NCBI RefSeq assembly: GCF_000383975.1
Contig: NZ_KB913020.1
Span: forward strand, 124,001 to 188,000
From: Natronorubrum tibetense GA33
GTDB taxonomy: Archaea; Halobacteriota; Halobacteria; Halobacteriales; Natrialbaceae
Direction of reading: 5' to 3'
Length of the DNA stretch: 64,000 nt
In this document: positions 1 to 64,000 of the stretch, piece by piece
How positions within the stretch are numbered: position 1 is the first letter of the stretch
Layout of the letters: the number at the start of each line of letters is the position of its first letter
Translations under genes and position numbers: made by a program
The notes under the pieces: generated by a model
Databases searched by the model: none
Told to the model about the DNA's origin: nothing
What the model saw: the letters and a program-made list of their open reading frames with translations, nothing else

Positions 1-123
1 CGTCTCCTCGTCGACGTCCCCGCCGTTGCTGTCGTCGATACAGCCGGCGAGACCGGTAATGGCAACCGAAGTAAGCGCACCGGTTCGTTTCAGTGCCTCA
101 CGTCGAGTGGTATTATATCCCAT
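1..123 (-). CDS. Tat lipoprotein, N-terminal part (runs off the window)
   Basis: Reading the minus strand from the ATG at 123 gives 41 codons open to the window edge. The start MGYNTTRREALKRTGAL has a twin-arginine motif followed by a hydrophobic stretch and the lipobox LAGC, then an acidic Asp/Glu-rich linker. This is the classic haloarchaeal Tat-exported lipoprotein signal, so the mature protein should sit outside the membrane on a lipid anchor. Many such proteins are ABC-transporter solute-binding proteins, but the functional part lies beyond the window and the substrate cannot be named. A box A lies about 25 nt upstream of the ATG, so the message is probably leaderless. Confidence 0.85.
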   Translation of the reverse strand, partial: MGYNTTRREALKRTGALTSVAITGLAGCIDDSNGGDVDEET

Positions 124-139
124 ACTAACTATCGTATGT

Positions 140-178
140 GTTTATACCACAAGTTGGGGTAGGTTGGTATACCAACCT
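140..178 (-). promoter_or_regulatory. Box A promoter and 18-bp perfect palindrome upstream of the lipoprotein gene
   Basis: On the minus strand the sequence GGTATAAAC (148 to 140) is a box A about 25 nt from the lipoprotein ATG. Directly upstream, 161-178 reads AGGTTGGTATACCAACCT, a perfect 18-bp palindrome. A dimeric regulator binding there would touch the BRE/TATA region from upstream. The palindrome is seen directly; the operator role is inferred. Confidence 0.6.
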
Positions 179-288
179 CGGGTGTCGACGGAGGTCTCGA
201 CAGCCGTGCGATCGGGGTTCCCAGGTTCATCGGATACGATAGCGAAAAGGGACGCCCGACGGCATGCGACGTTCGCAACGTAGCTCGC

Positions 289-990
289 TCAATCCATCGA
301 CTCGAGTGCGCTCACGACTCGACGGAGTACTTTCCGTTCGGCTCTGCGGACGTTCTTCGAGACTGCCGTATCCGAGATGTCGAACTCGTTTGCGAGCATC
401 TGGAGGGTTGCACCGCGCGGTTGATCGAAATAGCCCTGCTCTGCTGCGACCGTCAGCGTCTCGCGTTCGACCGCCGAGAGCGACTGACAGCCCTCCAGCA
501 GTTCGCTCGCTGCGCCGACGTGCTCGAGGACCGCCGACCTGTCGTCGAAGGAGACCCCGGTACGGGATTCGACGGTGAACTCGTTGTGAACCTCCAGTTC
601 GGCGAGGGCGGCGTCGGCGGTCCCGCCGTCGTCGAACCCGATCTCCCAGTGTTCGCTTCCCTCCTCGATGTGAAACGGTCCAGTGATGTAGCCATCGTTG
701 TCGCGGACCACCCCCATCGCGTTCGTCTCCTCGATGGTCGTTCTGATGAGTGCCGTCGCGTCGCGCTTCTTGAAGAGGTCGCACTCGCGCATGTTCGGGT
801 GGTCCCGGACCGCCGTCAGGCCCGACTCGAGACCTCCCCTGCTCTCCCCGTTGACGATCATTCGCGTCTCGAACTCCCGACGATGGGAATCGAACTCCCA
901 CTGGAGCGTGGAAAACGACACGTCGTGGTCGTCCGTCGTATCGATGAACGGACAGTCGTACTGCTCCATGTCCAGCGTGAGGTCTATCAT
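289..990 (-). CDS. Bat-type helix-turn-helix transcriptional regulator (HTH_10)
   Basis: This 233-residue cytoplasmic protein ends in the haloarchaeal bacterio-opsin-activator HTH_10 domain (about residues 165-230). It has the typical signature LSAVERETLTVAAEQGYFDQPR followed by a recognition helix region near SDTAVSKNVRRAERKV (signature shown only to the family pattern, the Tyr-Phe-Asp-x-Pro-Arg core is diagnostic). The N-terminal 150 residues resemble the ligand-sensing or dimerising part of this family and carry no kinase or receiver motif. It lies 47 nt after the acyl-CoA ligase on the same strand. The gap holds an AT-rich box (about 1013-1024) about 25-30 nt from the ATG, so it can be transcribed alone. 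Its likely targets are the flanking ligase or lipoprotein genes, but that is inference. Confidence 0.88.
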   Translation of the reverse strand: MIDLTLDMEQYDCPFIDTTDDHDVSFSTLQWEFDSHRREFETRMIVNGESRGGLESGLTAVRDHPNMRECDLFKKRDATALIRTTIEETNAMGVVRDNDGYITGPFHIEEGSEHWEIGFDDGGTADAALAELEVHNEFTVESRTGVSFDDRSAVLEHVGAASELLEGCQSLSAVERETLTVAAEQGYFDQPRGATLQMLANEFDISDTAVSKNVRRAERKVLRRVVSALESMD

Positions 991-1037
991 GAGCGGACAG
1001 GTCAGTTACATAGAATATAATATGCTACTACTTGTCT

Positions 1038-2624
1038 CTATCCCCCAAACGACGGGTCAGTCCCCTCAGCACCGAATTCGTCCTCGATCCCCGCGCGATC
1101 GAGTTTCGAAGGACCACTCGTCGGCAACTCTTCGACGAACTCGAGGTATTTCGGGATCTTGAACCGGGCGAGACGGCCATCGAGGTGGGCCTCGAGTGCC
1201 GCGAGTGAAAACGGGGCGTCCCCGTCCCCGCACTCGCTCGGTTCGACGACAGCCTTCCCGACCGTCCCCCACTGATCGTCTGGGACGCCGACGACGATGA
1301 CCTCCTCAACGGCTGGATGGTCGGCGATCACGTCCTCGACCTCCGGTGGATAGACGTTTTCGCCCCCGCTGACGAACGCGCTCTTTTTGCGTCCCTCGAT
1401 GTGGTAGAAGCCATCCTCGTCACGCCGGGCCAGATCGCCCGTCGACACCCAGCCGTCGTCGAACGTCCCTTCGTCCGCTCCCGACTCGTTCCAGTAGTCG
1501 GAGGCGGCGTGTGGCCCGGTCAGTTCCAGTTCGCCGATCTCGTCCGTCTCGAGGGGACATCCGTCCTCGTCGACTACGCGGGCGTCGGTGTGCATCACGG
1601 GCTTGCCGACGCTCGCAACCTTCTCCCGAGCCCACGCGTCGGGCATCGCGAAGTTGTTCGGCCCGCACTCGGTCAGTCCGTACCCCTGTGAGAACTCGAC
1701 GCCGCGGTCGCGCCAGGAACGGACGATGGCGTCTCGACAGGGTCCGCCCCCGCTCTTCACGAACCGGAGCGTCGAGAGATCGGTCTCCGGCCAGCGTTCG
1801 TGTCGGGTCATCGTCCGCAGGACAGCCGGGACCGCGACGAGCACCGTCGCCCCGTGGCGATCGATCTGCTCGAGGACGCGATCCGGTTCGACCTCGCGAT
1901 CGATAATCAGCGTTCCGCCCATGTTGAAAAACGGGAGCGTGAGCACGTTCCAGCCTCCCGTGTGGAAGATCGGGAACACCATTGGGGCGACGTCGTCGTC
2001 CCGCAACCCCCACGCCGTGATCGTGTTGAACGAGTTCCAATAGATCGAACCGTGCGTGATCGTCGTCTCCTTCGGCGTTCCCGTCGACCCGCCGGTGTGC
2101 AAGAGGAGATGTGGGTTCGCGAGCGATCGCCGAACCGTCTCCACCGGCGTCTCGTCGTCCGGGACAGCGCCGGCGAACAGCTCCCACCCGCCCGCAATAT
2201 CCTCACTCGCCAGTTCGAGGACCGCGGGGTCGACGTCGGCCCTGGCCAGAGCGTGTTCGACCCGTTCGACGAACGGCGATTCGATGACGAGCAGTCGAGG
2301 CTCGACGAGATCGAGCAGCGCTGCCAGTTCCGGCGGCGCGAGTCGATAGGAGAGTGGCGCGAGAACGGAACCGAGCTTCCCCGTCGCAAAGAACAGATCG
2401 AACGCCTCGATCCGGTTCCGGGAGACGAGTGCGACCCGTTCGCCCTTCTCGACGCCGAACGCCTCGAGCAGCCGCGCGGTCGCGTTGGCTCGATCCTCGA
2501 GGTCGCCGTACGTGTAGGCGTCTCCGCTCGCCTCGTCGACGACGGCGGTTCGCTCCGGTGAGAGCGACGCTCGTCGGCCGCTCCAGTCCCCGACCCAGTC
2601 GTAGGCCGTCGAACCCCAGTTCAT
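1038..2624 (-). CDS. AMP-forming acyl-CoA ligase (class I adenylate-forming enzyme)
   Basis: This 528-residue cytoplasmic enzyme should activate a carboxylic acid with ATP to an acyl-AMP and then form the CoA thioester. All ANL-family signatures are visible: the Thr/Ser/Gly-rich P-loop HTGGSTGTPK at 176-185, YGLTE at 315-319, the STGD motif at 394-397, the hinge GRKK at 411-414, and a C-terminal PTSGPSK with Lys507 as the likely adenylation lysine. The family more often shows PRTxxGK here, so the ending is slightly unusual. Length is normal. The substrate (medium- or long-chain fatty acid, or an aromatic acid) cannot be read from the sequence. It precedes the Bat-type regulator gene in the same direction. 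Confidence 0.92.
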   Translation of the reverse strand: MNWGSTAYDWVGDWSGRRASLSPERTAVVDEASGDAYTYGDLEDRANATARLLEAFGVEKGERVALVSRNRIEAFDLFFATGKLGSVLAPLSYRLAPPELAALLDLVEPRLLVIESPFVERVEHALARADVDPAVLELASEDIAGGWELFAGAVPDDETPVETVRRSLANPHLLLHTGGSTGTPKETTITHGSIYWNSFNTITAWGLRDDDVAPMVFPIFHTGGWNVLTLPFFNMGGTLIIDREVEPDRVLEQIDRHGATVLVAVPAVLRTMTRHERWPETDLSTLRFVKSGGGPCRDAIVRSWRDRGVEFSQGYGLTECGPNNFAMPDAWAREKVASVGKPVMHTDARVVDEDGCPLETDEIGELELTGPHAASDYWNESGADEGTFDDGWVSTGDLARRDEDGFYHIEGRKKSAFVSGGENVYPPEVEDVIADHPAVEEVIVVGVPDDQWGTVGKAVVEPSECGDGDAPFSLAALEAHLDGRLARFKIPKYLEFVEELPTSGPSKLDRAGIEDEFGAEGTDPSFGG

Positions 2625-2947
2625 GCACGTTCGGTCGAGCGTTGCTCCGGAAACGGCTGGCGGCGTTCGATCGACCAGTCCGATTGTCCGACGGAGACAT
2701 CCGATCCGATCTCGGTCGGTCTATCGTCCTCGACCGACGACGCGACGCCACATCTGTTCACTGTTAGCATGCCATATCCAACAGACCGACGTCTCAAGTA
2801 TTGGTCCGTTCGAGTATCAACCCTGCAGACCGAAAACCGGTTCCGTGAGGCGACCGCTTCTCCCGTTCTCCGAAGACTACCGCCAGTATGCGGCCGAAGC
2901 GCGACAGACTGCGGAACGAACGGTATCGGGTCAGGTGGAGAACGATA
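2625..2947. other. Intergenic region, no gene seen
   Basis: This spacer lies upstream of the ligase gene and downstream of the CopG-type gene. Reading frames in it are basic and Arg/Ser-rich, unlike haloarchaeal proteins, and nothing convincing was found. It should contain the ligase promoter. Confidence 0.5.
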
Positions 2948-3337
2948 TCAGCCCGATCGTCCTCTGTACGTACCCAGCAGTTCCTCGAGAATAATACACT
3001 CTTGATCGGTCGACTCGTAGTGGGTGTCGATGAAGCGTTCTGCGGCCTCATAGTCGCCGCGAAGACCGTGTTTGCGGACGTTAATCACGGCGTCGAGGAA
3101 GAACGTGCCGCCGTCCGTGCCCAGTGCGGCCGCGTGATCCTGCTCGCTGATATCGAGTTCGGACTTGATCTCGTCGAAGTTGAACGTCTCCACCTCGTGA
3201 TCGGAGTTGATCAGGGTCAGTACGTACTCCGCGGAGAAGCGATAGAACTCGGATTTGCTCTCGAACATACCGTCGTCGACGAGTTCGTCGATCTCCTCGA
3301 CGACCTCGTCTGGGTATCTGACGGTATCTTTCGCCAT
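2948..3337 (-). CDS. Ribbon-helix-helix (CopG-like) regulator
   Basis: This is a 129-residue protein starting MAKDTVRYPDEVVEEIDELV. An in-frame ATG five codons further upstream is possible, but the MAK start fits the family. The first 45 residues match haloarchaeal ribbon-helix-helix DNA-binding proteins: a short beta strand, then DELVDDGMFESKSEFYRFS, where a SKSEF-type turn joins the two helices. The remainder is an acidic C-terminal domain without recognised motifs. It is likely a small dimeric repressor or activator. The CdrS/CdrL regulators of the haloarchaeal division genes belong to this superfamily, but no ftsZ gene is present here, so that name is not applied. Confidence 0.8.
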   Translation of the reverse strand: MAKDTVRYPDEVVEEIDELVDDGMFESKSEFYRFSAEYVLTLINSDHEVETFNFDEIKSELDISEQDHAAALGTDGGTFFLDAVINVRKHGLRGDYEAAERFIDTHYESTDQECIILEELLGTYRGRSG

Positions 3338-3516
3338 ATCGACACTGTGCACACTCCTGGCACATTACTGTTTCGAACAGTTGTAGAGTTTGGAACAGGA
3401 ATGAGAGAGGATTCGAACGGCGTCGATGGACACTCGAGGCTCGTATCGAATCTCGAAACGGAACGAGCGTTAAAGCGAACGGGCCGGGTTTGGCCACACA
3501 GATAGGTGTAATCGAC

Positions 3517-4167
3517 GTGTCCCTCGGCCTCTTCGTCAGTTCCCTCCCCTGGTGGTTGGCAGCGCCGCTGCTCCAGGTCACGGTGCTCGTCGTCGGGATA
3601 GCACTCGACGAAACCTACGTCAATCGGACGACGGTCCTGACCGGCGCCATCGCTACGCACATGCACATCTTCGTCGCCGGCGAGGCCGGAATTCTGGTCG
3701 CACTGTACACCGATACCGGCCTCTTGGTCGGTGCGTACGGGCTGTACAGCTACGTGATCGACGGCTACGTCGGAAACTGGTTCCGGCTGCTCGCGTACTT
3801 CGTCTACTCGCCGCTGGCGGTCTTTCTCGTTATTCTGACCGCCGGGCCGACACTGTTCGGGATCGAGCCGCTGGTCGTTCCCGCCATCGTGCTCGCGGGG
3901 TACGCCAACCGCCAGTTTCGCGAGTACCTCAGCCCCAGAGAGCCGTACTACTTCGGTCCCGATTCACAGGACGCGTTCGAAGCGATCCTCGAGACCGAAT
4001 CCGGCACCGGCGCCGTCGCCGCGGAATCCAGTGAGCCACAGCCGGACCCATTCGACGAACCCGGCATCGACGGCGGCAGCGAGTTCGAGCCTCCAGGTGC
4101 TGAACCGGCGGCCGCCCCGGACTCGAGCGAGCGGGGGATACTTCCGGAGTTTATGCGCCAACTGTAG
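3517..4167 (+). CDS. Hypothetical multi-spanning membrane protein
   Basis: This 216-residue protein has four to five hydrophobic segments in the first 150 residues (around LAAPLLQVTVLVVGIAL, GILVALYTDTGLLVGAYGL, LLAYFVYSPLAVFLVIL and LVVPAIVLAGYA), followed by a hydrophilic acidic Pro/Glu/Ser-rich tail. I do not recognise the family. The frame is open from a TTG at 3490, but the GTG at 3517 gives a better start at the first hydrophobic segment. It is divergent from the CopG-type gene, with which it shares a promoter region of about 180 bp. Confidence 0.7.
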   Translation: MSLGLFVSSLPWWLAAPLLQVTVLVVGIALDETYVNRTTVLTGAIATHMHIFVAGEAGILVALYTDTGLLVGAYGLYSYVIDGYVGNWFRLLAYFVYSPLAVFLVILTAGPTLFGIEPLVVPAIVLAGYANRQFREYLSPREPYYFGPDSQDAFEAILETESGTGAVAAESSEPQPDPFDEPGIDGGSEFEPPGAEPAAAPDSSERGILPEFMRQL

Positions 4168-4376
4168 CTGGACGAACCGGGTCGTGAACAAACGAGCGCG
4201 AGGAAAACGGTGCAGTCCGAAGCCGATCGGCTGTTGCGCGACCCATCCACCTGAATTATTGTCACACGCGACCGTACAGCACCGCTTGTCGTCGTAGTGA
4301 TGGTCTAATCATTTCGATTTAGCCGGTAGCAACTACCTGCAAATTTATTATTTATCGGGCATAACTAGCACGCGCA

Positions 4377-4628
4377 ATGGCAGATGAATCCGAAATCCGC
4401 GACCAGATGATCGACGCGTTCGAAGGTGCCGACTATCCAATCTCGAGTCCGATGGATCTCGTGCCGGCGCTGCCAAACGGTCCCGGGACGAAGTTCGAGT
4501 CCGGCGACTTCTCGATGACCGCAATGGAACTGAACACGAAGACCTCGGGCGGGGACTTCCCCTACGACGACGCCGAGTCCTTCGTCGACGACATCATCGA
4601 AGACCTCAAAGAACAGGGCGAGATCTAA
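4377..4628 (+). CDS. MTH865-family small protein
   Basis: This 83-residue acidic protein has the conserved pattern of the archaeal MTH865 family: an N-terminal EIRDQMIDAFEGADYPI helix, a short loop with LVPALPNGPGTKFE, and a C-terminal helix ending in DIIEDLKEQGEI. A structure is known for the Methanothermobacter member, but no biochemical role is established. A strong box A (AATTTATTATTTATC, 4342-4356) lies about 25 nt before the ATG, so it is probably well expressed and leaderless. Confidence 0.9.
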   Translation: MADESEIRDQMIDAFEGADYPISSPMDLVPALPNGPGTKFESGDFSMTAMELNTKTSGGDFPYDDAESFVDDIIEDLKEQGEI

Positions 4629-5478
4629 CTCGGACAGCGGGACTCGGGCACTACCCGAACGACCGTTTCACGCACGGGAGACGGACTGGCTCCCCGGCGA
4701 TTCCAGTCCCCATTCTCCGATGATCACTGATCAGTAGATCTACGGCTCAGTAGTTACCCAGCGATCAGTAGTCGTCGATCCAGCGCGGCGGGGCAGACAC
4801 CGACACCAGTTTCAGCGAACCCCGACCGGGTTACCGACCTGTCGGAGTGCGATCACACGGACAGTGCAGTGACAGCCCCGAAACTACGCGGTGGCAGCCC
4901 CGAAGCTACATGATGATCACCTAGCCTGCAATACTGTCGCCCGTCGGTACGATATCGTGAGAACAGTGCGCAAATTTTACACAGTGTAAACTGTGTACAC
5001 CGTGTTGACGATCCATCATCCCAGAAATCAAGCGAGGGGGCGGCAACGAACACGAGGTACGACCATCGAACGCGTCACCGCTGCTGAAACATCCGTCCGT
5101 CGACACAATATTGCTCCAGACGGCGTCGTTCGTGTTGGCGTCCGTCGTTGACTGCAAACCCCCGTCGGACACCTCTCGGACCGCTGGACGAATCTTGCCC
5201 TCGAAGCCGATGTCGTGGTGTTTTCGATTATCTGTGAAACCAACCGATTCGATCTGAGCGGGACGGTGTCGACTGAACGTGCCGTGATCGGAAATAACGA
5301 GTTTTCCGCCAAATTAGTATCAGGTAATATGGTATTCTAGCGATCGTCGGCATCGGCCGCTAGTTCCCGGACACCGCATCTGGCGGGGGGGCGATGTACC
5401 AGTAGTCTTTTATTCTGATATGGTGATAGGACAGAAAGAAGGCGGCGTCAGATTGCGATCGGTAAATACTGCTATCGC
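4629..5478. other. Long intergenic region with overlapping palindromes
   Basis: About 850 bp without a believable gene; the open frames are Arg/Ser/Thr-rich shadows. Two 17-bp near-repeats (around 4871 and 4892, sharing CAGCCCCGAA) and the palindromic cluster at 4977-5000 stand out. A TTTTATTCTGAT box near 5408 may serve the downstream regulator gene through a longer leader. Confidence 0.5.
4977..5000. promoter_or_regulatory. Overlapping inverted repeats, putative operator
   Basis: Within 24 bp there are three nested dyads: TTACAC-A-GTGTAA (4977-4989), ACACAGT-GTAA-ACTGTGT (4979-4996) and GTGTACAC (4993-5000). Such phased dyads are typical of tandem binding sites for a dimeric regulator. They lie almost 480 bp from the next start, so the controlled gene is uncertain. 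Confidence 0.4.
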
Positions 5479-7521
5479 ATGTCCCACGAGAACCCATCCG
5501 GATCGATCATTCACATCACGGCCGCACGAGCGAGTTCCCTCGAGAGCCGACTCAACGACGGGACACCGTACGCTATTCGAACGGTTTCAGTAGAGACGAC
5601 TCTCGAAAACGGCCTCGAGGGCGGGTTCGAGTCCGCCTCTCGAGACGGAGCCGACGCACAGGGTCCCGTCGCCGTCGTCATCGAGCACGACGATCCGGCG
5701 GAAACGAAGGTCCTCCTCGAGCGGTGTCACGCGACCGATACAGCCGCTCCGACGATCGTGGTCCCGAAAACGGGAAGCGAAGCACTCGCGACGGCTGCGC
5801 TGCGGGGGTACGCCGACGAGTACGTCGCTCTCGGGACGGACGAGGATCCGATCGAACGAGTTCTCGAGACGATCCGCTCGAACCGGGAGACGAGTGCGGA
5901 AGCAGCGCGAACACGACCGTCGACACGATCAGCTGACCGCGACTACCACCGAATCCTCGCGAACGAACTGCCCGATGAAGCGTTCGTCATCGGTGAAGAC
6001 GGAACCTACCTCGAGGTGAAGGTTCGACCGGACGCTGCGGAACTGTACACGAAGCCGGCCGACCAGCTGATTGGCGAACAGCTACAGAACGTCTTTCCGG
6101 ACGATGTCGCCGCGAAGCTAGCGGCGTGTATCGATCGAACGCTCCGGACCGATACGATTCAGACGGTCGAGTACGGTGCGAAGACGACCGAGGGAGACCG
6201 ACAGTTCGAGGCCCGAGTCGTCCCGATCGACGATCGGATCGAGGGGCAGCGAGCCGTCGTCTGGCTCGCCAGGGATATCACCGAACGGGCGAAGCGCGAA
6301 CGCGAGCTCCGATCGCGTCAGGACCAACTCGAGACACTCAATCGAATCAGCACGGTGGTCGGGCAAGTCATCGATACACTGGTGGAGGCACCCTCACGGG
6401 ACGCCATCGAGCGCGAGGTCTGTGAACAGCTCGTCGACTCGGAGCTGTACTGTGGCGCCTGGATCGCCGAGCGCACGGGCGAAGGGACGCTTGCGTATCG
6501 AACCGGTGCCGGCGATGCCGAAACCTCCCTCCAGTCGGTCGAAGCGCTCGACGCTGACCACGAGTGGTTGGGACAGCGAACCGTCCAGACGGGGTCGGCC
6601 CAGACGGAAATAGACGTACAAGAGAGCGAGACGGTCCCCGAACCGTTGCAGAACGCTGCTCGCGAGGACGACATCAGTTCGGCGATCACCGTTCCAATCG
6701 ACCACAACGACTCGATTTACGGCGTGTTGACCGTACTCGCCAGCCGTGATGAGGCGTTCAGTGGCGACGAGTTGACCGGCTTCGAACTCCTCGGCGAGAC
6801 CATCGGCTTCACCATCATGGCCGTGAAGAATCGACAGCTGCTGTTCGCCGATACGGTCGTCGAACTCGAGTTCCGGATCGACGGCGGCGACACGTTTGCG
6901 TTCGACCTCTCGGAGGAGTACGGCTGTACGTGTTCACTCGAGTGGGCCGGAACGACATCCAGCGGGCGGACCGTCCAGTACGTGACGGTCGACGGGATCG
7001 ACGGCAAAACCGTCCTCGAAGCGGCCAGAGACCACGACTCGATCGAGGGGTGTCGACTCATTCACGACGGCGATACCAGCTGTACGATCGAGATGCGCCT
7101 CTCCGAGTCGGGCGTTCGGACGCTGGCGAATCACGGCGCGACGATCAGAGACGTCAGCGTCGAGGACGGCGTCGGACGCTGCGTGATCGAGGTTTCTCAG
7201 GACGCGGACGTCCGAGAGATCGCGGAGGCGCTGACCGTCGTCTACGAGAACACACAACTCATCGCTCGTCGCGAAGTCGACCGATCGGTGCAGACGGCAG
7301 CCGAGCGTCGCAACCGGATCCTCGATCAACTCACCGATCGACAGCTTACCACGTTACGACTCGCCTACTACAGCGGCTTTTTCGACTGGCCCCGCGAGAG
7401 CACCGGCGAGGAGATCGCCGACTCGATGGGGGTCACTCCACCGACGATGCACCAGCACCTGCGAAAGGGACTGAAGACGGTTCTCCGCGAGTTTTTCGAG
7501 GCTGGCGCCGAGACGGAGTGA
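5479..7521 (+). CDS. Bat-type multidomain sensor regulator (receiver-like, PAS, GAF, BAT, HTH_10)
   Basis: This is a 680-residue protein. Residues 1-135 look like a degenerate response-regulator receiver fold without a clear phospho-acceptor site. A PAS domain follows (about 155-270, ending in the typical RDITERAKRERELR linker), then a GAF domain (about 290-440). After that come the bacterio-opsin-activator domain (about 450-610) and a C-terminal HTH_10 (about 620-672, with LTTLRLAYYSGFFDWPRES). Proteins of this build in haloarchaea sense redox, light or small ligands and act directly on promoters without a histidine kinase domain. No target gene can be named; it is monocistronic, with an ORB-like hairpin about 80 bp after its stop. 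Confidence 0.9.
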   Translation: MSHENPSGSIIHITAARASSLESRLNDGTPYAIRTVSVETTLENGLEGGFESASRDGADAQGPVAVVIEHDDPAETKVLLERCHATDTAAPTIVVPKTGSEALATAALRGYADEYVALGTDEDPIERVLETIRSNRETSAEAARTRPSTRSADRDYHRILANELPDEAFVIGEDGTYLEVKVRPDAAELYTKPADQLIGEQLQNVFPDDVAAKLAACIDRTLRTDTIQTVEYGAKTTEGDRQFEARVVPIDDRIEGQRAVVWLARDITERAKRERELRSRQDQLETLNRISTVVGQVIDTLVEAPSRDAIEREVCEQLVDSELYCGAWIAERTGEGTLAYRTGAGDAETSLQSVEALDADHEWLGQRTVQTGSAQTEIDVQESETVPEPLQNAAREDDISSAITVPIDHNDSIYGVLTVLASRDEAFSGDELTGFELLGETIGFTIMAVKNRQLLFADTVVELEFRIDGGDTFAFDLSEEYGCTCSLEWAGTTSSGRTVQYVTVDGIDGKTVLEAARDHDSIEGCRLIHDGDTSCTIEMRLSESGVRTLANHGATIRDVSVEDGVGRCVIEVSQDADVREIAEALTVVYENTQLIARREVDRSVQTAAERRNRILDQLTDRQLTTLRLAYYSGFFDWPRESTGEEIADSMGVTPPTMHQHLRKGLKTVLREFFEAGAETE

Positions 7522-7602
7522 CGCTACAGTCGACAGCAACCGAGGTATGGACCGATCTCGCTACTGGATCAGAGTCTCGTTTCGAGTGATAGAAAACCCA
7601 TC

Positions 7603-7622
7603 TTCACCGGAAAGCCGGTGTG
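7603..7622 (+). repeat. Orphan ORB-like element or hairpin
   Basis: The sequence TTCACCGGAAAGCCGGTGTG differs at one position from the origin box at 16291-16310. It lies about 6.4 kb outside the origin. It also folds as CACCGG-AAAG-CCGGTG, so it may instead act as a terminator-like hairpin after the regulator gene. Confidence 0.5.
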
Positions 7623-7712
7623 CTATCGTAGCTACTGAACGTCACTGCACACCCGATCGCCAAAGTACCCATCACGTTTCCCGACAGTCACACGATCTTA
7701 AAGAAAGTTCAT

Positions 7713-8084
7713 GTGAACCCGAGTGCCGATGCAGTCGCCGTGAGTTCGATCGAGTGGGATGGGTACGACAACCACCTCGGCGAGAATCACCGTCGGTCGA
7801 CCGACGGAGAGCGGGGTATCGTGGTGACGGATACGCCCGTCGACGTACTCTACGAGGGGACAAACGGTCGCTACTACACCGATTGCCAGGTCACGACCAA
7901 TCTGCGTACCGAACGATGGAAGCCATGCATCAGACAGCGTGACCCGGACCGACGGCTGGTGGAAACGAGCGACGGTGGCTTACTGTTGCTGACACCGACA
8001 GACGACCTCCCCGCCTGGGCCGAGATCCGCGTCGATAACCGCGGCACTCGCGTCGTCGATACGCGACGCCCACTTCCGAAGTAA
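7713..8084 (+). CDS. Hypothetical soluble protein
   Basis: The frame encodes up to 123 residues from the GTG at 7713. A box A-like TCTTAAAG (7696-7703) sits so close that a leaderless start at the in-frame GTG at 7740 (SSIEWDGYDNH) is equally likely. The protein has a beta-rich core with TTDLRTERW-type and EIRVDNRGTRVVDTR segments and no membrane part or cofactor motif. I do not recognise it, though its acidic-to-neutral composition and codon use fit a real gene. Confidence 0.6.
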   Translation: MNPSADAVAVSSIEWDGYDNHLGENHRRSTDGERGIVVTDTPVDVLYEGTNGRYYTDCQVTTNLRTERWKPCIRQRDPDRRLVETSDGGLLLLTPTDDLPAWAEIRVDNRGTRVVDTRRPLPK

Positions 8085-8269
8085 CGTCCGTCCCGCAATT
8101 TTCGTCGCGTTCGACGGTGACCGCAGCCTGACGACACAGTTCGTCTCGAGACAACATCATCTCGACCCCGAAATAAGCGTGTCTGTGAGTATCAGTCAGA
8201 ACTGATCGACTATAATGGAGAGACATGTGAAGCGATAGGAACTGGCCACCCGACGCGAGAGGAGCGATC

Positions 8270-9034
8270 GTGAACCGACGCGTGTTTCTCGGCACGGCCG
8301 GCTCTCTTGCTTCCGTCGGGACGCTGGCGTATGCGACCCGGGAACCCACCGTCACGCTCGAGATTCGCGTCTGGCTCTCGGAGCACGCAGCGAGTTACGG
8401 GGGCGTCACCGATCGGATACAGGAGTACCTCGAGCGAATATTCGACCTCGAGCACTGGTCGCTCGCGGTCTCGAGTGGCGGAGCCGTCGATGTCTCGACT
8501 GAGAACGGTGCAGCGGTGACGAGCGGCGGCGAATGGCCGGCAGCGCTCGCTTCGGGAGCGATCGGCCGCCGTGACCTCTCACCGGTTTCCGACGTCAATC
8601 TGCTCGTCACGGACGGCCAGATGGAAGCGGCCCCGACCGGGTACGGGATTCCACACATCGCGTCGGTCGGCGGGGCCAAGCATATCGCAGCCCTGGACTC
8701 GTTCGACGACCTCTTCTCGTCGCCGGAAGCCGACGCCGACCGCTGGATCGTTCCGAACGGACGGCCCTCGCGGACGATACAGATCCTCACCCACGAAGTC
8801 GGTCACGCGCTGGGCTTACAACACGACCACGGCGTCGCCTATCGGTACGGCGACGCGATCGTCGCCTCACCAATGCTGAGCAGTTATGCCTGGTCGTCCG
8901 ACTACGACGACGATGGCTCGCGGTGTGGCACGAACTATCCCGATCCCGCGGATCTCGATCGGAAGCTCAGCCTGGCCTTCTCGCCCTGTGCGCGCCGCGA
9001 ACTCGCCGAGTACAGCGGTGGATTTCTTCCGTAG
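8270..9034 (+). CDS. Secreted metzincin-like zinc metalloprotease
   Basis: This 254-residue protein starts at a GTG with MNRRVFLGTAGSLASVGTLA, a short twin-arginine-like signal, so export by Tat is likely. The zinc site HEVGHALGLQHDH is visible at about residues 177-189 (HExxHxxGxxHD), the signature of matrixin/metzincin peptidases. The Asp after the third His also fits. A Met-turn may be supplied by the PMLSSYAW segment about 20 residues later. The N-terminal half (TLEIRVWLSE and following) has no known motif. A role as an extracellular peptidase follows from the motif; the substrate is unknown. Confidence 0.82.
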   Translation: MNRRVFLGTAGSLASVGTLAYATREPTVTLEIRVWLSEHAASYGGVTDRIQEYLERIFDLEHWSLAVSSGGAVDVSTENGAAVTSGGEWPAALASGAIGRRDLSPVSDVNLLVTDGQMEAAPTGYGIPHIASVGGAKHIAALDSFDDLFSSPEADADRWIVPNGRPSRTIQILTHEVGHALGLQHDHGVAYRYGDAIVASPMLSSYAWSSDYDDDGSRCGTNYPDPADLDRKLSLAFSPCARRELAEYSGGFLP

Positions 9035-9148
9035 ACGACCACTGGTTCCACAACTCGCCCCGGAATGTGCCGACGGGGAGAACCGTCTCGAAACGAACCA
9101 ACGCGAAGGGGTTGGCATGAAACGTCACGTCGTGGGATTGGAAACGGC

Positions 9149-9505
9149 TCAGTCCTCCTCGTCCTCGCTCTCGTCCTCACCGCGGACGAAACTCGCCTGT
9201 GTATCACCGCTCCGTCCGGTTCCGCCCGCGCTGGGACCTTCGATAAGCGAGTCGAAGTCGTCGACTTCGTCGTACTGCTCCTGATAGACGAGTGCTGCCT
9301 TCCCGAGCGACGTAATCTCGTATAACCCGGACCGTTCTGCCGGCCCGATTTTCCGTACGAGTCCGTAATCCTCCAGTACCGGGAGCCTCGTATTGATGTT
9401 CTTGCGGCTCTTCCCCGTGTGAGCGGCGAGATTCGTGGCGACGTTTCGACCCTTATCCTCGAGTGCATCGAGGATCAAAAAATCAGTAGGTTGACGTAAC
9501 TTCAC
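9149..9505 (-). CDS. Winged-helix DNA-binding protein, PhiH1-repressor-like
   Basis: This 118-residue protein starts at a GTG. The first 75 residues form a winged helix: FLILDALEDKGRNVATNLAA, a recognition helix around SRKNINTRLPVLEDYGL, and a wing ending in RSGLYEITSLGKAAL. This architecture is shared by many small haloarchaeal regulators related to the phage PhiH1 repressor. The acidic tail is low complexity. It is likely a transcriptional regulator of unknown targets, and it is convergent with the metalloprotease gene. Confidence 0.82.
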   Translation of the reverse strand: MKLRQPTDFLILDALEDKGRNVATNLAAHTGKSRKNINTRLPVLEDYGLVRKIGPAERSGLYEITSLGKAALVYQEQYDEVDDFDSLIEGPSAGGTGRSGDTQASFVRGEDESEDEED

Positions 9506-9697
9506 TATCGTTCACTCTCATCTATCACTATATTTCCAGCGGTAACTAATACTTTCGCCTTGTTCGGTTGTGGTTTCTACGACGACAGATTGCGAAAACA
9601 GTGAGTAAAAATTCGAAATTTAACATTTAGCGGACCCCGAAAATGCGAGCGGGCACACAGTGACACCGAGTAGGGGGACGGACTACCGAGATGGATG

Positions 9698-10636
9698 TTA
9701 GTTCGACCAAATTTCGTCGATCACCGTCGTATCGGCGTTCGACCGTGTGCCAGTGGTCGAGCGGGTATCCGGGGTCAAGCGGATACCAGCCCTCGATCGG
9801 TCGCCGGCCGACCGCGGTCGCGACCGGTTTTGCTCGAGTGCATCGACGCCGACCGAACCGAGCCACTCCAGGAACGTCGCGACGTCGTCGGGAGCGTCGA
9901 GTCGACAGGAGGCCGCAGACGGCTCGTCGCCACCGACTCGAATCCCGATTCCCTTCGGTTCGACGGTCCGAAACGCCGATTCGTCGGTCACATCGTCGCC
10001 GATGTACATCGGCACCGTTCGTGGCGGCATATCCGCGGAGATCAAGCCGACCGCGTTCCCCTTCCCCCACGGAATCGACGGCCCGATTTCGAGGATGCGT
10101 TTGCCGGTCGAAATCTCGAGTGCGTCGCCGCCGAATCGGTCGACGACTGCGGCCGTCTGGCGCTCGACGATCGGCCGTAGCGCAGGCGGGACCGATCGAA
10201 CGTGAACCGTCCCCGTCAGTCGCTTGTTCTCGATTCGGATGTTCGGCACGTGTTCGAGGGCCGTTTCGAGCGCCGTACAGACCCGCTCTATCTTCACGGC
10301 CCGCTTTCGAGCGACGGGATGGATGGCGACCGACTCGCCGCGCTCGAGTTCGAGACCGTGATTCCCGGCGTACGTCTTCGGGCCGTCGGTTCGCTGCCGG
10401 ACATCGGCTAACGCACGGCCGCTGACGATCGCCGTCGTCACCGACGGTGCCGCCGTGAGGGTCGCCACCGCGGCCTCGTTTTCGGCAGTCGGCGCTGCTG
10501 CATCTGGGTCGTCGACGATCGGTGCGAGCGTCCCGTCGAAATCCAGACAGCACAGGAGATGCGACGCGTCGGCGAGTCGCGACCGTATTCGGTCTCGCTG
10601 GTCGTCGATTGGCTGCGGTGATGTTACGGTCGACAT
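9698..10636 (-). CDS. otsB: Trehalose-6-phosphate phosphatase
   Basis: This 312-residue HAD-superfamily enzyme should remove phosphate from trehalose 6-phosphate to give trehalose, a compatible solute. Motif I DFDGT is at 32-36 (nucleophile Asp32, acid/base Asp34), SGR is at 72-74, the conserved GNHGLE at 91-96, and the Mg-binding motif GDDVTDE at 213-219. The C-terminal 50 residues after the HAD core are Arg/Thr/Ser-rich and not conserved. Its ATG lies 3 nt after the otsA stop, so the two enzymes are co-translated and act in sequence. Confidence 0.93.
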   Translation of the reverse strand: MSTVTSPQPIDDQRDRIRSRLADASHLLCCLDFDGTLAPIVDDPDAAAPTAENEAAVATLTAAPSVTTAIVSGRALADVRQRTDGPKTYAGNHGLELERGESVAIHPVARKRAVKIERVCTALETALEHVPNIRIENKRLTGTVHVRSVPPALRPIVERQTAAVVDRFGGDALEISTGKRILEIGPSIPWGKGNAVGLISADMPPRTVPMYIGDDVTDESAFRTVEPKGIGIRVGGDEPSAASCRLDAPDDVATFLEWLGSVGVDALEQNRSRPRSAGDRSRAGIRLTPDTRSTTGTRSNADTTVIDEIWSN

Positions 10637-10639
10637 TGA

Positions 10640-12490
10640 TCACACGGTGGAGGTGTATTCAGGCGGGTCGATATCCGAATCCGAGTCTGAATTCGAGTCT
10701 GAATTCGAATCCGAGTTTGAATCCGAATCCAAGTCTGAATCCGAATCCGAATCTGAGTCAGAGTCTGAATTAGAACCAGAATTGGAATTGGAACCGGAGT
10801 CCATCTCTGTACTAGCGTCGGAGTCACCAGTCTGGCCCGAATTCGAGTCCGACGTTCGATCCCGAACAGCGCCCGAGACAGTTCCTCGAGTCGCACCGCC
10901 GCGGTGGGTATCGCTGCGGCGCTCGCTGTGTACCCGTCGAATCCAGTCGAACTGGGTATCCATCCACCACTCGAGGTTGCCGCTGAACACTCGGTTTCGG
11001 AGCGTTCGCATCCGGCGTTGTCGCCCGTGTGACGGCATCGCGACCGCGGCCTCGAGCTGGCTCGCGAACCCATCGATATCCGCCGGATCGATCGTGAGTG
11101 CGTGGGAGCCGAGCATCTCGTGGGCGCCGGTTCGGTCGCTCAACAGGAGCGTCCCATCACCGTCGACGTTCGCGGCGACGTACTCCTGAGCGACCAGATT
11201 CATCCCGTCGCAGAGCGGGCTCACGACCATCACGTCCGCACGGCGATAGAGCGCACAGAGTTCGTCGTTCGAGAGGTAGTCTTCGGTGTAGACGATCGGC
11301 TGCCACTCGTCCGTTCCGAATCGCCGATTGATCCGCGTGACCTCGCTTCGGACGAGATCCCCGTGTCGCTCGTAGGTCTGGATGTTCGTCCGGGAGAGCG
11401 AGCACGACTGCACGAAGGTGAACTCGCCGTGCCACGATGGGTTCCGTTCGAGGAATCGCTCGAGAGCGGCCAGCCGTTCCGGAATCCCCTTCGAGTAGTC
11501 GAGTCGATCGACGCCGAGACCGATGACGTTCTCCGCCGAGATCTCGTATCGCTCGAGCAGCTCGGATACCGCCGCATCCGAGACCGATCGCGCATCTCGG
11601 TCGTAGGACTCGGCGTCGACGCCCATCGGCGTCGCGACGATGCGGGTCGTCGTCCCGTTGTAGCGGACGATTCTCCGAGAGCGATCGACGCTGGCAGCCG
11701 GCACGTACCGTTGGACACAGTCGAGAAATCGCTCGGCGTATCGATCGACGTGAAACCCGAGCAGGTCGTTTCCGAGCAATCCCTCGAGAAGGCTTGCGCC
11801 GGCCGGGCAGTGCTGGAACGTCAGGGCCGTTGGCCACGGAATATGCCAGAACTGCGCGATGGTCGTCGACGGCGGAACCGACTCGCGGATCATTTCCGGC
11901 GCGAGTGCGAAGTGATAGTCCTGCAGCCAGACGACCGAGTCCTCGGTCGCGTGCTCGCTTACCGCGTCGGCGAACCGTTCGTTGACAGTCCGGTACCAGT
12001 CGAAATCGTTCGACCGGTTCTCGACGAAATCGGTAAAGCCGTGACACAGCGGCCAGAGCACGCGATTACTGAATCCGTAGTAGTAGGAGTCGACCGCGGC
12101 CTCCGAGAGGTCGAGCCGCCTGAGGGTGTACGATTCCTCCGCCGGCGGGACGGCAACGCAGTTGTCCTCGTCGGTGACGTCGAAGTCCGCCTCGCCGTCG
12201 CCCCAGGCGATCCAGGTTCCTTCGGACTCCTGGACCACGGGATCGAGACCGGCAGTCAGCCCGCCGGTGGGTTCATCCACCTCGATGGATCGACTCGCCG
12301 TCTCCGCGACTTCTTCCTCGTCATCTTCGTACTCGTGCCGGTACGGCTGCCGGTTCGAAACGACGATCAGCGAGCCGGGGCAGGCCGATTCGTCGGCCTG
12401 CGCGTCGGCTGTCACACGACCGTACCCGTCGGCCCGTAACTGTCTGTTATTCGGGTGCGTCGACGACGACCGCTCGTCGGTAAATCGCAT
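10640..12490 (-). CDS. otsA: Trehalose-6-phosphate synthase with Ser-Asp repeat tail
   Basis: This 616-residue GT20 enzyme joins a nucleotide-activated glucose (UDP- or ADP-glucose) and glucose 6-phosphate. Visible motifs are SNRQPY (45-50), WLQDYHFALAPEMIR (188-202), FWHIPWP (214-220), VDRLDYSKGI (328-336) and DGMNLVAQEY (428-437). The catalytic domain ends near residue 530. The last 70 residues are a low-complexity Ser/Asp/Asn tail encoded by a purine-rich repeat, which other trehalose synthases lack. The tail may be a salt-adapted solubility extension or slippage-prone DNA. It is the first gene of the otsA-otsB operon. Confidence 0.93.
   Translation of the reverse strand: MRFTDERSSSTHPNNRQLRADGYGRVTADAQADESACPGSLIVVSNRQPYRHEYEDDEEEVAETASRSIEVDEPTGGLTAGLDPVVQESEGTWIAWGDGEADFDVTDEDNCVAVPPAEESYTLRRLDLSEAAVDSYYYGFSNRVLWPLCHGFTDFVENRSNDFDWYRTVNERFADAVSEHATEDSVVWLQDYHFALAPEMIRESVPPSTTIAQFWHIPWPTALTFQHCPAGASLLEGLLGNDLLGFHVDRYAERFLDCVQRYVPAASVDRSRRIVRYNGTTTRIVATPMGVDAESYDRDARSVSDAAVSELLERYEISAENVIGLGVDRLDYSKGIPERLAALERFLERNPSWHGEFTFVQSCSLSRTNIQTYERHGDLVRSEVTRINRRFGTDEWQPIVYTEDYLSNDELCALYRRADVMVVSPLCDGMNLVAQEYVAANVDGDGTLLLSDRTGAHEMLGSHALTIDPADIDGFASQLEAAVAMPSHGRQRRMRTLRNRVFSGNLEWWMDTQFDWIRRVHSERRSDTHRGGATRGTVSGAVRDRTSDSNSGQTGDSDASTEMDSGSNSNSGSNSDSDSDSDSDSDLDSDSNSDSNSDSNSDSDSDIDPPEYTSTV
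10668..10800 (-). repeat. Hexanucleotide-type repeat encoding the Ser-Asp tail of OtsA
   Basis: About 130 bp built from degenerate hexamers (GAATCC / GAGTCT / GAATTC on the plus strand), read in otsA as Ser-Asp and Ser-Asn pairs. Codon variants are mixed, so it has diverged since expansion. Confidence 0.85.
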
Positions 12491-12842
12491 TCGCTGATAA
12501 TACAGCGTTTCGTGGCGGGTTGCTTCGCGGCCTGCATCCGCATGGACCTCTAATAGCGTCCGCTACTCGTCAAATATACCAGACAATGAGAGAAAATGAC
12601 CGAATCTACTCCGAATACCACGGTACAATACCAGCTATTTTTCGACAGATACCGTTCAATAGCGCGGAGGAGAATACACCTCGCTGTCCATCAAGCCGGC
12701 ATTGATGCGCCGCCCGGACTACCACTGATTCACCCGTCAGACTGGCACCACTCATCAAAACAGCACTGGTCACATCGCCACCCGGCCGAGAAACCACCTC
12801 GTCAGTCCAAACGTTCTTTCCGTTCTCCCGCGAATCGCGAGT
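12491..12842. other. Intergenic region between divergent otsA and peptidase genes
   Basis: About 350 bp holding the two divergent promoters. It includes an AT-rich stretch near 12570-12640. No convincing gene; the small frames are not haloarchaeal in composition. Confidence 0.5.
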
Positions 12843-14045
12843 ATGCAATCGCCCGTCGAGCGTCGAATTGGAGACTGTCAACGCCGACTCGAGCGCGCTG
12901 GTACGTCGCTACTCGTCTGTTTCCCGAGTCCGAATATGACCTATCTGACCGGGTTCGAGGAATCAGCCTCCGAACGTCACTTGTTGCTGTTCGTTCCGCG
13001 AACAGGCGACCCCATCGTCGTCGCGCCAACGATGTACGACCAACAGCTCGCCGACGTGCCGATCGACGATCCCTCGCTCGAGATTCGGTTCTGGAACGAC
13101 AGCGACGACCCGGTCGCCGTTATCGACGGCGTCCTCGAGGAACTGCTCGGGCGGGGAGGTGCCGACGACAGCACGGCAACCGACGAGACAGGCGACGAAC
13201 CGCCGGCGATCCTCGTCGACGACCGGATGTGGGCGACGTTCACGCAGGATCTCAGAGCGTGCGTGCCGGACGCACGGTTCGGCCTCGCGAGCGATGTCCT
13301 CGAAGACCTCCGCGTCCGAAAGGACGAGATCGAACTGGACGCCCTGCGGAGGGCGGGGCAGGTCGCCGATCGCGTCTCGCTTGAGATTCGCTCGCGCGGG
13401 GAGGATCTTCTCGGTATGACCGAGGCGGAGTTAGCGACCGAGATCGAACGCCTGCTCGCAGCCGAAGGCGGCGGGAAGCCGGCGTTCGAGACGATCGTCG
13501 CGTCGGGGCCGAACGGCGCCCGACCGCATCACCACAGCAGTGACCGAGAGATCGAGCGCGGCGATCCCATCGTGTTGGATTTCGGCGCGTTCGTCGACGC
13601 CGATCTCGAGGCCGGGACGGGACGCTATCCGGGCGACCAGACGCGGACCGTAGTCGTCGGCGAGCCGTCGGCCGAATACGAGCGAGTACACGAGGTCGTC
13701 CGGCAGGCACAGCACGCCGCGGTCGATGCGGTCGAACCCGGCGTCACTGCCGCCGCGATCGATCGGGCCGCACGAACGACGATCGAGGCCGCCGGCTACG
13801 GCGACGCGTTCGTTCACCGAACCGGTCACGGCGTCGGCCTCGAGGTCCACGAGCCGCCGTACATCGTCGAAGGCAACGACCGCGAACTCGAGTCCGGAAT
13901 GGTGTTCAGCGTCGAACCGGGCGTCTACCTCGAGGGACAATTCGGTGTCAGAATCGAAGATCTCGTCGTCGTGACAGAAGACGGTGCCGAACGCCTAAAC
14001 GACTCACCGCGGGGCTGGGAAACCGGTGGAACGTCTCAGTCGTAA
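12843..14045 (+). CDS. Xaa-Pro aminopeptidase-type M24 metallopeptidase
   Basis: This 400-residue cytoplasmic peptidase should release an N-terminal residue preceding proline. Residues 1-155 are the creatinase-like N-terminal domain, and 165-385 the pita-bread catalytic domain. The five metal ligands are all visible: Asp246 (LDFG), Asp265 (GDQTRTV), His329 (TGHGVG), Glu358 (VEPGVY) and Glu372 (RIEDLV). The HHHSSD segment near 229-234 also fits the substrate pocket. The gene ends just before the first origin box, and no operon partner is apparent. Confidence 0.92.
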   Translation: MQSPVERRIGDCQRRLERAGTSLLVCFPSPNMTYLTGFEESASERHLLLFVPRTGDPIVVAPTMYDQQLADVPIDDPSLEIRFWNDSDDPVAVIDGVLEELLGRGGADDSTATDETGDEPPAILVDDRMWATFTQDLRACVPDARFGLASDVLEDLRVRKDEIELDALRRAGQVADRVSLEIRSRGEDLLGMTEAELATEIERLLAAEGGGKPAFETIVASGPNGARPHHHSSDREIERGDPIVLDFGAFVDADLEAGTGRYPGDQTRTVVVGEPSAEYERVHEVVRQAQHAAVDAVEPGVTAAAIDRAARTTIEAAGYGDAFVHRTGHGVGLEVHEPPYIVEGNDRELESGMVFSVEPGVYLEGQFGVRIEDLVVVTEDGAERLNDSPRGWETGGTSQS

Positions 14046-14051
14046 CTCGAG

Positions 14052-14115
14052 ACACCACGTTTCCGGTGAATCAGTTCGGACTGTCAGTGAATCGGACACC
14101 TGGTTTCCGGTGAAA
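14052..14115 (-). repeat. Two ORB-like origin boxes downstream of orc1/cdc6
   Basis: Two copies lie in reverse orientation: 14052-14070 (ACACCACGTTTCCGGTGAA) and 14096-14115 (ACACCTGGTTTCCGGTGAAA). They sit between the M24 peptidase stop and the orc1/cdc6 stop, about 1.3 kb from the nearest upstream box, so Orc1-binding sites flank the gene on both sides. Confidence 0.85.
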
Positions 14116-14152
14116 CGTCATCGCACTGTCCGTCTCTCGATCGGAATCGTCG

Positions 14153-15358
14153 CTACGTCTCGTCCGTTTCGACGAGGACCTTCCGTACGACGTCCGGGTC
14201 CTCGAGCAGTTGGTGTTCGGTGTAGCTCCCCTCGGCGCTGCCGCCGCTCTGGCGGGACTGCTCGATGATGTCGAGAAACGCGTGCTCTTTTAACAGGTCG
14301 CGGACCCGACGTAGCGAAAGCGTATCGGAGCCCTCCTGTCGACAGATCTCCTCGTAGACGTCGAAGATGCGCGTCGTTCGAAAGCCGTCCTCCTCTGGCC
14401 TGTTGAGTGCGAGCACCGCGAGCGCCTGCAGCACGTACCTGGAGTGGGGTGTCGACCCACGGATCAGTTCGCGGAATCGGTCGGTTTCTGCGCGTTCGCG
14501 AGCCTGCACGACGAACTCCTCGCGAACCGTTTTGCTTCCGTTCGACTGGGCGATCTCACCGGCGTACCGAAGGATGTCGATCGCCTTCCGGGCGTCACCG
14601 TGTTCGCGAGCGGCGAGCGCTGCGGCCCGCGGGATGACCGACGGGTCAAGAACCTCATCTTTGAACGCGTCGCTGCGCGCCTGCATGATGTCCCGGAGCT
14701 GATTTGCATCGTACGGCGGAAAAACGAACTCGCGCTCGCAGAGACTCGACTTGACCCGTTCGTCCATCCGATCCTTGTACTTGATCTTGTTACTGATCCC
14801 GATGACGCCGATCTTGCAGTCCTCGAGTTTGCCGGCCTCGCCCGCGCGCGAAAGTTGCATGAGAATGTCGTCGTCGTCCAGCTTGTCGACTTCGTCCAAG
14901 ATGATGAGGACGACCTCGTACTGGGTATCGAGCACACGCCAGAGGCGTTTGTAGTAAGTCGACGTGCTGAGCCCTTTATCCGGGATCTTGATATCGGTGA
15001 CCGCCGAGTCGTTCAACGAGTGGGCGATCGTCTGGACCGCCTGCGTCTCTGTGCTGTCCTGTGCACAGTCGACGTAGGCAAAGTCGGCCGTGACGCCCTC
15101 CTCTTTCGCGACGCGGACCAACCGTTCGGAGATATGCTTCGCACAGAGAGACTTTCCGGTGCCCGTCTTGCCGTAGATGAGCAGATTGCTCGGGCTCTGC
15201 CCGAAAATTGCCGGATTGACGGCGTTCGCGAGATCTGCGATCTCGTCGTCTCGCCCGACGATACGCCCTTCCTCGGGGAGGTGATTGATCTCGAGCAGCT
15301 CTTTATTCTCGAAGATCGGATCGTCTCGGGTGAAGAGGTCGTCGCCGGAACTCGACAT
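14153..15358 (-). CDS. orc1/cdc6: Orc1/Cdc6 replication initiator (oriC1/Cdc6A type)
   Basis: This 401-residue AAA+ ATPase binds origin boxes and loads the MCM helicase. Walker A GKTGTGKS is at 63-70, Walker B LIILDEVDKLD at 151-161, sensor 1 around IGISNK (186-191) and sensor 2 in HGDARKAID (253-261). A C-terminal winged helix (about 300-400) binds DNA. The frame is open further upstream, but MSSSGDDLFTRDDPIF is the family start and places the ATG right beside the first box at 15368. The near-identity of the core to haloarchaeal Cdc6A-type initiators, together with the boxes, marks this as the gene of the adjacent origin. Confidence 0.96.
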   Translation of the reverse strand: MSSSGDDLFTRDDPIFENKELLEINHLPEEGRIVGRDDEIADLANAVNPAIFGQSPSNLLIYGKTGTGKSLCAKHISERLVRVAKEEGVTADFAYVDCAQDSTETQAVQTIAHSLNDSAVTDIKIPDKGLSTSTYYKRLWRVLDTQYEVVLIILDEVDKLDDDDILMQLSRAGEAGKLEDCKIGVIGISNKIKYKDRMDERVKSSLCEREFVFPPYDANQLRDIMQARSDAFKDEVLDPSVIPRAAALAAREHGDARKAIDILRYAGEIAQSNGSKTVREEFVVQARERAETDRFRELIRGSTPHSRYVLQALAVLALNRPEEDGFRTTRIFDVYEEICRQEGSDTLSLRRVRDLLKEHAFLDIIEQSRQSGGSAEGSYTEHQLLEDPDVVRKVLVETDET

Positions 15359-15367
15359 AGGTAGTAG

Positions 15368-15592
15368 ACACCACGTTTCCGGTGAAACGTCTTTACTGTT
15401 TGGACTCGTTCGCCGGAAACCGATGAGACGGTGAAATTTCTCGGAGAGAGCGGGTCTCGAAAGGGGAGGGTGGAACAAACCGAAAGTGGGTGAAAAGTGG
15501 AGCACACACACACCACGTTTCCGGTGAAACGGGGTAAAGGGGGTGTGGGGGTGCAGTTGAAACGGGGGTTGGATTCATCGGAAACCCGGTGT
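15368..15592. repeat. ORB-like origin boxes next to the orc1/cdc6 start
   Basis: Three boxes: 15368-15388 and 15510-15530 in reverse orientation (ACACCACGTTTCCGGTGAAAC), and 15574-15593 in forward orientation (TTCATCGGAAACCCGGTGTG). The second is followed by G-runs (15531-15555), a feature reported near haloarchaeal origin boxes. The first lies about 10 bp before the orc1/cdc6 ATG and could let the initiator repress itself. Confidence 0.88.
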
Positions 15593-15639
15593 GGTGGGAA
15601 TTGGCTATCGATACACCAAAGCCGAATTTTACCAGTGTA

Positions 15640-15865
15640 AGCACCCGTATTGCGAACGGAGGGCAATTAACCGCGAATCGATCCAAGGGCAGACCCAATA
15701 TTACAGAGAGAGATCAATGAAAGGTGAGAAAACCTAAACAGATCAAGACGGCATAATTCAAAGATAGTATCATAAGTTGGTGAATACCACCATAAGTTGG
15801 TGAAATACCGACTATAAGATCAGAGAGAAGCCATTTACTGAGTACAATCAGACTGAAAGACGAGT
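15640..15865. other. AT-rich segment, probable DNA-unwinding element
   Basis: This is the AT-richest part of the origin. It includes two direct repeats sharing CATAAGTTGGTGAATACC (15771-15788) and a near copy (15791-15809) with a 20-bp period. It is bounded by a forward box on the left and reverse boxes on the right, the usual placement of an unwinding element. Confidence 0.65.
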
Positions 15866-15912
15866 ACACCTCCTCGGTTTCCGGTGAACACTACCTCGAA
15901 TTTCCGGTGAAA
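15866..15912 (-). repeat. Two partial ORB-like boxes
   Basis: Both keep the core TTTCCGGTGAA in reverse orientation (cores at 15879-15889 and 15901-15911) but have lost the ACACCACG half. They are probably weak or single-domain binding sites at the edge of the AT-rich segment. Confidence 0.65.
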
Positions 15913-16061
15913 GAGCTCCAATCGACTTACGTCGATTAGTATTCTCTGTTCTGACTCAATGGACTTTTTCGCCCATGTGTACTTATAGGTACTGGATTCA
16001 ATCACACATACCGCTAGATTCTTTTGACAGTGACTCCAACCGATGGCCTTCTTTCTCCTCA

Positions 16062-16822
16062 TTTTACCGGAAACGTGGTGTGTCGGTCTTCGCAAAGTGC
16101 GTCGTAGTGTGTTATACACTGGTGTTCTCTCCACTATTGGCGTTTAATTTCAGTGATTAGCGTTTGGCCTTGGTCTACTCTTCTTCTCGAGTACGTTCCC
16201 GTTCGCATTCATCACCGTTGGCTCGAATTCGGATCTTTTGCTGTCATCATCGAATCGAATCTCTCTCACACGCCCCTCTATTTTCCCCCTTTCACCGGAA
16301 ACCCGGTGTGTGCGCGCGGCCCAACTGGGTCCTTTCAGTCATCTCACCGACTATCGGTTCGTGAGCAGATGAAGCAGTGACTACCTACTCGTTTCCTTAT
16401 TCACCGGAAACGTGGTGTGCCAGTGCAACCGATTAACGTAACGGATGACCGACTGGTTCTCTCTCCCTCGCGTCAATTCTCGTACTCACTGCCTCATCTG
16501 CTCACGATACTGCCTTCTCTGATCACGATCTTTCCACACTTACAGTCTCACTTCAGTCTCACTTCAGTCTCACTTCGGTCTCTCACTTCGGTCTCACTAT
16601 GGCTGTCTCATCCGTCTGTCTTGTTCCCAGCGTTGCTCCCAGCGTATTTTTCTTACAGGACGTCTCCCGTTGCGCCCATCGACCACGTGTCTTCACCGGA
16701 AACACGGTGTGTGGCTCAGTAGCGACGCTGGTCTCGAGTGCCGCGTATCGGCCGTCTTCATCGCGTGCCGATCGTCCATCACGTACCGACCGTCGTGTAA
16801 TTTCACCGGAAACATGGTGTGT
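16062..16822 (+). repeat. Five forward ORB-like origin boxes
   Basis: Copies at 16062-16083, 16291-16312, 16400-16420, 16692-16712 and 16801-16822 follow the pattern TTCACCGGAAACNNGGTGTG. The variable dinucleotide is GT, CC, GT, AC and AT. All point the same way, opposite to the boxes next to orc1/cdc6. Confidence 0.9.
16543..16597 (+). repeat. 11-bp tandem repeat in the origin
   Basis: CAGTCTCACTT is repeated three times and continues into two diverged copies (CGGTCTCTCACTT, CGGTCTCACT). It is pyrimidine-rich on the plus strand and of unknown role. Confidence 0.75.
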
Positions 16823-16936
16823 CCGTTTCACTCTATCGTAACAACTGGAACTTCCAGTGGCTACTATCGCTGTAGCCAATAGCACTGGACGATCAAAACC
16901 AAAACCCAACGCCGAAACCGACGTTCGATGCAGGGA

Positions 16937-17089
16937 TCAGTAGTAGTACAACTCGAGTTCGTGTCCGCAGTTCCGACACGCGGTTTCCCTCCCCTGGAGT
17001 CGGTTCGTGGCACGCTCTTCGTGGATCCCCGGACCCGGCGGCACGGACGCGTCGACGCGTGCTTCACACTCCGGACAGCCGATACGCAT
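16937..17089 (-). CDS. 50-residue zinc-ribbon microprotein
   Basis: A complete 50-codon frame from the ATG at 17089 to TGA. It has CPEC near the N-terminus (Cys5, Cys8) and CRNC in the C-terminal third (Cys38, Cys41), then GHELELYYY. The paired CxxC knuckles match the haloarchaeal small CPxCG-type zinc-finger proteins, a large and mostly uncharacterised class linked by knock-out work in Haloferax to stress, motility and biofilm phenotypes. It lies at the origin-distal edge, opposite to the next box cluster. The role is unknown, but the protein pattern is clear. Confidence 0.85.
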   Translation of the reverse strand: MRIGCPECEARVDASVPPGPGIHEERATNRLQGRETACRNCGHELELYYY

Positions 17090-17321
17090 ATTTGAGTGGT
17101 CTGATCGAGACATACCCCAAGAGTATTCGAGAACTTCGGTTAGTTATTCCAGCCGTACGATCGATTTGTCGTCGGTTTCGGTGCATTTCGTCGTCGTAGG
17201 ATCGAATTTCTGTTACTCGACTATCGACATCGGCAACGAACACACCATCGGTATTGGCAACGATTCCGGTCTACAGAAGACCCGGACCGTCCAGTCGATC
17301 GGTTCGCGAGGTACGTGCTTG

Positions 17322-18566
17322 TTAGACGGTGAACGAAACGTCTTCGAACTCGAAAAATGCCGTCTCGTACCCGTCGTGTCGCGACACCTGGGGTGGTGAG
17401 TCGACGGCAACCGTAATCTCGTCGTCGCTCTCGAGATCGTCGACCGCAAGTCCGTAATGGTGACCGTATTCGTGATCGATTCGCTCGGTCAGTCGTTCGT
17501 CCTCGAGGACGGCTGACCCGTCCCGATCGATCGTCAGCCGCAATGAGGCGGACGGGAGGACGACATCGTTGTACGGGGTCCGCAGACAGGCCATCAGATA
17601 CGCCGCGTCATCGGCGAATCGGTCGGTATCGGGGACGATTACGGATAGCTTCGCGTCGCCGCTCCGTTCCGTTCCGAGGACGTCACCCGGTAGTTCGTCG
17701 ATGGCTGGCCCATCGGATGTCGGCGGGTGTCCGGGGTCGTTGTGGTCGTGTCCCTCGCCATGGTGGTCGTGGTTGTCGTGGCCGTGTCCCTCGCCATGGT
17801 GGTCGTGGTTGTCGTGGCCGTGTCCCTCGCCATGGTGGCCGTGGTCGTGCTCGTCGTTCCCGTGAGCAGCGTGCTCGTCGTCCCCGTGTCCGTCGTGCGC
17901 TCCGTGGTCGCTGTGGTCCATCAACTCGAGGGCGTTCCGCTCACCGCGCCGATCCTCGTCAATCAGCTCGAACTCGAGGTCGTGGATGTCCGATCGGTTG
18001 AACTCGAAGTCGATCTCGAGCGTGGACGGGCTATCGAATCGGTCCTCGAACGCGCCCGTTCCCTCGGCCTCGAGCCGGCCGATTCGAATCCGAGCCGTGT
18101 ACTCGCCTTGCTCCGGGAGCGAGATGTTGTCGCCGTAGTGAAACCCCATGCGCTGGGAGAGCATCGGCCAGGGCGAGAGCTGTCCGGTGACCGAGTCGCC
18201 GCCCCGGAGCACGTCGAGTTCAGCGTTCACCGGAAGGACGGTGTCCGTTTCGGGGTCCCAGACGGTGAGCATGAGGTGCATGCTGTCGTCGGCGTCGACG
18301 TCGACGCGCTCGGTTTCGCCGGCGACGAGCCAGAATCGGTGCGGGATCGTGTAGGTAAGTTCGACGGCGTACTCGCCGTCGGTCGCTCGCCCGTAGGTCC
18401 CCATCTCCTCGATGCCGGCGGGAAGGTAGACGGCGTCAGGTCGATCGTCGACGAGCGGTGGGTTCGACCAGGCCGACTGCTCTTCGAAACCGAGTCGCTC
18501 GAGACAGCCCGCGATGGCGACGGTTCCGGCCACGGCGGTTCCACGCAGGAATCCCCGACGGTTCAT
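17322..18566 (-). CDS. Tat lipoprotein with His-rich metal-binding repeats (Tp34/P19-like iron or copper binding)
   Basis: This 414-residue protein starts MNRRGFLRGTAVAGTVAIAGC, a twin-arginine signal with lipobox Cys21, so it is anchored outside the membrane. Residues 30-220 resemble the Tp34/P19 periplasmic iron-binding fold found in haloarchaeal iron-transporter annotations (MGTYGRATDGEYAVELTYTI region and a met/his-containing MHLMLTVWDP). Around residues 230-275 a His/Asp/Gly-rich stretch repeats GHDNHDHHGEGH, probably chelating Cu, Zn, Ni or Fe. The ATG overlaps the stop of the upstream membrane-protein gene (TAATG), implying coupled translation. The opposite-strand SCO-TlpA-CcdA set suggests metal delivery to redox enzymes. 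Which metal is bound cannot be read. Confidence 0.8.
   Translation of the reverse strand: MNRRGFLRGTAVAGTVAIAGCLERLGFEEQSAWSNPPLVDDRPDAVYLPAGIEEMGTYGRATDGEYAVELTYTIPHRFWLVAGETERVDVDADDSMHLMLTVWDPETDTVLPVNAELDVLRGGDSVTGQLSPWPMLSQRMGFHYGDNISLPEQGEYTARIRIGRLEAEGTGAFEDRFDSPSTLEIDFEFNRSDIHDLEFELIDEDRRGERNALELMDHSDHGAHDGHGDDEHAAHGNDEHDHGHHGEGHGHDNHDHHGEGHGHDNHDHHGEGHDHNDPGHPPTSDGPAIDELPGDVLGTERSGDAKLSVIVPDTDRFADDAAYLMACLRTPYNDVVLPSASLRLTIDRDGSAVLEDERLTERIDHEYGHHYGLAVDDLESDDEITVAVDSPPQVSRHDGYETAFFEFEDVSFTV
17749..17840 (-). repeat. 36-bp tandem repeat encoding His-rich units
   Basis: Two identical 36-bp units (17749-17784, 17785-17820) and a partial third encode the 12-residue GHDNHDHHGEGH unit of the lipoprotein. 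Near-identity at the DNA level points to recent duplication. Confidence 0.9.
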
Positions 18567-18979
18567 TACGCCGATCTTGGGGTGGCACTGACAAAACGGC
18601 TGTTGGTTTGCTGTTCGAATCGCGGCTGTCGGCCTGTCGTTCGAATCGCCTGCGATCGATCCGGAACACAGCTGAACGCGGTCGCGTGGGCGGCCCAGTC
18701 CGCGAGCACGTAGGCGGCCCAGTCCGCGAGCACGTAGGCGGCCCAGACCGCGAGCACGTAGCCAGCGAGGAGGGTGGCGATCTCGAGTGCCTCCGTCCAA
18801 ACGGGTACGGTGAACGTCGTCGTATTCACCGGCGGGGCGAACGGACTCGAGAGCGCTGTCAGCGATGCGGCAACGTTCGAGCCCGCGGCGGGTTCGGTCC
18901 AGGAGCCCGCGACGACACCGATCGCTCTCAGTCCGAGGATGATCGAACCGACCGCTAGAGCTGAACGTGTCGGTGACAC
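18566..18979 (-). CDS. Small membrane protein translationally coupled to the metal lipoprotein
   Basis: A 137-residue frame from the GTG at 18979, ending in TAA that overlaps the ATG of the lipoprotein gene. It has two hydrophobic segments (ALAVGSIILGLRAIGVVAGSW and LEIATLLAGYVLAVWAAYVL) separated by a polar loop. The second is extended by a three-fold YVLADWAA repeat. Upstream of the GTG the same frame is the shadow of the SCO gene and not haloarchaeal-like, so the GTG is the best start. I do not know the family. The overlap and direction make it a membrane partner of the metal-binding lipoprotein. Confidence 0.65.
   Translation of the reverse strand: MSPTRSALAVGSIILGLRAIGVVAGSWTEPAAGSNVAASLTALSSPFAPPVNTTTFTVPVWTEALEIATLLAGYVLAVWAAYVLADWAAYVLADWAAHATAFSCVPDRSQAIRTTGRQPRFEQQTNSRFVSATPRSA
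18689..18760 (-). repeat. 24-bp tandem repeat, three units
   Basis: Units 18689-18712, 18713-18736 and 18737-18760 are identical but for one base. Each encodes the octapeptide YVLADWAA (or YVLAVWAA) in the membrane protein, lengthening a hydrophobic helix by whole turns. Confidence 0.9.
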
Positions 18980-19138
18980 AATCGGATGCCACGTCGTCGA
19001 CCCACATCTGTTCGGCTCACGATCGCAGCAGTCGAGGGGAGAACGTTCGACGCCGGTCTCGGATGTTCCGCACCGAATCGTATCGCATTCGGTGAGCAAA
19101 CCAACGAGCATTTCATGGCGCGCTCCTACGAATCTCGT

Positions 19139-19939
19139 ATGGAACGACGGACGTACCTCCGCGCGCTCGGGGTCGCGGGTGTCGCTGGGGCCGCCGGCTG
19201 TCTCGACACGGTGGATCAAGCACTTTCCGGCGACCACGATGGTGACGGGATTCTCCCGCCGCCGGACCGTTCGACGGTTGCCTCGTATCCGGAGTACGGC
19301 GAGGAGTTTCCCTCGTTTTCGCTCCCCGATCCGATCGCGGAGACGACCGTCTCGCTCGAGGACTTCGTCGGCGAGAAGCCGTTTCTGCTGACGTACTTCT
19401 TTACGACGTGTCCAGACGGCGCCTGTCCGGCCCTGCTTTTGCGCCTCCGGTGGATTCAGGAGGACGCCGCCGAACACGGCTACGAGGACGATATCGCGTT
19501 GCTCGCGTTCACGTTCGATCCCGAGCGCGACACGCCCGAGGTCCTCCGGGAGTACGCCGCCGAGCGAAGTATCGACTACGAGGCGGACAACTGGCACTTC
19601 CTCCGTCCCGAAACTAACGACGAGGCCGAGGAGGTGATGACCGAGACCTTCAACCTGCCCCTCGAGCGCATCGACGACGAAGAGGAACTCGAGGATCACG
19701 ACGGGTTCGAGGGTAACGGCGATCACGACGGTGGGGACGGCCACGGAAACGAGTCGGACCACGGGGGCCACGAGGACCACGACCACGGCGAGTACACCTT
19801 CCTTCACAACAATTTGATCACGCTCGTCAACGAAGACGGGATCGTGGAGCGCGCGTATCCGTCGGCCGTCCAGTCCGAGATGGCGGTCGACAACGAACAG
19901 ATCGTCGAGGACACGAGGACGGTCGTCGGGGTGGAGTAA
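19139..19939 (+). CDS. SCO1/SenC-family copper chaperone-like lipoprotein
   Basis: This 266-residue protein starts MERRTYLRALGVAGVAG with a Tat signal and lipobox GCL (Cys21). The thioredoxin-like SCO fold follows, with the metal/thiol site TTCPDGACP (Cys91, Cys96) and the distal His in the YTFLHNN segment. The two cysteines are four residues apart rather than the usual three in SCO1. A His/Asp-rich insertion (HDGGDGHGNES and following, about residues 200-220) may bind metal. SCO proteins insert Cu into cytochrome oxidase or act as thiol reductases. It heads an operon with the TlpA-like and CcdA genes. Confidence 0.88.
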   Translation: MERRTYLRALGVAGVAGAAGCLDTVDQALSGDHDGDGILPPPDRSTVASYPEYGEEFPSFSLPDPIAETTVSLEDFVGEKPFLLTYFFTTCPDGACPALLLRLRWIQEDAAEHGYEDDIALLAFTFDPERDTPEVLREYAAERSIDYEADNWHFLRPETNDEAEEVMTETFNLPLERIDDEEELEDHDGFEGNGDHDGGDGHGNESDHGGHEDHDHGEYTFLHNNLITLVNEDGIVERAYPSAVQSEMAVDNEQIVEDTRTVVGVE

Positions 19940-19941
19940 GC

Positions 19942-20517
19942 ATGCGGAGACGGGACGTCCTCGCCGGAATCGGGAGTGCGGGCGTCGTCGCCGGCGCCGG
20001 TGCGATCGCCGTCTACGGGATCCCATCGACCGAGGGCCTGCTGAACGAGGAATCGGCTGACGAACCCGACGATCCGCTCGAGATCGAGACGGTCGACGCC
20101 GCCGGGAGCGAGGCGGGGACGATCGAGGTTCCCGACCTCGGACGGGTGACGTTCGTCGACCTGTTCGGCACCTGGTGTGCGCCGTGTATCGAACAGATGC
20201 CGGCGCTCGCGACGGCCAACGAGCGGATCGGTGACGAGGTGTTGTTCTGTTCCGTCACCAACGAGTCAGTCGGTGAGAACGGCTCGATTACCGAGGCGGA
20301 ACTCGTCGAGTGGTGGTCGGAAAACGATGGGAACTGGACAGTCGGACACGATCCGGCGGCCGAACTCACGGCACGGTACCTCGAGGGCGGCTTTCCCACG
20401 GCCGTCGCCATCGACGCCTCGGGGCGCGTTCAGTGGGCGGACTCGGGCGTCAAGAGCGCGGATGAACTCGTGTCCGGAATCGAGCAGGCACTCGAGGCTG
20501 ATGCCGGTGACGAGTGA
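19942..20517 (+). CDS. TlpA/ResA-like thiol-disulfide oxidoreductase
   Basis: This 191-residue extracytoplasmic thioredoxin-fold protein begins MRRRDVLAGIGSAG (Tat-like signal or anchor). The active site is WCAPC (Cys79, Cys82) and the cis-proline lies in GGFPT. Such proteins reduce disulfides of apocytochromes or SCO proteins outside the membrane with electrons from CcdA. The ATG follows the SCO stop by 2 nt and CcdA follows 50 bp later, so the three form a redox relay. Confidence 0.92.
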   Translation: MRRRDVLAGIGSAGVVAGAGAIAVYGIPSTEGLLNEESADEPDDPLEIETVDAAGSEAGTIEVPDLGRVTFVDLFGTWCAPCIEQMPALATANERIGDEVLFCSVTNESVGENGSITEAELVEWWSENDGNWTVGHDPAAELTARYLEGGFPTAVAIDASGRVQWADSGVKSADELVSGIEQALEADAGDE

Positions 20518-20567
20518 GATGGTACTGCAGGTGCGGGGAACGGTGAGGCCAACTCGGGTGACGGGCG

Positions 20568-21236
20568 ATGACTGACGGCTCGTTGCCGCTTACCTTCGCG
20601 TTGGTAGCGGGCGTCGCGACGTTCTTTTCGCCGTGTGCGTACCCGCTCTTGCCGGGTTACGTCGGATTCTACGTGAGCCAGACCGAGGGAGAGCAGGCCT
20701 CGCTATCCGGCGCGCTGAGTCGCGGTCTCGTCGCCGGAATCGGCGTCCTGGTGACGTTCGGCGTGCTTCTGGTCGCTGCCTACTGGGTCGGGCACTCGAC
20801 GCTATCGAACATCGTCCTCTTCGAGCCGATCGTCGGGGCGATTCTGGTTGTGTTCGGCCTGCTGGTCGTCTTCGACCGTGCTCCCTCGCTCTCGATACCG
20901 CTTCCGAAGCGCCGCTCGAGCGTGCTCGGGTTCGGGGTCTTCGGCGCCGGCTACGCGCTAGCTGCGGCGGGCTGTGTCGCGCCCCTGTTCGTCGCCGTGC
21001 TCGCACAGGCGCTGGCGCTCCCGCCGGTCTCGGCGGCGCTCGTCGTCGGCACCTACGTCGGCAGCGTCGTCGTGTTGATGGTCTCGCTGACGGTTGCGAC
21101 GGGAATGGGTCTCGTTGCGAGCGCTGGCCGGCTGGCCGCTCACACAGGGTTACTCGAGCGCATTGCGGGGGGCGTCATGATCATCGCCGGACTCGGGCAG
21201 CTGTACCTTGCGATCTTCGTCCTCGACGTGATCTGA
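20568..21236 (+). CDS. ccdA: Cytochrome c biogenesis CcdA-type membrane protein
   Basis: This 222-residue protein has six membrane segments and two conserved cysteines, one in FFSPCAYPLLPGY and one in AAAGCVAPLF, at homologous positions in the two halves. CcdA carries electrons from cytosolic thioredoxin across the membrane to extracytoplasmic thiol proteins, here presumably the TlpA-like protein just upstream. Length fits the minimal CcdA family. Confidence 0.93.
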   Translation: MTDGSLPLTFALVAGVATFFSPCAYPLLPGYVGFYVSQTEGEQASLSGALSRGLVAGIGVLVTFGVLLVAAYWVGHSTLSNIVLFEPIVGAILVVFGLLVVFDRAPSLSIPLPKRRSSVLGFGVFGAGYALAAAGCVAPLFVAVLAQALALPPVSAALVVGTYVGSVVVLMVSLTVATGMGLVASAGRLAAHTGLLERIAGGVMIIAGLGQLYLAIFVLDVI

Positions 21237-21303
21237 TCGCACCGAATCGCGGGTTTCGCTCGCAAGCGGACCGCTTGTTTCGCTCGTAACCGTATGCCGC
21301 GGC

Positions 21304-21441
21304 ATGGATTCAAAACGGCCCGACGTTCGACTGGACGAGACACCCGACGAGGAAGGCCGGGTTACGACACGCGACAGTAAGTCGACCGAGGAGATGTCAC
21401 AGTCGCTGTTCCAGCAAATCCGCTCGTACCTGCGCCGGTAG
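21304..21441 (+). CDS. 45-residue hypothetical microprotein
   Basis: A complete frame from the ATG at 21304 to TAG encodes 45 residues, beginning MDSKRPDVRLDETPDEEGR and ending in the amphipathic SQSLFQQIRSYLRR. Charged, haloarchaeal composition and good codon use support it. It is in the ccdA direction and its stop nearly touches the convergent next gene. No family is recognised. Confidence 0.55.
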   Translation: MDSKRPDVRLDETPDEEGRVTTRDSKSTEEMSQSLFQQIRSYLRR

Positions 21442-21442
21442 C

Positions 21443-21694
21443 TTACGCCGCCTCTGAGTCGGACTCCGATTCGGGCTCTGAGTCCTCGAGCAGTCCGAGA
21501 TCGGTTGCAGCGAGATCGGCGATGCGTTCGACGATATCGGGATCGACGGCCGCGACGTCCTCGCCGTCGTGTAACTGCTCGTTGTGGCGTTCGATGGTGT
21601 CGGCGACGTCCGATAGGGGGATGCGCGAGGTCGTCTCACAGTCGGGGCATACGATCGGGACGCGGGGATCGTCCGAGTCGCTGGCGGCTGTCAT
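21443..21694 (-). CDS. Small acidic protein with one CxxC pair
   Basis: An 83-residue protein starting MTAASDSDDPR; upstream in-frame residues are Arg-rich and less likely. It contains VCPDCETTSRIPLSDV, a half zinc knuckle, then a helical segment HNEQLHDGEDVAAVDPDIVERI and a Glu/Ser tail. It resembles small conserved haloarchaeal proteins with no known function. A second CxxC is lacking, so metal binding would need dimerisation. Confidence 0.78.
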   Translation of the reverse strand: MTAASDSDDPRVPIVCPDCETTSRIPLSDVADTIERHNEQLHDGEDVAAVDPDIVERIADLAATDLGLLEDSEPESESDSEAA

Positions 21695-21802
21695 CGTTTC
21701 ACCCTCTCGAGCGAAGCGGCAAAATCTCACTGGTTGGACGACTCCAGCTACCGTTATCGACGCGATTCTGGTCTCGGAACGAATCCGGTCGCTGACGGAA
21801 CG

Positions 21803-21862
21803 TCGACAGACTCGATCGGCCAGCAGTCTTATTCGACAGACTCGATCGGCCAGCAGTCTTAT
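21803..21862 (+). repeat. 30-bp direct repeat, two perfect copies
   Basis: Units 21803-21832 and 21833-21862 share the core CGATCGGCCAGCAGTCTTAT and are adjacent. They lie in the 319-bp gap between the CxxC gene and the small membrane gene, which otherwise shows no gene. Confidence 0.9.
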
Positions 21863-22013
21863 TACGGTGAGACTGGACAGTTCGCTCGAGGGGACGATAG
21901 ACTATCGACCGGTCCTCACCGGTTTTTCGTTCGCTGTATGTCAGTTGAATCCACCCAGCGTCGGCGCTCGCATGAGCGTATTATACCACACCTGACATAT
22001 TGTGGTCAGCTAG

Positions 22014-22187
22014 CTATTCAGACGAAACGTGATCAAGACCGATAGCGACGAGCGTGATCAGCACACCCACCCAGATTAGGAGGTAGCCCGGTCCCTCAGG
22101 GGTAGGGCCAATTTCCCGGAGAATTAGATCGAGTGCGGCGACTATCGAAATTTGAAAGCCGAGTATCCCGACTAATATCTCGTTCAT
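22014..22187 (-). CDS. 57-residue small membrane protein
   Basis: A complete 57-codon frame from the ATG at 22187 to TAG. Two hydrophobic helices are obvious: residues 4-23 (ILVGILGFQISIVAALDLIL) and 36-50 (LLIWVGVLITLVAIG). A short polar GPTPEGPG turn links them. The tail is DHVSSE. AT-rich DNA with an AATATTTTA box about 30 nt before the start supports expression. No family is recognised; the hairpin-like topology is like other archaeal membrane microproteins. Confidence 0.72.
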   Translation of the reverse strand: MNEILVGILGFQISIVAALDLILREIGPTPEGPGYLLIWVGVLITLVAIGLDHVSSE

Positions 22188-22473
22188 ATTCGAGCCAATT
22201 TGTTACACCACTAAAATATTATCTGTTGTATTTGAGTATTTATGTGGGAAACTATCATGGGTCCGCTCGTTGAAGTTTTTGCCCCTGTCGCCCCCTTCCT
22301 ACGGATCGAAATCCATTGTCGAGAACCCACTGAACGGTGAGGATGTCATAGAACGCGTTTCACACCGTGATGATGGTGGTTCTCGGTTGTCTCCGCGTCG
22401 TAGTTAGTGATCGCAACGACAAGGCACAGACACAACGTAGGGCCGTGTTTTTTTGAAACGGGTTCGTCCGTCG

Positions 22474-23454
22474 TCAGGTTGATCGGCGTCGGGCGCCGAG
22501 GAGTGCGGCGACCGCCAGCGCGACGATCACCGCCGGGATGCCGAATCCGGGGAGCTCGTCGCCATCGTCGCCTTCGGTGTCACTCGTACCGTCCGTGCTC
22601 GCCGATCCGTCGTCGGAGTCGCTCGAGTGCTCCGTTCCGTCGCTGTCGTTCGAGTCATCGTTCTCCTCGCTCGAGTCACCGTCGTCGACGCCCGTTGCGT
22701 CGCTGTCGAGCTGGAGGACGACGATGACCTGGCCGTGTGAGCCGTCCGGCTTGAAGGTCCACTCGCCGCCGACCTCCTCGTAGGATTCGGCGTCCTCGAT
22801 CGGATCGACGCTCGTGTCCCAGGTGTCGTGGGCCTGCTCGATGTAGCCGACGACCTCGATTTTGTCGGCGTGCTCGCCCTCGATCTGAGCCTCGCCGTAC
22901 TCGATGGTTGCATCCTCGGGTTGGCCGTGCATCTCGATGGTATGGGAGTCCATGTAGCCGTCGCCCTGTGGCAGATCGTCGGTCGTCCCGAACTGATCCG
23001 CGTCGAGCGGTCGGTCGTAGTGGTCGGTCAGCGGGTACTGGACGGTCACCGGGTTGGCGTGGGGGTGCCAGTTCAACTCGTCTCCGGTCTCGATCGTGAC
23101 GGTCGTGTTCGGAACGGTTTCGCCGACGATCGGGTCACCCGCTTCGTTGAGCAGCGTCACGCCGATCTTCCCGGAGCCGTCACCCAGATACGGGGATCGA
23201 TACTCGTCGCGCGGGTTGATGTAGCTGACCCAGTTTCCGTCGCTCGCCTCGTAGTACGGGTCGCCCGCCTCAGGGGCCGGTTCGACGTACGCCTCTTCGG
23301 AGACGTTCGCGCTCGGTTCGGCGTCCTGTGCTCCGAGAGTACTGGATCGGTCCGTCGCATCGCCCGCGCTCACGCCGGCGACTCCGACGGCGATCAATCC
23401 CAGAGACAGGAGCACGAGCAATCCGACCGTGGCCGTAGCCTGTCCTCGGCGCAT
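22474..23454 (-). CDS. PGF-CTERM surface protein
   Basis: This 326-residue exported protein has an N-terminal signal (MRRGQATATVGLLVLLSLGL), a beta-rich ectodomain of about 200 residues, and a Ser/Asp/Glu/Thr linker typical of O-glycosylated stalks. The C-terminus has LPGFGIPAVIVALAVAALL followed by Arg-Arg-Arg. PGF-CTERM tails are cut and lipid-anchored by archaeosortase ArtA, which in Haloferax also needs archaetidylserine made by PssA and PssD. A PssD-type gene lies 4 kb away. The ectodomain has no enzyme motif that I recognise. Confidence 0.85.
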   Translation of the reverse strand: MRRGQATATVGLLVLLSLGLIAVGVAGVSAGDATDRSSTLGAQDAEPSANVSEEAYVEPAPEAGDPYYEASDGNWVSYINPRDEYRSPYLGDGSGKIGVTLLNEAGDPIVGETVPNTTVTIETGDELNWHPHANPVTVQYPLTDHYDRPLDADQFGTTDDLPQGDGYMDSHTIEMHGQPEDATIEYGEAQIEGEHADKIEVVGYIEQAHDTWDTSVDPIEDAESYEEVGGEWTFKPDGSHGQVIVVLQLDSDATGVDDGDSSEENDDSNDSDGTEHSSDSDDGSASTDGTSDTEGDDGDELPGFGIPAVIVALAVAALLGARRRST

Positions 23455-23800
23455 GGCTACCGCCCCCGCTTTCGAATCGGGTTCACTCGCTCGTCCGCGT
23501 CGTCAGTCTGTCGTATATTGGGCCGTATCATCTTATCGAGATAGCATATTCACGGATTTTTATATGACATACATACCTGACTGTAATATCTAATTACGTG
23601 TCACACCGAGGGTTTAGGGAGCCGTTACTACGGGTCGGCCCGAGAGCGTGGCGAATACGGAGTCAACCGAGGCGACGCGCTGTGATATCCAGCCGCTCGG
23701 CCGTCGATCACCGTCGAGTGGCGGCCCGTAGTGGCGGTCGACCGCGACGCTTGCGCTGGCATCCCGAACCGACTTCCGGACCGGGACTGTACGATCTCCG
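23455..23800. other. Intergenic region between divergent genes
   Basis: About 345 bp with an AT-rich part (23520-23600) that should hold the promoter of the surface-protein gene. No gene is seen. Confidence 0.5.
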
Positions 23801-24445
23801 ATGCGCGTTCGATCCGCCGTCGACACGACCACGTCATCGTCACGCGACCCGCCGCCGGACGCGACGACCACCGACTCGAGCAGCCAACTCCGAACGCTCG
23901 TACTCGTAGCCGCCGGGACCGTCGTCGCGGCGTACGTCATCGATCGCCTCCTCGGTTTGGGCGACGACGGGGGCGATACGTCGCTCGAGACGATCCGGAA
24001 ACGAACCGTCGAGGCCGTTCCCTCGGCCGTCAGCGACCGCGTTCCGGAGACGGTTCCGACGGAATCACAGCCCATTCCGATCGGCGACGTCGGCTCCGAC
24101 GAAGAGGAGACGGACAAGACGGACGAAACGGACGAAACGGAGATCGAAACCGACCCCTATGCGTCGAGTGACGGTTCCATGTCCGGTGCCGGAGAGCCGG
24201 TCGACGACGCCGCGACGAACGTCGATCTCGCCGACGATCCGTCGTCCGCGAAAATCACGTCGGGCTCGAGCGACGAGATTCAGGAGAAGCCGGCCGAACC
24301 GGGCGAGCTGTCCGTCGAAGAGGACGTCGAAGACGTGATCGACGAGGACGGTGGATCCGACGTCGATGTGGACGAGAGTTCGGCCGACGACGGCGAGCCA
24401 GTAGACGAAGACGAGACCACCGACTCGACCGACGACGAGGAGTGA
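23801..24445 (+). CDS. Acidic single-span membrane protein
   Basis: A 214-residue protein with one hydrophobic segment (LRTLVLVAAGTVVAAYVIDRLLGL, about residues 30-53) and a long cytoplasmic or external tail dominated by Glu, Asp, Ser and Thr. No conserved motif. Low-complexity DETDET and SDVDVDES stretches suggest intrinsic disorder. Its end overlaps the start of the longest helicase frame, and it may be co-transcribed with the helicase. Confidence 0.7.
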   Translation: MRVRSAVDTTTSSSRDPPPDATTTDSSSQLRTLVLVAAGTVVAAYVIDRLLGLGDDGGDTSLETIRKRTVEAVPSAVSDRVPETVPTESQPIPIGDVGSDEEETDKTDETDETEIETDPYASSDGSMSGAGEPVDDAATNVDLADDPSSAKITSGSSDEIQEKPAEPGELSVEEDVEDVIDEDGGSDVDVDESSADDGEPVDEDETTDSTDDEE

Positions 24446-24540
24446 GGACGGGCGCGGGGGAGGCGCTCGAGTCCGATCCGACCGGCTCGATATCTCCGGG
24501 AACGTGGCGCTTATCCGGTTCTCGCCCCTACGGTGTTTCG

Positions 24541-27381
24541 ATGAGTGAGGGCGACGTCGCGGCGTTTACGCACCTTGGACCGACGGTTCGCGGGGCGCTC
24601 TCCGAGCGCGGCTTTTCGACGCCGACGGCACCGCAGCGACTGGCGATCCCACCCCTGTCGGCCGGCGAGCACACGCTCGTGATCGCACCGACGGGGAGTG
24701 GCAAGACCGAGACGGCGATGTTGCCCGTTTTCGATCACCTCGTGGCGGACGATGGCCCGCCGGAGGGCTTTGGCGTGCTCTACGTGACTCCCCTGCGAGC
24801 GCTCAACCGCGACATGCGCGAGCGCCTCGAGTGGTGGGGCGAGTACCTGGATCTCGAGGTGGACGTCCGCCACGGCGATACAACCCAGTACCAGCGTGGC
24901 AAGCAGGCGAAAAATCCGCCGGACGTGCTGGTCACGACGCCGGAGACGCTACAGGCGATGCTCACCGGAAAACGGCTTCGCGAGGCCCTCGCCCACGTCT
25001 CTCACGTGGTTATCGACGAGGTCCACGAACTCGCTGCCTCCAAGCGGGGGGCACAGCTGGCGATCGGTCTCGAGCGCCTGGAGGACCTCGCGGACGGCAT
25101 TCAGCGAATCGGTCTTTCGGCGACGGTCGGTGATCCCGGCGAGGTTGGGGAGTTTCTGACGGGCGGGCGGCCCTGCGAGATCCGGGAGATCGATGTCGGG
25201 AGCAACGTCGACGTGACGGTCTGCCAGCCCGAAATTACCGAGGAGGACGAACGGCTCTCGGGCGAACTGATGACCGAAGCGGACACGGCCAGTCACGTTC
25301 GGCTGATCCGCGATCTGGTTGCGGACCACGAGTCGACGCTAATATTCGTCAACACGCGACAGACGGCGGAGGCGCTGGGCTCGCGATTCATCGAACTCGA
25401 GCTCCCGATCGGCGTCCACCACGGCTCGCTGTCGAAGGAAGCCCGAATCGACGTCGAGGACCGATTTAAGTCGGGTGAACTGGACGGGCTGCTCTGTACG
25501 TCCTCGATGGAGTTGGGGATCGACGTCGGCCGGGTCGATCACGTGATTCAGTACAAGAGCCCGCGACAGGTGACGCGGCTGCTCCAGCGGATCGGTCGCG
25601 CGGGCCACCGGCAAGACGAGGTCTCGAGCGGGACGATCGTCGCGACCCGGCCGGACGACACGTTCGAGGCGCTCGCGATCGCTCGCCGCGCCCGCGACGG
25701 CGAGGTCGAACCGGCCGCGATCCACGAGGGCAGTCTGGACGTCGTCGCGAACCAGATTCCGGGGTTCGTCCAGAGCCGCGGCGCGACGCCGATCCGGGAG
25801 GCCTACGAGACCGTTACGCGCGCGTACCCGTTTCGTGACCTTCCCGTGGAGACGTTCCGCGAGGTCGTCTCGGAGCTTCACCGCAACCGGATCGTCTGGT
25901 TCGACGAGGCTGACGATCGACTCGAGACGACGGGCGGGACCTGGCAGTACGTCTATTCCAATCTCTCGATGATCCCCGACGAGGAGACCTACGAGGTCCA
26001 CGACATCGCCTCGGGGGGCCAGATCGGGACCTTGGACGAGCGGTTCGTGGTCAACTTCGCCCAGCCGGGAGAGGTCTTTATTCAACGGGGCGAGATGTGG
26101 CGCATCGCCGAGATCGACGACGAAGAGGGACGAGTCAAGGTGAGCCCGATCGAGGATCCCGCCGGCGAGGTACCCTCGTGGATCGGTCAGGAGATTCCAG
26201 TTCCCGCGCCGGTAGCGGGCGAGGTCGGCGAGATTCGGGGAGTGGCCGAGCCACAGCTCTCGGCAGGGGCCGACGCCGCCGCGGTCGGTCGGGAGTTGGC
26301 ACACCGGTATCCCGCGGACGACTACACGCTGACCGAAGCCTGCGACCAACTCGAGCGCCAGGTTTCGGCTGACGCGCCGATGCCGACGGCGGACCGACTC
26401 GTCCTCGAGCGACAGGGCCGGACCGTCGTCCTGAACGCGCCGTTCGGCCACATGGCGAACGAGACGCTCGGCCGGGTGCTTTCGGCGCTTCTGGGGCAAC
26501 AGTCGGGCTCGTCGGTGGGTCTCGAGACGGATCCCTACCGGATCGAACTCGAGGTACCGAACTCCGTTGCGACCAGCGACGTGCTCGCGGTGCTCGAGGA
26601 GACCGATCCCGGGCACGTCGAGGCGATCGTCGAACTCGGGCTCAAGAACTCGGACGCGCTCGCCTTCCGGCTCGCACAGGTCTCGGCGAAGTTCGGCGCG
26701 CTCAAACGCTGGGAGGCCAGCGGGTCGGGCCGGATCTCGAACGACCGCCTGCTCGCGGCGCTCGAAGAGACTCCGATGTACCAGGAGTCGATCCGGGAGG
26801 TGTTCCACGAGGATCTGGACGTCGAGCGGGCGAGTGCGGTGCTCGAGGAGATCCAATCCGGCGAGATCGACCTCCTGACTCACCGTGGTCGAACGCCGGT
26901 CGGACAGGGTGGCCGCTCCTCGAGTGGCAAGGAGCTGCTGGCCCCCGAGAACGCGGACGCGAGCGTCATCAACACCGTTCGGGAGCGGATCCAGAACGAT
27001 CGGATCATCCTGCTCTGTACGCACTGCAAGGAGTGGAAGGTGAAGACGAAGGTCAAGCGTGTTCGCGACCAGCCCGAATGCCCTGACTGCGGCTCGACGC
27101 GGATCGCCTCGCTGAATCCGTGGGCCGACGAGGTCGTACAGGCGGTTCGTGCCGAGGAGAAAGACGAGGAGCAGGCGACGATGACCGAACGGGCGTATCG
27201 CAGCGCCGGGCTGGTCCAGAGCCACGGGAAGCAGGCCGTGATCGCGATGGCCGCCCGCGGTGTCGGGCCGCACAACGCCGCCCAGATCATCAACAAGCTT
27301 CGGGAGAACGAAGACGAGTTCTACCGCGACATCCTCTCGAAGGAACGGGAATACGCGCGCACGCAGGCGTTCTGGGACTGA
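24541..27381 (+). CDS. lhr: Lhr-family DEAD/DEAH ATP-dependent helicase
   Basis: This 946-residue protein starts MSEGDVAAFTHLGPTV. Walker A APTGSGKT is at 49-56 and the DEVH box at 159-162. Motif VI (RQVTRLLQRIGRAGHR) lies around 340-357. After the two RecA domains come the winged-helix and beta-barrel domains of Lhr, and near residue 820 a zinc-finger-like CTHC...CPDC pair. Archaeal Lhr proteins unwind DNA and RNA-DNA hybrids and are linked to repair. A long antisense frame over 25339-27606 is a GC artefact. The 33 codons upstream of the chosen ATG are not conserved-looking. Confidence 0.92.
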   Translation: MSEGDVAAFTHLGPTVRGALSERGFSTPTAPQRLAIPPLSAGEHTLVIAPTGSGKTETAMLPVFDHLVADDGPPEGFGVLYVTPLRALNRDMRERLEWWGEYLDLEVDVRHGDTTQYQRGKQAKNPPDVLVTTPETLQAMLTGKRLREALAHVSHVVIDEVHELAASKRGAQLAIGLERLEDLADGIQRIGLSATVGDPGEVGEFLTGGRPCEIREIDVGSNVDVTVCQPEITEEDERLSGELMTEADTASHVRLIRDLVADHESTLIFVNTRQTAEALGSRFIELELPIGVHHGSLSKEARIDVEDRFKSGELDGLLCTSSMELGIDVGRVDHVIQYKSPRQVTRLLQRIGRAGHRQDEVSSGTIVATRPDDTFEALAIARRARDGEVEPAAIHEGSLDVVANQIPGFVQSRGATPIREAYETVTRAYPFRDLPVETFREVVSELHRNRIVWFDEADDRLETTGGTWQYVYSNLSMIPDEETYEVHDIASGGQIGTLDERFVVNFAQPGEVFIQRGEMWRIAEIDDEEGRVKVSPIEDPAGEVPSWIGQEIPVPAPVAGEVGEIRGVAEPQLSAGADAAAVGRELAHRYPADDYTLTEACDQLERQVSADAPMPTADRLVLERQGRTVVLNAPFGHMANETLGRVLSALLGQQSGSSVGLETDPYRIELEVPNSVATSDVLAVLEETDPGHVEAIVELGLKNSDALAFRLAQVSAKFGALKRWEASGSGRISNDRLLAALEETPMYQESIREVFHEDLDVERASAVLEEIQSGEIDLLTHRGRTPVGQGGRSSSGKELLAPENADASVINTVRERIQNDRIILLCTHCKEWKVKTKVKRVRDQPECPDCGSTRIASLNPWADEVVQAVRAEEKDEEQATMTERAYRSAGLVQSHGKQAVIAMAARGVGPHNAAQIINKLRENEDEFYRDILSKEREYARTQAFWD

Positions 27382-27631
27382 GACGGCTGAATTCTTCCGT
27401 TCTCGCGCTGCCAGCACACCGTCGAGCGCCGCGGCGGGGTGAGTTAGGTGGACTTCGAGGACGGGGAGGGCGCGACGGTTTCGTCCACGCTGCCGAGCGC
27501 GGGCCGATCGACCGGATTCGGTAGATCGCGGTTCGGTCGGCGCGCGCGGCTTCGTCGATCGGATCCGATCCGCTGGTCCGCCGCCGCAGCCCACCGTAAC
27601 GGCCATACGAGTCGATCACGTGAGTTGGGCC

Positions 27632-28417
27632 ATGAACTTCGCGCCGGGGGCCTGGAAGTACGCTGCGCTCCCGCTGCTCGCTGCGCCGTTCGCGTTCGTT
27701 TTCAGCGTGACGGCGAGTATCCTTGCCATTGCACTCGGTGCCGGAACACTCGCGTTCTTCCGCGATCCGGAGCGAACGCCGCCGCCGACGGGCGTGGTCT
27801 CGCCGGCCGACGGCAACGTCTCCGTGCTTCGCGAGGAGGGCGACCGCGTTCGGCTGGGGGTCTTCATGAACGTCTGGCACGTCCATGTCGTCCGCGCGCC
27901 GTTTGCGGCGACGGTGACCGATGTCGAGCACGTCTCCGGGGCGAACCGGCCCGCCTTCTCGAAGGACTCGGATCGAAACGAGCGCGTGCACGTGCGGTGT
28001 GAAACCGAGTCGTCGAACCTGCCCGCCTCTGAGTCGTCTGAGGGAGTGGGGAACGGGAGTGGTGACGACGATCTGGCCGCCGAGGACCCGCACGCGAAAG
28101 CCGACCAGCCGCCAAGCAACGCCGAGGTGACGCTGATTGCCGGCGCGTTCGCCCGCCGGATTCACCCCTACGCCGAGCGCGGCGACGACCTCGAGCGCGG
28201 CGACCGAATCGGGCACATCGCGTTTGGGAGTCGAGTGGATCTCCTCTTTCCGCCCGAGGTGGCACTCGAGGATATCGACGTGGAGATCGGGGACGCGATG
28301 ACGGCCGGGGAGACGGTGGTGCTCGAGGCTCCGGCTGACGCGGCAATCGATCTCGGCGCTGGATCTGATTTCGACGTTGGTGGGCTCGAGGACGAGCGGG
28401 ACGAGTCGAGCGCCTGA
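27632..28417 (+). CDS. pssD: Archaetidylserine decarboxylase (PssD type)
   Basis: This 261-residue pyruvoyl enzyme of the Asd/PSD family starts MNFAPGAWKYA; a GTG four codons earlier is possible. Two hydrophobic N-terminal helices anchor it. VSPADGNV (56-63) and the histidine-rich VWHVHVVRAPF (81-91) are the conserved active-site parts, and the self-cleavage site is FGSRVDLLFP, cut between Gly199 and Ser200 to generate the pyruvoyl group. An acidic Ser/Glu insertion at about 124-165 separates the halves and is unusual in length. It converts archaetidylserine to archaetidylethanolamine, the step needed for PGF-CTERM lipid anchoring. Confidence 0.88.
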   Translation: MNFAPGAWKYAALPLLAAPFAFVFSVTASILAIALGAGTLAFFRDPERTPPPTGVVSPADGNVSVLREEGDRVRLGVFMNVWHVHVVRAPFAATVTDVEHVSGANRPAFSKDSDRNERVHVRCETESSNLPASESSEGVGNGSGDDDLAAEDPHAKADQPPSNAEVTLIAGAFARRIHPYAERGDDLERGDRIGHIAFGSRVDLLFPPEVALEDIDVEIGDAMTAGETVVLEAPADAAIDLGAGSDFDVGGLEDERDESSA

Positions 28418-28465
28418 TCGCTCGTCCGGTATGTGCGCTCGGTTGTGTCTGCGGTGGAGGGGTTG

Positions 28466-28786
28466 CTACTCGCAGATGTACTGCATCGTTTGATCGGTGA
28501 CGGTATCGATCAGTTCGGGAGTTACGCGAGCGACTGCCCGATCGACGTCGGAATCCTGTAGCGAAACGATGGCCCAGGGAGACACGAACGAGTCGCGATT
28601 GAGGGTTCCAGTTTCGAACGCACCGGTGAGGGGAACGCTCTCGGCGTACTCTTTGGTCGTAATTCCGAGCGCGATGTACTGGTCTCCGACAAACGGATGG
28701 CTCTCATCGCTGATGAGCAGATACGGCCGGCGCGGCGTGTTCCCAAATGGATCCGTTGCAACGACTATGACGCCGCGTTCGTGCAT
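28466..28786 (-). CDS. PemK/MazF-like toxin
   Basis: A 106-residue protein with the MazF fold signature: MHERGVIVVATDPFGNTPRRPYLLISD, where a basic strand-turn follows the GxxG-like region, then ALGITTKEY and the Ser-rich PWAIVSL strand. MazF-type proteins are endoribonucleases cleaving mRNA. Its ATG overlaps the stop of the upstream winged-helix gene by one nucleotide (TAATG), as in coupled toxin-antitoxin operons. A growth-arrest role is inferred from family and context. Confidence 0.85.
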   Translation of the reverse strand: MHERGVIVVATDPFGNTPRRPYLLISDESHPFVGDQYIALGITTKEYAESVPLTGAFETGTLNRDSFVSPWAIVSLQDSDVDRAVARVTPELIDTVTDQTMQYICE

Positions 28787-29166
28787 TACTGCTTCTCCGA
28801 CGACTCGTTGTCCGTCTCTTGGTCATCGAGATCGAGAAGCTCGGCGTCCCAGTCCGAATTCTGATCGTAATAATCGCCTTCGAACTGTTCGGCGACGGTC
28901 TGGAGACCGACGACACTCGCCGTGTGGGCGTCGTAGGCTTCCGGGTTGATCGCCCAATACTGGCCCTTGTGACGAACGAGTCCGCGACTCTCGAGTCGGC
29001 TCAGCGTGGTTCCGACGCTCCCGCGTGGGATCTCGAGTTCCTCTGTAAGTTCACCGGCTCGATACCCCGTTTCGGGGTTGGCCGCGAGGAACTCGAGGAT
29101 CCGACGCCCGTTCGTGTTCTCGTCGGGCAGATCGGTCGGACGGTAGTTCTCGAAATCGACGGGCAT
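28786..29166 (-). CDS. Winged-helix antitoxin-like regulator
   Basis: A 126-residue protein starting MPVDFENYRPTDLPDENTNG. The middle is a MarR/winged-helix DNA-binding domain (RILEFLAANPETGYRAGEL, then SVGTTLSRLESRGLVRHKGQY). A C-terminal acidic stretch (about 95-126, DWDAELLDLDD) could neutralise the toxin. A DNA-binding domain plus a charged tail that binds the toxin is the common antitoxin design. The upstream extension of the frame (to 29226) is unlikely because it lacks haloarchaeal composition. Confidence 0.78.
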   Translation of the reverse strand: MPVDFENYRPTDLPDENTNGRRILEFLAANPETGYRAGELTEELEIPRGSVGTTLSRLESRGLVRHKGQYWAINPEAYDAHTASVVGLQTVAEQFEGDYYDQNSDWDAELLDLDDQETDNESSEKQ

Positions 29167-29285
29167 GTGTAACAGTACGTAACAGCTTGTAATAATTGTG
29201 GTGGTGGTTCCCTGGTCAGCCCCCAAGAAGTATACTAATCCGAACTATTCATAATTTATAACTATTCCCGAACATGATTTGAAAT

Positions 29286-30071
29286 ATGCCTGTTCAAAAA
29301 CTCGACTTATACGATATTATTGTCGATATATTTCCTGGTTTAGTCGCTGTATTTATCTTTTTACCGTTGGTCTTAGGACCGGGAACTGCCTATTCAGACG
29401 CATTGGACCTGTTAGGTATCGAAGCAACTTTGATAATCATAGTGCTTTCATACGTGATTGGTCGAATTGTACATGGCATAGCTAGCCCTTTCGATAAATC
29501 AATCTCGAAATTTGGCTCAAACATAGATAAATTCTTCTTGGAACACCCTATTTACGAAAAATTAACTAAGAGATTTGGTTTACATCTTTCTTTTGAAGAT
29601 CATATCAGAGATGGACTGGCACCGTTTACCCCTTTCACTATGAAAACTGTAATGGTACATGAACTCCATGCTGAAATAAATGAAAAGTACGATGTTAATA
29701 CAAAGAGTATTGATAGACACGATTTTAATGACTTAAAACACGTATGCCATTCCATTCTTTACAACAAGCCTGTTCTTTATAGAAGATATGAAATTCTTAC
29801 AACCTTTTTCCGGAGTATGCATACGGTATTTGGTCTGTCTTTGATATTTTATTCCATTTCTCTATTGGTGTATGAATATGTTGGATTGGGGGCTACCGAT
29901 ACCTTCTGGGCCTATCTCTACTTTAACGACCTAAGAATTGTGTCACTAATCTTGGTTCTACAGTTGATCTTATTCCTAATATTTTACTATCAAAAACGAA
30001 AATTCTCTCACAGAAGGAATAGGGCCCTAATCTATGATACTGTTATTGAACTGAAGGGGAAGACCGAGTGA
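29286..30071 (+). CDS. Membrane protein of the AT-rich island
   Basis: A 261-residue protein in clearly AT-rich DNA. Hydrophobic helices at about 12-30 and 47-63, a long polar middle (70-175, many Lys/His/Asp), and two more helices near 190-210 and 225-245. Arg/Lys use and AGA, ATA and TTA codons differ from neighbours and suggest a foreign origin. The cytoplasmic middle has no recognised motif. Its place between a toxin-antitoxin pair and the next island genes would fit a membrane effector in a defence module, but this is inference. Confidence 0.78.
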   Translation: MPVQKLDLYDIIVDIFPGLVAVFIFLPLVLGPGTAYSDALDLLGIEATLIIIVLSYVIGRIVHGIASPFDKSISKFGSNIDKFFLEHPIYEKLTKRFGLHLSFEDHIRDGLAPFTPFTMKTVMVHELHAEINEKYDVNTKSIDRHDFNDLKHVCHSILYNKPVLYRRYEILTTFFRSMHTVFGLSLIFYSISLLVYEYVGLGATDTFWAYLYFNDLRIVSLILVLQLILFLIFYYQKRKFSHRRNRALIYDTVIELKGKTE

Positions 30072-30909
30072 CACTGCTAATATACTCATTCTTTTTTGGG
30101 GATTGAACGTCGACAGATCCAGTTTATCGAATATGCATGAGATTCGAATATCCGTGCATATGATGACGCAGTTCCGGACGTGAGACCGTATCGGAATTCT
30201 GGAAACTGCTCCCCGTTGCTTAGCTGTTGTTCGCTCGATTTGGGTACATGGGCAACACAAACCCCACATACCGTGATACACTCCGTAAATTTGAAAACGA
30301 GAGGTTCCCGAACCACAGAGCACTTCGGTTTGAGTATCAAAATCACTTCGAACGCTTATTCGTCCAAGTGTGGAACTTCGCCGACGCCGCTGAGATTCAA
30401 AACCACACCGATCCGACAATCACACATCTCGTTTCGTATCTGCTCGATTAGGAGTGCCGGATTGTTACCCTCGAAATGCAACTCGAAACGCTTCTCGGAC
30501 GCATTCGAAACACCGACAGAACCAGCTTTAGAACCTCGTTGACGGCCAGTAGGCTTACTTTCTCCCGGTCGAATAACCCATCCGACGGGGGGAAGGAGTA
30601 CTGTCGTTGCCGACAGGGTCCGTTCGACGTGAGACATCGAACCCACCGTCACCGATCGGGATCGTTCCAACGTCACCGACGCCTGATCGCCGATCGGCCC
30701 GTCCGGTTGACACACCACCAGCGGATGGGGAGCTTCGATGTCGGCCTACCACCGCCGATGTCTTCTGATACAGTTGATTCGATCAGTTATGCCGAAACCC
30801 AATGTGGGTGTCCCCAAGGGGACTGAGCCAAAAAATTACAGCCCCCCGCCCGACCTCCGCACGCAGATCTCCAGTTGATCCACCAGAAATGATGGTGTTC
30901 AGTCGCTCC
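30072..30909. other. Spacer of the AT-rich island with a truncated gene
   Basis: Between the membrane-protein gene and the pentapeptide gene. It holds the small frame at 30248-30451 and otherwise only GC-rich, Arg/Ser-rich shadow frames (30450-30850). It may be a recombination junction between host-like and AT-rich DNA. Confidence 0.55.
30248..30451 (+). CDS. Small conserved haloarchaeal protein, apparently truncated
   Basis: A 67-residue frame MGNTNPTYRDTLRKFENERF... that resembles a widespread haloarchaeal family of about 100 residues (start M-x-x-T-N-P-T-Y-R-D, later ADAA-x-x-x-N-H-x-D-P). The family normally continues with a helical LLAHERE-type C-terminus; here it stops at VSYLLD. Lys, Asn and Phe content is higher than usual. 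It could be a remnant or a short functional variant. Confidence 0.5.
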   Translation: MGNTNPTYRDTLRKFENERFPNHRALRFEYQNHFERLFVQVWNFADAAEIQNHTDPTITHLVSYLLD

Positions 30910-32397
30910 TCACGATGTTGCTCTCCGGCCTAATACAAATACCAACATCGCCAATAGCAACGTTCCAATTGCTGTTTGGCCTAGAGCAATCCACTCGTTA
31001 GGCCCTAAGGGGGTTAGACCGCCGTCACTTGTACTAATGAATCGACGTAGACTATAAAATAGGAAGTCGAAAATATATTCTATAGAGAAGTTCCCTGAGA
31101 ATCTATATCGTATTATTTCGCCTGAACTTCGTTGAATTCCCCAAATCGGGTAGATTACCGCACCCAACAGGATTGCACCCAATGAGGCTAAAAGAACTTG
31201 TTTAGTGCTTTCTCCGTATTTCATAGTCCACCGTAACACAGTCCAGCGGAACCAGGAAATTTCCCCACGTGAATACGCTATTTTCCGACTCGTTTCCTTC
31301 TCTCGAATATTGAATTGGCGCCGTTGTTCTGGGACGGGGTTTTCCCTAAACAACTGTTTTATATTCCTGTATATCTCCTCTGCATCCTCAAGGTCATCAA
31401 GACTACAATCATGAGACGACGAGATGGGACATCTAGTAATAAGACGATTGAATGCAGCCAGCACTTGATATCTGTACTTGAGACCTTGCATATACTCTTC
31501 TCTTCTAGAATGATAAGTATCCTCAGGATCTGAATCTGAGATAGGGCCCCGTTCACCACAGATATCGCTCGAAAACCCAGTCTTCTCCTTAATAATATCC
31601 CATTCGGCATTTCGATCTGCAATGAACTCTCTACAAATTTGGGTGCCAAAGTTGGTCTTATGATCTACCTCAGCATCTCGGAGATCCGTATCAAATAAAT
31701 CAGCATCGACGAGGGAAGTTCCACGGAGATCAGAGTCCACGAGAGACGCACTTTCTAGCATCGCTTTACCACAATCTGCTTGATGTAACTCCGCCCCATC
31801 TAATTCTGCACTACGCAGATTTGTACAAATGATCTTAGCATCATGAAGCTCGGAATCAATGAAAACCGCATCAGCTGCATCGGCATGTTGTAATTTCGCT
31901 GAGGGCATATTAGACGAGCGGAAGTTAGCATTATGGAGGGTAGCATGTTGAAATCGAGTATCAATACAGTCTGCCTCTTCAAAACACGCGCCCGTAAGGT
32001 TGGTAGCCTCACTATTGAATTTCGTCGATCGAAGATTTGCCTCTGAAAAATCAGCTAAGTCTAATTGTGTGCCCTGAAAGTTAGCGTTAGTCAAGTCGGA
32101 CTCGCTGAAATTAGCATTATATAGATCCATATCCTCGAAATCAAGACGATCACTTAGATGAATTTCTGCTAAATATATCCCATCAATACGAGAAGGTGCA
32201 CTGTCCCACTTTCTGGCGAGTACATCAACCGGCTTTTCAGTTGTTTTAGCATGCCATATACAATGGTCTTGATCCCTCCAGAGAGGTTGGTCACAAGAGA
32301 TCGGAGGAATACCCTCTGGAAGATTTTCTTCGTCTTCCGAATAGCCGCAGGTTTGCTCGTGAGTACTCACTAATCCCAGATTCGTCGATCTAATCAC
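30910..32397 (-). CDS. Pentapeptide-repeat protein with C-terminal two-helix channel-like domain
   Basis: This 495-residue protein has four parts. (1) N-terminal Cys/His motif (Cys17, Cys35, Cys46, His49: CGY...ISC...DHCIWH), probably a zinc knuckle. (2) A pentapeptide-repeat solenoid, about residues 88-245, with A(D/N)Lxx-type units such as DLTNANF and DLRGTSL. (3) A helical linker rich in Arg/Glu. (4) Two membrane helices near the end (LLASLGAILLGAVIYPIWGI and IGTLLLAMLVFVL) around a loop resembling a pore loop. The canonical TVGYG filter is absent. A channel of the Ion_trans_2 kind is possible. AT-rich codon use differs from the host. Confidence 0.8.
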   Translation of the reverse strand: MIRSTNLGLVSTHEQTCGYSEDEENLPEGIPPISCDQPLWRDQDHCIWHAKTTEKPVDVLARKWDSAPSRIDGIYLAEIHLSDRLDFEDMDLYNANFSESDLTNANFQGTQLDLADFSEANLRSTKFNSEATNLTGACFEEADCIDTRFQHATLHNANFRSSNMPSAKLQHADAADAVFIDSELHDAKIICTNLRSAELDGAELHQADCGKAMLESASLVDSDLRGTSLVDADLFDTDLRDAEVDHKTNFGTQICREFIADRNAEWDIIKEKTGFSSDICGERGPISDSDPEDTYHSRREEYMQGLKYRYQVLAAFNRLITRCPISSSHDCSLDDLEDAEEIYRNIKQLFRENPVPEQRRQFNIREKETSRKIAYSRGEISWFRWTVLRWTMKYGESTKQVLLASLGAILLGAVIYPIWGIQRSSGEIIRYRFSGNFSIEYIFDFLFYSLRRFISTSDGGLTPLGPNEWIALGQTAIGTLLLAMLVFVLGRRATS

Positions 32398-32478
32398 TTA
32401 TACTGTCCGAAATATCCATTGAGTATCAGTTCCACCCCATTCGATTAACTTATAGGATAAGTCCGTAACTATCTGACA

Positions 32479-33558
32479 ATGGGAGTCTTCGAGATCGACT
32501 CAAATGAGTTCGAAGACGGGCCTGAGTTTAACAGATATTTATCCAGGAATTATAGTGGGTTGTCTAGCGAAGACCTTTACATCATCTCAGGTGTCACCGA
32601 ACTCACACAGACAGAGTTTGAGAATAGACTAGAAGAACGTAATTGGGAGGTCGACGAAGAATACGGAGTCATAAAGAAAATCGGTCGCCAATATTCCCCA
32701 ATCAATCGAGCGGAGGCGTACCTTCATTTCGATGAAGAAAAAGACCTGATATTCTTTTACACTGATCAGAGGAAGACGGAAGAGATCAACGATGCTATTG
32801 TTCCGCTTTTCAGGAAAATAAGCGGTGTCCACTATCTTTATATAAGTCCCCGGATCTTGAAGAAGGTAACTGAACAAATTGCAGAACAAAACGATTCAGC
32901 CAAGGTTACTGAATTCATCGCAAAAAGAACCAAAGGAACAGAAATCCCTGCGGCCGAGAGGCCAGATAAAGAGAGAACGATCAATTATTATGGTGATGAT
33001 GGTTTACGAACGCTCCGGGAAGTCGAAGAACAATATGGTGTGCTCCCTCACATTCTAGAAATTTCAATCCCAGATGAGTTGGACTTTAGAATGGATAAAG
33101 AAGGTGTGTTTAAATTAAAAAGTGGCTCCCTTCACTTGATGTTCCATTATATTGATGAATGTATAAACCGATGTTTAGATATTAAGAACGCATATGATAG
33201 TACACGAATCAATGAAATCGAAATATCTGAAGGGAATAGAGTTTCGCAGTCTACTCCAGCCAGAATTGAACTTGACTTAAAATATGAAGATTTAGAACCA
33301 CTTCAGGCAAGCCTCCAAGGAAGTGATTATGCGTTAATCGATACGACAGCTGAACGTGGTTCAGTCTATTTCTCTAGCAAGATCTATGACCAGGATAGTA
33401 ATCTATTCTTTAATATTCGGGCGGACGAGAACGCAATCCGAGTTTTTCCTAGGGAAAAACGCGAAATAAGTACGTTCTTCCGCTTTTTTGAAATTGTTCA
33501 GTCGACTGTAGATGAGTACGCTGAAGCTGAATCTATTGATTACCCACTGGCAGGATAA
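32479..33558 (+). CDS. Unrecognised protein A of a two-gene module
   Basis: A 359-residue soluble, acidic protein in AT-rich DNA, beginning MGVFEIDSNEFEDGPEF. It contains a mixed beta/alpha N-terminal half with an NRAEAYLHFDEEKDLIFFYT segment and a C-terminal part with FFNIRADENAIRVFP. I do not recognise a family or catalytic motif. Its stop overlaps the start of the next gene (TAATG), showing a coupled pair. It is divergent from the pentapeptide-channel gene, with about 80 bp between the two starts. Confidence 0.78.
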   Translation: MGVFEIDSNEFEDGPEFNRYLSRNYSGLSSEDLYIISGVTELTQTEFENRLEERNWEVDEEYGVIKKIGRQYSPINRAEAYLHFDEEKDLIFFYTDQRKTEEINDAIVPLFRKISGVHYLYISPRILKKVTEQIAEQNDSAKVTEFIAKRTKGTEIPAAERPDKERTINYYGDDGLRTLREVEEQYGVLPHILEISIPDELDFRMDKEGVFKLKSGSLHLMFHYIDECINRCLDIKNAYDSTRINEIEISEGNRVSQSTPARIELDLKYEDLEPLQASLQGSDYALIDTTAERGSVYFSSKIYDQDSNLFFNIRADENAIRVFPREKREISTFFRFFEIVQSTVDEYAEAESIDYPLAG

Positions 33559-34706
33559 TGAACACTATAAAAAAAGAACTTGAGATTCTCGAGTACTACG
33601 AAGATGAAGTATCTAATGACAACTATGAGAACACTAAGGAAGAGATACTTGACGATCTATTGGACGACGAAGACGCTATAGAAGCTGCTGAAGAACAATA
33701 TGAGAATAGAAAAGAAGAATCAAAACATAAAAAGAAAGTGCGAACAACGCTGATGGCTGCTTTCCTTAGGAATGGTCCAATAGAACGAGTCACAAATTGG
33801 GAATTCAGGCGATTATTTCCACTCAGAACATTAGATGTAGACTCAGCAGACGTCCTCGTAGGAAATCAAACTGATGGGTCAATCATCCTTATAATCATAC
33901 TTTCTTTACGTAAAAGGCCAGAAACGGGAATCGATGACGCATTAGAAATGCTTGGGGGCGTGAGAGACAATAACAGCGCCCTAAGTGATGATATAAATCT
34001 AGACTTCCGGAATGACCGTATTCAAACAGCTATTGCTATTGAACCAGCACGAGCAAATGACACAGCGGTTGCTATCGAAGAATATGAACAATCAGTCACA
34101 GACCCAGAAGATTTCTATGTATGGCGTATTACTGGAACAGAAGGTGCAAAAATAGACATCTATACTGATTTCCCAAGTGATCCTGGTCAAAATAGGTGCC
34201 ATGATGGAGATCTCGGACAAGTATTAGATCCTGGAAGAGAAATTATGGATTCGCCCCATGTTCTACCAGACTTTTTTTACGACACCCATCATAGTTTACT
34301 TCTTGAACATACAATAATAAAGATGGCCAGTAATCATCTTGACACAGATATACCAAATACACACTTTTCGACACAAGAGCTACGGAATTACTTTGACAGT
34401 ACATTATATGGCTCAGATTCGACCCATAAGGCTTCAATACTAACAGGAAGAGTAATCCAGTTATGGGAACATCTTGATATAATGACTAAGGTTAGCGATT
34501 CCAATGATAAAATTGATGACGGGAGCACAGTATACCGTCTTAGATCTCGGAAACAAAACCCTCAAACAATATATGATGATGTTTCGGACAATTATGATGA
34601 AAAATGTAATGAGTTTTTAATAGAATCGAAAGCTATGGAACAGACAATTGAGCAGTTTGAAGAAGACAAGGGAGTTCAAGCCGATTTGGCGACGTTCAGT
34701 TCCTAG
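33558..34706 (+). CDS. Unrecognised protein B of a two-gene module
   Basis: A 382-residue protein starting MNTIKKELEILEYYEDEVSN. An acidic helical N-terminus (to about 60) leads to a central core with RRLFPLRTLDVDSADVLVGN, a hydrophobic strand and LRKRPETGIDDALEML. This order of Asp-strand-basic-helix recalls PD-(D/E)xK nuclease-like folds, but the E-x-K pair is missing, so nuclease activity is not claimed. The C-terminal third around STQELRNYFDSTLYG looks like a winged helix. It overlaps gene A by one base and ends the AT-rich island. Confidence 0.78.
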   Translation: MNTIKKELEILEYYEDEVSNDNYENTKEEILDDLLDDEDAIEAAEEQYENRKEESKHKKKVRTTLMAAFLRNGPIERVTNWEFRRLFPLRTLDVDSADVLVGNQTDGSIILIIILSLRKRPETGIDDALEMLGGVRDNNSALSDDINLDFRNDRIQTAIAIEPARANDTAVAIEEYEQSVTDPEDFYVWRITGTEGAKIDIYTDFPSDPGQNRCHDGDLGQVLDPGREIMDSPHVLPDFFYDTHHSLLLEHTIIKMASNHLDTDIPNTHFSTQELRNYFDSTLYGSDSTHKASILTGRVIQLWEHLDIMTKVSDSNDKIDDGSTVYRLRSRKQNPQTIYDDVSDNYDEKCNEFLIESKAMEQTIEQFEEDKGVQADLATFSS

Positions 34707-34952
34707 TCTTTCTCTTGCTTCCCCTTACGGTTGCCCGTCGCGAAGATTGATCTCCCGAATATGAACACGAGAGCAAGTTTTCTGTGTTCACTCACTTCTT
34801 GTCTTTTATCGCCGGCAACTCGGTCTCTCTGCCGACATTCTTACACTGGTGTCACAGAACTATCGGAAATAGTAGTTAGATGGAGACGGTTCGTGTTCAC
34901 AAGGCCGATCTGAAGTGAATAGCCAGTATCTCAATTATTGCTTGGTGGGTCG

Positions 34953-35249
34953 TTACGAGGTCTCGGTAGTAGCCTCGAGTTCGCTCGCATCTAACTCCTC
35001 GTTCAGATAGGCTTCCCCCTCCTCAGTAATTCCATAGAGGCCTCGAGAAATCCGCTCGAGCAGTCCATACTCCGCGAGAACCGGACAACGATTCCTGGCA
35101 TGGCCGGACGTTGGCCCACCGAGATCCTCGATGGCCGTCGGCGTCAAATTGCCGTGTTCACGGACTAACTCGAGTATTCTGTCGTCCGACGGAACCATCC
35201 AGTCCGCAGCTTGGCGCATCTTGTTCGAAGCATCGAAGTCCATAACCAT
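34953..35249 (-). CDS. Winged-helix regulator, PhiH1-repressor-like
   Basis: A 98-residue protein from the ATG at 35249; the frame also has a TTG further upstream and an internal MRQAADW start. The motif MRQAADWMVPSDDRILELVR, the recognition helix TAIEDLGGPTSGHARNRCPV and the wing LLERISRGLYGITEEG match small haloarchaeal regulators related to the PhiH1 repressor. It is common on plasmids and proviruses. It is divergent from the coiled-coil cluster, which it may control. Confidence 0.82.
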   Translation of the reverse strand: MVMDFDASNKMRQAADWMVPSDDRILELVREHGNLTPTAIEDLGGPTSGHARNRCPVLAEYGLLERISRGLYGITEEGEAYLNEELDASELEATTETS

Positions 35250-35444
35250 ACGAATACTGGTTATCTGTGCCAATTTGCCACCAGTCTGCGTAGAATTGCC
35301 TAGAGCAACGCAGCACTGACGACTTGCCAGTAAGCTATATTAATGGTTAGTGAGAAGTTGTTGTTGACCTGCCCTTTCGGACTGAAAGTCCGACGTGCTA
35401 AGGACACGCCGGGGTCGGGTCACCCGTTACACGAGATTCCGACC

Positions 35445-35633
35445 ATGCGAAACGAACGCTCGAGGGGTCATAGAGATTACCCCATAGACGACCGTACAGC
35501 TAGCCAGCGAGACGACCACCCCCTAATCAACCTGGACGACGAAGCCGTCGCACTCCCACTTCTCAGCGATAACGCGCTTGTCGTCGCCAGCGAGGACGCC
35601 ATCCTCGAGTCCCGCGGAGGACCCCGCCGATGA
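35445..35633 (+). CDS. Small hypothetical protein heading the coiled-coil cluster
   Basis: A 62-residue frame starting MRNERSRGHRDYPIDDRTAS. The second half (PLINLDDEAVALPLLSDNALVV) is acidic and haloarchaeal in style. The stop overlaps the next gene's ATG (four-base overlap), which argues for a true gene in the operon. Function unknown. Confidence 0.6.
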   Translation: MRNERSRGHRDYPIDDRTASQRDDHPLINLDDEAVALPLLSDNALVVASEDAILESRGGPRR

Positions 35634-36046
35634 CCGACTACATCGTCCCCACGGGCCGAGGCTACCTCGGCACGCACGCCGTCAGCCCCGGGCGGACGGT
35701 CACGCTCTCGACCGGCGTGCTCGGCGACCGGGACTGGACCGATCGGTCTCGAGTCCACGCACTCACACACGACGACGGCGTCGCACTCGTCCCCGCGGCC
35801 GAGTCGACGGACCCGCTCGCCGCGTACGTGCTGTGCGATCGCTACGACGCCGCTCGAGTCGCCGTCGGACAGGTCGCCGTGGCCGAACTCGGGCTCGAGG
35901 CCGGCGATTCGGTCCGCGTCTACGATCTCGCGGTGATCGACGACCGACCCGGCCTGTTGCTGGTCGACGCGGCCGACGATCCGCGACTCGAGGCCGACCG
36001 CGACGCGGGGGCCGACGGTGAACGCGATGCGGGGGCTGAGCCGTGA
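35630..36046 (+). CDS. Hypothetical protein with possible AbrB-like barrel
   Basis: A 138-residue protein: MTDYIVPTGRGYLGTHAVSPGRT, a beta-rich centre, and AVAELGLEAGDSVRVYDLAV, which has the LxAGDxVRVY pattern of SpoVT/AbrB-type swapped-hairpin barrels. A Glu/Asp/Ala tail is low complexity. It overlaps both neighbouring genes, so it is part of a tightly packed operon. A DNA-binding or antitoxin role is possible but unproven. Confidence 0.7.
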   Translation: MTDYIVPTGRGYLGTHAVSPGRTVTLSTGVLGDRDWTDRSRVHALTHDDGVALVPAAESTDPLAAYVLCDRYDAARVAVGQVAVAELGLEAGDSVRVYDLAVIDDRPGLLLVDAADDPRLEADRDAGADGERDAGAEP

Positions 36047-36345
36047 CCGACGATTCTGATGATTCCGAGCCGTCCCCTCCCGCGGAGCAGTCCCCTCCCG
36101 TCCCCGAGGCGATGACCACCGAGTGGTTCGTCGACCACCTCGAGGAACTCGACGCACACGTCGCGCGGCTTCTCGAGTCCATCCCGGAGACGGAGGCGTT
36201 CGACGACGAGACGCGCGCCCGTACCAGGCGTCGTCTGCGGGAGATCCGCGCCCAAATCAACCCGCTGTTGATCACGCTTCGCTCTCGCGTCGATACCGAC
36301 GACCGAGGCTCTGGCAGCGAGTCCGATGATCCGCCACTCGAGTGA
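36043..36345 (+). CDS. Small helical hypothetical protein
   Basis: A 100-residue acidic protein starting at a GTG that overlaps the previous stop (GTGA). A Ser/Pro-rich start leads into long helices (TTEWFVDHLEELDAHVARLL and ETRARTRRRLREIRAQINPL). No motif is recognised; it could form a coiled-coil partner of the 335-residue protein downstream. Confidence 0.68.
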   Translation: MTDDSDDSEPSPPAEQSPPVPEAMTTEWFVDHLEELDAHVARLLESIPETEAFDDETRARTRRRLREIRAQINPLLITLRSRVDTDDRGSGSESDDPPLE

Positions 36346-36408
36346 CGACTCGGACGGCCCTTCCGACGCCCGCGTATCGTCGAACAACTACCCACACCAT
36401 TCGAACCG

Positions 36409-37416
36409 ATGCCATCACCGACAGCAGCCGAGACCGAGGAATCGACCCCTAACCAGCCCGCCCACTCCGACCGACGCGACGAGTTCGACCACCTCCGCGA
36501 GCGTCTCGAGACCCTCGAGACCCGCCTCGAGCGCAAAGACGACCGGATCGACGACCTCGAGCGGGACCGCGACCGACTCGAAGCGACCGTCGACCAGCTG
36601 GACGGTCGGGTCGCGAAGCTCGAGGCCAAAACCGACCGACTCGAGACCGAAACCGACCGACTCGAGACCGAAACCGCACGCCTCGACAGCGTCACCGACG
36701 CGGCGCTGAACAAGGCCGGCGCGAACAAGGAGCGAATCGCGGAACTGCAGTCCCGCGAACTCGAGAAGGGCGCGCACCTCCGGACGGAACACATCGACGA
36801 GCACGCCGTCACCGTCCCGGAGGGCCGTCTCGAGCGCATCGAGAAGGACGACGGCGCGGCCTACTACCGGCTGCCCGAGTGCGCCGACCCGCTCGAGCGC
36901 GGCGGCGACGTCTCGCTCGCCTACGGCGACCTGCTCCCGATCCAGCAACTCGCGCGGATGGACGACCAGCGGCGTCGTTCGGCGGCGAACGCCCTCCCCA
37001 CCAGACTGGCCGCGAAACTCTGGCAGGCGCGAACCGACTCGAGCGTCGGCGACGATCCGTGGGAACGCGGCTGTAAGGGCGTCGACGAGTTCGTCACCGC
37101 GAGCGACCTCAGACACTGGATCCGCCGCAACGAACCCGGCATCAGCGAGAGCTACGCGAAGAAGCTCGTCTCGCGAACGATCGATTCCCTCCTGGACCTC
37201 TCGAAGAACCGGCTCGCGGTGCGCCGGAAGACCGAACGCAAGAACGGCCTCGAGTACACCGAACGACGGGTGATTCTCCCGACGGACGCCTCGATCCCCG
37301 GCGAGACGGGACGGAATGAGGCGATCGACTCGACCCACCGGATCGAGTCGACGAGCCAAACCGAGAACGAGACACCCGACTCGAGCGACCCGGAGACAGC
37401 TGACGTCCACGGATAG
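36409..37416 (+). CDS. Coiled-coil protein with C-terminal winged helix
   Basis: A 335-residue protein. Residues 20-115 are a long heptad-patterned coiled coil, with three related heptad-like DRLETET units. The central part (150-215) has conserved LPECADPLERGG and GDLLPIQQLARMD. The last third (about 225-300) is a winged-helix-like DNA-binding domain (ASDLRHWIRRNEPGISESYAK, then RTIDSLLDLSKNRLAVRR). Such proteins occur beside replication or partition genes of haloarchaeal plasmids and viruses. It is the last gene of the cluster. Confidence 0.8.
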   Translation: MPSPTAAETEESTPNQPAHSDRRDEFDHLRERLETLETRLERKDDRIDDLERDRDRLEATVDQLDGRVAKLEAKTDRLETETDRLETETARLDSVTDAALNKAGANKERIAELQSRELEKGAHLRTEHIDEHAVTVPEGRLERIEKDDGAAYYRLPECADPLERGGDVSLAYGDLLPIQQLARMDDQRRRSAANALPTRLAAKLWQARTDSSVGDDPWERGCKGVDEFVTASDLRHWIRRNEPGISESYAKKLVSRTIDSLLDLSKNRLAVRRKTERKNGLEYTERRVILPTDASIPGETGRNEAIDSTHRIESTSQTENETPDSSDPETADVHG

Positions 37417-37744
37417 CCCCGTCCACGGGATCGAAACGCCCCTCGAGAGAGGCCCCACTTCCACTACCCACCCACCAACGCAGCCACGCGCGGGTGCTCG
37501 CTTCACCGCGGTAGCCGCTGGTCTACCGCTCGAGCGGTCCTCGGCGGTCACGTCGGAGACGCCGAACCGATGCCGTCCGGAGACAACAGCTGTCCACGGA
37601 GCCACTCGAGCAGTGAGCCGTCGGATGCAGTTCTCGAGGCGACGGCGGCCCCACTCGCCACCGTCTTGCCGTCCCCTACGCAGTCACCACCGTCTTGCTG
37701 TCCCCTACCGCAGTTATTTCTGCCTGGCGAGCATCCCGTCAGCT
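37417..37744. other. Intergenic region with an imperfect tandem repeat
   Basis: About 330 bp. Between about 37657 and 37712 a 28-bp unit containing CACCGTCTTGCTGTCCCCTA occurs twice with a few changes. The rest shows no gene; it precedes the small gene at 37745. Confidence 0.55.
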
Positions 37745-37933
37745 ATGTATCGTGCAATCCTCCCCGAGGGGCAGATCGACTGCGATCGATACGAGCACAC
37801 CGAGAACGGTATCGAACTCTACGACGCGGACGACCAGTTCATCGCGTTCGTGCCGTACGCGAACCTGCACGCGGTGGCGGACCAGGATCTCTACACGAGC
37901 GGACGCGGAGACGAAGAGCGGTCGATTATGTAG
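37745..37933 (+). CDS. 62-residue conserved haloarchaeal small protein
   Basis: The protein MYRAILPEGQIDCDRYEHTE then GIELYDADDQFIAFVPYANL belongs to a widely seen class of about 60-residue haloarchaeal proteins with a beta-sheet pattern and a conserved FVPYANL motif. Function is unknown. It is convergent with TFIIB. Confidence 0.8.
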   Translation: MYRAILPEGQIDCDRYEHTENGIELYDADDQFIAFVPYANLHAVADQDLYTSGRGDEERSIM

Positions 37934-37956
37934 CCGATCGTCTCGGTAGCACGCGA

Positions 37957-38907
37957 TTAGGCCGGCTGCTGATCGATCGCCTCGAGCTGTTCCCGGTACC
38001 GGTTCCGAACCGTCACTACGGTCGTCTGTGCGGTGTCGGCGACGGCTCGCTGCGGGATCGTCTCGTCACAGAGCAGACCGGCCGCGTAGATCGCCGCCGC
38101 GGCGAAGCCGGTCGGGGACTTCCCGGAGTGCAGTCCCTGCTCGGTCGTCGTGTCGATGATCTCGACGGCCTTCGTCTCGACCTCTTTCCCGACGTCGAGT
38201 TCGGAGCAAAAGCGAGGGACGAACTGACGCGGGTTCGTGGGCTCGAGATTGATATCGAGTTCGTCCGCGATGTATCGGTAGGTGCGACCAATCTCTCGTT
38301 GATCGACGCGTGAAACGGAGGTTACCTCCTCGAGGCTGCGCGGAATATCCTCCTTACGACACGCAGTGTAGAGGGCGCTGGTCGCGACGCCTTCGATCGA
38401 TCGGCCGCGGATGAGGTCCTGATCGAGCGCCTGTCGGTAGATGACGCTTGCGGTCTCCTTGACGGGTCGCGGAACGCCGAGCGCACTGACCATGCGGTCG
38501 ATCTCCGAGAGCGCGTACTTGAGGTTGCGTTCGCCGGCGTTTTTGGTCCTGATTCGCTCCTGCCAGACGCGGAGTCGGTGGAGTTGGCCGTGCTTGTCGG
38601 CCGACATGGAGTGACCGTTCGCGTCCTTGTTGCGCCAGTCGATCGTCGTCGTCAGCCCGCGGTCGTGCATCGACTGGGTCAGCGGCGCGCCGACGCGGGA
38701 GAGTTCGTCGTGTTCCTGGGCGTTGAACGCCCGCCACTCGGGACCGTAGTCGATCGGATCTTCGGTCAGGACGAGACCGCACTCTTCACAGACTCGTTCG
38801 CCGCGGTCCGGGTCGTGGATGATCGTATCGGTTTCGCAGTCAGGACATAGCCCGGGCTCCGTTTTCGCTGATTCTGTCTCCGTATGATCGATAATGGACC
38901 GCGTCAT
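37957..38907 (-). CDS. tfb: Transcription initiation factor TFIIB (TFB)
   Basis: A 316-residue general transcription factor that bridges TBP at box A and RNA polymerase. The zinc ribbon has Cys21, Cys24, Cys40 and Cys43 (CPDC, CEEC), followed by the B-finger/linker (YGPEWRAFNAQEHDELSRVGAPL). Two cyclin folds follow, about 105-200 and 205-310. Haloarchaea carry many TFBs; this is one of them. The ATG at 38907 (MTRSIIDHTETESAK) is preferred over the longer open frame, whose extra residues are basic and Ser-rich. Confidence 0.95.
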   Translation of the reverse strand: MTRSIIDHTETESAKTEPGLCPDCETDTIIHDPDRGERVCEECGLVLTEDPIDYGPEWRAFNAQEHDELSRVGAPLTQSMHDRGLTTTIDWRNKDANGHSMSADKHGQLHRLRVWQERIRTKNAGERNLKYALSEIDRMVSALGVPRPVKETASVIYRQALDQDLIRGRSIEGVATSALYTACRKEDIPRSLEEVTSVSRVDQREIGRTYRYIADELDINLEPTNPRQFVPRFCSELDVGKEVETKAVEIIDTTTEQGLHSGKSPTGFAAAAIYAAGLLCDETIPQRAVADTAQTTVVTVRNRYREQLEAIDQQPA

Positions 38908-39718
38908 CAGTAGTGGAAAGAGCCGTGCCGGCACTGTAAGGGGTTCACATGGTTTCGCGAGAAACGCCGACTTACTGCTTCGACCGTCGACTGACGACGA
39001 ATATTCGCCCAGCCGTCTCTGTACGGGTGTTACCAAGAGTTGCGAGCGACTATCACGCGGTGGGAGTCGCATCGGGCGACGCAGTATCGATACGATATCG
39101 CCGTCCCCGATCGAGTCGGTCAGCGAACCGTGTCGGGATCGTCTCTCATCGGTCGCCCGTAGCTTACCGACGTCGAGAACCGGTTTCGCCTGACGATGTT
39201 CACTGTGAACACGAGACGTGAAATACGGCAATCGCCCCGACGAGAGGCCGGCGTAAATCACGCGTTCACCGCGTAAATTCGAGTTTCTCCTTCGAACTGT
39301 CGCTCGACTTTATGTCGCTACGAGCAAACGTTCCGAACCAGTGTCGTGTCGCACCTTTACCCCTCGACTTGGAGACGCGTTTCGTTGCCCCCGACTCTTC
39401 CGTACGTACGCGAAAGATACTCTGCCACAATCGATCGATACCGTTCGCATCGATCCGCTACCCGGATCGGCCACCGAGGTGTCGATTCGGTGCAGTGTCG
39501 GCAGACCGGGGAAGTCGATCCGTACCCGCTTTGCAGCCGGTGCGAAACGTGGCCGTCCTTAAGAGTGTCAGTATTGGTGTACAACTTGGTGTGTCAATCG
39601 TGATTGCGATTTGCCGATCAAACAGACAGCGGAACCCGTCGACCCGACAGTATGGTAGACGTTTCTCGCCCAACGGATGGGACTGGCCCGGCCGTTCAGT
39701 GCCTGGAGGTCGAGAGTA
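38908..39718. other. Long intergenic region between tfb and the winged-helix membrane gene
   Basis: About 810 bp. Frames here are basic and lack haloarchaeal composition. A 15-bp perfect palindrome (39197-39211) is the clearest element. Both divergent promoters must lie here. Confidence 0.5.
39197..39211. promoter_or_regulatory. Perfect palindrome TGTTCACTGTGAACA
   Basis: A 15-bp dyad around a central T. It resembles an operator for a small dimeric regulator. It is about 290 bp upstream of the tfb ATG and 510 bp from the next gene, so its target is unclear. Confidence 0.45.
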
Positions 39719-40315
39719 ATGTCGTCGATCGATACCTCGCTTCCGGACGAGATCGCATCGGTCGCCGACTCAGACGAGGAGCAACGGCTCTCGAAAGACG
39801 TTATTTTCGAACTCCTGAAAAACCGCCGCCGTCGAGAAGTCCTCGCGTACTTGCTCGAATCCGACGAAACGGTCACGCTCGGTGAACTCGCCGAGCAGAT
39901 CGCTGCCTGGGAGAACGACACCGAGGTCAGCGCACTCAGTTCGGACCAGCGTAAGCGAGTATACGTTGCCCTTTACCAAACGCATCTTCCGAAGATGGAC
40001 GATGCCGGGATCGTCGAATACGATCAGGATCGCGGACTGATCTCGCTCGCGGACAACGCCGATCTGTTGATGATGTACCTCGATACGGATACGCATCGAC
40101 AGGATCGATGGGATCGATGGTACGCGACGCTCAGCGTCGTGGGAGCGGCGCTCGTCACCGGTGCGTTCCTCGGTGTCCCGCCGCTGTCGTCGATTCCGAC
40201 GCTCGGACTCGCCGGCGTCGTCGTCGTCGCGTTCTTCCTCCTCTCGGTCGCACACGTCGTGACCAACCGAGAGCTGGAGCGGAACGTCGACGGCAAACTC
40301 TCGCGAATCAAGTAA
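39719..40315 (+). CDS. Winged-helix protein with two membrane helices
   Basis: A 198-residue protein starting MSSIDTSLPDEIASVADSDE. Residues 25-125 are a winged helix of the DUF7344 type (LKNRRRREVLAYLLESDETV and HLPKMDDAGIVEYDQDR). The C-terminal 60 residues contain two membrane helices (WYATLSVVGAALVTGAFLGV and GVVVVAFFLLSVAHVV). Such membrane-tethered winged-helix proteins are common near haloarchaeal glycan and surface genes and may regulate them. It opens the glycan locus. Confidence 0.85.
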   Translation: MSSIDTSLPDEIASVADSDEEQRLSKDVIFELLKNRRRREVLAYLLESDETVTLGELAEQIAAWENDTEVSALSSDQRKRVYVALYQTHLPKMDDAGIVEYDQDRGLISLADNADLLMMYLDTDTHRQDRWDRWYATLSVVGAALVTGAFLGVPPLSSIPTLGLAGVVVVAFFLLSVAHVVTNRELERNVDGKLSRIK

Positions 40316-40824
40316 CTGTTCTGGCAAGCTGAGGTTGGCTCTTTCGGTGTAAACGGTCTGTAAAACCGGTCTAACGACCACTACCGTACCGTTATCGTCG
40401 ATATAGCTCCCGAAAAAGTCACGTTCTTCTCGACGATCCTTCGACGAATACAACCAACTCTCTGGCCTGTCCGTTTCTGCAGTTCTTCGCTGCACTTCGC
40501 ACGAAAGTGACGCCTCAATTCGACGCTGTAGATCTCGACCGATGATCCTCTACCCTGTTTCGTCAGTATCGTGGTCTCTGACACGACGGAGATACCAAAT
40601 TCCATCAACGCCGTACGTCTCTATTGGCTGACTATTCTATATAGCTGACCGCCAGTTATGGGTGAAATAACTACTATATAATATATCGTAGCAGGTGAGT
40701 GTACTCCATAATGAGCAGTAGACTCCCTCAGGTGCAATGCTCGATAGTGTTCGGGTATCCGATCCCTGACACTCCGGTATCACGGTAAACCAGTTCGAAC
40801 AGTTGTGATCCTTCCCGCTACCAC
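40316..40824. other. Intergenic region with AT-rich promoter block
   Basis: About 510 bp. The part at 40620-40700 is strongly AT-rich, with ATTCTATATAG and ACTATATAATATATCG, and probably supplies the promoter of the flippase operon through a long leader. No gene is seen. Confidence 0.5.
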
Positions 40825-42288
40825 ATGAGTCTCACAGATCGCCTTACCGAAAGATTCAAAATTGAATTTTTCGGTCGAATCGTGGCAATCGTCGCGAGCG
40901 GGCTGTTGATGGTCCTGTTGGCTCGAATGCTCGGACCTGCCGAGTACGGATTGCTGTTTCTCGCTGTTTCGGTGTTTTCGACGATCGGTATCTTCAGCAA
41001 GCTCGGAATCGCGAAATCGGGCGCACGGTACGTGTCGGAGTACAAGGAACGAAACCCAGAGCAGCTCCCACATATTTTCCGGACGGTGCTTGCGTTCAAC
41101 GTAGCTGCGGTCGTGATCGTCGCGGTCGTCATGTACGTCGGCCACGAACGGATCGCCGCCGTCCTTGAAGAGCCCGATCTGGTCCCGTTCCTCCTATTGG
41201 GCGTCCTGTATCTCGCGTTCGAGGCGTTCGCAACGTACGTTCGGTTAATGCTCCAGGGACTCGAGGAGATACAGTTCAGCGCGACGTTGTACGCACTCGA
41301 GCAAGGCAGTCGGTTCGTGTTCGCGATTGGACTCGTCGTCCTTGGATTCGGAGCGATTGGCGCGCTCGTCGGCTACATCTTCGCGTTCGCGATCGTGACG
41401 GTGATCGGAATTGGGAGTCTCTACCTCAGATTCTACCGAAATCACGAGGTGTCTGGGTCGATCGAGGACGGTCTGCCTCGGCGGATCGGCGAGTACTCGG
41501 TTCCGTTGACCGCGACGAGTACGGCAAACGTGTTGGACAAGGAGGTCGATACGCTTCTCGTCGGCTTCTTCTTGAATCCCGTAGCGGTTTCATACTACGT
41601 CATTAGCAAACAGGTCATTGAGTTCGTAGAGACGCCGGCTTCGGCGCTTGGATTCACGCTGTCGCCGACCTATGGGGCACAAAAGGCTGACGGGAACATC
41701 GATCAAGCAGCTCGAATCTACGAGACGGCACTCTCGCATACGCTATTGCTTTATATCCCCATCGCAGCGGGGATCGTTCTCGTTGCCGAACCGACCCTCG
41801 AGTTGGTGTTCGGAGCCGAGTATTTGGAGGCGGTGCTCGTTCTCCAGGTACTCGCGTTCTATGCGGTGTTGCAGTCGATCACGAAACTCACGAGCAACGG
41901 TCTCGATTTCCTCGGCCGTGCTCGCGATCGCGCGATAGTAAAAGGGGTGACTGCGGTCATGAACCTCGGTCTCAATATCATCCTCATTCCGACAATCGGC
42001 GTCGTTGGGGCTGCGGTCGCGACGATTATCACCTACTCGCTGTATACGGCCGCGAACGTATACATCATCCACCAGGAGTTTCATCTCCGAGTGGGCTATC
42101 TCGTCCGCCGTGCAGCGCTGATCTTCGCCGTTACCGGCGTGATGGTCGTTGTCGTCTTTTTGACCGTCTCCCTTGTTGAGGGGCTACTCTCGCTGATGTT
42201 CGTTGTCGCGTTGGGTGTTGCAGTCTGGAGTACGCTCTCGGTTGCGACCGGTTTGCTCGATTTACAACAGCTTACAAACGTCCTGTAA
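40825..42288 (+). CDS. Wzx-like polysaccharide flippase (first paralogue)
   Basis: A 487-residue membrane protein with about 14 helices in the Wzx/MVF arrangement. It starts MSLTDRLTERFKIEFFGRIV. The family pattern LLARMLGPAEYGLLFLAVSV and the central IGEYSVPLTATSTANVLDKE (substrate gate region) are visible. It should move lipid-linked glycan to the outer face of the membrane. The next gene follows after 3 nt, so the two are co-transcribed. It is clearly related to the second copy at 49131-50597. Confidence 0.9.
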   Translation: MSLTDRLTERFKIEFFGRIVAIVASGLLMVLLARMLGPAEYGLLFLAVSVFSTIGIFSKLGIAKSGARYVSEYKERNPEQLPHIFRTVLAFNVAAVVIVAVVMYVGHERIAAVLEEPDLVPFLLLGVLYLAFEAFATYVRLMLQGLEEIQFSATLYALEQGSRFVFAIGLVVLGFGAIGALVGYIFAFAIVTVIGIGSLYLRFYRNHEVSGSIEDGLPRRIGEYSVPLTATSTANVLDKEVDTLLVGFFLNPVAVSYYVISKQVIEFVETPASALGFTLSPTYGAQKADGNIDQAARIYETALSHTLLLYIPIAAGIVLVAEPTLELVFGAEYLEAVLVLQVLAFYAVLQSITKLTSNGLDFLGRARDRAIVKGVTAVMNLGLNIILIPTIGVVGAAVATIITYSLYTAANVYIIHQEFHLRVGYLVRRAALIFAVTGVMVVVVFLTVSLVEGLLSLMFVVALGVAVWSTLSVATGLLDLQQLTNVL

Positions 42289-42291
42289 CCC

Positions 42292-44220
42292 ATGTCACTG
42301 AACCAAAACCAAGAGGCAAATGAACTACTGCAGTTCGACGAACTCGCCACAGTTTGTCCGACCTGCGAGGTACCGATCACGTCCAACTCGCTGACCTGTC
42401 GTCACTGTGGATTCGAAGGAACGCGCAGACACGGGATTCCGTCACTGATTCCCGACGTCATTCATCGACGTCCGGACGATCAGCGCCTCGACAGTGTCGA
42501 ACCGGGCTCGCAATTGCTTGAGGCAGACGAACTGACAAGACTTGCAGCCCGCGTCGAAAGCGGATCGGTCCGAGATGCGACGACGTTTCTCGAGGGCCAC
42601 GAGCACCGCGATGACGTCCTGAACGAAATCTACGATATCAATCGGGAGTCGTGGTTGACATTCGTCTCCGAGTCAATTTCTGGCCGGTGTCTCGATGTCG
42701 GTGCTGGATTTGGACGACGAGCGCACATCCTCGCGGAGCTCTGTGAGTCCGTGGTTGCTGTCGATTCGAATCTCCAGAAGCTTCGAATTGCAGCGACACG
42801 AGACGATTACGACAACGGTGAACGGATCGTCCCCCTCCACACGACCGAAGATCGAATCCCCTTCGATTCAGGCACGTTCGATACGATCGTCGCGGACTTC
42901 ACCGGGTCGAGCGTGGATGATGTCCGTGCTCGGCTTCCCCGGTTGTCCGAGTATCTCGCAGACGATGGAACGCTCGTCTTTACGGCGGATGGCTGGCCGT
43001 CCCAGACTGGTTTGACCGAACTGGCCGGGCTGGATTCGAGCGATTCGGACACCAGTCGGTTACTTTCGGCTGGGACGCCATCTGCATACCGTTCGGTGGT
43101 CGAAAATGCCGGATTCGATGCGCTTTCGCTGTATTCGTTGTTCCCGACCGCGAGCCGTCCGTTGTTCGTATTCGATATCGAGGACGACCGGGCCATCGAG
43201 ACGCTCGCCGAGTTCGTCCTGTCCGACCGCGGACGACTCGCGAAAACAGGGAAACCGTTTGTCTCCCTCGCCAATCGGTTCGGACTCCTGAATCGGTGGT
43301 ATCCGAGCTTCCTGGCGGTCTGTACCAATCAGGCCGTTTCGACACGATCCTCTGCAGCGTACAATGATTCGTTGCTCGTCTCTGGCCGGACCCGATCGGT
43401 CGTCCTCGATATTGGGGACGGGGGTATCGACCGGGTATGGAAGTATCCGAACCGGCTGGAGCACTCTCCGTTCACCGAACGCGAGAACGCTGTGCTCTCG
43501 TCGCTGCACGCGTCGAACGAGCCGATCGTCGAGACGCTTCCACATGGAGAGGAGATCGAGTCGGCGTTCGGGAAAGCACGAACTGAAGATCCCGTCGCGG
43601 GTTCGCCGCTCGACGACGATCTGTCGGCCGATAGCCGTTCGTACGAACGAGTGCTTCGATTGGGGTTCGATTGGCTCATCGAATTTCAGCAGTCGTTCGG
43701 TGGGCCGACGGTGACGCGGTCGCCAGCAGAGGTTCGGGATGATCTCCGATTTGCACCTACCGATCTCGAACCGCCAGAGATCGACGAGCCTGTCACAACC
43801 TTCTTCACGCCCGTTCATGGGGACTATCTGGCCGGAAACATCCACGTCGCCGATGATGAGGTCACCAGCGTCATCGACTGGGAGTACGGGGCGATCGATG
43901 CGTCACCGATTATCGACGCGGGCTTTCTAGTACTGAACGCGGCGATGCGCGTATTCGGTGGGCTGGATGACGGATTCCAGTCCGCCTTCTGTGATGACAA
44001 TGAGTTCGCTCGAATCACGCAATCGATGATTCGCGGCTACTGCCGGGATGTCGGTATCCCTGTTCGAACGTTCAAACTGTACCTCCCGAGCGTTTTCCTC
44101 CATCGCCTCGAACTGGATTGGCGGTTCGACGCCGTGAGTACGTATACGGACAAAATCGACGACCGCTCGAGGGTCGTCGAGTACGTGTTCGACAACCTAT
44201 CCGAAGTCCACATCGAGTAA
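42292..44220 (+). CDS. Zinc-ribbon/SAM methyltransferase/APH-kinase fusion
   Basis: A 642-residue three-part protein. Residues 20-40 form a zinc ribbon (CPTC...CRHC). Residues 108-250 are a class I methyltransferase with the SAM loop LDVGAGFG (134-141) and the acidic AVDSN at 156-160. Residues 390-600 look like an aminoglycoside-phosphotransferase/choline-kinase fold with Brenner-like HGDYLAGNI (about 508-516) and IDWEYG (about 529-534). The fusion suggests one protein both methylates and phosphorylates a sugar or lipid-linked glycan. Substrates are unknown. It is in an operon with the flippase. Confidence 0.82.
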   Translation: MSLNQNQEANELLQFDELATVCPTCEVPITSNSLTCRHCGFEGTRRHGIPSLIPDVIHRRPDDQRLDSVEPGSQLLEADELTRLAARVESGSVRDATTFLEGHEHRDDVLNEIYDINRESWLTFVSESISGRCLDVGAGFGRRAHILAELCESVVAVDSNLQKLRIAATRDDYDNGERIVPLHTTEDRIPFDSGTFDTIVADFTGSSVDDVRARLPRLSEYLADDGTLVFTADGWPSQTGLTELAGLDSSDSDTSRLLSAGTPSAYRSVVENAGFDALSLYSLFPTASRPLFVFDIEDDRAIETLAEFVLSDRGRLAKTGKPFVSLANRFGLLNRWYPSFLAVCTNQAVSTRSSAAYNDSLLVSGRTRSVVLDIGDGGIDRVWKYPNRLEHSPFTERENAVLSSLHASNEPIVETLPHGEEIESAFGKARTEDPVAGSPLDDDLSADSRSYERVLRLGFDWLIEFQQSFGGPTVTRSPAEVRDDLRFAPTDLEPPEIDEPVTTFFTPVHGDYLAGNIHVADDEVTSVIDWEYGAIDASPIIDAGFLVLNAAMRVFGGLDDGFQSAFCDDNEFARITQSMIRGYCRDVGIPVRTFKLYLPSVFLHRLELDWRFDAVSTYTDKIDDRSRVVEYVFDNLSEVHIE

Positions 44221-44377
44221 CCCGTTTTACAATAGCCGCCGCGGCGGTTTGCGACTAATTCGTATAGCCATTGATCAAAAATAGAAACGATTGCAGAATA
44301 ATGGACATACGGGTATATCAGATTAAAATACCTTCACGAAATAATTATTTTCTCCAGGTATTATTCAACATTTCCAG

Positions 44378-44413
44378 AAGGCTTATATCGGTAATAGCGA
44401 ATTACACGATCGC
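44378..44413 (+). promoter_or_regulatory. Promoter of the first beta-helix gene, shared pattern
   Basis: AAGGCTTATA (44378-44387) lies 27 nt before the ATG, and AATTAC (44400-44405) lies just before the start. The same arrangement of AAG[C/T]TTAT and [G/A]nTTAC precedes three other family genes (52439, 54110 and 59060). Initiation close to the ATG is implied. Confidence 0.6.
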
Positions 44414-46789
44414 ATGGCACGCGATATTTCAGAACTGGATGAAGCCAATTCGGGCCGAGAACGGCCTGAAAACGGCGACAAGTGGACTAGTAACACCCTA
44501 CTTGACCGTCGTTCGTACTTGAAACTCACCGGCGTGACGACGGCTGCTGTCGCCGCGTCCGGCGCAGTCTCTGCGTCCGGGGACGAGTACGAGGTTATCG
44601 AAGCGAACAACAGCAACTACCACCTCGACGACGGTGAGGTCTTCGAGAACAAGATCATTGACTTCTCGAACGGCAACTGGCTGACGATCATCGCAAATGC
44701 GACGAACTGGACGATTCGGAACGTCGGGTTCCGCGGTATTCACGACCACGATCACAACGCAATCGTCGCACAGGATTCGGGCGGAAACTCGTCTACGATC
44801 GAGAACGTCTATCTCGGAGATGGTTGTGTGCGTCCCGACTCCTACAGCTCACATGGTCAGTGTGGAATTTTCGTCCACCGTGGCCACTCTGGCCACCTCG
44901 ACATCCGAAACGTCTACGCCGAGGACTGGCCGAACAATGGCATCTATGCCAGTGCAGCTGCCTACGACACGCCGGGGACTGTCACGCTCGAGAACTGTTT
45001 CGCGAAGAACAACTACGTCGCCTCGCTGCGGGTGTCCGACGGCGGGAAAGTGATCGACTGTGTCGCGTACAACGATGGCAACGGCCGCTATCAGGGTCGG
45101 CCGTTCTGGGGCTGGGGCGACCAGGAGATCGTCGGTTGTAATCTCGACGGGGGTCCCTACGCTAACGGCTCGTCGATTTACGGCCGATCCGGTTCCACGA
45201 CATACGTCGAAGACACCCACCACAGTGGGTACAGTATGTCCGGATCGGGTAGCTACTCCGAAGGGAACGATGTGGTAAACGGCAGTGCAGATCTCTCTGT
45301 TCCCGGTGGGGTTCCGACATCGCCGGAGGAAGCTGCATCGGGGTCCAGTGGTTCAGACGACGAGGGCGAAGACGAAACTCGAGGGGACTACGAGGACCTC
45401 CAACACACGTACGAATTCGTCGGCGAAGACGAGCCAACTGATTACTACTTCGAGGTTGAGGAGGGGCCGATTGAGCCTTCGACGTACAACGAGGCAACGA
45501 TCGAAGAGAACTATATGTGGATCAGTGACGACGGCACGCGTGCGGCGGGCCGCGTTATTGATGGCCATCACGCTTGGGAGTTCGACACGTTACTTATCGA
45601 CGTCACTGTCGAGGGGCCGGCTGAACCGGTTATCAACGATGTGGAGTCGAATCTCGATCGCTATCCCCGCGACGGTGCGACCGGCGACGGCTGGAAGGGA
45701 GATATGCCGTGGCACGATAACGAAGAAGAGGAGACTGACGACGGCGAAGAGGAGGACGGCCAGGACGACGACGAAGGCCACGAGTTCGACCACACCTACG
45801 AGTTCGTCGCCGAGGGCGAGTCGGAGTCGACCGACTACTACTTCGAGATCGAAGACGGCCCCATTGAACCCTCTAATTACAACGGGGCGACCGTCGAAGA
45901 CGACTACATGTGGGTCAGCGACGACGGCACCCGCGCCGCGGGCCGCGTCGTCGACGGCCGTCACGCCTGGGAGTTCGACACGCTGCTCGTCGACGTCACC
46001 GTCGAGGGGCCGGCCGAACCGATCGTCAACGATCAGGAGTCCCATCTCAGCCGATACCCTCTCTCCGGTGCAACCGGAGACGAGTGGAAAGGCGACATGC
46101 CGTGGCACGACTCCGGGGAACACACCTACGAGTTCGTCGCCGACGGCGAGTCGGAACCGACGGACTACTACTTCGAAATCGAAGACGGCAGCACCATCGT
46201 TCCATCGACGTATAACGGTGCATCGATCGAGGACAACCTTATGTGGGTCAGCGACGACGGGACTCGTGCCGCGGGCCGCGTCGTCGACGGCCGTCACGCC
46301 TGGGAGTTCGACACGCTGCTCGTCGATGTCACCGTCGAGGGGCCGGCCGAACCGATCATCAACGATCAGGAGTCCCATCTCAGCCGATACCCGCTGTCGG
46401 GTGCGACCGGCGACGACTGGAAGGGGGATATGCCGTGGCACGTCACGGGAGAACATACCTACGAGTTCGTTGCCGAAGGCGAGTCGGAGCCGACCGACTA
46501 CTACTTCGAGATCGAAGACGGCAGCAGTATCGAGCCCTCGATGTACAACGGCGCGACCATCGAAGACGACTACATGTGGGTCAGCGACGACGGGACTCGT
46601 GCCGCGGGCCGCGTCGTCGACGGCCGTCACGCTTGGGAGTTCGACACACTGCTCGTCGACGCCACCGTCGAGGGGCCGGCCGAGCCGATCGTCAACGACC
46701 AGCAATCACACCTCAATCGCTATCCTCGCGACGGCGCGACCGGCGACGACTGGAAGGGAGATATGCCGTGGCATGACGGCGGATCCTAA
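44414..46789 (+). CDS. Tat-secreted beta-helix protein with four tandem C-terminal modules
   Basis: A 791-residue protein. Signal: TLLDRRSYLKLTGVTTAAVA with Arg32-Arg33 and AxA-type cleavage near residue 55, so Tat export is likely. Residues 60-310 are a right-handed parallel beta-helix (repeated TIENVYLGDG, HLDIRNVYAED, VTLENCFAKN strands), as in pectate-lyase-like and glycan-binding proteins. An acidic linker leads to four modules of about 110 residues (from residues 331, 460, 570 and 681), each HTYEFV then DYYFEIEDG, with GRVVDGRHAWEF and WKGDMPWHD. No catalytic residues were identified. The protein is probably extracellular and may bind or trim surface glycan. Confidence 0.88.
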   Translation: MARDISELDEANSGRERPENGDKWTSNTLLDRRSYLKLTGVTTAAVAASGAVSASGDEYEVIEANNSNYHLDDGEVFENKIIDFSNGNWLTIIANATNWTIRNVGFRGIHDHDHNAIVAQDSGGNSSTIENVYLGDGCVRPDSYSSHGQCGIFVHRGHSGHLDIRNVYAEDWPNNGIYASAAAYDTPGTVTLENCFAKNNYVASLRVSDGGKVIDCVAYNDGNGRYQGRPFWGWGDQEIVGCNLDGGPYANGSSIYGRSGSTTYVEDTHHSGYSMSGSGSYSEGNDVVNGSADLSVPGGVPTSPEEAASGSSGSDDEGEDETRGDYEDLQHTYEFVGEDEPTDYYFEVEEGPIEPSTYNEATIEENYMWISDDGTRAAGRVIDGHHAWEFDTLLIDVTVEGPAEPVINDVESNLDRYPRDGATGDGWKGDMPWHDNEEEETDDGEEEDGQDDDEGHEFDHTYEFVAEGESESTDYYFEIEDGPIEPSNYNGATVEDDYMWVSDDGTRAAGRVVDGRHAWEFDTLLVDVTVEGPAEPIVNDQESHLSRYPLSGATGDEWKGDMPWHDSGEHTYEFVADGESEPTDYYFEIEDGSTIVPSTYNGASIEDNLMWVSDDGTRAAGRVVDGRHAWEFDTLLVDVTVEGPAEPIINDQESHLSRYPLSGATGDDWKGDMPWHVTGEHTYEFVAEGESEPTDYYFEIEDGSSIEPSMYNGATIEDDYMWVSDDGTRAAGRVVDGRHAWEFDTLLVDATVEGPAEPIVNDQQSHLNRYPRDGATGDDWKGDMPWHDGGS
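45404..46780 (+). repeat. Four tandem modules of about 330 bp
   Basis: Module starts at 45404, 45791, 46121 and 46454. The last three are nearly identical over long blocks (for example GTCGACGGCCGTCACGC), while the first is more diverged and separated by an acidic linker. This indicates recent duplication or gene conversion. Confidence 0.92.
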
Positions 46790-46816
46790 CACACGATCCC
46801 CTTCGGTTGTGTCGGC

Positions 46817-47260
46817 ACGTCGGGCGGAACGGGATACGAGTTTCCAGTCAGTGGTGATATCAAGAAATCAGATGAAGAAAGGGTTACCAGAGACGACGAG
46901 GTGATCGACGGTGGAACCGTGGCAGGGACGGTCATCGGGTGGCGTGAACCGTTCGACTTTACAGGCACTCTCGAGAAACTTACAGGCTCCCTCGAGAAAC
47001 TGACCGTCGATGGGCCGACGGTTCTGATCGATGGGGAACGAATTGATCCGACCGACTACAGCGACGATCGTCCACACGTACTGACCATCGTCGGCAACGG
47101 CACGCCCTCGAATTACGAGGGTAGCGTCGATGAAACGCTTGACAAGCGCCTGCTGACGACTCGGATGATGCTACGTCTATTTCGGGGAGACACTCGAAGG
47201 ATCGATCACCAACGATCTTCATCGACGACGAATGAATCGATCCCGACGCCCTCGGCGACG
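46817..47260 (+). pseudogene. Decayed fragment of beta-helix-family modules
   Basis: In one frame from 46817 the translation GTGYEFPVSGDIKKSD and LTVDGPTVLIDGERIDPTDY aligns with the modules of the gene at 50658-52439. After about 47140 the match shifts frame and meets a stop: IFIDDE, TGA, IDPDALGDE (47215-47259) matches the LDDERIDPDDFGD segment with Arg changed to stop. A local LEKLTGS/LEKLTV duplication is also present. No beta-helix is attached. It is a relic of a lost family copy just after the intact one. Confidence 0.8.
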
Positions 47261-47582
47261 AGTAACGTCGCGTCCGTGCGACCGTGGATACTGAGATCGA
47301 CCGAAGCAGCAAGGGGGCGAACCCACTCTCGCCGATTATTGCTGGCAGATGATATGATATTATGGAAGGTGCTGTTGTTAGGAAGGACTTTTATTGACGG
47401 CTCTCGAACACACGATCGGCTCCCGACGACCGTCATCCAGTATCGGAGCAGTTCGCGTGCCAGCATCTGTTCCCGTTTCAGGCGCGGGAGCCACCTTTCG
47501 AACTCACATCGCGAGCCGTGGCTCTGGCCGCTGCCGTCTTGTCCGTCACTCTCGGAACGGATTCTGGTTCGACTATCTTGTT
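47261..47582. other. Intergenic region after the relic
   Basis: About 320 bp; AT-rich near 47340-47400. The open frames are shadows of the glycosyltransferase or relic decay. No gene is seen. Confidence 0.5.
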
Positions 47583-48737
47583 CTACACTCCCGAAAGGGG
47601 CTCCGGTTCGGGTCGGTCGGCGGGGTCGTCGATGTCGAGCGTTTCGTAACAGAACCGCTCGAGGGACCGCGCCTGCTCCTCCCAGTCGAATCGCTGTACG
47701 TCCTGGCGAGCACGCGTGCCGAGTCGCTCTCGAAGTTGCGGTGAGTCGAGTAGCATCGTCAGTTTGTCGGCGAGGTCCTGCGGGTCCCCGACTCTGGCGA
47801 GGAGTCCGTTCTCACCGTTGACGAGGTAGGTTTCGATGCCTTCGAGATCGGTGGTGACGACCGGGAGTTCACACGCCATTGCCTCGATGTTTGCCATGCC
47901 GAAACTCTCGTCGTGACTCGGCAGGCAGAACACGTCGGCACCGGCGTGATAGGACGGTAGCTCCGTGTGGGGAACCTCCCCGTGAACAGTGACGGCATCC
48001 GCGATCCCGAGGGAGCGGGCTCGGCGCTTCACCCACCGTTCGTCGCCGCCGCCGACGACGTGGAGTTCCTGGCGGCCGTCGAGACGTGATACTGCCTCGA
48101 GCAGGTCGCCGATCCCCTTGGCTTCGATGAGCCGACCGACGAAGAGGACGATCGGGTCGTCGCTGTCGATCGCCGGAGCGACACCTGGCCGGAACTCATC
48201 CAGATCGATACCCGGGTAGATTACCTCCCCGATATCGTAGTCGAACGTCTCAGACACCTTCCGGGCGGTATCGTCGGAGTTCGCCAGAATCAGCTCCGTC
48301 TGGGAGAGCGCGTCGCGCAGTTTGATTCCGAGACCGCCGTCGGAGAACTGGTGGAAGGTGTAGATAGTCGGCACGTCGGTCAGGTTCGAGAGCAGGAGAT
48401 CGTCAAGGAACTGGGCGGTAATGAGTACGTCGAGGTGATCGTCGATGTGGTCGATAACGTCGTTCCGAGCGGCCCAGTACGTCATGAGGAGTTTCGAGTG
48501 GTCCTGATCGGTGAGCGGACTTAGCGCGTCGATCGAGTGGAGCCAGTGGTCGTCGAACGACGGCGTTTCGACGATGGTGACGTCCGATTCGCTCAGCACG
48601 GACGACAGCTCCCCTCGCTGGGTATAGAGATAGACGTCGTTCGATCGGCTGAGTGCGGCGGCTAGCTGCTGGGTGTAGACGGCGATCCCGCCGGCGTGGC
48701 GGGTCCCAGCAGCGTCGTGATAGAACCCGATTTGCAT
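47583..48737 (-). CDS. GT4-family glycosyltransferase
   Basis: A 384-residue GT-B enzyme starting MQIGFYHDAAGTRHAGGIAV (glycine-rich first loop). The C-terminal domain has LFVGRLIEAKGIGDLLEAV and the retaining-GT4 motif HDESFGMANIEAMACELPVV, with the E-x7-E-like glutamates and the catalytic-region ESFG. It should transfer an activated sugar to a growing glycan in the cytoplasm. It is divergent from the second flippase. Residues past the DDPADRPEPEPL tail are non-conserved. The longer open frame upstream of the ATG at 48737 is Arg-rich and is not used. Confidence 0.93.
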   Translation of the reverse strand: MQIGFYHDAAGTRHAGGIAVYTQQLAAALSRSNDVYLYTQRGELSSVLSESDVTIVETPSFDDHWLHSIDALSPLTDQDHSKLLMTYWAARNDVIDHIDDHLDVLITAQFLDDLLLSNLTDVPTIYTFHQFSDGGLGIKLRDALSQTELILANSDDTARKVSETFDYDIGEVIYPGIDLDEFRPGVAPAIDSDDPIVLFVGRLIEAKGIGDLLEAVSRLDGRQELHVVGGGDERWVKRRARSLGIADAVTVHGEVPHTELPSYHAGADVFCLPSHDESFGMANIEAMACELPVVTTDLEGIETYLVNGENGLLARVGDPQDLADKLTMLLDSPQLRERLGTRARQDVQRFDWEEQARSLERFCYETLDIDDPADRPEPEPLSGV

Positions 48738-49130
48738 ACCCGGTGAACTGTTCTCGTACTGCTTTGTTAGCTTCGACGTACTATCTCCCCGTCTCATAGG
48801 TCGGACGAAGCTGCGAAACAGTAGCCCTGAAACCGACTGAGAGGGGGTATCGGTTTTCGCTCCGTCACGTTCGGTCTGCGTCCGGCAGTCGGCTAGCGGT
48901 ATGACCGATAAAACATCGGGTATGTGGAGGATTACAATGGCTTCGTTCGGGTAGGTATCGGTCAGTGACAGCGAAACCGTCTCTACCTGCTCGATGGTCG
49001 AATCCCCCGTTGGAGTCCGCTGGTGGTGCAGCCGATCTTTCGTGGCTCCGACGCTCGGTCGGTGGAGACGTCGAGTGCCGTTCAGGTGACCCGTGTCGAA
49101 ATAACACCGACGGTCGACGCATACTCGAGC
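48738..49130. other. Divergent promoter region between glycosyltransferase and flippase
   Basis: About 390 bp with no acceptable gene. It should carry the promoters of the two divergent glycan genes. Confidence 0.5.
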
Positions 49131-50597
49131 ATGTCGCTCACTGATCGTATCGTCGACGGGTTCAAGGCGACGCTGGGTGCCCGACTCGTAAACAACCTCG
49201 CGAACGGGCTGTTGATGCTCGTCCTCGCGCGATTCCTGCTGACGAACGACGAGTACGGACTGTTGTTCACGATCATCTCCGTTATCGCCGTCGCCCAGCT
49301 CGGTGCCGACCTCGGGATCGGCCGCTCGGCCGCCCGATACGTGTCGGACAAGAAGGAAACCGAACCCTCGACGATCCCCTATCTCCTCCGGTCCTCGCTT
49401 AGCTACCGTCTGGTGTTGCTCGCGATCGTCTCCGTCGGGCTCGTCGTCGCCCGCGATCCGCTCGCCGCTGCCCTCGACATTCCGGAGCTCTCGACGCTGA
49501 TGCTGGTCGCCGTCGGCTACCTGATCTTCCAGTCGCTGTTTTCCTACCACATAACCCTGTTTCAGGGGTTCAACCGCGTCGATCTGAGCGCGATTATCGA
49601 AGTCATCAACAACGTCTCACGGCTGGTGTTCGTCGTTATCCTGACAGCGCTCGGTCTGGGGGTCGCCGGCGCGCTCTTCGGGTACATAATCGGCGTCTTC
49701 CTCGGAACGATCGTCGGCCTGGTCTTTCTCTACCGCCGTTTCTACACGCAGTACGCCGACGGCGGCGGCAGCAAGTCGCTCCGGAACCGGATGCTGAAGT
49801 ACAGCGTGCCGCTGACGGCGACCCACGGTGCCGGCGTGCTCGACAGACAGATCGACACGGTCCTGGTCGCGTTCTTCATCAACCCCGTCGCGGTCAGCTA
49901 CTACGTGCTGAGCAAGCAGATCACGGAGTTCGTGCTCGTTCCGGCCGGCTCGCTCGGGTTCTCGGTTTCGCCGACGTACGGCGAGGAGAAGGCCAACGAT
50001 TCGCTCGAGCACGCGGCCGATATCTACGAAACGACGCTCGAGTACATGTTCCTGCTTTACGTGCCGGCCGCGGTGGGGATGATGCTCGTGGCAGAGCCCG
50101 CCGTCACGCTCGTCTTCGGTGCCGAGTACGCCGGGGCGGCGCCGGTGTTGCAGGTACTCGGCGTCTACGTCGTCTTCCAGGCGATTACCGACGTGACGAC
50201 CCAGGGGCTCGACTTTCTGGGACGGGCGAAAACGCGGGCGTACGCGAAAGGATCGACGGCGGTCGCGAACGTCGGTCTCAACATCGTCATGATCCCGATC
50301 TACGGGGTCACCGGCGCTGCCGTCGCGACGGTGATCACGTTCGGAATCTACACGCTGGTGAACGTCTACGTCATGCACAGCGAACTCTCGCTCGACTTCG
50401 TTCGGATCGCTCGCTCGCTCGTCGTGACGACGGCAATCGCCGGCGGGATGGGTCTCGCGGTCTTGCTGTTGATTCCGTACGCGTCGAATCTGCCGGCACT
50501 GTTCGGCGTGATCGGTGCCGGGATCGCTATCTGGGGCGTGTTGATCACGGTCAGCGGTGTGATCGATCCGCGTGAGACGATCGCCCAACTGACCTGA
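49131..50597 (+). CDS. Wzx-like polysaccharide flippase (second paralogue)
   Basis: A 488-residue membrane protein beginning MSLTDRIVDGFKATLGARLV. Length and segments (LARFLLTNDEYGLLFTIISV, YSVPLTATHGAGVLDRQID, VFGAEYAG, GLDFLGRAKTRAYAKG) match the first paralogue at many positions, so both arose by duplication. It probably flips the same or a related lipid-linked glycan. The ATG at 49131 aligns with the paralogue start; the longer frame (from 49023) is not conserved. Confidence 0.92.
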   Translation: MSLTDRIVDGFKATLGARLVNNLANGLLMLVLARFLLTNDEYGLLFTIISVIAVAQLGADLGIGRSAARYVSDKKETEPSTIPYLLRSSLSYRLVLLAIVSVGLVVARDPLAAALDIPELSTLMLVAVGYLIFQSLFSYHITLFQGFNRVDLSAIIEVINNVSRLVFVVILTALGLGVAGALFGYIIGVFLGTIVGLVFLYRRFYTQYADGGGSKSLRNRMLKYSVPLTATHGAGVLDRQIDTVLVAFFINPVAVSYYVLSKQITEFVLVPAGSLGFSVSPTYGEEKANDSLEHAADIYETTLEYMFLLYVPAAVGMMLVAEPAVTLVFGAEYAGAAPVLQVLGVYVVFQAITDVTTQGLDFLGRAKTRAYAKGSTAVANVGLNIVMIPIYGVTGAAVATVITFGIYTLVNVYVMHSELSLDFVRIARSLVVTTAIAGGMGLAVLLLIPYASNLPALFGVIGAGIAIWGVLITVSGVIDPRETIAQLT

Positions 50598-50657
50598 GCG
50601 TCGTAAGCGACCTCGGGAAGGGCTCGAGTGACGGCAATTACTGATTCCGGACGTTGA

Positions 50658-52439
50658 TTACTGATCTCGGACGTTGTACTGCACGTCAACCTCCGCCTTG
50701 CCGCGGAGCGTAAAGTCCTCGATGCCGCCGTCGAACCAGTAGGCGTCGAGATGGTCGTCGACGACGCCGCGAACGGCTCGCCCCTCGATCACGTCGTCCG
50801 CGTCGATCGTGGCGTCCTGGTACGTCGATTTGAAGACCGCACCGCTGGCTTCGAAGGCGTACGCGCTCGGCTCCTCGTCTTCGGTCCCGTCGATAATCAG
50901 TGCGTGGGGGAGCAGTTCGTGGTCGCCGAAGTCGTCCGGATCGATTCTCTCGTCGTCGAGACTGACATCGGCTTCGCCGTCGATGATGGAGACGTCCGTC
51001 AGCGCACCCGAGAACCGGAACGTCAGGCTGTCGTCGGTGACCGAACTCTGGACGGTCGATCCCGAGATCGTCGTCACCTCGTCTTCGGGCTCGTCCTCGG
51101 AGTCGAGTTCGATCGTGCCGTCGACCGTGATCTCGAAACTCGTCGGCTCACCCTGGCCCTCGACCTCGAGGACGTGTGGAAGATCCTCTCCGTAGTCGGC
51201 CGGATCGATCTCTTCGTCGTCGAGCAACACCGTCGCCGGCCCGTCGACGGTGAGTTCCTCGAGGTCGCCGCTGAAACGGAAGGCGTCGCGCCAGTCGGCG
51301 ACGACGCCGTGGGCGACGGCGTCTTCGATCCCGGCCGCGTCGTCGATCGTCGCGCCCTCGTAGTTCGATGGTTCGACGTCGCCGTCGACTGAAAACTCGT
51401 ATCGCGTCACGTCCGACGTGTCGCCGTCGAAGAGGAGCGTGTGCTCGAGTTCCTCCTCCTCGGGCTCCGAACTGCCGTCGCTCCCGCTATCCGACTCGCC
51501 CGACGCGGCTTGCTCTGCACTGGTCGGAACGCCATCGGGGATGGAGAGGTCGGGACTGTTCCCCGCGTTAGAGGTGTTGACGCGTCCCTGTGTGCCGCCC
51601 GCGACGGCACCGCCGTCGAGCGCGACCGAGGCACCCTGATGCGTGATCACGGCCGCGTTGTACTGGCCAGCGTCGAAGTGACAGTCCTCGACGGTGCAGC
51701 CGCCGGGTTGCCAGACCCACAGCGGCCGGCCGGAGCTTTCGTTGTAGTTGCCCCAACTGCCGTAGTCGGTCGAGTAGTCCGTGTTGTCGTTGTACGCGAC
51801 ACAGTCACGGAGCGTGTCGCCGCCGCTGGCGGCGCGGAACGTCGTGACGCCGTTGTTCTTCCCGAAGCACCGTTCCCACGTTACGGAGCCGCCCCTGGAA
51901 CTGTTCGAACAGTACCAGCCGTTGTTGGGATAGCCCTGTACGTTACACTCTCGGAACACGACGTCGGCGCTGGCGTCGGCATGATAAAAGATCGCGCCGG
52001 GACCGTGGACGAAGCTCGAGCCCGACTTGTTCGCGCCGTCGCCGATGTAGATGTTCTCGAACTCGACGGTTCCTCGAGGAGCGGTGATCGAGAAGATGAA
52101 GCCGTCTCCCTGGTAGAGACCGCTGATTCCGATGTTTCGGATGGTTGCCGCGCCGTCGACGACGAACGTGATGCCGTTTCCGTTCGAGACGTCGACGAGC
52201 TTGTTTTCGAAGGTCTCGTCACCGATTCTGATCACCTGTCCGCGCGCTTCGATGACGTCGAAATCGTCTTCGTCGGCGCTCACGCCGGTACTAAACACCG
52301 CTGCGGCCGCGGTGGTCGTTCCAGCCAACTTCATGTAGGATCGCCGGCCGAGTAATTCACTGGTCTCGTCACTACTGGTCGACGACAGTTCGCCGCCGAC
52401 GCATCGATCGTCATCCGGTACCGAAGATTCGCGTGCCAT
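50658..52439 (-). CDS. Tat-secreted beta-helix protein with C-terminal modules
   Basis: A 593-residue protein. It has Arg32-Arg33 in LLGRRSYMKLAGTTTAAAA, and a beta-helix domain (about 60-310) with FENKLVDVSNGNGITFVVDG and VEFENIYIGDGANKS strands. An acidic Ser/Glu linker follows and then two to three modules of about 100 residues (RYEFSVDGDVEPSNYEGATI; then SFEITVDGTIE and similar). Modules show LTVDGPATVLLDDEEIDPADY. This is the same domain class as the first family protein, but more diverged. No active-site triad was found; an adhesin or glycan-binding role is plausible. Confidence 0.87.
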   Translation of the reverse strand: MARESSVPDDDRCVGGELSSTSSDETSELLGRRSYMKLAGTTTAAAAVFSTGVSADEDDFDVIEARGQVIRIGDETFENKLVDVSNGNGITFVVDGAATIRNIGISGLYQGDGFIFSITAPRGTVEFENIYIGDGANKSGSSFVHGPGAIFYHADASADVVFRECNVQGYPNNGWYCSNSSRGGSVTWERCFGKNNGVTTFRAASGGDTLRDCVAYNDNTDYSTDYGSWGNYNESSGRPLWVWQPGGCTVEDCHFDAGQYNAAVITHQGASVALDGGAVAGGTQGRVNTSNAGNSPDLSIPDGVPTSAEQAASGESDSGSDGSSEPEEEELEHTLLFDGDTSDVTRYEFSVDGDVEPSNYEGATIDDAAGIEDAVAHGVVADWRDAFRFSGDLEELTVDGPATVLLDDEEIDPADYGEDLPHVLEVEGQGEPTSFEITVDGTIELDSEDEPEDEVTTISGSTVQSSVTDDSLTFRFSGALTDVSIIDGEADVSLDDERIDPDDFGDHELLPHALIIDGTEDEEPSAYAFEASGAVFKSTYQDATIDADDVIEGRAVRGVVDDHLDAYWFDGGIEDFTLRGKAEVDVQYNVRDQ

Positions 52440-52475
52440 GCAATCGGGTAATCTGATACTACCACCATAAACTTT
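52440..52475 (-). promoter_or_regulatory. Promoter of the second beta-helix gene, shared pattern
   Basis: On the minus strand AAAGTTTATG begins 36 nt before the ATG, and GATTACCCGATTGC precedes ATGGC. This fits the family arrangement. Confidence 0.55.
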
Positions 52476-53162
52476 CTCCTCTCCTTTACTTAAAATTTAC
52501 AGACTATATATCCAACCAGAAACTCCATTCACGAAATCATTGATATATTTCTTTGAAATCTTATATGCCGACGTAGCCGTGGAACGTCCCAGATAATCAT
52601 AAATTACCGATAAATCTGCTTCGAGATCGCTTCTAACCCTATAGTAATAGTATATTACTACAGATTCCGGTCCGTTCAGGAGGCCGGGAACTGACTGAAC
52701 GGTTCGATGCGGCGGCCCATCGGACTGACAGCGGCTAGAGACTTATTTCCCAGAGAGACGGTCACGGCGGAGCGCACTACCGATGTAGTAGGAGAGCGTG
52801 ACTCTCACGTTCGGTAGTTACACTGGTCGAGACGAAGACCAACGTGGCAGGGAACGGGGAACGAGAAATGAACCGTCACCAGGGAACGGACAACAAAGAG
52901 GCTGGTAGCGAGGAACGACAGCGAGTTCGTCGGTGGAGATGGAGGAACCGTCGACAGGGGGTGAGAGATGAGTGTCCAGCAAAAAACGGAGCAGCGTCGT
53001 CGATGGGGTGGAGGAGCGAGATGTCGGCGGAAATGGGGCCGAGTCGTCGGAGGGGCGAGTCGTCAGCGGGGATAAGGGCCGAGTCGTCGGAGGGGCGAGT
53101 CGTCAGCGGGATTCGGGGGGATCGTTCGATACTGTCGTCAGCGGGGTGTCGAACATCCTCGG
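52476..53162. other. Intergenic region with direct repeats
   Basis: About 690 bp. The distal part (53030-53115) is GC-rich and repeated; the proximal part is AT-rich. No gene with haloarchaeal composition is seen. Confidence 0.5.
53036..53110 (+). repeat. 35-bp direct repeat with 5-bp spacer
   Basis: Copies at 53036-53070 and 53076-53110 are identical over 35 bp; the motif contains GAGTCGTCGGAGGGGCGAGT. They are joined by GATAA. They lie just after the stop of the helix-only gene, where relatives have their module linker, so they may be a remnant of a lost linker or module. Confidence 0.85.
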
Positions 53163-54110
53163 TCAGCTGTCACCGGCGGCGGCTTCTTCGGCGCTGGTCG
53201 GGGTGCCCTCGGGAATGAACGCTTCGGGATCGGTTCCCGAATCGCCCTCGAGTTGGACCGACGAGCCGGCGTGTTCGGCGATGCCGGCCTGATTGTCGTA
53301 GTCGGTGTCGTGGACGAGGACCTCGGTTCCCTGCCCGTTGGCACCGGCGTCGATCGCGGTGTGATTGCCGTTCATTTCGATCTGGCAGTCCTCGATTTCG
53401 ATCGTCCCGGGGGCCCAGGCCCAGATGCCGCGGCCCGCGTAGCCGTCCTCGTCGACCAAGATGGCGGAGTTCGTCACCTTGCTCCCCTCTGTCGCGAGAC
53501 GGAAGTGGGAGACGTGACAGTTGGCTGCGAAACAGCTGTCGATGTGGACCGTTCCGCCGCCGCTGTTTCCGGGTGCAGAGCCGTAGACCGCGTTGTCCGC
53601 GAAGCCCTGAATGTTGACGTTCTGCATGTCGATGTGACCCGAGTGGTCGGGGTTGACCCAGAACGCGGTCTGTCCGTGACCGGTCGAACTTCCGTTGCGG
53701 TCGTCGGAGCCGTCACCGAGGTAGACGTTCTCGATCGTACTCGAGCCGCCGGCGTCGGAGATACCGAACGTAGCGGAGCCGGTTCCGGAGGTGTTCTCGC
53801 CGTGGAACCCGACGTTGCGGATGGTCCAGTCACTCCCGACGGTCGTGACCGTCACATCCTGCCCGGTGGTCATATCGAAGAGTTTGTTCTCCCAGGTTTC
53901 ACCGTCTTCGATGGTGATCTCCTGGTTTGCGGCTTCGATGACTTCGTAGTCGTTCTCGTCTTTTGCGGCGGCCGTGCCGGCCGTACCGAGCGAGGTTGCG
54001 GCGGTCACGATCGCTGCGAGCGAACGCACGTAGGTGCGGCGATGTAAGCCACTGTTACGGTCTGCAGTCGGCGTAGTGTCCGTCTCGGACGAGCGGGGGT
54101 TCTGCGCCAT
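53163..54110 (-). CDS. Tat-secreted beta-helix protein without modules
   Basis: A 315-residue protein with Arg24-Arg25 in NSGLHRRTYVRSLAAIVTAA. The beta-helix domain (about 50-290) has KLFDMTTGQDVTVTTVG, TIENVYLGDGSDDRNG and HIDMQNVNIQGFADN. It ends GTPTSAEEAAAGDS, exactly where the relatives start their linker and modules. It is thus a naturally shortened family member, probably extracellular. The longer upstream frame is AT-rich and lacks the conserved start. Confidence 0.87.
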   Translation of the reverse strand: MAQNPRSSETDTTPTADRNSGLHRRTYVRSLAAIVTAATSLGTAGTAAAKDENDYEVIEAANQEITIEDGETWENKLFDMTTGQDVTVTTVGSDWTIRNVGFHGENTSGTGSATFGISDAGGSSTIENVYLGDGSDDRNGSSTGHGQTAFWVNPDHSGHIDMQNVNIQGFADNAVYGSAPGNSGGGTVHIDSCFAANCHVSHFRLATEGSKVTNSAILVDEDGYAGRGIWAWAPGTIEIEDCQIEMNGNHTAIDAGANGQGTEVLVHDTDYDNQAGIAEHAGSSVQLEGDSGTDPEAFIPEGTPTSAEEAAAGDS

Positions 54111-54147
54111 ACACTTTCGTAACCTGGGCTTATACTCATAAACTTTT
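54111..54147 (-). promoter_or_regulatory. Promoter of the helix-only gene, shared pattern
   Basis: On the minus strand AAAAGTTTATG lies 27-37 nt before the ATG, and GGTTACGAAAGTGT precedes ATGGC, as in the relatives. Confidence 0.55.
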
Positions 54148-55051
54148 CCTTGGCGATATAGCCTGAAATTACAGAATATATTCCTATCATTAGAAAATAT
54201 GGCACAATTCGTGGACATATAGTTAAGAAATTGTGAATGAATAGCAGGAAATACGGCGCCTGAGAGCCACTGTTTTCAGCAGAAATAGGATATTACTCCG
54301 CTCGAGGAGCCGTATACGGCCTGTTTTGCGAAACGAGGGTTGGCGACGGTCGATCGTTCTGACCGTTCAGCGTCGGCTCGAAACGGCGTGAACAATCGGC
54401 GATTTCTGATCGAGTCGGCCGGTCGTTCGACTCTCCGTTCTAGCGTGTGAGTTAGTCACAGTTGACGCTTCGATCGACGATCACGTTCGACGATACCTCC
54501 TCTTTCACGTGAGTCAGTTCGCTTGCTGGTCCTCAGCGGTCACCTCGCGTTCTGTCCGACTCCTCGCCGCTCGTCGTGACCGACGTTCGTGGGAACGCGT
54601 CCCGTCGATTGGTGGCAGCTGTCGGCGGTGAGCGCGAACTGTCGTCCTTGAGAACGGACGAATGGCGCTCGCGTAGCCGAACCGTTGCCCCAGGTCCACC
54701 GCGACTCGATCCCGGGACGCCGATAGCCCGGCTGTGCGATGCCGTCTAACGGGGCGGTTTCAGCGGTTCCGTCGGTCACAACTGCTGGCTCGAGACCACG
54801 CCGACGCTCGTCTTCGGTGATCGGTGCCGGCAACCGCTCGCGTGTCCGGACGGACGTAGCCGTCGGTATCGGTGAACCGTGTCTCGCGAAACGCGAGACC
54901 GCCGACCGTTCGACGGGACCGAGTGACGGTCGGCGGATTGACGTCGATCAATGACGATCGAATCGCGTCACGCCTCGAGTGCCGAACGGGAATAGGCGCT
55001 CCGGACACACGCGCACGAAGAAAATAAGTCAACCAAGGCAACCGAGCCGAG
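54148..55051. other. Long intergenic region
   Basis: About 900 bp. AT-rich next to the helix-only gene, then GC-rich. Frames are Arg/Ser-rich without haloarchaeal composition, and no gene was recognised. A decayed gene cannot be excluded. Confidence 0.5.
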
Positions 55052-56842
55052 CTAGTCGTCGCCCTGGACGTTGTACATCCGGAACTCGTCGTTCGAGACC
55101 ACTTTGTTCGTACCCGAGTCCTTCTCGAGGGCAGCGAGTGCGGCTTCGCTGTGGTGGAGTTCCTGATAGACCTCGATCTCACGGGTGGTGTCGAACTCCG
55201 TCACGATGAAGTTGTAGCTCACCCCTCCATACGCGCCGCTGAAGTTGCCCTCTTCGAACTCATCGGGCTCGACGGTTCCGCTGGCGGTTGTCGCTGCGCT
55301 GAGACTCTCCTGTCCTTCGACGCCGTTGATGCCGTGATCGTATCGGTACGGATCGTACCCCATCCCGACGAGGGGGATGTCTTCGTCCCCGTACTCCATG
55401 GTGGACTCGTAGCCGCTGAACTTCTGGTCGCTGACGTGCTGTCCGGGATTGTAGATGATCGGTGAGGAGAACACCGTCATCAGCCCGAGCACGAGACAGG
55501 CGCCGAGCAGGAGCGCTGCGACGGCTGTCCCACCTGGGACCGTGATCGCGCCCGAGAGGGCATCGATGGCGCGTGCGATTCCAACTCCCGCCAGGATCGT
55601 CAGAATGACCGCAATGAATCCGATCTGGCGGAACGCCATCGTTGGCGTGCCGACGAAGTAGATGAAAAACATCCCCGTCAGCGGAATCAGCGCGATCGCG
55701 AAGTAGTTGACAAATGACTTCGTCTCGGGATCGAGTCTGGTTCGGCCGAGCCACACCAGCAGGATGAACAGCCCTACGGCGAGTGAGACCAGTGCGAGAT
55801 CGAGGAACATCGTCACGAACAGTTCGCCGAGGCTGCCACCGACTTCGCCGAGCGAGGCTTCAGCCTGGTCGACTTCGGCACTCCCGCCCACGTCTTCTGC
55901 GAAGACGCCGCTGATGAGCCCTTCGACGGCCCCTCTGAACCGCGCGTTACTCGCCGCCCAGGCGGTGAAGATGACGCCAAGAACGGCCGTGTGGGCGTAC
56001 GTTGTCGGGTGATCGAGCATCGGGTGATCGTCGTACCGTCGCCGGGCGAGATACTGAACGCCGGTGACTGCGGCGATGAGGACGACGACGTTGATCATCT
56101 GTTGGGGGTGCATGAACAGCAGCCCGATACCGGTGATGTAAATGAGGAGGCTGAAGGGCGAGAGACCGAACGGAAGCCGTTCGATCGTCGCGCGTCGACG
56201 GAGATACGCGAGGAACGCGAAGATGACGACGGGCACCAGAAAGAGCGCGTTCGAGTTCGTATGAATGCCCATGTGCGTCGCGATGTTGTTGATGGGGAGC
56301 ACCATCCAGGAGACGATCGCGGCGACGCCGATCGCCATCCCGTTGCCGCCCATTTCTCGGACGACGAGCGGCACGAACAGCACGAACGGGAGGAAGGCGA
56401 TCGCGACGACGAACAGCATTCCGCGCTCGATCGGAACGCCGCCGACGTAGTGAAAGACCGTCGAAATCGCGTGAAACCCGGGATAGAACAGTTCGTGCGG
56501 GGCCAGTGCCCCGTCGATGATGTCCCGGGTCCAGCCGAGGTGGGTAAGCGCGTCCCCCATCCCGGAGAACCGGTAGTTCCTGATCGTCGGCAGGCTCACG
56601 ATCGCCGTCACTGTCGTTCCGCCGAGTGCGATTCCGTAGGCCTGTTCGCGACCACGGCAGGTGAGCGCCGTGCTGGCGGCGATCGCGAGCGCGAACGCGA
56701 ACGCGATCCACGTAATCGTCGGCGTGCCAGTATAGATCGACGCTTCGTAGCTGCTCGCGGGATTGGCTCTCGCGACGAGGATCGCGATCGCTGTCGCAAA
56801 GAAGCCGATGGCAAACGTGACGTTGAGTGTCGACCGTTTCAT
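55052..56842 (-). CDS. Large multi-spanning membrane protein, possible GT-C-type or polymer-handling protein
   Basis: A 596-residue protein with about 12-14 membrane helices (residues 1-480) and a soluble C-terminal domain of about 110 residues. It starts MKRSTLNVTFAIGFFATAIA. An early loop near 95-125 carries conserved-looking FSGMGDALTHLGWTRDI and HELFYPGFHAIST, as often seen in GT-C-like proteins that use a lipid-linked sugar, though no catalytic Asp can be fixed. Its place between helix genes and glycan enzymes suggests transfer or polymerisation of surface glycan. The exact role is unknown. Confidence 0.75.
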   Translation of the reverse strand: MKRSTLNVTFAIGFFATAIAILVARANPASSYEASIYTGTPTITWIAFAFALAIAASTALTCRGREQAYGIALGGTTVTAIVSLPTIRNYRFSGMGDALTHLGWTRDIIDGALAPHELFYPGFHAISTVFHYVGGVPIERGMLFVVAIAFLPFVLFVPLVVREMGGNGMAIGVAAIVSWMVLPINNIATHMGIHTNSNALFLVPVVIFAFLAYLRRRATIERLPFGLSPFSLLIYITGIGLLFMHPQQMINVVVLIAAVTGVQYLARRRYDDHPMLDHPTTYAHTAVLGVIFTAWAASNARFRGAVEGLISGVFAEDVGGSAEVDQAEASLGEVGGSLGELFVTMFLDLALVSLAVGLFILLVWLGRTRLDPETKSFVNYFAIALIPLTGMFFIYFVGTPTMAFRQIGFIAVILTILAGVGIARAIDALSGAITVPGGTAVAALLLGACLVLGLMTVFSSPIIYNPGQHVSDQKFSGYESTMEYGDEDIPLVGMGYDPYRYDHGINGVEGQESLSAATTASGTVEPDEFEEGNFSGAYGGVSYNFIVTEFDTTREIEVYQELHHSEAALAALEKDSGTNKVVSNDEFRMYNVQGDD

Positions 56843-57313
56843 GGTCTCTCAGGAGGGGCGCTGTCCGGTCCAGTGGCGATACGCATGTGTTGGACGGAGG
56901 GTCATCGATAGCGACGTTTGTTATACGGCTCCTATCGGTTTTGCACGCGGAGAAGGGGTCGGTTGCTCGCTCACTCCGACGTCGTCACAGCTGACCGACA
57001 GGCAACGAACGCCAACGCGAGCGGATCAGCCAGCCCGTTCCTTCAGGTTTGTAGCCGCCCACGTCCCGCCGACGCCCCTTTCGAACGGCTCATCCGGCCC
57101 GCCGATCGCTCTCCGGCCGATTCGAACCATCCACTTCCGGACCGTTATCGATCGGCAGTAGGCATCTATTACCGATCCCAACCCGTTGCTATGGATTGCA
57201 TTCTCGAGTTCGGAACGATCAACGATTCTGATGCTTTTTGTACTCGTTCGTGATCCGTCGAGTCGACAGCGGACAGTGCGCAACCGACACTGTGGCGCGA
57301 TCCCGATCCAACT
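56843..57313. other. Divergent promoter region between membrane protein and PP-loop gene
   Basis: About 470 bp. No gene is seen; the frames are short and basic. Confidence 0.5.
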
Positions 57314-58618
57314 ATGTCATCAATCGTCATCGACCACGTCAGCGCAGACGGTACGACCCTCGAGTGTGACGTTCGGACGTCTACGGAACTCGAGCGGTTC
57401 TTCTCCGACGAATCGTTTCGAACCGAGTACAACGTCTCGATCGAAGACGTTCCCGACGCAGTTCTTGTCATTCCCGTTCTCGCGCAGGTCTGTCCCGTCG
57501 CGTGGGCGAACGGTGCCGACGTCTACGTCGACGAGGTCGACGCGACGTTCGCCGCGGCGTTAGACGACGTTCAGACGTCGCTGTGCTCGATGCACGACTT
57601 CCTCGAGGGCGGCACCCTCTATGCGAAAGAGACCGTCGACGTCGAGCGAGCGGCGGGCGGCGAGAGCGGCCTGCTGTTTACCGGCGGCGTCGACTCGACC
57701 TGCTCGTACGTTCGCCACCGCGAGGAGGAGCCGACGCTGATCAGTATCCGCGGCTGGACGATTACGCCGGACGCCGTTGACGACGACAAGTGGGACCACC
57801 TCCGCTCCCGCGTCTCGTCGTTCGCCGACGATCACGGTCTCGAGACCGAGTTCATCGAGTCGAACATGCTCTCGTTTCTTGCCCACCCGATGCTGTTGGC
57901 CCACTACAAGCGCCACGTCGACGGCGCGTGGTACAGCTCCGTCGGCCACGGTCTCGGGCTGCTCGGCCTCTGTGCGCCGATGGCCTACGCGCGCGGCATG
58001 GACGACCTCTACGTCGCCGCGACCCACTGGGAGGGGATCGACCTCGAGTGGGGCTCGCGACCGGACATCGACGATCACGTCCGGTGGGCCGGCACGCAGT
58101 GCCACCACGACTCCTACGATCTGACCCGACAGGAGCGACTCGACGCCATCGCCGACTACATCGAAGCGGAAGAGCCGGACCTCCAGTTGCAGACCTGTAA
58201 CGTTCGAATGGACGGCAACTGCGGCGAGTGCGAGAAGTGTTACCGGACCGCCGTGGGCCTCCGCCTCTCGGGCCTCGAGCCGACGGCCCACGGCTACCAG
58301 TTCGAACACGAGGACTACCGGGAGATCCGGACCGCACTCGAGGAGGGCCAGTGGGTTCTCGGACAGGACGAACGCTACATGTGGGAGGATATCCGCGATC
58401 GCGCGCGCGAGACGGAGCCGTCCTCACCCGACGAGGCGGCCTTTTTCGCGTGGCTCGACGACGCCGACCTCGACGAACTCGTCTCCGAATCGGGGTCGCC
58501 GCTGTCCCATCGAATCCTTCACGCGGGCGCGAGAAACACGCCGGCCCGCGTCTACAACACCGTCTACCCGGCCTGGCGGAGCGCGAAGTCCGGACTGCAG
58601 CGCGTGCGAAGTCGCTGA
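57314..58618 (+). CDS. PP-loop ATPase-like protein with zinc-like Cys cluster
   Basis: A 434-residue cytoplasmic protein. LLFTGGVDST (120-129) is a PP-loop (SGGxDS-type, Thr in place of Ser) that binds ATP pyrophosphate and adenylates a substrate in tRNA-thiolation, asparagine-synthase and QueC-type enzymes. The C-terminal half contains CNVRMDGNCGECEKC (about 296-310), a likely zinc site. The gene lies in a glycan locus, so it may adenylate a carboxyl- or carbonyl-bearing sugar or lipid intermediate. The substrate is unknown. Confidence 0.82.
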   Translation: MSSIVIDHVSADGTTLECDVRTSTELERFFSDESFRTEYNVSIEDVPDAVLVIPVLAQVCPVAWANGADVYVDEVDATFAAALDDVQTSLCSMHDFLEGGTLYAKETVDVERAAGGESGLLFTGGVDSTCSYVRHREEEPTLISIRGWTITPDAVDDDKWDHLRSRVSSFADDHGLETEFIESNMLSFLAHPMLLAHYKRHVDGAWYSSVGHGLGLLGLCAPMAYARGMDDLYVAATHWEGIDLEWGSRPDIDDHVRWAGTQCHHDSYDLTRQERLDAIADYIEAEEPDLQLQTCNVRMDGNCGECEKCYRTAVGLRLSGLEPTAHGYQFEHEDYREIRTALEEGQWVLGQDERYMWEDIRDRARETEPSSPDEAAFFAWLDDADLDELVSESGSPLSHRILHAGARNTPARVYNTVYPAWRSAKSGLQRVRSR

Positions 58619-58730
58619 CGATGTGGCGGCCGCAACCGGCGTGTGGCAGTACCCAACCTCGCCACGCTCGACTGGTCGCTCACTCGACTGTCAGCCGCAA
58701 AAACCGGACCCCTACCTGGACGCGGCGCGT

Positions 58731-59060
58731 CTATCGCTCGGGAACGCCGTAGTCGACGTGAACGTTCGGAACGCTCGCGGATTCCGGCGCGGGGACGCCG
58801 TTCCAGTCGACGAGGTGGACGTTCGTTACCTGGCCGTCGAATCGGAACCGCTGGACGCCGAAGTCGATCGATCCTTCGGCGACGCTGCCCGAAACGATGG
58901 TCGCTTCCTCGACGGGATCGTTTGTGTCCATCTCGATCTCACCGTCGACGGTGATCTCGAAACTCGAGGGAACGCCGCGTCCAACGATCGTTACGAGGTT
59001 CGGGAGTGGTTCAGCGTCGGTCGTGGCAGCTTTGTTCTGTACCGGAGTGTCACGTGCCAT
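58731..59060 (-). CDS. Stand-alone module protein of the beta-helix family
   Basis: A 109-residue protein beginning MARDTPVQNKAATTD, like the starts of the intact family (MARDIS, MARESS). Residues 18-109 then match the C-terminal modules (NLVTIVGRGVPSSFEITVDG, then VSGSVAEGSIDFGVQRFRF). The helix domain and Tat signal are absent. It looks like an internal deletion fusing the start to the last module. Without a signal it should be cytoplasmic, unless it is a relic. The upstream promoter pattern is conserved. Confidence 0.72.
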   Translation of the reverse strand: MARDTPVQNKAATTDAEPLPNLVTIVGRGVPSSFEITVDGEIEMDTNDPVEEATIVSGSVAEGSIDFGVQRFRFDGQVTNVHLVDWNGVPAPESASVPNVHVDYGVPER

Positions 59061-59094
59061 ACTGTGGTAACCCGAGTATCCCGGTATAAGCTTT
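59061..59094 (-). promoter_or_regulatory. Promoter of the module-only gene, shared pattern
   Basis: On the minus strand AAAGCTTATA lies 25-34 nt before the ATG, and GGTTACCACAGT precedes ATGGC. Despite loss of the helix, the promoter matches the intact family. Confidence 0.6.
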
Positions 59095-59283
59095 CCTGTC
59101 GAATTAATGGTAGCTGTTTTGGAAATACACTCGGTTGGATACTGACACTGCGATGAACCGCCGTCTTGTTGCTGACGAGAACTGGACAGCCAGGGTCGGT
59201 GATGGATCGGTCGGAACGGTCGCTGATACTGCCAGATCGGTGTGATCGTTCGTCGCTATTTTCGGCCATCGGAACCGATCGCG

Positions 59284-60489
59284 TTACCGCCGGATCGCCG
59301 AGAGCGTGTTTATAAAATCCCGAACGAACGGCTGTGGGTCGTCGCGAGAGAGGTAGTCGAATCGCGGCTGCTCGAGGAGCGAGCGACCGATATCAAAGAC
59401 GGCGTCCGCCAGCCCCGGCTTCTCGACCAGATCGATCTCGTCGGTGAGGACGGAGCGGAGATACAGCAGCTCGCCGCGGAGGAGGTGGCCGCCGATTCCC
59501 GGCTGGTAGCTGTGATCGATTCGGTCTCGCATCCCGTTGGCCAGCAGCCAGTAGTAGTACGGAAAGTCCGCGCCGGTCTGTACGGAAAACGGAAGCGACG
59601 ACCAGAACCGCGGGTTGACCTCCATCAGTTTGAATTCGCCGGTCTCGTCGTCGCGCAGGAACTCGACCATCGCGAGCCCGTGCCACTCGAGTTCGTCGAG
59701 TAGCGCCAGTCCGGACTCCTCGAGCGCCGGAATGTCGATCGACTCCCGGAACGCGCTGGGACCGCCGGCGTAGCTGTACCCCCGTCGCTGTCGGTGCTGG
59801 AACGTCGCGACCGGCTCGCCCTCGTCGTAGAGGGCGAAGAAGCCGTACTCCTCGGTCGTCGACACGTACTCCTGGACCAGCGGGACGTGTTCCATCTCGG
59901 TCCGGACATCCTCAGTGCTTCTGGGGGGGTTCGACTCGAGATACTGCGTTGATGGCGGTGCGACGCACCGTTCGGGCGCGTACTCCTCGAGGTACTCGTC
60001 GCCCAGAATCGTATACCGCGGCTTGACGATCCACTCGCGTTCCCTGTCGGGGGTTGCCGTGAAGAGGGTCGTCTCCGGCGCGGCGACCCCTGCCGCGGCG
60101 GCGGCCTCGAACAGCTGTATCCGATCCTGGGTGCGCGACAGCGTCTCGAACGTCGGCCAGGGGGTACTCACGAACTCTGCGAACTCGTCTCTGTACTTCG
60201 ACAGCACGTAGATATCCGGCTCTCGGACGGGAATAACCGTCTCGACGTCGGGCCGCCTCGCGAGCGAGCAGAGGACATCCTTGTACGCCACGAGATCCTC
60301 GTGCGGCGACGGGGCGTGGACCGCCTCGGCGCAGTACTTCGACGCGAACGCTGGCGTCGATTCGTCACTCGAGACGACGATCGTCCGGATGCCGCGCCGA
60401 CCGAGCGACCTGACGCAGGCGACGGAACTCGGTGCGGCGACTCCCGGAATGACGACTGATTTCGTCCCACCCTGACCAGCAGTCTCCAT
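59284..60489 (-). CDS. ATP-grasp carboxylate ligase-like protein
   Basis: A 401-residue protein. An N-terminal PGVAAPSSVACVRSLGRRGI nucleotide-domain start is followed by an ATP-grasp fold with the lysine-bearing WIVKPRY near 170, VQEYV, and the metal-binding MVEFLRDDETGEFKLMEVNPRFW. ATP-grasp enzymes join a carboxylate to an amine or thiol through an acyl phosphate. It lies 29 bp after the GNAT gene in one operon. Context suggests ligation of an amino acid or amino sugar to glycan. The first ATG is used because it begins the conserved segment. Confidence 0.88.
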   Translation of the reverse strand: METAGQGGTKSVVIPGVAAPSSVACVRSLGRRGIRTIVVSSDESTPAFASKYCAEAVHAPSPHEDLVAYKDVLCSLARRPDVETVIPVREPDIYVLSKYRDEFAEFVSTPWPTFETLSRTQDRIQLFEAAAAAGVAAPETTLFTATPDREREWIVKPRYTILGDEYLEEYAPERCVAPPSTQYLESNPPRSTEDVRTEMEHVPLVQEYVSTTEEYGFFALYDEGEPVATFQHRQRRGYSYAGGPSAFRESIDIPALEESGLALLDELEWHGLAMVEFLRDDETGEFKLMEVNPRFWSSLPFSVQTGADFPYYYWLLANGMRDRIDHSYQPGIGGHLLRGELLYLRSVLTDEIDLVEKPGLADAVFDIGRSLLEQPRFDYLSRDDPQPFVRDFINTLSAIRR

Positions 60490-60518
60490 ACGCCCAGTTC
60501 CCGTCCGGAATAGAAATG

Positions 60519-61781
60519 TTATGACGTGTCTACATCGAGGCCTGAGAGCGACCACTCGTCCCCCGTTGTCTCCTCGAATTCGGTTTCCCGATCGAGGTCA
60601 CGAGCGAGTAGCGTCAGCGCGGTCGGCTGCTCCAGCGTCGAGAGCGGAAACCGGGTGTCGGGATAGAACCGGTACCGGATCGGCGTCGGTAGCGTCTCCC
60701 CGAACGCAGTGACGTAGTTTCGATCCGGGCAATCGGCTAGTGCTGCCGCTAGTAGCTGATTGATCGCGCCCTGTGCTGACGTAATCGCTCGTGGAAGGGT
60801 CTCGACGATCCGGAGGTGGTCGTCGACGCGCGAACAGACCAGCGCCGCGATCGGCGTTTCGCCGTCTCGCGTCGCGACATAGGTCTTATAGCTCCGTGCG
60901 GGGTTCTCGAGGCGCCATCGGTAGAACTCGGCGGTGCGATTCGTGTGTATCTCGTCGGGAATCGATCGTCGGTAGACCGTCTCGAGAACCTTCGCGGGCG
61001 GCGTCTCGAATCGGATCGCGGCGATCTCCGAGTCGGCCTGCGTTACCAGCGTATCGCCCGCGAGCTGCGAGCCCGTGATGATGTCGGAGAGGACCTCGGC
61101 TATGCCGTCGTCGTTGCCGGGAAGATCGGAATCGACGCCCTCGGATGGAAGATCGCGGTACACCCACTCGTCTTGCCTATCGCTGGTCACCGCTGTATCG
61201 TTTCTCACCGCCGTGTTGGCGCTCGCCGCTGTATCGCTGTTCGCCGCTGTCTCATCGCACGCTGCTATGTCGTCTTCGTCACCGTCGGTTGCGACTTTTT
61301 TCACGCTCTCGACTGGGTCTTGTGGCCGGTAGTACGTCGGTACCGTCGCGATCTCCTTCCAGCCGTGTTTGAGGTTTCCCGGCTTGGCGCTCTCGTTCGG
61401 GAAGTTAAAGCACAACGACGGCGAGCCGTCGGCGTATCGCTCGAGGGCGTACTCGTTCATGCGGCTGAACAGACCCCGGTCCCGGTGTTCGGGGTGAACC
61501 ATCGTATCACAGGGTTGGAACGCGACCGTGCAGTCGTCGCCGACGCGCATCTCGAGGGCAAAGAAGGCCCGACAGCCGACGAGTTCGCCGTCCGCTTCGG
61601 CGACGACGATCGGCACGTGGTCGACGTACGGGTTCTCGGCGTACTTCCAGCGGAACCAGTCCGCGCCGCGCTCTTTCTCGAAGACGGTCTCGTACAGCGA
61701 CAACAGCGCGTCGCGGTCGCTGGGCTCGAACGAGCGGATCGTATACGACGGCTGGGTCGCCGGCGATGTGGATTCTCCCAT
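60519..61781 (-). CDS. GNAT acetyltransferase
   Basis: A 420-residue protein: residues 1-165 form a GNAT domain (IRSFEPSDRDALLSLYETVF, VAEADGELVGCRAFFALEM, HPEHRDRGLFSRMNEYALER with the acetyl-CoA loop R-D-R-G). A repetitive low-complexity insertion follows (about 170-205, with DTAAS and NTAVR-type units). A second GNAT-like half follows. It should transfer an acyl group from acyl-CoA to an amine, probably an amino sugar. First gene of a two-gene operon with the ATP-grasp gene. Confidence 0.88.
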   Translation of the reverse strand: MGESTSPATQPSYTIRSFEPSDRDALLSLYETVFEKERGADWFRWKYAENPYVDHVPIVVAEADGELVGCRAFFALEMRVGDDCTVAFQPCDTMVHPEHRDRGLFSRMNEYALERYADGSPSLCFNFPNESAKPGNLKHGWKEIATVPTYYRPQDPVESVKKVATDGDEDDIAACDETAANSDTAASANTAVRNDTAVTSDRQDEWVYRDLPSEGVDSDLPGNDDGIAEVLSDIITGSQLAGDTLVTQADSEIAAIRFETPPAKVLETVYRRSIPDEIHTNRTAEFYRWRLENPARSYKTYVATRDGETPIAALVCSRVDDHLRIVETLPRAITSAQGAINQLLAAALADCPDRNYVTAFGETLPTPIRYRFYPDTRFPLSTLEQPTALTLLARDLDRETEFEETTGDEWSLSGLDVDTS

Positions 61782-62012
61782 GATGAAGTATCGTGCTAAC
61801 AGCGCGCGAGTAGTCGGTCGTTCGGTTCACGCCGAATATGTTCGTTTCATCACGATAACCGAACGGCTCTGAGCCTGAACACGCCGATTCGATCGATAGA
61901 TGAGCCGACACAGTACCGGCTCCGGGCGGCTGTCACCTCATCCCGTATCCGTTACCGCGCTGATCGAAACCGCAACCCGAGGACTAGTCGTGGCAGATTG
62001 CACGTCGTCCAG
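61782..62012. other. Intergenic region upstream of the GNAT gene
   Basis: About 230 bp, promoter region of the GNAT/ATP-grasp operon. No gene is seen. Confidence 0.5.
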
Positions 62013-63605
62013 TCACTCCATGTAGCCGAGGCCCTTCAGGCGGTCTTCTACGTCTCCGAAGTCGTCGTCGACCTCCTCGTCGGTGCCACCCTGTGAGACG
62101 CCCGTCCGTTCGACTTTCGTCGACGCGGGGGCCGTCTCCTCGTCGAACGCGTCGAAGAGGACGCGACCGTCGGCGTTCTTCGGGACCGGTTTGCCGATGC
62201 CGTGGAGCAGCGTCGGCGCGATGTCGACGACGCGCGCGCCGCGCAGCTCCGCCCCGGCATCGATCGAGGGGCCGCGACAGAGGACGATCCCCTCCTTGCG
62301 GTGGCTCGCATCGTAGTTTCCGGTGTCGCCGGTCGGCTCGTCGGTGAGCGCGTTTCGCGCCTCGTAGACGCCTCGTCCGTTGACGATCAGATCGGGCGAG
62401 CCGTCGTCGGTCGGGAACAGTTCGTCGCCGTCGAACACCTTGAGCATCGGCTCGCCGTCGTCGTCGGTCACCGACTCGAAGAGGTCGGTGAGTTCGTCTT
62501 TGACCGCCGGCACCTGGCTCGGATCGACGACCCCGCTGTCGAAGCGTTCGGTGTCGTTGATGTACAGGCAGCCGGCGCCGTGGACGAACGCGACGGTCCG
62601 CTCGTAGTCGACGTCGTAGAGGGCGTGATCGCCCGGAATCTGTTCAGCGACCGTGTCGACGATCGATCGGGGGAGCGTCGAGACGATCTTCTCCTCGGAG
62701 ATGCCGACTCGATCGAGCGCGTCCGTGATCCGATCCCGGGAGATGCCGAGACTCGAGAGCGCACCGCGGGTCCCGTCGTCTTCCTCCCGGAAGAGGTAGC
62801 CGTCCTGCTCTAAGATGTGGTTGACGTAGACCAGTTCCTCGATTGGCCCGAAGCCGTGGTCGGAGACGGTGTAGAGGTCTGCATCGTGCTCGTCGGTGTA
62901 GTTCATCACCTCGCCGAGGATGTCGTCGAGTTTCTTGTAGTGGTCTAGCAGCCGGTCCATATCCCAGATGAGGTGCTGGAATCGGTCGGGCGCGGTGAAG
63001 ACGAAAAAGAACAGCTCCCAGTCGTCGCCGGCTTTCTCCATCTGGAGTCGCATCAGTTCGCGCCGGTTTTCGAGCATATCGTCGACCGCGACCTCGAACT
63101 CGTCGAGCCGGTCCGCGTAGTCGGGGTAGTCCAGGCTGATCTCGTAGTCGGGGATTCGGGACTCGATCTCGTCTTTGAACTCGGGCGGGTGCGTGTACTC
63201 CTTCTCGGTCGACGGGGTCATCATGCCGGTGACCATCGTCCCGTCGATCTCCTTAGCCGGATACGTCATCGGGACGTTGCCGACGTGGGCTGGCGAGAGC
63301 TGCTCCCAGAGCGTCGGTTGTTGCATATCGTAGCTGGTGTACATCTCGTGCGTGTAGTTCGACGAGAGGTTCTGGAAGCCGTAGAGACCGTGTTTGTCGG
63401 GCCAGACGCCCGTCGCGATGGTCGGCCACGCCAGCGGCGTCGTCGCCGGCTGGGTGCTCTCGAGGGTGCCGGAGGCGCCGTCTTCGCGCATCCGGGCGAA
63501 ATTCGGGAGCTCGCCCTCGTCGCTCCATTGTTCGATGAGTCTCCACGGTACGCCGTCGAATCCGAGCACGAATGCGCGCTCGACTGTCTGGGAAGACCTG
63601 CTCAT
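62013..63605 (-). CDS. Alkaline-phosphatase-superfamily phosphodiesterase
   Basis: A 530-residue protein of the type I phosphodiesterase/nucleotide pyrophosphatase class. Metal-binding and nucleophile features: VLGFDGVPW near the start, the Thr nucleophile region PATTPLAWPTIATGVWP, and the distal YTVSDHGFGPIEELVYV with Asp-His metal ligands. No signal peptide is visible, so it is probably cytoplasmic or membrane-associated on the inside. Similar proteins are found in haloarchaeal polysaccharide loci; hydrolysis of a phosphodiester in a lipid-linked intermediate is plausible. The start at 63605 is well conserved. Confidence 0.85.
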   Translation of the reverse strand: MSRSSQTVERAFVLGFDGVPWRLIEQWSDEGELPNFARMREDGASGTLESTQPATTPLAWPTIATGVWPDKHGLYGFQNLSSNYTHEMYTSYDMQQPTLWEQLSPAHVGNVPMTYPAKEIDGTMVTGMMTPSTEKEYTHPPEFKDEIESRIPDYEISLDYPDYADRLDEFEVAVDDMLENRRELMRLQMEKAGDDWELFFFVFTAPDRFQHLIWDMDRLLDHYKKLDDILGEVMNYTDEHDADLYTVSDHGFGPIEELVYVNHILEQDGYLFREEDDGTRGALSSLGISRDRITDALDRVGISEEKIVSTLPRSIVDTVAEQIPGDHALYDVDYERTVAFVHGAGCLYINDTERFDSGVVDPSQVPAVKDELTDLFESVTDDDGEPMLKVFDGDELFPTDDGSPDLIVNGRGVYEARNALTDEPTGDTGNYDASHRKEGIVLCRGPSIDAGAELRGARVVDIAPTLLHGIGKPVPKNADGRVLFDAFDEETAPASTKVERTGVSQGGTDEEVDDDFGDVEDRLKGLGYME

Positions 63606-63892
63606 GATTGGATATCTGAGACGTTGGGGACGTCTGCTGTGCTGGAAGTTACTGGTTGTCGGCTTTGTTATGGGGAGATTTCACCTACCGTCCGGACGAT
63701 GGCCTGCGAATTTGCTCGATTTATTGTCGAATGTGGCCTCCTATCGTGTTCTCATCTACCACGCCTATATCCAACCACTATACGTCGGCAAGACCTCCGC
63801 CGTCCCGAACAGGCAATCCATAACAAAACTATACGTCGGATAGCTGTGACATATGAGACGGATTCATCGACTGTACGCTGGTGGTGACTGTC

Positions 63893-64000
63893 GTGGGTAG
63901 TGTCATTATTTCTCTCGACGCTGAACTCGGCTGGGGCTTTCACGATCTCGAGGACCCACCGGAGGATCGAGTCGAATCGGGCCGTCGCGGCTGGAACGTC
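63893..64000 (+). CDS. Polysaccharide deacetylase, N-terminal part (runs off the window)
   Basis: From the GTG at 63893 the frame reads GSVIISLDAELGWGFHDLED and runs to the window edge (36 codons). SLDAELGWGFHD matches the start of haloarchaeal polysaccharide-deacetylase (CE4/NodB-like) proteins, where the Asp-Ala-Glu motif binds metal. In-frame GTGs at 63881 and 63884 are alternatives. It would de-N-acetylate a glycan, consistent with the locus. Confidence 0.8.
   Translation, partial: MGSVIISLDAELGWGFHDLEDPPEDRVESGRRGWNV

Follow-up and report, generated by a model that had tools for sequence, protein, structure and literature searches.

Genes A and B are an undescribed fixed pair and make up a conserved archaeal module. 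We think it somewhat probable that this module acts against viruses or other mobile elements and that, in the lineage of the copy studied here, a lost nuclease output has been exchanged for a membrane effector. A broader reading stands for us at an even balance: a nuclease-based archaeal immune module would, at least twice, have turned its nuclease into a non-catalytic relay gating a newly recruited membrane killer, and one sensor pair would occur in coexisting active-nuclease, channel and single-pass forms, a natural series.

Archaeal immunity is poorly represented in existing catalogues (PMC12988326). The A-B pair is present in ~15% of Halobacteriales genomes, and searches of the libraries used here matched it to no family that has been named or characterised. 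If the exchange is real, one sensor pair can be compared with a nuclease, a channel-like or a single-pass output, and effector swapping by immune systems becomes directly testable in genetically tractable haloarchaea.

The locus

The window is the whole 64,000-base stretch analysed, positions 124001-188000 of a 214,970-base haloarchaeal contig. The sequence-only reading that preceded this work had reported open reading frames of 359 and 382 residues; both are present, and the TAA of A and the ATG of B share one base (TAATG). It described a two-gene module. The pair is real, but the description is incomplete at this locus, where a third, divergent and exclusively linked membrane gene lies upstream of A (Table 1). 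The likely start of this pentapeptide gene is the GTG at 32370, which gives a protein of 486 aa. TATA-like boxes at 32395-32403 (cacttatac, for the pentapeptide gene) and 32448-32457 (aacttatagg, for gene A) are conserved in a four-species alignment and lie about 25-31 nt from the respective starts, consistent with a putative divergent promoter.

Table 1. Features of the A-B locus, in window coordinates
Feature	Position	Strand	Description
Gene A	32479..33558	+	359 aa; TBP-like-repeat protein, proposed nucleic-acid or infection sensor
Gene B	33558..34706	+	382 aa; inactivated PD-(D/E)XK nuclease with C-terminal winged helix
Degenerate nuclease core of B	33849..33902	+	D98 codon to I113-I114-L115 codons, from alignment
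Divergent pentapeptide-repeat protein with C-terminal two-TM channel-like region	30910..32397	-	ORF of 495 aa
Putative shared divergent promoter region	32395..32457	.	Four-species alignment and sequence reading

Distribution

Gene A occurs in 59 of 392 sampled Halobacteriales genomes and in 20 of 393 genomes sampled from the phylum. Named carriers include Halobellus, Halobaculum, Haloferax, Natronoglomus, Natrinema, Candidatus Methanoperedens, Methanoculleus, Methanoregula, Methanothrix and a Pacearchaeota assembly. The pair is found on chromosomes, on six haloarchaeal plasmids and in one pleolipovirus, Harhisp1, which Haloarcula hispanica carries as an inducible provirus (PMC7911831). No relatives turned up in scans of IMG/VR; the methanogen A and B proteins, used as queries, matched nothing on bacterial plasmids, and a query with the A protein of L028 gave no phage matches. 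Alignment A1 was too diverse for degenerate-pattern scans, and a subset was used for the genomes.

Co-occurrence across genomes, proposed earlier as a check, is complete: B lies 3' of A on the same strand in all 76 full-length archaeal loci left after removal of duplicates, which come from haloarchaea, methanogens and other archaea. Only short or weak matches to A occur without B. The pairing is not due to chance, given this constant order and the low nonsynonymous divergence from a Halobellus copy described below. Some copies have decayed: two genomes (G011 and G024) have fragments of A, B is split in L027, and A carries a frameshift in L114. A suspected A+B fusion in L020 was rejected, as A and B are separate genes there.

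Folds and families of A and B

Searches of Pfam, NCBIfam, PADLOC and PDB sequences gave no confident match for A or for B, and the earlier statement that no known family could be recognised holds for these libraries. It needs one qualification: A matches phrog_24372 (phage proteins of unknown function) at 1e-99. Profile and structure searches for confident matches to housekeeping families found none.

The A model (pLDDT 86.4) contains repeated beta-alpha-beta4-alpha-like units, modelled as TBP-like repeats. Foldseek matches it to RdgC (prob 1.00, E 7e-4), to RnlA (prob 0.98) and more weakly to TBP; among viral models, RdgC-like proteins and TBP homologues match. Whole-chain TM-scores of the structural matches are low (0.15-0.32), so the resemblance is at the level of fold only. 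RnlA and RdgC are matched at TM-scores of 0.17-0.29; they have no sequence similarity to A, and Pfam matched no RnlA domain in A. RnlA contains TBP-lobe domains (PMC7221094).

Relatives of B carry the signature EPLxE...FDxLLxN...IFxECKSS, with D...E-C-K or D...E-A-K in 40 loci, QCK in one and close variants in others. The strands and helix of a beta-beta-alpha core are present in the B model (pLDDT 83.7). With this core and the D...(E/Q)-x-K motif, the B family belongs to the PD-(D/E)XK nuclease superfamily. The winged helix that had been read from the sequence of B is supported by the model, for which Foldseek finds forkhead domains and the C-terminal domain of Cdt1 (prob up to 0.94, E 0.04).

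Genomic neighbourhood

In 20 genomes, 219 PADLOC models were matched at 1e-15 by proteins encoded no more than 7.5 kb from A-B; control regions of these genomes, at a distance of ~200 kb, gave 22. Since PADLOC models overlap in specificity, this compares sets of models, not gene counts. Near A-B the matches include a DISARM methylase, type I and IIG restriction, PDC-S11 and others, and in the control regions they are mainly Cas12f/TnpB-like, IetA and single matches.

Genes for archaetidylserine decarboxylase (27620-28417) and TFB (37957-39261) bound the interval that holds the window copy. On related plasmids the same interval is nearly empty in Natronorubrum aibiense, holds VapBC in Haloterrigena alkaliphila, and holds a SIR2 protein and others in H. 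salifodinae; pHTUR04 of H. turkmenica has an AAA ATPase at a distance of two to three genes from TFB. The interval 27620-39261 thus behaves as a variable cargo site on Natrialbaceae plasmids. In the window it also holds a likely toxin-antitoxin pair at 28466-29226, two genes that overlap by one base: one encodes a PemK/MazF-like protein (E 0.006, short of the curated cut-off), the other an HTH protein. Between this pair and the pentapeptide gene, 29286-30071 encodes a 261-aa protein with about four predicted membrane helices and no Pfam match.

The neighbourhood and the mobility of the pair suggest an antiviral function. A rival reading is that A-B serves plasmids and viruses in replication, copy-number control or maintenance: A would bind DNA in the manner of TBP, B would do so through its winged helix, and the membrane protein would be an anchor. 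In seven loci an Orc1/Cdc6-like gene is found no more than four genes from A-B, and in Harhisp1 it adjoins the pair; several copies are on plasmids, and both folds are DNA-binding-like. Most loci, however, have no such gene nearby, and long chromosomal contigs carry many of them; the neighbours are restriction and defence genes, presence across the sampled genomes is patchy, and the nuclease site is kept in most relatives. We regard a maintenance role as unlikely, if the strongest of the alternatives. The pair had been put forward as a candidate new system, and this stands: the module is conserved, mobile, placed amid defence genes and unnamed in every library searched.

Loss of the nuclease motif and gain of membrane partners

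The window B does not have an intact catalytic E-x-K. The PD-(D/E)XK-like core lacking this pair of residues, noted earlier from the sequence, is confirmed by alignment: relatives have FDxL...ECK or EAK, and the window protein retains D98, with I113-I114-L115 where E-C-K would stand. E-x-K has been lost in 29 loci, in two separate ways. The motif site reads IIL, VIL, LAV, LAL or AHV in a clade of 10 loci that includes the window, and xCE or similar in another clade of 18. Altered motifs without a recognised partner occur in five more loci: L037 (SxK), L094, and L149, L150 and L151, the last three being a small haloarchaeal A-B group with E-x-E for E-x-K and no recognised membrane partner.

Each clade has its own membrane gene. 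Exactly the 10 loci with hydrophobic or unrelated residues at the motif site have the pentapeptide gene, divergent and 43-247 bases upstream of A. Its product has two predicted C-terminal membrane helices and a conserved C-terminal GES...LGRRA region; no Pfam channel domain was matched. The tail is a predicted two-helix, channel-like segment, and its two helices suggest that it may form a pore. Exactly the 18 loci of the other clade have a single-pass protein of 163-211 aa, without pentapeptide repeats, encoded on the same strand 34-135 bases upstream of A. B is inactive in all 28 partner loci. A profile search of the 76 loci found neither partner type elsewhere, with none in the other 47 and none at intact-B loci.

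The 29th inactive B, in L115, has the motif DNCI, and its contig ends 66 bases upstream of A. The same genome has a complete gene for a 449-aa pentapeptide-channel protein, in the right orientation and 141 bases from the start of another contig. We infer that the two contigs abut, which would make this an eleventh pentapeptide locus.

Close homologues of both partners are exclusive to A-B surroundings. Among 332 genomes of the order, the six strongest homologues of the pentapeptide tail (252-292 bits) are all beside A-B and the next scores 157 bits; the 15 strongest single-pass homologues (179-230 bits) are likewise all beside A-B and the next scores 79 bits. Harhisp1 carries the single-pass protein and A-B as cargo beside an orc1-type gene (L024, 2017-4933), which suggests that this virus may be able to exclude rivals. 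Harhisp1 also has a pentapeptide gene, which was not counted as a partner because its repeats cluster with those of the window protein but its tail differs.

We built trees of A and of B, the latter with the motif columns removed. In both, the two inactive sets fall in separate clades with intact relatives nearest: the pentapeptide set forms a single clade that sits within intact copies from haloarchaea, and the single-pass set adjoins three intact copies (L043, L118 and L120). Separate clades imply two transitions, and the membrane gene differs between them; in the A tree L138, one of the single-pass rows, falls outside this intact trio, which leaves room for a third change.

Between the window and Halobellus L080, dN is 0.13 for A, 0.19 for B and 0.30 for the pentapeptide gene; synonymous sites are saturated, so the window pairs yield no dN/dS ratio. 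Low dN with saturated synonymous change indicates that the inactive B is not decaying. The comparison shows purifying selection.

The coupling of an inactive B with a membrane gene might be an inherited coincidence in two clades, with no functional exchange. Two transitions are too few for a tree-based test, and a tree-aware sign test cannot reach significance with them. Yet two unrelated membrane genes in different orientations were each gained with the loss of E-x-K, linkage to the partner is kept despite low identity, and the missing partner of L115 was found. Coincidence seems to us improbable, by a hair more so than a maintenance role.

It is less probable again, and doubtful, that the pentapeptide protein is a DNA mimic or immunity protein like MfpA or Qnr that restrains A-B at the membrane instead of acting as its effector. 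Its pentapeptide-repeat matches are strong, the Qnr and MfpA models match below their cut-offs, and the divergent arrangement is presumably co-regulated. But it is found only with an inactive B, the opposite of what a nuclease restrainer predicts; its conserved C-terminal region is a membrane segment, and the partner in the second lineage lacks the repeats altogether. Equally doubtful is a window B still active through displaced catalytic residues: D98 is conserved and PD-(D/E)XK enzymes can relocate the lysine or glutamate, but the ten aligned clade members have no common E or K at motif positions.

Proposed mechanism

In the reading we prefer, an exchange of nuclease output for a membrane effector, A would recognise a nucleic-acid or infection cue. 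In most lineages B would be the effector, as a PD-(D/E)XK nuclease with a winged helix. In the window lineage, B without E-x-K would have been kept by selection as a non-catalytic adaptor, and the divergent pentapeptide-repeat protein would have taken over the output. The tail of this protein would permeabilise the membrane or depolarise it and so halt the infected cell. The second lineage would have gone through the same exchange, but with a single-pass membrane protein unrelated to the first.

Comparison with known systems

The closest systems in logic are the short prokaryotic Argonautes, where a nuclease-derived protein that has lost its catalytic activity recruits separate effectors and hands the signal on to them (PMC12904381). 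They show no homology to A-B, which differs in having active and inactive versions within one gene-pair family.

The best nuclease match of the B model is the nuclease domain of Shedu (SduA), a PD-(D/E)XK anti-phage nuclease, at a Foldseek prob of 0.91 but with E 0.19 and TM 0.17/0.32. Shedu resembles B in joining a PD-(D/E)XK effector to extra DNA-binding regions. It differs in that A-B needs the obligate partner A and that the window copy is inactive, and there was no Shedu/DUF4263 Pfam match among 21 B members (E<=0.1) and no PADLOC Shedu match. Intact B members weakly match HEC-02B, a model of the PADLOC candidate system HEC-02, over the nuclease core (best E 5e-4); in the member examined the match spans just 47 residues. 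HEC-02 needs both HEC-02A and HEC-02B; A matches no HEC-02 model, so the pair is not assigned to it.

Kiwa similarly combines a membrane protein (KwaA) with a DNA-binding-type partner (KwaB), but the window locus has three genes, and A, B and the pentapeptide protein have no PADLOC Kiwa match. Hailong uses HalA as a membrane channel effector, and the pentapeptide protein matches the HalA model weakly, at 15.5 bits against a cut-off of 250. Unlike in Hailong, no nucleotidyltransferase partner was found among A and B, and neither matched a HalB-like model. The module is accordingly placed in none of Shedu, HEC-02, Kiwa and Hailong. Weaker relatives of the pentapeptide-channel protein occur in other contexts in 131 of the 332 genomes (e.g. 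L176-L178), and pentapeptide proteins with related channel-like tails elsewhere are possible effectors of other systems.
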